This document shows positions 1-22,509 of a DNA stretch of 22,509 nucleotides, one piece after another (position 1 is the first letter of the stretch; every line of letters begins with the position of its first letter). A program made the translations under genes and the position numbers. The DNA is from Biscogniauxia marginata (Eukaryota; Ascomycota; Sordariomycetes; Xylariales; Xylariaceae), in NCBI GenBank assembly GCA_022695795.1, contig MU404261.1, positions 1 through 22,509 on the forward strand. Reading direction: 5' to 3'. The notes under the pieces are model-generated. The model worked only from the letters and a program-made list of their open reading frames with translations. It was not told the DNA's origin and ran no database searches.

Positions 1-93
<93 letters not shown>
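1..93. repeat. (ATA)n microsatellite
   Basis: About 31 uninterrupted ATA triplets begin at the first base of the window. The true length may be greater, because the window starts inside the repeat; this could be a contig end. Confidence 0.97.
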
Positions 94-95
<2 letters not shown>

Positions 96-750
96 GGGCT
101 AAGTAAAAATAACAAAAAAATTTTAAACTTAAAAATAATAAACCGTAAAAGTAAAAAAGTGACTTTAAATAATTTAAATAATAATAAATTAATTAAAAAA
201 TAATATGCCGTAAAGGTAAACAAATGACTTAAAAATAATAAGTAAAATAAAGACTAATTATAAAGGAATTCGTTACCTTTTTATAAAATTGAAGTTACTA
301 ATAATAATAATAATAATTATTATTATTATTTTTAATTTGTCTTATCGCTGACTCTTTCGTATCCTTGCTTACCTTATAATCCTTTTAATCTTTTTAAATT
401 TACTTACCTTATAAGTAATCTTTTTAATCCTTTTAAATTTGCTTACTTTGCGATCCTTTTAAATTTGTTTACCTTGCGATTCTTTTAGATTCGCTTATTC
501 TACGGATAATCCTTTTAACTTTATTTTTAATTTTTCTTTTCGTTTTTTCAAGTTTATTTTTATCTTTTATTAAATAGAATTTTTATAAAAAATAGCTTTC
601 CCTTTTCTTTTTTTTATAAAAAAACTTATAATATAACATAAATTAATAATACTTTTATTTAAAATTATTTTACTATTATTATTATTTAATTACTTTTTAC
701 TTTTACTTTTTTATTTTTATCTTTTTATTTTACGTTATTATTTAAATAAC
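94..750. other. AT-rich non-coding flank with small repeats
   Basis: No gene is visible. There is an imperfect duplication of a CCGTAAARGTAAA...TGACTT block near 128 and again near 205, about 66 bp apart. An (ATA)n/(TTA)n palindrome lies at about 298-331. A minisatellite at about 363-520 is listed separately. The rest is T-rich sequence leading to the ATG of the degraded hAT gene at 755, and could include that gene's promoter. Confidence 0.6.
363..520. repeat. degenerate 26-bp minisatellite
   Basis: The motif CTTACCTTGCGATCCTTTTA recurs about five times with a period near 26 bp. The clearest neighbouring units start at about 430 and 456, both ending in CTTTTARATT. Outer units carry small insertions such as TAAG or TAAT and C/T differences of RIP type. 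Confidence 0.6.
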
Positions 751-1836
751 TAAAATGGCTTCTTCCGATATTTTTAATAACGAATCGACCTTTTCTAAGT
801 CTTAATTTACTATTAAAATTACCTAATTAGGTAATTCTAATAATACGGACTTAAAAAAAGTTAATAAAGCCGACGAAAAAGAAAATAACCCTAATTTTAA
901 ATTATAACTAAACAAAACATTTAATATTTATATTTTTTAAAATAGGCTATTTTCACGTACTTTATTACTTATCGATTTAACTAAATCAAGAGAAATGATA
1001 ATTAATTATACCTTATAAGTAAACCTTTATTATTATTTTATTATTTAAATTATTTACTTATTTATTTATTTGTAATTTTAAATTAACTATTAAAGTTAAA
1101 GGTTTTTAATTTTTAAACCTTATTTGTTATTATGCCGCAAAACACCTTATAATCGCATATAATGAAAAAGGAGAAAAAGAAGGGAAAAAATTAAGTAAGT
1201 TATTTATTTAATCTTTTAAAAACTAAACTAATTAAATAAGGAAAAACTATTTCGAATAACGTAAATACTTTTTTAACTTAAAATTACGAAAACGATTACG
1301 AGTTAATACAATCGAAGAAAATTTAAATAATAATAATTTATTTAAAGAAAACAAAGCTTTAAATAAATTATTAAACGTTATTATCAAAAATAATTTATCT
1401 TTTAACATTTTAAATTCAGAGTCTTTAAAAAACCTTTCAAAATATTATAACCCATAAGTTATTTATAAATTTTTTTTAAATATTTAATATATATTAATTT
1501 TTAATTTTCAATAAGAATACACTAGTTATTAACCGCTAGAAAATTAAATCCATTTTAGAAACAACTTTTTAAAATGCTTTAAATATTTTTAATTCGAATT
1601 TAAAATTAAATATCGATACTTTAGGGAAATTCTCTATTATATTCGATATATAGACTTCGAATTCAAATACAGCTTTTATAAGAATTGTTATTTCGTTTAT
1701 CGATACCGATTTTAATTTTAATTATAAATTAATTAGTTTTAAAAACTTAATAACTAACTATACAGGTATTTATAATTTTCAAGAATTTGAAAATATATTA
1801 CGAATTTATTCAAATTTACCATTAAAATATTTTTAG

Positions 1837-1888
1837 GTATTTTATTTTTATTATATATATATTTTTAATTTAATTAATTATTTTATAG
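1837..1888 (+). other. probable 52-bp spliceosomal intron in the hAT gene
   Basis: The segment starts GTATTT and ends TTATAG, a size typical of fungal introns. The transposase frame ends at the donor side and continues, after removing the inserted element, with ITRNNARNN at 7461, matching the next conserved hAT block. The upstream codon is TAG, so the exact donor is uncertain. Confidence 0.5.
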
Positions 1889-1895
1889 TATTACA
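1888..1895. repeat. 8-bp target site duplication of hAT element 1, left
   Basis: GTATTACA directly precedes the CAGGGTTGTG terminus and is repeated exactly at 7459-7466 after the CACAACCCTG terminus. Eight base pairs is the standard hAT target duplication. Confidence 0.92.
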
Positions 1896-2528
1896 CAGGG
1901 TTGTGGATTTAAATAGTCATTAGTAATTAGTCATTTTTTAGTTACTAACTAACTAACTAAGACTAAAGCTTAGTTAGTTAGTAACTAAAAAATGATTAAA
2001 TACTAAAGTTTTTATATTATTATTATTACTTTTTTTAAAAATCGGTTAAAAAGTAGGGTTTATTTTCATGGATTTAAAGCCTTTTTAAATAGTTTTTAAT
2101 ATATAAATAGAATTCCATATTATATAAATTATTATATTTTTATAATTATTTTAAGTTATTTAAATAAGTAGTTATTTATATAAAAAGTTTTTATAATAAA
2201 AAACGTTTAATATCGACTTTTAAAAATTAATTAACTTTATTAATTAAATAGTAAAACCGAATTATTATAACTTATATATAATAATTCGAAATATATATAA
2301 GTAAGTAATATTTAATATTTTTATTATACATATTTTTTATTAATTTTTATTAAGAAACGAAAACCTTTCGAAAATTTTAATTCGGTTAAAATAATTATAT
2401 AACTAGCTAATTAAAAAGTAAAATTACTTTATTTTAATATGTTATATAAATATTATGTTTAAAATAATTTTATATAAAAAATAAAATTAAAAGGCTTTAA
2501 ATTAGAAGAAATATAAACGATTTAAATT

Positions 2529-2537
2529 TAATATTAC
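2529..2537 (+). promoter_or_regulatory. TAATATTAC nonanucleotide, outer junction of copy L (left)
   Basis: TAATATTAC directly precedes the element body. The same 9-mer, allowing R at position 5, sits at the other end (7147-7155) and at both ends of copy R. In geminivirus-type Rep systems the enzyme nicks within this 9-mer at TAATATT/AC. A simple 9-bp target duplication would be expected to differ between independent insertions, but here it is the same in both. Confidence 0.85.
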
Positions 2538-2538
2538 A

Positions 2539-2549
2539 GCTATGGTGTT
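2539..2549 (+). promoter_or_regulatory. origin half-stem, left end of copy L, with GGTGT repeats
   Basis: GCTATGGTGTT is complementary to 7127-7137 with one G-T wobble. In copy R the same half-stem reads GCCATGGTGTT. It continues into a tandem GGTGTTGGTGTT (2544-2555), which resembles the directly repeated Rep-binding iterons beside geminivirus-type origins. The iteron role is an inference. Confidence 0.7.
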
Positions 2550-2555
2550 GGTGTT

Positions 2556-2837
2556 TGGCTTCTCTACACTAAAATCTGAGTGATCTCACTAATCAATCGC
2601 TCAGTATCAAGGGCCGCCTCGTTTATTTTAGAGTCCCCCCCCACCTTTTTTGGGGTGCACATTTGTGCGTGGCGGTTAGGGCCGTTTCGGGCCGCTTACG
2701 CGGATGCGGTATTGTTTTTTATTAGTTACGCGGTAACGAACTATAGTTCTATTTACGGCACGGATGTGGTTTACGCGGTTTATGTTTTATCGGGGTTATT
2801 TAGTTTTATAGCGATACGTTACGCTTTCTTTATATAG
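2556..2837 (+). pseudogene. conserved coding-like start region of the Rep element, plus-strand side
   Basis: About 60 codons read in the same frame in both copies: FFGVHICAWRLGPF... here and YFGVHVCAWRLRPL... in copy R, sharing AVYVL near the end. Most differences are RIP-type or keep similar residues, which suggests that the frame was once translated. No reliable ATG is visible in copy L, and the frame is shifted near 2575-2640 relative to copy R, where a run of eight C occurs (2633-2641). The protein family is not recognised. It may be an upstream exon of the frame at 3600-4854 or a separate small gene. Confidence 0.4.
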
Positions 2838-3600
2838 TTTATTTACTTTTAAATATAATAGTTTTTTTTGTTTTTTTTGTCCGGCCCTGTTTATTTATTA
2901 ATTATTTTTTATATATATTATTTATACGGTGGGTCCGCGTAAATTCTTGCCGTTTATTTAGTTTTATATATTTAGCTTTTTCGTATATGATTAATAATTA
3001 ATCGTTTTCGTATTAATACTTATTATGTTTTCGGATATTATTAATTCCCGAGCTTATTAGTTTTATATATATATATATATATTTAATAATTATTTTCTTT
3101 TTTACTTATAATTTAATTATTATTATTTTCGTTTTTATTTATATTAATAAGTAATATACTTCATTTTATATTTATTTTAATATCACGTTTTTCGTTTTTT
3201 ATGTTATTTATATTATTTTCGTTTCTTTTTTTATTAAAATGGCGGGTTTTAATAATTATTATTAATAGTGTTAAGTTCTTTTTCGCGTTTATCATATTGT
3301 CGCAAACCCCTCGTGTCTTACTTATATTATAGCTTTTATCTGGCTTAATTAAATATATATAAAGGCTTTCGACCAAGATATCGGCGTTTTGAGTATCGTC
3401 GTTATTCACGGCCTTAAGCGTTATACGGCTTAATTCGATACACGGGTTATTAGCGCCGATATTACCGGCGTTATTAAGTTTAAAATTACGCGTCTTATTA
3501 AGGGTAAGGGTAACGTGTCATATTAGGATTACCCCTTAATTACCTCTTTAAAAAACCGTTCGTATTATTTTATTAATATAGGTTAAGTTGATATCGATTT
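2838..3600. other. AT-rich interior of copy L with a segment absent from copy R
   Basis: No convincing gene. About 0.42 kb (roughly 3060-3484, including an AT dinucleotide run at 3065-3081) is missing from copy R, where the flanks meet at about 19770-19777. The short TTATTA at both sides suggests a deletion in copy R or an insertion here. An 82-codon open stretch on the minus strand (3161-3409) lies wholly within this segment and has no support as a gene. Confidence 0.55.
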
Positions 3601-4854
3601 TAATTTGCGGTTTTTAAGTAATAACTTTTTAAGGTTTATCGATCCTTTAATAAAGAGTTCGTATTCTTAGTAGCTTACTTAAATATGCCGTTATTATTTT
3701 TCTTAGTAACGTCGTGTTTATCCGCTATCGCGACCGGCAACCCCGGCTCGCCTCGCTAGGTTAAAGCGTTCTCGTTTTATACTTTAATTTCTGACTACCT
3801 TTATTATTATTAACGCGGTTAAGGTTTAAAAGCGGCAATGCTTTATAAATTTAATTAAAGCCGACGGCGTCATTTTTAACTTAATAACGCTAAGTAAAAC
3901 TTCGCTTAATATATATAATTATTAAACCGGCGTCGGAAAAATAATAAAATAAAAATAATTAAAAATATTAATAATATTTTTATTAGTTATAATATATATA
4001 TTAAGAATAACAATATAAGATTTTTATTACTTAGGATTAATTTTCTTATAAGTGTTTATCGTAATAATAACGAGGTTTTTTTTCGAGGCTTAAATATCTT
4101 GATAAAACTTTATATGTCGAGGTTTTATAATATACGTATTTTAGCTTAGTGAAGCACTACGCCGCGAACTTATTTTATTTTTAGCGTGTTCGAGGTTAAT
4201 AATTAGCGTGTTATAAAGGTAATTAGTACTAGGTTTTTAGGTGCGGGGTTTAGTCGAGTCGGGAATACGTCGTTTAGGATTAGTTCGTTTACGATTACGA
4301 CGGGGTTTTTTCTTTTTTTGGAAGATAATACTTAGCTTTTTTATTTTCGTTTTATAAATAAGAAGTAGCGGCTTAATATTATTTTAAATTAATATCGTTA
4401 TTTTCGCGTTAAGTTTTAATTATAGTTTTTCCTTTTTTTTGTTTAGTTATTTATTAATCGAGTTATAAAGATTTATAATAATAAAGTGAATAAATTTTAT
4501 TAAATTAAGAAAGAAAGTATTATAAAATATAATCTTTACGTTATAATATTAATTTATATACTTTTTTTTATTGTTAAGAAGTTTGTTCGTAAAGGGGTAA
4601 ATAGTGTTACGGCTAAGATGAAAAGGATGGATATAAATGAGGAGCCTGGACCCTCGAAGCGGAAAGCGGATAAAGAGATTTCGGATAGTGAGGATGAGAG
4701 GTCTAAGCGTAAGCGCATGGCTATCTTTATTTTTCGGTCTGGAATGCGGCTTTTATTTAGGATTTCGGAGATTATTAGTGGTTTAATTAGTAATGACCCT
4801 AGTGTTACTTTTCTCGCTTTAAAGGTTCGGGATTTATTTATTTCCGTTTATTAA
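3600..4854 (+). pseudogene. long broken ORF of the Rep element, unknown function, NLS-like C-terminus
   Basis: One frame runs from at least 3703 (possible ATG 3685) to the TAA at 4852-4854, more than 380 codons. Its internal stops are almost all TAA or TAG, as expected from RIP on Gln and Trp codons. Copy R keeps the same frame on its minus strand over much of this length, with matching peptides such as ...GNTSFRI..SFT.T.GFF.FLEDNT.... The C-terminal part (4618 on) contains EPGPSKRKADKEISDSEDE followed by KRKR, a bipartite nuclear-localisation-like cluster around an acidic stretch. It converges on the rep pseudogene. By position it could correspond to the second gene of an ambisense Rep replicon (capsid or accessory), but no capsid, transposase or nuclease motif was recognised. 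Confidence 0.6.
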
Positions 4855-5029
4855 GTTTAAAAGAATGCTATATTTATAAATAAGATTAAGACTAAGGAAT
4901 AACCGGTTTTTTATAGCATTTTTTTTAATAAAAATAATAATTAATTTTTTGGGTTTTTAAATTTTTAATTTATTTTATATAATAAAAACTTTAATTCTTT
5001 ATATCTCGAAGTTGTTATTAGTTTTTATC

Positions 5030-5530
5030 TCTTTAATGAATTAATTAAGGGCTTTCGTTTAACTATTTAAAGTGCGGGGTTTTTCTCGTTTGATGAAAAG
5101 TGAAGATTTAATCTTTACGAATATATAATTTTTTTTTCAATTATTTCATGTTTATTTTAAGGTAGTTTTTAAGATCTTGGTTAAAGACGTAAATATATAA
5201 TAAAGCTTAGTTTATAAAACTTACAAGGCGCATATATTTGTTTATTACTAAAAAAGCGACTTAATATCCTAATATTTACTTATAAAACTAGTTAAGTCCC
5301 TTACTATTTAAAGGAATATTATTTATAACGATATAATTAACGTTTTCGCTTATTAACGCGGCGTTTTATACCTTAGCTATATAATAATAAAGCCCGAGAA
5401 ATCAAGCTTATATTGTCTTAAAAAAACGAGTTTCTTTATAAATATATAATATACGGGGTTATTTTAAATAAATATTAATATTATATTTTTTATAAAACCA
5501 TAAGTAGGTCTTTACCGATTCGCTAAAACG
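5030..5530 (-). pseudogene. Rep-like helicase region, copy L, degraded
   Basis: A minus-strand frame conserved with copy R (17755-18250) starts near a P-loop-like S-E-S-V-K-T-Y (5504-5524). After about 60 codons it reaches N-Y-I-V-I-N-N-I-P (5313-5339), a run of hydrophobic residues followed by two polar residues, as in a Walker B strand. Then come G-L-N and further matching residues. Placement after the HUH domain fits the SF3 helicase of CRESS-DNA Reps, which unwinds DNA during rolling-circle replication. The P-loop is shorter than the usual GxxxxGK[ST], and the acidic Walker B residues are Asn here, possibly by G-to-A change. The helicase call rests mainly on order and is moderate at best. 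Confidence 0.45.
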
Positions 5531-5549
5531 TATCTTTTTAAATGTTATA

Positions 5550-5940
5550 TATAACCCCCCCCTTATAAGGGGGGAGACCTTTCAAGAAATAAGGATAAAA
5601 GGGGGACCCGAAATAAAAAGAAAAATTATATAAATCATTATAAAATAAACGTTTATATAAAGCTAAAAACCTTTAGGTGAATACTTAACAAGTAAAAAGA
5701 ACTTCTTATTCCGGGTTAAAACGCTCTCGAGGGGGGGGTGATTACCTACGAAAGTGCTAAGGAGACTTATAGCGTTTACTTTGTATTAGGGGGTTTCGGG
5801 GGTACCCCACCCTCGTGCCTCGGGGGGGCCCCCCCCCTACACCCCCTAAAACGCTTGGTAGGCTTACGAGTCCTCACAACCCATGCGTAATTACCCCTCG
5901 CCGACGGGCAAGATAATTACGAAAAGTGTAATGTCGAAAA
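5550..5940. other. GC-rich linker with poly-G/C tracts, palindromes and an inverted segment
   Basis: This block separates the HUH part from the helicase part of the Rep frame and could be an intron or a low-complexity linker. It holds a near-perfect palindrome of C and G runs around TTATAA (about 5558-5576) and runs of seven or more G or C near 5733 and 5822-5837. A conserved GC segment ends near 5915 and matches 17401-17425. It has unusually many CC/GG steps, which RIP does not attack, so GC survived here. A 31-bp stretch (about 5577-5607) is missing in copy R. The 60-bp segment 5788-5847 is inverted relative to copy R. Confidence 0.6.
5788..5847. repeat. 60-bp GC-rich segment, inverted between element copies
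   Basis: The segment starts AGGGGGTTTCGGGGG and ends with CACCCCCT, so its ends are short inverted repeats. It contains the palindromes GGGGGTACCCC and GGGGGGGCCCCCCC. Copy R (17466-17525) carries it in the same plus-strand orientation although the rest of the element is inverted. Flanks on both sides stay homologous (AAAACGC, TTTACTTT). Confidence 0.85.
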
Positions 5941-6980
5941 GTAAAAAAGTACTTACTCGGTTTATTAAAGAGATTCTCCTTTTTCTATTCCCGGAGTTTT
6001 TTCGGTAGGTCCTAGATTTCGTTAAAGTCCGGTAAAATGTATTCCCGGATTATGGGTCTTTATTTTTAGTTCGTATATAAGCTTATTGCTATGAAATACA
6101 GGATTAAATCCCGTGAGACATATTCTTCGAATCTTTTAAAGAATTCTTTCTTTATTTAAAGGGTAGGGGCCTTAAACCAGAAGTCTACCTTAACTTCTTT
6201 TTGGTATCCACGTGGCTACGTTATATTTCTATTAATGTATACAGACCTTTTTTTATGTAGATATTTCTAGGCAGTAATCCTATTTTTGGTAAAACCGATG
6301 TTTAGGTGGAAACGCTTAATATCGAAATGGCGAGCGTTACGAATCTACTTTTTTTTAAATTATTCGCTGAGTACGTAATAATAAGGTGTATTATCTTTAT
6401 ATTATTCGCAACAGGCGTAAAAATATTGGAATCTAAATACTTTAATTTCTTCGAGGAATTTCTCTAGTGGGAGGGTGCACTTTGGGTATATAAAAAAGAC
6501 GAATTTCGCGTTAAGTTTAAATCGACCTAGTTTAAGAGGGTTTTAGAAGTCGATCTTTAAAAATCAATTCCGTTAGGTTTCGATAAAGGCTTTATAAGAG
6601 GTCGTTCCCGCTGTTAATACAAGTCGGGGTAGTGATAGGGTTATTAATACGACTATGCCTTTTATAAGATAGCTACGCACGAACAGGGATAGAGAGGGGG
6701 GGGTGTCTACGCGATAACGAGGGCCTTCTAAACCTAAAATTAGGCTCGAAAAACGTTTATTAAAGAGTTCTTGTTTATATACCTAGTTAAATACGCTACT
6801 AAGGCTAAAAAGTGTACTAATATCGGGTACTACGAAGTCTACTAGTGAGCCCGGCAAACCATCGCGAAAAGGGGGGCTTAAATCTCCGCGACGGTCCTCT
6901 TCTCCGCTCTCTAGTTCGAAAAGTTAAGTTAGGCCTATTCGTACTAAAGAAACGTGTAATTGGTTAATAGTAAGGCGCAT
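5876..6980 (-). pseudogene. rep: geminivirus/genomovirus-type Rep, HUH endonuclease part, RIP-broken (copy L)
   Basis: A minus-strand frame from ATG 6978-6980 continues for about 365 codons. Motif I reads F-F-I-Y-P-K-C (6477-6497), close to the geminivirus-type motif I. Thirty-eight codons later the place of the metal-binding HUH motif reads Y-Y-Y followed by V-L (6375-6383), so the histidines are absent. An F-D-I and F-H-L-N-I stretch follows, then motif III K-Y-L-H-K (6252-6266), with its tyrosine 78 codons after motif I. Copy R shows the same order and spacing with no indel. The family nicks the origin 9-mer, stays covalently bound through the motif III tyrosine, and starts rolling-circle replication in the nucleus. 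An N-terminal extension of about 160 residues precedes motif I, which is unusual. TAA, TAG and one TGA break the frame, so the gene is dead. Confidence 0.72.
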
Positions 6981-7110
6981 TGTTAAATAATGTGGTTACT
7001 AGGACGGTAATTGCTGCTTAAACGAAGTATATAAAGGTGTATATGCTAATTAATAGTGTTTAATAATGCTTTAATATTTGTGAAGTATTCGCTGTGGGAT
7101 TTGTTTTTTT

Positions 7111-7117
7111 CTTTATA
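7111..7117 (-). promoter_or_regulatory. TATA-like box for rep (copy L)
   Basis: TATAAAG on the minus strand lies about 130 bp upstream of the candidate rep ATG and next to the origin half-stem, the usual place of a Rep promoter in ambisense single-stranded DNA replicons. In copy R the equivalent is TATATAG near 16218. Confidence 0.4.
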
Positions 7118-7126
7118 CTTTTTCTT

Positions 7127-7137
7127 AACACCATGGC
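7127..7137 (+). promoter_or_regulatory. origin half-stem, right end of copy L
   Basis: AACACCATGGC pairs with 2539-2549 across the element. It lies 9 bp inside the nonanucleotide at 7147, so in a circle formed by joining the ends the 9-mer would sit in a loop of about 19 nt. Confidence 0.7.
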
Positions 7138-7146
7138 GAATACTTT

Positions 7147-7155
7147 TAATGTTAC
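7147..7155 (+). promoter_or_regulatory. TAATGTTAC nonanucleotide, outer junction of copy L (right)
   Basis: It matches TAATRTTAC. The G at position 5 may be ancestral, with TAATATTAC at the other junctions derived by RIP, or the reverse. It is followed by the resumed hAT element 1 sequence. Confidence 0.8.
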
Positions 7156-7458
7156 TTAAAGTATCGAATGCGACTTTTTAAGAAAAATTAATTTAATCAT
7201 TTTTAATATAATTATATATATATAATATAAAGAGTAGTTTAATATAACTTATTATTATAATATAAATGAAAAAGAAATTATATTAAATAAAATATTAATT
7301 AATTATAAACAAAATTTTAAAAATACTTTAATATATATATAAAATTTTTTAGTATTTAGTCATTTTTTAGTTATTAACTAACTAACTTAGTATTAATCAA
7401 GGCCTTGATTAACTAAAACTAAAAAAAAATACTAATTAGTTACTAAATCACAACCCTG

Positions 7459-7466
7459 GTATTACA
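7459..7466. repeat. 8-bp target site duplication of hAT element 1, right
   Basis: GTATTACA follows CACAACCCTG directly and is identical to 1888-1895. Confidence 0.92.
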
Positions 7467-7531
7467 CGAAATAACGCTCGAAATAATCGATATAATACCG
7501 AATTTAATAACGATATTCGTTATATTGCACA
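7467..7531 (+). pseudogene. hAT transposase, second fragment
   Basis: Together with the target duplication, this stretch reads I-T-R-N-N-A-R-N-N and then ...EFNNDIRYIA. This matches the hAT block that follows the D-x-W-T-S region, T-x-D-N-A-x-N-N, with the Asp codon apparently changed to Asn by G-to-A. It is the direct continuation of 755-1836 once hAT element 1 and the probable intron are removed, and it is broken again at 7532 by hAT element 2. Confidence 0.65.
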
Positions 7532-8479
7532 CAGGGTTGTGATTAAGTTACTTATTAGTAACTTAAGTTAGTAACTTGCCAAGACTAGTTTTTTAAACCT
7601 TTGACTAAAACTAGTGCAAGTTAGTTACTAACTTGACTTAAACTAACTTACATAAGTCAAGTTAGTAACTTAAAAAAAACTAGTAACTTGCTAAGCTTTT
7701 TAAAAAATAATTTAAAATTTGAAATATTATTTATAATATGATTAATTAACTTATAATTAACTTATATTACGTTATAAATTTAAAAAGTAAGTTATATAAA
7801 CCTTTATTTGAAAATAAAATTATTTTTGTTTTAAAAAGTAATAATAAAAATTATTTCATTTATAAATATTAAAATAATTACTATATAAATTAATTAATTT
7901 TTTAATAAACTTTGATTTTTTTAAAATTAAGGTTTATATAAATTATATAAATAATATGTTATTTAATTTACTTTTCAACTTTATAATTATAAGTTATTTA
8001 TTTAACGAGTCATTTAATTTATAATTTTTATTATAAAAAAACGTTTATTTTTAATAAAAAGAAAACAATTAAGTTATTTGATTATAAGTTAAAATCTAGG
8101 TTTTTTTAATATATTACATAAAGATAAAGTTTAATATAATTTATATAATAAAATATATAAATTTATAATAAATAATTAAAAAGATATTAAAAAAATAAAA
8201 AAAATATTTATTTAAAATATTAAATATAACTTTTTTATAAACTTTACTTTAAATAATTAAATAACTTATTTAATTATTAACTTAAAATTATAAAGTCTAT
8301 ATAATAGTTAAAATAACTTCTTAATTAAATTAAATTAAATATTAATTAATTTAATTAAAAAATTAAAAAGCTTGGTAAGTTACTAGTTTTTTTTAAGTTA
8401 CTAATTAACTAACTTAAACTAGTAAGCTAGTTAGTAACTAAATTTTGACTAAAAACTACTAGTTTTTTTCACAACCCTA
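7532..8479. mobile_element. hAT-type non-autonomous element 2 (948 bp)
   Basis: It starts CAGGGTTGTGATTAAG and ends TTTCACAACCCTA, with the last base changed from the expected G by a RIP-type substitution. An inner inverted repeat of about 45 bp, AGTAACTT...CTAGTAACTTG...AAGCTTTT, lies at 7659-7706 and 8361-8412. TTAGTAAC-type palindromes fill both ends. The interior is AT-rich with no coding frame. The flanks ATTGCACA (7524-7531) and ATTATAAC (8480-8487) agree over the first six bases allowing RIP changes, so the target duplication is only tentative. The ends match those of hAT element 1, although the subterminal sequence differs, suggesting two subfamilies served by the same transposase type. 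Confidence 0.82.
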
Positions 8480-9060
8480 ATTATAACAATATATCGAGAA
8501 AAAATAAACTTTAACTTTTAATTTGCAAATAAATTCTTTTATTTAATTTATACTTTGCTTTTTTTAACTTTAAAATAAGTTATTTAAATAAAAAAATTAT
8601 TTTATTATAAACGTTAATACTTTTTTATTAAACTTAAACTTTTATAATTTAAACTATTTCGTTTTAATTAAAAAACAAAAGAATTATTACCGTGTTTAAT
8701 TTTAAAAACGGAATTATAATTAATATGCGTTATAATTAAAATAATAAAGCTTAAAAATAATAATTAAAACTTAACTTTATTTTAATTATAAATTTATTTA
8801 AATAGTTAGTCGTAATTAACTAAAATAATATTATATTTATTTCGTTTTAATAGCTTTTTTATAATTAAAAAAGCGTATTTATTTTAAATGTAAAATAATA
8901 TTAAAGTAAATAGTTAATTTTATCGCGGCTTTCTAATTTCTCGCGCGAAGTCGAGTTATACTTTTCTTTTTTAAATGTGCCTAATTTCGCTTTCGAGATA
9001 AATATCGCGATACGACGGTCTCCTTAATAATAAAATCGAAAATATTAAAAATATAAATTA
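8480..9060 (+). pseudogene. hAT transposase, third fragment, heavily degraded
   Basis: After hAT element 2 the sequence continues with frames containing only TAA and TAG stops. Around 8905-9045 it reads ...RSRVILFFFKCA...FRDKYRDTTVSLIIKSKILK..., weakly resembling the hAT R-W-N-S-T segment, where Trp and Asn positions are lost. The C-terminal dimerisation domain was not recognised downstream. Identity rests mostly on continuity with the two better fragments. Confidence 0.4.
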
Positions 9061-12000
9061 AATAGTCTTTAAAACGAAACTAAAAAAATTAATTATATAA
9101 TATTCGTCGTAGTTAATTAAAATTATAAACTTATTATATAATAAGCTTATAATAAATATTTTGCTAAGGTTATTACGAAGATTTAATTTCATTTTAATTA
9201 TAAAGTTAAAAAAGTCGCTTAGCTCGTAAACACGAAAGCGTAATTATAAACGATTAAAACTTAATATATCTCTGAGCTCGTACGTAAAACTAAACGGTTT
9301 AATTAAAAGCGAAACGCTCGACGTCCGGTCTCGCTAAGCCGACTTCGAAATCGCGTAGCTAATTTAAATCGTAACTTAAACTTAACTTACTTAAAACGAA
9401 AATAAATCGCGAAAAGTAATAATATATTAATCGCAATTAAAAAAATAATAAATTCGAAATAAAATAATTAACTATATTTTAAATGATATAAATTAAATAA
9501 TATATAAAAATATATAAATAACTTTATATATACTTTAATTTTTAAAAAGATATATTTTAATCCTTAAATATATAAATATATTAAAATAAATAATACTTAT
9601 TTATTTATATTTATATATATTTAATTATATTTAAATTCTTATTTTTTAAGTCGTATTTATTATTACTTTTTTATTTTTAGTTTATTTATGTTAATAATAT
9701 TAATTACCGTATCTTATTTTTTACGCGCTTTTTTATTACGATTAACTTACTTTATATTTTTTAATTACCTTGTATAATTACTTTTAACGTTATAATCGTG
9801 TATTATTCGCATTTTAATCTCTCTTATAAGTTTTAAATATAAAAATATATTTATATTATTTAAGTTTTAATTATTTTTTTATAATATGTATTTATACTTT
9901 ATTTTAACTTATTAGTTTACGCTTTAAATTTCTAAAAGCTATTAACCCGAGTATGTATTTTATATTTTAATATAAATTCCGTAACGATATAATTAATTAT
10001 AATTAATAAAATCGTTCGTTATGTTATAACGCAATAATAAACTTAAAAGCGATTAAAAAAACTTATTACGATATAAAAACAATTTTACGATATAATTAAA
10101 AATGTTTACGCTTTTAAGATTTAAAACATTTACAAGATAATATTAATAAATAAGTATAATTATCGTTTAATAAAAGTTCTTTTCTTCTTAGATGACGAGA
10201 ACGTATATATTATAAATAAAAGTTATAAATTCATTATTAATAAACAAGATAAATACGATATTTAGTTTCACTTATTTAATATAATTAATAACGACCGCGT
10301 TATATCGATTTTTAATAGTTTATTCGTTTTGGTTTAGTTTACGCTCGGTAACGATAATAGTAACTATAAATAAATTTTTCATTTTTCGCGGCTCGGTCGT
10401 TTCACGAGACCTCGCTAGTAAATATAAATTATTATATAATATTTAAATTTTAATATTAAACGTTTTTTTTCGTGATTTTTAAGGCTTATTTATTTTTATT
10501 TTTGCTAATTTATAAAAGCGCTGAAAAGGGCTTTTTAGTAATTATTCTCGGTTTTATAATACTTTTATTATTATGTTATTTTAATTTATACGTATTTCCC
10601 TTAATAAAAACAATATAAAAATACTTTTTAAAGTTATTAAGAATTAAGTAATATAAAGAGATATATATTTTATATAGAATATACTTAAGTAAAAAATGTT
10701 TTTATATATAAAATAAGGTATTTTTATACTTAAATTATACTTAATAATTAAATAAATACTTATTAAATTACCTTATTTTTATGTTTTATCTTAAATATCT
10801 CGTAATATTTTTTATACGTTATAATTATTTTTATTATTATAATTATAACGTACTTACCTACTTTTTTACGTATTTATTTTCCTATTTTTATATAATTCCG
10901 TTTTTATACCCTTTATTCTCTTTACCTATTTAAGTATTTAAATAAATAAATAAATTTCGCCTCGAAAACGTATAATATAAATAATATCTAAGTGTTATTT
11001 TAATTTTCTTTTAACATATTTATTTATTATAAGTTATATATTTACTTGCCTTTTTTATTTATTTAAATACTTACTTATTTACTTATATTTACTTACTCGC
11101 ATATTTATTTTCTTAAGTATTTTTATATAAACGTCGCTAAAAAAGTATATAATATAAGTGACATTTAAGTGCCGTGTTAATTTTTCTTCTCGACGTATTA
11201 CTTATTATAAATTACGAACTTATATATCATTTTAGTCTTTCGAAATAATAATTAATTCGCGTTTATTTCTCGTAAATTTCTACTCGCTCCCGGGACATTT
11301 TATTACCTCGTATAATCGTCTTTTTCGTCGTAAAATATTATATTTATATATACCTTGATTTCTCGCTAATTCAGCTATTAATTTATTATTTTAAAGTATT
11401 CATTTTATTATAATAAATTTACGTTTTATAAAATCGTTTAATATTTAAAATAACTTATTCTTATTTTTAAAACTCGTTTTTTAATTATATTTTTTATTAC
11501 TTTTAAATTAACGTGTTTAATTTATATATTTATAAATTTGTTTAGCTTTATTATAATAAATATAATAAACGAAAAAGCCGTAATTAGTTTTACCCCCTCG
11601 TTAAATAGTCGTAGCGATAACTTTAGTCATTTTATCGAGGTTTTTATTATTAATAATAACGTCGCGATAAAGTTAAATAAAAACGAAAAAACTATATAGC
11701 TTTATTTTAACATATTAAGCTTCGCCGTTAATATTATTAACCTTAAAATGTTAATTTTAATTTAAATCGGAAATAAGCTTATAAGTTCACTTAATTTTAA
11801 ATCTTTTTGCTTTTTCGAATTATATCGCGATAAAACTTTAATTTATAAAACCCAATTTTCGTGAGGCGACAGCGTAATTTCGAAACTCACTATTAAAATT
11901 AATTATTAAACTAAAAAGAAACTTAGTAATTTTTATAATAATTTTTATAAAATTTTCGTTTTTTATATTAACACGTTTTTTATTATAAACGTTATTACTT

Positions 12001-12199
12001 TTAATAAAACCGCGATAATTAATCGTTTTTGTTATTTCGTTAATACTAATAATAATAAGGTCGTTTTTAACCAAAACTATATTATATTAAGAATTTTTAT
12101 TTTCGAGATAATTTTTTAATTCTTTAAAAACCTTTTTTATAATTTAAATGACGATATTTAGTATTAATTTAAAGCTTTTTACGAAGTTTTTTTTTTTTA
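9061..12199. other. 3.1-kb AT-rich RIP-affected region, unidentified remnants
   Basis: No intact gene. Islands with more CG steps (about 9185-9410 and 10310-10430) may be remains of transposon coding sequence. A plus-strand frame at about 10080-10380 reads ...FLDDENVYIINKSYKF... with few stops. A minus-strand frame at about 11480-12070, open over 11838-12074, reads ...NYAVASRKLGFIN.... Neither was assigned to a family, and both may be chance in such biased DNA. The 3' part of the hAT gene should lie in the first kilobase if it was not lost. Confidence 0.5.
10969..11216. repeat. diverged tandem duplication, period about 177 bp
   Basis: A block at 10969-11040 (TATAATATAAATAATATCTA, then AGTG and TTAATTTTCTT) recurs at about 11144-11216 (TATAATATAAGTGACATTTA, then AGTGCCGTGTTAATTTTTC). 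Most differences are C/T or G/A. The spacers also share TTATTTATTTAAATA-like sequence. Confidence 0.5.
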
Positions 12200-12201
12200 T
12201 A

Positions 12202-14282
12202 ACGTACCACATAAGCGAGTAGACGAAACAAGCTCGCGAACGAAATTTTATAGTTATTATATTTTTAATCATTAAAAATCATTTGCGCTATATCGAAATT
12301 AATTAATAATTATTATTATTCGAACCGTCTTATTTAGCTTTATACTTTAAAAACCGAATATCTTTTTTATACTAAGTATTCGGTTTTTTAAAGCGTAATT
12401 TATATTACTTAGTTTATTACATTTTCCGAGTTAAAGCCTTTTAAAATTAATTATAACTTCTCGAAATCTAAATTACTAAATACATTTTTATTCGTTATAT
12501 AAATACGCGTATTATAACTAAATTAGTTATATATGTTATATCGTTTCTGCTTAGTTATTACTCTTTTTCGAGGCCTCCCTTTTTTATATTAAGTAATTTT
12601 CTTATTTATAATTTTTTTTTTTAGTTTTACGTCGCTTATTAAAAATGTGGTTTATCTCTTAAAAACGAGTAATTTTGTTTCGTAATAAAAACATTTTATA
12701 TATTAATATTAAAGTAGTTTTTATAAATTAATTATAAGTATTTATAATATTTATAAGAGAACTTTTTTAGTGTTTTTTAACTTTATTTATAATATAATTA
12801 AATTACAAAAACATTTTACGAGTTGTTATTAATTTTTTAATTTTTTAAAATATTTAATTTATATTAAAATCGAGAAAAGGTATATACGCTTTTTATATAA
12901 AAAGTAATATAATAATAACCTTTTTTAAATTAAAAAAAAACTAATTTAATTACGTAAAATTTAGTTTATACATTTAAGATAATTATTATAATAATAAAAG
13001 TTTTTATAAAGTTAATTAAAAAGTTTTTTTTGTAATATAAGTATAATAGCGGTTTATTAAACCTTATAAATAATTATTATATATTTATTTTAAGATATTA
13101 AAATATACGAAATCGAGAGGTTAAAGTTTATATAACGAATAATTAAGTATATAAAATATAATAATATTTTTTATAATAATAATTTTCGTAATTATTTAAA
13201 ATTAAAAGGCGCGTAGTTTTTTTATTCTTTTTTTATATATTTATAAAAGTGCTTTATAAAGTTTATATTAAGCTTATTTGTAACTTAGTTATTATTTAAT
13301 ATCGTAATTTTATTTTTTTAATAATAATAAGTTATCGCGATATTACGAAACGAGGTGTTTTTTTAATTAAAATGATATATAATAATAAAAAGTAATTAGT
13401 AATATTTATAATTTAAATAATTATAACATATTTTTAATTACTTTGTTAAACTTATTATAATTATTATATCGTTTTATACTTATTATTATTATATTAATTT
13501 TAATAATTATATTAATTATATATTTTTTCTTTTTAAATATTATATTTTATAATTATATTACGTATTAATTTATATTATTTTTAATATATATTTAAGTTTT
13601 TATAAAAAGCTTTTTAATAATTAATTTGTTTATTTAAACGCGTTCGAAGGGTTTTTTGTCGCCGTATAAAATTAAAGGTTTAGTTTTATTCGACGCAATT
13701 CGCATCGTAGTCGCGTAATAAGATATTTGCTATCTCGGCAACGTAATAAAAATAAAGAGGAAATAACCGATTATTTAAATTAATAATACGTTAAATAATT
13801 ATAACTTCTTCGTGAAATGTAAATTTTCGGAAATTTAATATAATAATTAATCGCGTAAATATGTTTTTAAATCGTCATCGTAATATAATGTTAAAAACTA
13901 GTATTTAAATAGCGCTATTTATAAGTAATAACACGACTAATTCGAGTTTTAAATAATATTTTCAGTTGTTAAATTAAGTTAATTAATAAAAAAAATATAA
14001 AAAATATAAATTAAATATATAATTATAATTTTACGCGTTTTAAAGATAATAATAAATATATTAATTTTTAGTTAAGTAATATAAATCACGCTTTAAAAAA
14101 CTAAATACTTAGTATAAAAAAGGTATTCGGTTTTTAAAGTATAAAGTTAAATAAGACGGTTTAAATGATAATAAATATTAATTAATTTCGATGCGGCGTA
14201 AATAATTTTTAATGGTTAAAAGTGTAATAACTATAAAATTTCGTCCGCGAGCTTGTTTCGTTTACTCGCTTGTGTGGTACGT
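12202..14282. mobile_element. Tc1/mariner-like element with 211-bp terminal inverted repeats
   Basis: The ends are ACGTACCACATAAGCGAGT... (12202) and its complement ...CTTGTGTGGTACGT (to 14282), each flanked by TA (12200-12201, 14283-14284), the target duplication of Tc1/mariner and pogo/Fot1 elements. The length of 2081 bp also fits that group. The inverted repeats reach about 211 bp on each side (12202-12412, 14072-14282) and differ mainly by RIP-type changes. Each arm holds an internal hairpin, AAAACCGAATA with TATTCGGTTTT (12350-12387 on the left). The 1.66-kb centre is AT-rich and no transposase motif could be read. The termini share ACGT...CATAAGCGAGT with the MITE at 14528. Confidence 0.8.
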
Positions 14283-14527
14283 TATGTCATTTTTTAAAAT
14301 TTATTTTTTCTTTAGCGATATAAATATATCGTTTAATAATAAATATAGGTTTAATAATAGTTTTTTCGTTATTAAAACTTATATAAAATTAATAAGTATA
14401 AAATATAACTTTTTCTTTTTTTAATTTCGAAATACTAGCGAAAAAGTTTTAATTAAAAATAAAAAATTTTATTTATTTTAAAATAATAAGTCGTTTCGAT
14501 TAAATATATTAACTTAACTTATATATA

Positions 14528-14967
14528 ACGTGTCTCATAAGCGAGTGAGCCACACAAGCGAGTGGGCCACTTGATTTCCCATACAAAATCGACTTTTTCA
14601 AAAATTCATAACTTTACGCGTAAAAATCGTAAAAATCCTAGACCTTCTTTTTTTAGTTATATAATTATTTATTTTAATTAAAAGTAAAATCGAAAAAATT
14701 AATTTTAAAAAACGCGAAAAGAAAACGCGAAAAAACTAAAATCAAAACAAAACGCACGGACCTTTTTACGTATTTCTTTATACATTTCACTTTTATTTTT
14801 TTCGATTTTACTTTTAATTAAAATAAATAATTATATAACTAAAAAAAGAAGGTCTAGGATTTTTACGATTTTTACGCGTAAAGTTATGAATTTTTGAAAA
14901 AGTCGATTTTGTATGGGAAATCAAGTGGCCCACTCGCTTGTGTGGCTCACTCGCTTATGAGACACGT
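14528..14967. mobile_element. 440-bp foldback MITE with identical 171-bp arms
   Basis: The arms 14528-14698 and 14797-14967 are, as far as I can read by eye, exact reverse complements around a 98-bp centre. TA flanks both sides (14526-14527 and 14968-14969), placing it with Tc1/mariner or pogo-type elements. The tips start ACGTGTCTCATAAGCGAGTG, and two direct near-repeats AAGCGAGTGRGCCAC follow, typical of subterminal transposase sites. CpA and TpG are plentiful (CCACA, TCATAA, ATACAAAA), unlike all surroundings, so RIP has not touched it. Its tips resemble those of the 2081-bp neighbour, which may share or be related to its mobilising enzyme. No coding capacity. Confidence 0.93.
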
Positions 14968-14969
14968 TA

Positions 14970-16180
14970 TATAAAGTATATATTATATTTTAATATAAAT
15001 ATATAATAACTTGTAAAACCAGACCTTAACATGGTGTTTCTAAGCACCGAGTAATAAGTTTTTAATTAGTTTCCTTTTCGCACGGCTAGGGATAAGTACT
15101 TTATTTAGAACGATCCTCGCTTAAAGCGAAATTAAAACGTTATCGCTAAATTAATACGATCCCGCGATGCCGTCTCTTATTAAGTTATTAATAAGTTATA
15201 AATATACACGTCACAAAAAAGCTTCGAAATTATAATAATTAATTACTATAATTATTAAGTTTTTTAAATTTAAACTTATTAAAAATAATTACTTCGTTTT
15301 TAAACCCTTTTTATATTATTTAAATTTAATGTTTAATTATAATTATAACTTCGAATAATATATATTTAATAATATATTTATAACGAAAAATATATATATT
15401 TATTATTCGTTTAAGGAAATTTATATAAAATAAAGCCGTTTATATTATAATAAAGAATTAAAACTTAAATAGTTAAAATTAAATAATCGAGAAATTACGC
15501 TAAGCGATTATATATAGTTTTAACTCTTTAAACATATTTCACATACTACGATTTTATATCTTTATTTATTCCGGTTTTATTTTTATTTTTTATTTTATTT
15601 TTACCTTTTATTTTGTTTTTAATTCTTACTTTATTAATACTTATTTTCTTAATTATATTTATAATTACGATTACGATTAAGATTACGATTAGAAGTAGAA
15701 TTAAAATTATAATGCTTTATTTAACTTTTTATAAAACCCCCCCGAAAAATCTAGTATTATAATAACGAGGGTTAAAAAAATAACTATTTCTTATAAATAT
15801 AATTTAGCCGTTTTATCTTTATTATTATTTACTTTTAATTAACTTTTTAAATTATTAATATTATAACGCCTTATTTAAATTAAAAGTAGTTTATCATTTA
15901 GTTTTTATATATTTATTTACCTTTTTTTCGCTTAATTAAGTTTTATCGCGGTTAATATTTATTATTTAAAGTGATTATAAAGTCGATTAAGTCGACTTAT
16001 TATTTCTTTATTATATTTACGAGGTCGTAATAAAAATTAATAATTATTTAATATATAAAGGTTTTTATAAAAGTTATTATATTATATATAAAATCACGAG
16101 CTTTTAATTTACGTTTAAAGGCCTTAACGAAACGGTGTACGTCTAAATAGCCTTATATCGTAATTATTATTTAAAAATAA
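14970..16180. other. AT-rich flank with one RIP-poor island
   Basis: At about 15015-15185 CpA and TpG are retained (AACCAGACC, AACATGGTGTTTC, TTCGCACGG), suggesting either single-copy DNA or a late arrival. Its minus strand has a frame of some 60 codons with few stops but no recognised motif. A degenerate (GATTAC)n hexamer run lies at about 15663-15700. A plus-strand frame at 15740-15970 (PPEKSSIIITRVKK...) is unassigned. The rest is featureless. The end (16181) is the integration site of Rep element copy R. Confidence 0.5.
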
Positions 16181-16189
16181 GTAATATTA
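16181..16189 (-). promoter_or_regulatory. TAATATTAC nonanucleotide, Rep-side junction of copy R
   Basis: GTAATATTA on the plus strand is TAATATTAC on the element strand. It directly abuts the homology boundary with copy L. Confidence 0.85.
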
Positions 16190-16198
16190 AAAGTATTC

Positions 16199-16209
16199 GC
16201 CATGATGTT
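16199..16209 (+). promoter_or_regulatory. origin half-stem, Rep side of copy R
   Basis: GCCATGATGTT pairs with 20249-20259 (AACACCATGGC) with one mismatch or wobble. Compared with copy L the difference is a single RIP-type base. Confidence 0.7.
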
Positions 16210-16349
16210 GAAAAAAAGTATATAGAAAAAAACAAATCCTATAACGAATACTTTATAAATATTAAATCATTACTAAACACTACTAATTATTATATATACA
16301 CCTTTATATATTTCGTTTAAGTAATAATTATCGTCTTAATAACTATATT

Positions 16350-17460
16350 ATTTAATAATACGTTTTATTATTAATTAATTATACGCTTCCTTAGTACGAA
16401 TAAACCTAACTTAACTCTTTAAATTAAAGAGCGGAAAAGAGAACCGTCGCGGAGATTTAAGCCCCTTTTTTCGCGACGGTTCGCCGGGTTTATTAATAAA
16501 TTTCGTAATACTTGATATTAACACACTTTTTAGCTTTAATAATATATTTAACTAAATACATAAATAAGAACTTTTTAATAAACGTTTTTCGAGCTTAATT
16601 TTAGGCTTGGAAGGCCTTCGCCATCGCGTAAACACCCCCCCCTCTTTATCCCTATTTATACGTAACCGTCTTGTAAAAAGTATAGTTGTATTAATAACGA
16701 AAACGACTTTTTATAAAGCTTTTATCGAAACTTAACAGAATCGATCTTTAAAAATCGACTTTCAAAATCTTTTTAAATTAAGTTAATTTAAACTTAACAC
16801 GAAATCCGTTTTTTTTATATACCTAAAATATATCCTTTTATTAAAGGAATTTTTAAAAGAAATTAAAACCTTTAAATTTTAACATTTTTATGTTTATCGC
16901 GAATAATATAAAAATAATACACTTTATTATTACGTACTCGGCGAATAATTTATAAAAAAGTAAATTCGTAACGCCTGTTATTTCGATATTAAGCATTTTT
17001 ATTTAAATATTAGTTTTATTAAAAATAGAATTATTACTTAAAAATATTTATATAAAAAAGGATTTGTATATATCGATAAAGATATAACGTAGCTATGTAG
17101 ATATTAAAAAAAAGTTAAAATAGATTTTTAGTTTAAGGCTTTTACTTTTTAAATAAAAAAGGAATTCTTTAAGAGATTTAAAAAATGTGCTTTACGAGAT
17201 TTAATTTTACATTTTATAATAATAAGTTTATATGCGAATTAAAAATAAAGATTTATAATTTAAGAATACATTTTATTAAACTTTAACGAAATCTAGGACT
17301 TATTAAAAGAACTTCGGGAATAAAAAGAAGAAAATCTTTTTAATAAACTAAGTAAATATTTTTTTTACTTTTTGATATTACTTTTACTTTTCGTAATTAT
17401 CTTGCCCGTCGGCGAGGGGTAATTACGCACGGGTTATAAAAACTCGTAAGCCTACCAGGC
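16350..17460 (+). pseudogene. rep: geminivirus/genomovirus-type Rep, HUH part, RIP-broken (copy R)
   Basis: Colinear with the copy L pseudogene. Motif I reads F-F-I-Y-L-K (16811-16828), the HUH position reads Y-Y-Y-V-L (16925-16939), and the motif III region reads K-Y-L-Y-K (17042-17056). The spacings of 38 and 78 codons from motif I are the same as in copy L, with no indel. The codon corresponding to the copy L start ATG is ATA. Many TAA stops interrupt the frame. Where copy L has a TGA, copy R keeps CGA (Arg), so the copies carry independent lesions. The role would be origin nicking for rolling-circle replication. This copy is non-functional. Confidence 0.68.
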
Positions 17461-17465
17461 GTTTT

Positions 17466-17525
17466 AGGGGGTTTCGGGGGTACCCCACCCTCGTACCTCG
17501 GGGGGGCCCCCCCCTTACACCTCCC
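17466..17525. repeat. 60-bp GC-rich segment, opposite relative orientation to copy L
   Basis: It reads AGGGGGTTTCGGGGGTACCC... on the plus strand, as in copy L, although the surrounding element is reversed. Flanks are GTTTT on the left and GATATAAAGTAAACG on the right, homologous to the opposite flanks of copy L. Confidence 0.85.
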
Positions 17526-17754
17526 GATATAAAGTAAACGCTATAAATCTCCTCGACACTTCCATAAGTAATTACCCCCCCCCTCGAGGGCGCTTTAACT
17601 TGAAATAAGAAGTTCTTTTTACTCGCTAAGTGTTCGTTTAAAGGTTTTTAATTTTATATAAACGTTTATTTTATAATAATTTATATAACCTTCTTCCTCA
17701 TTTCGGGTTCCCCCCCTTATAAGGAGGGGGTTATATATAACATTTAAAAAAATA

Positions 17755-18250
17755 AGTTTTGGCGAATCGGTAGAAACCTACTCGCGGTTTTATAGAAAGT
17801 ATAGCGCTGACATTTACTTAAAACGACCCCATATATTATGTATTTATAGAAAAAGCCGTTTCTTTAAAATAATATAAACCCGATTTCTCGACTTTTATTA
17901 TTATACAATTAAGGTATAAAACGCCGCGTTAATAAATAAAAATATCGATTATATCGTTATAAATAATATCCCTTTAAATAGCAAGGGACTTAATTAGTTT
18001 TATAAATAAATATTAAGATGTTAAGTCGCTTTTTTAATAATAAATAAATATATACGCCTCGCAAGTTTTATAAACTAAGTCTTATTATATATTTATATTT
18101 TTAACCAGGATTCTAGGGATTACCCTGGAATAAACGTGAAATAGTTAAAAAAAAACTATATATTCGTAAAGATTAAATTTCCTTTTTTTATCAAATAAGA
18201 AAGACTTTGCACTTTAAATAATTAAACGAAAGCCTTTAACTAATTTATTA
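17755..18250 (+). pseudogene. Rep-like helicase region, copy R, degraded
   Basis: The frame reads G-E-S-V-E-T-Y (17761-17781), then ...RKYSADIYLKR..., then D-Y-I-V-I-N-N-I-P (17947-17973), a Walker-B-like strand with Asn where acidic residues are usual, and later ...NKYIRLASFIN.... Copy L gives the same peptides with RIP-type changes, so the frame was probably translated once. Position after the HUH domain supports the SF3 helicase of a CRESS Rep, but the P-loop is atypical. Confidence 0.45.
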
Positions 18251-18411
18251 AGGAGGTAAAAATTAATAGTAGTTTTAAAATATAAAGAATTAAAGTTTTT
18301 ATTATATAAAATAATTTAAAAATTAATTATTATTTTTATTAAAAAAATACTATAAAAAGATAGTTATTTTTTAGTCTTAATCTTATTTATAAATATAATA
18401 TTCTTTTAAAC

Positions 18412-19660
18412 CTAATAAATAGAAGTAAATAAATCCCGAACTTTTAAAGCGAAAAAAGCAACACTAGGATTATTACTAATTAAACCACTAGCAATCTCCG
18501 AAATCCTAAATAAAAACCGCATTTTAGACTAAAAGATGAAAGTAGTCGTGCGTTTACGCTTAGGCTTTTTATCCTTATTATCCGAAATCTCCTTATCCGC
18601 CTTCCGTTTTAAGGGTCCAGGCTTTTTATCTATATCCATCCTCTCTATTTTAACCACAACACTATTCACCCCTTTATAAATAAACTTCTTAGCAATAAAA
18701 AAAAGTACGTGAATTAACATTATAATATAAAGATTATACTTTATAATACTCTCCTTTTTAATCCGATAAAACTTATCCGCTTTATTATTATAAGCCTTTA
18801 TAACCCGATTAATAAATAACTAAAAAAAAATTATAACTAAAACTTAACGTGAAAATAATAATATTAATTTAAAATAATATTAAGCCGCTACTTTTTATCT
18901 ATAAAACGAAAATAAAAAAACTAGGTATTATCTTCCAAAAAAGGAAAAAACCCCGCCGTAACCGTAAACGAATTAATCCTAAACGACGTATTCCCGACCC
19001 GACTAAAACCCCGCACTTAAAAACCTAGTATTAACTACCTTTATAATACATCGATTATTAACCTTAAACACGTTAAAAACAAAATAAATTCGCGGCGCAA
19101 TGCTTTATTAAGCCAAAACACATATATTATAAAACCTCGACATATAAAGTTTTATCGAAATATTTAAACCTCGAAAAAAAACCTTGTTATTACTACGATA
19201 AACATTTATAAAAAATTTGATTTTAAATAATAAAAATTTTATATTATTATTTTTAACATATATATTATAATTAATAAAAACACCGTTAATATCTTTAATT
19301 ATTTTTACTTTGTTATTTTTTCGACGCCGAGTTAATAATTATATATATTAAATAAAGTTTCGTTTAGCGTTATTAAATCGGAAATAACGCTGTCGGCCTT
19401 AACTAAATTTATAAAGCATTACCGCCTCTAAACCTTAACCGCGTTAATAATAATAAAAATAGTTAAAAATTGAGGTACGAAACGAGAACGCCTTAACCTA
19501 GCAAAGCGAGCCAAGGTTACTAATTATAATAACAAACAAATACAACGCTACTAAGAAAAATAATAACGGCGTATTTAAGTAAATTACCGAGAATATAAAC
19601 TCTTTATTAAAAAATTAATAAATCCTAGAAAGTTACTACTTAAAAACCGCAAATTAAAAT
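18412..19660 (-). pseudogene. long broken ORF of the Rep element, copy R, unknown function
   Basis: Homologue of 3600-4854. The terminal stop is TAG (18412-18414) where copy L has TAA. The NLS-like part reads MDIDKKPGPLKRKADKEISD, then K-rich K-P-K-R-K-R (18560-18640). Upstream it matches copy L peptides such as VKAFSF, AMLYKF or VMLYKF, and RRRKNNK. One extra T in a T run near 19005 shifts the frame relative to copy L. It converges on rep. The family is not recognised. Confidence 0.55.
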
Positions 19661-20009
19661 CGATATTAACTTAACTCACGTTAATAAAATAATACGAATA
19701 ATTTCTTAAAAGGGTAATTAAAAGGTAATTCTAATATAACACGTTATTTTTACCCTTAATAAAACGCGTAATTAATAAGCTTAAAAATTAATAATATCTA
19801 AAAATATAATAAATATTAATACGAAAACGATTAATTATTAATTATATATAAAAAGGCCGGATATACGGAACTAAATAAATAGCAAGAGTTTATATAAACC
19901 TACCGTATAAATAATATATATAAAGGATAATTAATAAATAAATAAGGCCGAACGAAAAGAATAAAAATAATTTATATAAAGAAAATATAACGTATCGCTA
20001 TAAAACTAA

Positions 20010-20243
20010 ATAGCCTTAATAAAATACGAATAAAACATAAACCGCGTAAACAACGTCCGTGCCGTAAATAGGATTATAATCCGTCCTCGCGCAACCAATA
20101 AAAGACAATACCGCATCCGCGCAAGCGGCTCGAAGCGGCCTCAACCGCCACGCACAGACGTGCACTCCAAAATAAGCGGGTCCGCCCCTAGTCCTAAGCG
20201 ATTGATTAGTGAAATCACTTAGATTTTGGTGTAAAGAAGCCAA
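20010..20243 (-). pseudogene. conserved coding-like start region, copy R
   Basis: An open minus-strand stretch without stops, ...YFGVHVCAWRLRPLRAACADAV...IYGTDVVYAVYVL, in the same frame as 2640-2820 of copy L. It runs through the origin half-stem without an obvious ATG, so the true start may lie further in or the reading may come from a spliced exon. Confidence 0.4.
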
Positions 20244-20248
20244 ACACC

Positions 20249-20259
20249 AACACCATGGC
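20249..20259 (+). promoter_or_regulatory. origin half-stem and GGTGT repeats, far side of copy R
   Basis: AACACCATGGC on the plus strand. Just inside it CAAACACCAACACC (about 20241-20254) is the complement of the GGTGT tandem seen at the left end of copy L. Confidence 0.7.
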
Positions 20260-20260
20260 T

Positions 20261-20269
20261 GTAATATTA
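20261..20269 (-). promoter_or_regulatory. TAATATTAC nonanucleotide, far junction of copy R
   Basis: GTAATATTA on the plus strand. Together with 16181-16189 it brackets copy R exactly where similarity to copy L ends. Confidence 0.85.
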
Positions 20270-22412
20270 CTTTATTAAAGCTTATTTAAAATATTAATAT
20301 TAGCGTTTTAAACGTCGGGTATTAATAAATAAAATATATATTTATTATAATTTACGTATTATAAATTATTAACGTTAATTTAGTCTTTTTTCGTAATAAA
20401 AGCTTTATTTTCGATTAAAGTGTTATTTATTAGCTTGATTTTAAAGACGAATAATACGTTATAAGAGTTCTCGAAATTAAAGTTAAACGTAAAATTATTT
20501 ATAACTTTAATTAGTTTTATAATGTTTTTTTTAAAGTTAACTTACGCGAAATGGTAATTATATATAAGGTTATTAAAATCGAGTTTTATATTATTAATAA
20601 CGGGACTTATAAAATAACATATATATAAATTTAAGACGTTTAAATCGCGCGAAAGGTATTATTTTATTATTAATTTTATTATTATACTTTATTTTATTAT
20701 TATATATTTATCTTTATTTAGCTTTAAAATTATAAAAGTAAATATAATTAAAGTGCTTATTATCTTATTATTTTTTTAGTTAAATAAATATTAAATAATA
20801 TTCTTACTTTTATAAATATAATATATTTTTTTTGTAAAACTATATTCATTTTAATATAATAAAGTAATTAACATTAATTAATATTAAATATTAAACGATA
20901 AATAATAAATACATGACTTTTATCGTTCTAAACGAGGGGAAATCGCTATAAAAAATATATATATATTTAGGTTCGGCGAATTACCGCCCCTTTTAACTCA
21001 TAATCGTCGTCGTTTTTAACCTATACTTATTAAAAGTTTATATTATAATTAATACTTAAACGTATTTATTTAGGTGGTCGGCGACATCAATTAAAAAGCA
21101 AATTCTTTATTTAAAAAGCGAAATACCTTTTTTTAACTCTATATTACTTATGATATTTTTCGATATTATTAATACCTTAAGGTTTTAAATATTAATCGCT
21201 TAAATAAAGATATCGCTTTAAATATTAAAAATTCCGTTAATAACACTATAAAATAATACGTGTTATTAAGCGATTTAAATCGTAATTTATTATTTAGCTT
21301 TATTAAAATCCAACTAACGAGTTTAATAATAAAAATATATAATAAATAAACTATACGATCGAAAAACTTGAAAAAGCTTACTCGATAAAACTTATATTTA
21401 GAAAATTAAGATTAAAATGAAACTTAAAATATTACTTTTTTAATATTTTAAATTAATTTTAAAAAATTTCTAAAAATAAGCTTTTTTTAAGAATTTAAAT
21501 AGTCGATTTATAAGTAATACACTTTATTATATAATATTAAAATTATATTAATATAATCCTTAAAATATGAAGCTAAGAAACGATATATCCGCTTTATTAT
21601 AATCAAAAATTATAATTATATTATAAGTAATTAAAAAAATATATTTATAAATAATAATTATATGTTTCGTAACGAGCTTTTTTATATTATTACTCTTTTT
21701 TGCTAACATTTAAACTATTTTAATAATAAGCGTTATTATATCGATAACTAATAAGTGTTAAATTTTTCGATATATATATTATTTTTATCGTTTTAATAAA
21801 TAAATATATTAATTTTAAAAAGAGATATATTGTTATTATTACGATTATATATTAATTTTAATTTTAAGTTATTATTAGCGTTTTAAACTTTAATTAAAAT
21901 ACCATATTATAAGTTAAGATTAATAATATATTAAACTTTTTAAGTGCAAAAAGTATTAAATAATAAATTAATAATAATATTAATAATTAGAAATTTAATT
22001 TAATTTAATTAATATATTAAGTTTTAACTAATCAACCCTTGTTACTTTTAACAAGCGGCTTTTAAGTATTAAAAGGTTTAAATATTACGGGTTAATAGCT
22101 AGATTTCCTTTTTTTTTTTTCACTTTTAGTATTTTCGTCGATAAACCAAGAAATTAAGTATTACTTTATAAACCTCTTATATTAACGTGTTAATTATAAA
22201 ATAGAATTATAAGAGAAATAGTTCGAGTTACTTTGTAAACACTAAGTAATTTTATTATATATATTTAATAAAAAGTAAATAAATTACTTTAATAATAACA
22301 AAATAATAAATACCTTATTTATAATTATATTTAATTATATAAATATTTTAAATTATTATTTTAAATTATTAAAACTATTAAACTTAGTATTATTAAGTCG
22401 TAATAATAATTT
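20270..22412. other. 2.1-kb AT-rich RIP-affected flank, possible gene remnants
   Basis: No intact gene. A plus-strand frame at about 20378-20650 reads ...YVIRVLEIKVKRKIIYNF... with only TAA and TAG stops. Another at about 21000-21410 includes V-V-G-D-I-N (21074-21091) and YVLLSDLNRNLL. Both look like former coding sequence of an unknown repeat, possibly the target that copy R invaded, but I could not place them in a family. The remainder up to the terminal repeat is featureless AT-rich DNA. Confidence 0.4.
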
Positions 22413-22509
22413 ACTTATTTTATTATTTTATTATTTTATTATTTTATTATTTTATTATTTTATTATTTTATTATTTTATTATTTTATTATTTTATTATTT
22501 TATTATTTT
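22413..22509. repeat. (TATTTTAT)n octanucleotide repeat
   Basis: About 12 near-perfect TATTTTAT units run to the last base of the window, so the array is probably truncated and may mark an assembly break. Confidence 0.95.

What the first reader, a model, noticed from the sequence alone, without database searches (positions are those of the whole stretch)
2529..7155. Rep-encoding rolling-circle element bounded by TAATRTTAC in a fungal genome
Three independent signs coincide. (1) A minus-strand broken ORF has geminivirus-type Rep motif I (F-F-I-Y-P-K-C), a motif III-like K-Y-L-H-K, and a site at the HUH position. (2) The element ends exactly at TAATRTTAC, the 9-mer nicked by that Rep class. (3) 11-bp half-stems lie just inside the ends. 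At 4.6 kb, with a large unknown second ORF, it exceeds known geminiviruses and genomoviruses. It may be a new mobile element lineage or an endogenised relative of Geplafuvirales.
Basis: partly seen in the sequence, partly recalled or inferred. Interest (0 to 1): 0.95.

Follow-up and report, generated by a model that had tools for sequence, protein, structure and literature searches.

The report
Rep-bearing jumping element targeting origin sequence
A repeated 4.6-kb mobile element, apparently in a fungal genome, carries a damaged plant-virus-type replication gene and sits inside copies of the nine-letter sequence at which such viruses start replicating, which suggests that a virus-like replication start has become the way a transposon jumps.

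Summary
The window has two copies (A 2529-7155; B 16181-20269, inverted), and all five TAATRTTAC matches in 22.5 kb lie on their four ends. The 45.3-Mb assembly has at least 32 left-end and 28 right-end matches. Of those read, 24 of 28 left and 23 of 25 right ends show TAATRTTAY, with varied flanks. Eight unoccupied paralogues of two insertion sites carry one such 9-mer (or TAGTRTTAC) at the insertion point. One natural head-to-tail pair shares one TAATGTTAC; there the half-stems form a 12-bp hairpin with the 9-mer in its loop, like a geminivirus origin. The minus-strand gene matches Gemini_AL1 above cut-off in six copies, each match with stops inside. Main-group copies differ almost only by transitions (RIP-like), which suggests a burst followed by hypermutation. 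Most likely it is a rolling-circle transposon that inserts between TAATATT and AC of genomic 9-mers. A 9-bp target duplication and repeated integration of an episomal virus are not excluded. A literal HUH motif was not found in the two copies checked; the second gene is unidentified.

The parts
2529..7155 (+). Element copy A, nonanucleotide to nonanucleotide (4,627 bp)
   Evidence: ends and homology limits against copy B; matches in the assembly
16181..20269 (-). Element copy B, inverted, with an internal deletion of about 0.4 kb opposite A 3070-3480
2529..2537 (+). Left 9-mer TAATATTAC; proposed: first 7 nt from the target, AC from the element
   Evidence: assignment is inference
7147..7155 (+). 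Right 9-mer TAATGTTAC; proposed: TAATGTT from the element, AC from the target
   Evidence: assignment is inference
2539..2549 (+). Left half-stem (11 nt, one mismatch in this copy)
   Evidence: sequence; the homologous half-stems pair at the natural tandem junction of contig C127
7127..7137 (+). Right half-stem AACACCATGGC
   Evidence: sequence
2544..2555 (+). GGTGTTGGTGTT, two tandem GGTGT units, iteron-like (role recalled, not tested)
   Evidence: sequence; same units at the C127 junction
5060..6963 (-). Broken Rep gene (approximate limits, start codon not determined), beginning about 190 bp inside the right end and running away from it
   Evidence: stop-free pieces; PF00799 at 6249-6521; third-codon-position excess of transversions over 6000-6963. 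The part below about 5850 is assigned by eye only
6477..6497 (-). Rep motif I, FFIYPKC
6363..6401 (-). Motif II region, read PYYYV (no H-x-H in this copy)
6270..6344 (-). Piece with ARHFDIKRFHLNI, between motifs II and III
   Evidence: this piece alone hit no family; a longer stop-free piece of a C127 copy covering the same place matches PF00799 model positions 40-74, sub-cut-off
6252..6266 (-). Motif III-like KYLHK (Y-x-x-K, proposed catalytic tyrosine)
   Evidence: inside the PF00799 match
6542..6963 (-). About 145-aa stretch before motif I; in frame with motif I in one 177-aa open stretch of a C127 copy
3625..4851 (+). Second open region (pieces 3625-3756, 3919-4146, 4207-4332, 4504-4851, one frame), opposite strand to Rep; unknown protein
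   Evidence: no family above cut-off, one 49-aa relative
16787..16879 (+). Motif I piece of copy B (FFIYLKY); alone it hit no Pfam family

Best explanation
This is a rolling-circle transposon family built on a geminivirus-type replicon. Its Rep is proposed to nick single-stranded TAATRTT^AC in the loop of the origin hairpin, become covalently linked to the 5' AC end, and release one element length that starts with AC and ends with TAATGTT. The same enzyme then joins this strand into a genomic TAATATT^AC, so every insertion ends up flanked by the 9-mer: the left seven letters from the target, the right seven from the element. Head-to-tail copies arise by failed termination or by insertion into the resident right-end 9-mer, and there the origin hairpin is re-formed. 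The copies were then hypermutated (RIP-like) and the Rep frames examined are broken. Shown: Rep homology, the ends, the single 9-mer in unoccupied sites, the hairpin at the tandem junction, multi-copy spread with almost only transition differences in the main group. Inferred: nicking, the covalent linkage, the strand-transfer steps, and which letters come from target and element.
For: PF00799 over the cut-off at six element copies (best 3.9e-8, 38.5 bits), 0 of 14 control genomes. Separate stop-free pieces hit collinear model parts 1-30 and 40-74, each below the cut-off. A profile of five motif I pieces finds viral Rep domains as the first six of seven PDB hits (1l2m, E 0.0032). Ends: TAATRTTAY in 24 of 28 left and 23 of 25 right ends read, against 45 such sites in 79,233 bases of flank, 5.7e-4 per site. 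Two sites with both flanks known have 5 and 3 unoccupied paralogues, each with one 9-mer at the point (TAATATTAC 4, TAATATTAT 1, TAGTGTTAC 2, TAGTATTAC 1) and no other target duplication. Tandem junction with one 9-mer: 12-bp stem, 19-nt loop, -12.9 kcal/mol, z -5.45, 0 of 200 shuffles. The stem arms lie 1 nt and 9 nt from the 9-mer, asymmetric as in an origin. In 14 paired main-group copies the position-5 discordance is A left / G right in 6 and never G/A, and 3 pairs differ by a transversion, each with the odd letter on the left. Rep 6000-6963: 18 of 32 transversion columns at third codon positions, p 0.02 uncorrected, 14 overlapping intervals looked at. Rep lies left of the origin and runs away from it, as in geminiviruses (recalled).
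Against: The target/element assignment rests on few pairs: a two-sided sign test for 6 of 6 gives 0.03 (my arithmetic), the tandem junction is used in two of the pairs, and the older C89 copy is G/A. H-x-H of motif II reads Y-Y-Y in copy A and in the C127 piece. Single pieces stay below the Pfam cut-off, and copy B's motif I piece hit nothing. PF08283 (Gemini_AL1_M) gave nothing, nor did its controls; pieces of the presumed central and helicase parts hit no Pfam family. No circular form, transposition or polymorphism was observed. Only one tandem junction was found genome-wide. C34 matches its target family on the left only and C37 its family on the right only. C155 lacks the right 9-mer, and 4 of 28 left ends have a more changed 9-mer.
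Confidence: 0.7

Rival explanations
1. Repeatedly endogenised CRESS-DNA mycovirus: an episomal geminivirus/genomovirus-like virus replicated in the fungus and its Rep integrated it many times at genomic 9-mers; the element was a virus with a capsid, not a transposon.
For: Same Rep class, origin and Rep-leftward layout as geminiviruses (layout recalled); a second open region on the other strand in the place where such viruses carry the coat protein (recalled); no clear transposon-only gene.
Against: 4.6 kb is larger than single-component geminiviruses and genomoviruses (recalled); profiles of second-gene pieces find no capsid in PDB (no hit at E 10; 4 weak unrelated hits), and nine pieces reach no Pfam cut-off; no relative in viral contigs. 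These negatives are weak because the copies are hypermutated.
Confidence: 0.17
2. A cut-and-paste (DDE-type) transposon with a 9-bp target-site duplication and strict target preference for TAATRTTAC, which carries a captured Rep gene as cargo.
For: One 9-mer in unoccupied sites and two in occupied ones is also what a 9-bp duplication gives; the half-stems could be read as inverted repeats; Liu et al. report a Tuber element with Rep, transposase ORFs and 37-bp TIRs (PMC3198968, passages).
Against: Inverted repeat offset 1 against 9 nt from the two ends and only 12 bp long; the target preference equals the nick site of the encoded Rep class (recalled); left/right differences biased to one side in main-group pairs; no transposase family among the pieces tested.
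Confidence: 0.1
3. Coincidence of an AT-rich 9-mer with the ends of an ordinary repeat, and a spurious motif in a RIP-degraded frame.
For: TAATRTTAC is common in this DNA: 5 found, 3.95 expected in the window.
Against: All window matches sit on element ends; dozens of ends agree genome-wide; Gemini_AL1 over cut-off in six copies.
Confidence: 0.01

Closest known systems
Geminivirus replicon (Geminiviridae; Rep/AC1 and its TAATATT^AC stem-loop origin; virus facts recalled)
   Same: Gemini_AL1 catalytic domain, FFIYPKC and YxxK motifs, nonanucleotide in the loop of a stem at the joined ends, Rep leftward from the origin
   Different: Chromosomal and multi-copy, 4.6 kb, about 145 residues before motif I, no coat protein identified, inserts at genomic 9-mers, RIP-like damage
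Geminivirus-like transposon of Tuber melanosporum (Liu et al. 2011, PMC3198968; passages read)
   Same: Geminivirus-type Rep in a multi-copy element of an ascomycete genome, Rep interrupted, no obvious target duplication reported
   Different: Tuber element has 37-bp TIRs and two transposase ORFs; 'nonanucleotide' occurs 0 times in that paper's main text; here no long TIRs, ends at TAATRTTAC, and an origin-like hairpin at the junction
Replitrons (one passage of a review, PMC10741241; original paper not held)
   Same: HUH-type endonuclease, short direct terminal repeats (5-11 bp there, 9 bp here)
   Different: Review gives green algae and seedless land plants as hosts, an endonuclease distantly related to Helitrons, TSDs of 2-8 bp; here a Gemini_AL1 Rep, no duplication beyond the 9-mer, fixed 9-mer target
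Helitrons / IS91 / IS200-IS605 (recalled; Helitron insertion between A and T also)
   Same: Proposed single-strand transfer into a short fixed target without duplication
   Different: Different Rep families, hairpin inside an end rather than split over both ends, no geminivirus-type domain (recalled)

Membership tests
Geminivirus-type (Gemini_AL1) Rep | Gemini_AL1 catalytic domain above the curated cut-off | tested here: met
   six copies over 24 bits in the six-frame search; single stop-free pieces stay below it
Geminivirus-type (Gemini_AL1) Rep | Motif II H-x-H (metal site) | tested here: not met
   reads Y-Y-Y in copy A and in the C127 piece; both copies are hypermutated; other copies not checked for it
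Geminivirus-type (Gemini_AL1) Rep | Motif III with catalytic tyrosine Y-x-x-K | tested here: met
   KYLHK at 6252-6266(-)
Geminivirus-type (Gemini_AL1) Rep | Central domain PF08283 and helicase part | tested here: inconclusive
   PF08283 nothing in the assembly, but nothing rang in controls either; pieces no Pfam hit
Geminiviridae / Genomoviridae genome | Nonanucleotide in the loop of a stem at the joined ends | tested here: met
   C127 tandem junction
Geminiviridae / Genomoviridae genome | Coat protein gene | tested here: inconclusive
   second-gene pieces match no PDB or Pfam coat protein; heavily mutated
Geminiviridae / Genomoviridae genome | Circular ssDNA virion genome | not testable with these tools
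   no reads or particles
Rolling-circle (HUH) transposon | Multi-copy, dispersed, defined ends, precise unoccupied sites | tested here: met
Rolling-circle (HUH) transposon | No target duplication; insertion at the nick | tested here: inconclusive
   one 9-mer in empty, two in filled sites; side bias favours it
Tuber-type geminivirus-like transposon | 37-bp TIRs and transposase ORFs | tested here: not met
   only a 12-bp offset inverted repeat; no transposase family in the 18 pieces scanned
Replitron | Replitron-type HUH protein | not tested
   no Replitron profile at hand; original paper not held

The most novel reading that the evidence does not exclude
A new class of eukaryotic transposon in which a CRESS/geminivirus replication origin is split over the two termini and doubles as the integration target: the element moves by Rep-catalysed strand transfer between its own TAATRTT^AC and any genomic TAATRTT^AC, so that every insertion, and every head-to-tail pair, regenerates a nick site.
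Probability: 0.5. Interest if true: 0.9.

Novelty: new variant of a known kind. Interest (0 to 1): 0.82.

Why it matters
How CRESS-DNA virus replicons and HUH transposons turn into one another is an open question, argued largely from trees of Rep (recalled). Here is a multi-copy genomic family whose ends, target sites and natural tandem junction together look like the record of strand transfer by a geminivirus-type Rep, so that the link between replication origin and transposon end becomes directly testable. It could also explain how geminivirus-type Rep genes spread in fungal genomes, and the known Tuber element could be re-examined for the same ends.

Tried and rejected
Chance ends: rejected. 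Homology searches elsewhere: 177-aa Rep piece against 5.8 billion proteins, none at E <= 1 of 79 candidates; second-gene profile A2 none of 7,104 candidates; profile A1 one 49-aa protein among the 7,980 candidates scored; viral contigs with A3, A2, A1 and with the junction pattern, none. The queries are hypermutated, so these negatives are weak. A coat protein for the second gene was suspected from a short stretch and not supported. PHROGs gave only weak matches (best E 0.043). No Rfam family and no tRNA in the window. A Walker A motif was looked for by eye and not found. A first listing of ends was wrong for minus-strand loci and is replaced. Rows dropped: three left-end and three right-end copies that align poorly (44.9-58.8% identity to copy A) were left out. 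Literature: ten searches; in the rows listed (several lists were cut) only Liu et al. 2011 was direct prior art. The library is open-access only and the Replitron primary paper was not held, so priority elsewhere (Repbase, subscription papers) is not excluded.
Full report
What is there. The window is contig C207 of an unnamed 45.3-Mb assembly of 229 contigs. The flanks are 16-18% G+C, copy A 31% and copy B 27%, with a richer Rep half in A. A self-comparison shows a second, inverted copy. Alignment puts copy A at 2529-7155 and copy B at 16181-20269. Homology begins at the T of the left TAATATTAC and ends within three bases of the right one. All five TAATRTTAC matches of the window fall on these four ends; about four would be expected by chance somewhere.

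Copies in the assembly. A 272-base left-end query has 32 matches and a 259-base right-end query 28, both lower bounds. I read 28 of the 32 left ends (two matches start inside, two were not cut out) and 25 of the 28 right ends (three matches stop short). Left ends: TAATATTAC 14, TAATGTTAC 4, TAATATTAT 4, TAATGTTAT 2, others 4 (TAATTTTAC, TAATAATAC, TAATAATAT, TAAAATTAC). Right ends: TAATATTAC 10, TAATGTTAC 8, TAATGTTAT 3, TAATATTAT 2, others 2 (TAATAATAT; and C155, where the 9-mer is missing). In 79,233 bases of flanking DNA the exact 9-mer occurs 5 times and TAATRTTAY 45 times on the same strand. Copies with both ends found close together span about 3.5-4.6 kb; four pairs of ends lie 6.5-27 kb apart and may be interrupted copies or different copies.

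Empty sites. The two-copy array on C127 has flanks that are both repeats. The right flank has 74 matches, of which 15 were cut out. Five loci hold the two flanks side by side without the element, with one 9-mer at the point: TAATATTAC three times, TAATATTAT once, TAGTGTTAC once. Three others (L067, L073, L077) have the right flank but a different left flank. For C88, three loci are unoccupied, with TAATATTAC, TAGTGTTAC and TAGTATTAC; the likeness of their left flanks to that of C88 was judged by eye. For C34 the left flank has 40 matches (itself included); in 15 that I cut out, 13 have TAATRTTAY at the point and 2 a more changed form, but the right flank of C34 does not match theirs; C37 matches its family on the right only. 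No target duplication beyond the 9-mer is seen at C127 and C88.

Origin-like junction. On C127 two copies lie head to tail with one shared TAATGTTAC. The 81 bases around it fold into a 12-bp stem with a 19-nt loop that holds the 9-mer (-12.9 kcal/mol, z -5.45, 0 of 200 shuffles as good). A genome-wide pattern search with up to two mismatches found only this junction. The two copies differ by 261 transitions, no transversion and no gap over 1,772 left-end bases, and by 306, 0 and 0 over 1,755 right-end bases. Tandem GGTGT units lie next to the stem; that such units serve as Rep-binding iterons is recalled from geminiviruses and was not tested.

Rep. Read as separate stop-free pieces, the minus strand of copy A gives FFIYPKC in a piece that matches Gemini_AL1 model positions 1-30 (E 0.008), the only one of nine pieces to do so; in a C127 copy a 177-aa piece matches positions 1-28 (E 0.016) and a 52-aa piece positions 40-74 (E 0.0044), two of five pieces scanned. 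Each of these is below the 24-bit cut-off. The tool's six-frame family search, which reads through stops, puts six copies over the cut-off (24.7-38.5 bits) with two to five stops inside each match, and 0 of 14 control genomes. A profile of five motif I pieces finds entries named Rep or replication-associated protein as the first six of seven hits in PDB, best 1l2m at E 0.0032; the single 177-aa piece gives the same six first of seven at E 0.043-1.7. That these are geminivirus proteins is recalled. KYLHK supplies a YxxK motif. Motif II reads Y-Y-Y in copy A and in the C127 piece, so the literal HUH claim fails there. PF08283 gave nothing, without a working control. About 145 residues precede the Gemini_AL1 match in the same open stretch of a C127 copy. 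Over 6000-6963, 18 of 32 transversion columns are third codon positions of the Rep frame, 8 second, 6 first (p 0.02, uncorrected, one of 14 overlapping intervals looked at), which suggests past selection on the protein; its sub-intervals alone are not significant, and the 900-1290 element interval gave p 0.049.

Hypermutation and age. Eighteen of the 28 left-end copies form a main group (fewer than 20 transversions from copy A); they differ by a median 17.1% transitions and 0.75% transversions, and C80 and C127-1 by 220 transitions, no transversion and no gap over 1,772 bases. The other ten are more diverged, with transversions as well. C-to-T type changes occur in all dinucleotide contexts, so the pattern is RIP-like but not CpA-only. 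The likely history (inference) is a burst of near-identical copies followed by hypermutation, on top of older copies.

Insertion at the nick or duplication. Under a 9-bp duplication, left and right 9-mers start identical. In 14 paired main-group copies, position 5 differs as A left and G right in six, never the reverse; three pairs (C37, C184, C105) differ by a transversion, each with the odd letter on the left, where 0.1-0.9 are expected for per-site rates of 0.001-0.0075 (chance 0.0003-0.07). The shared C127 junction serves in two of these pairs. Three older pairs are mixed: C89 is G/A, C26 has its odd letter left, C172 right. I read this as favouring a target-derived left TAATATT and an element-derived right TAATGTT, but not as proof.

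Second gene. Pieces at 3625-4851 on the plus strand share one frame and are conserved between copies. They match no Pfam family above cut-off (DUF6019 is sub-threshold) and nothing convincing in PDB.

Comparison. Liu et al. [quoted passage not shown] the word nonanucleotide does not occur in its main text. Replitrons (one passage of a review) share short direct terminal repeats and an HUH enzyme but differ in enzyme family, hosts and target duplication. I therefore file the Rep as geminivirus-type, with motif II unmet in the copies checked, and the element as a new variant of HUH rolling-circle transposon. It works like a geminivirus replicon, but it is not shown to be a member of Geminiviridae or Genomoviridae.

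Noticed in passing
window 14522-14973: Inverted repeat with 181-nt arms, 99% complementary, 90 nt apart, strikingly well preserved in hypermutated DNA.
   Followed up: no
window 12199-12411 and 14073-14285: Inverted pair of 213 nt, 91% complementary, probably another repeat family.
   Followed up: no
window 5783-5846 and 17461-17524: G/C-run-rich tract, 94% identical between the two places (listed as a direct repeat although the copies are inverted: the tract is nearly self-complementary) while the copies are about 80% alike around it.
   Followed up: no
loci L088-L102: A repeat family with 40 matches scored carries TAATRTTAY at the same place in 13 of 15 slices: a ready-made target for this element.
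   Followed up: partly
C37:354992-359614 and C34:286450-291072: Copies of which only one flank matches a target family, perhaps through recombination between copies.
   Followed up: no
P0001: 49-aa protein from a 744-base ENA contig resembles the second gene; organism unknown.
   Followed up: no
window 1-94 and 22410-22509: The contig begins with (ATA)n and ends with an 8-base tandem array, likely assembly break points.
   Followed up: no
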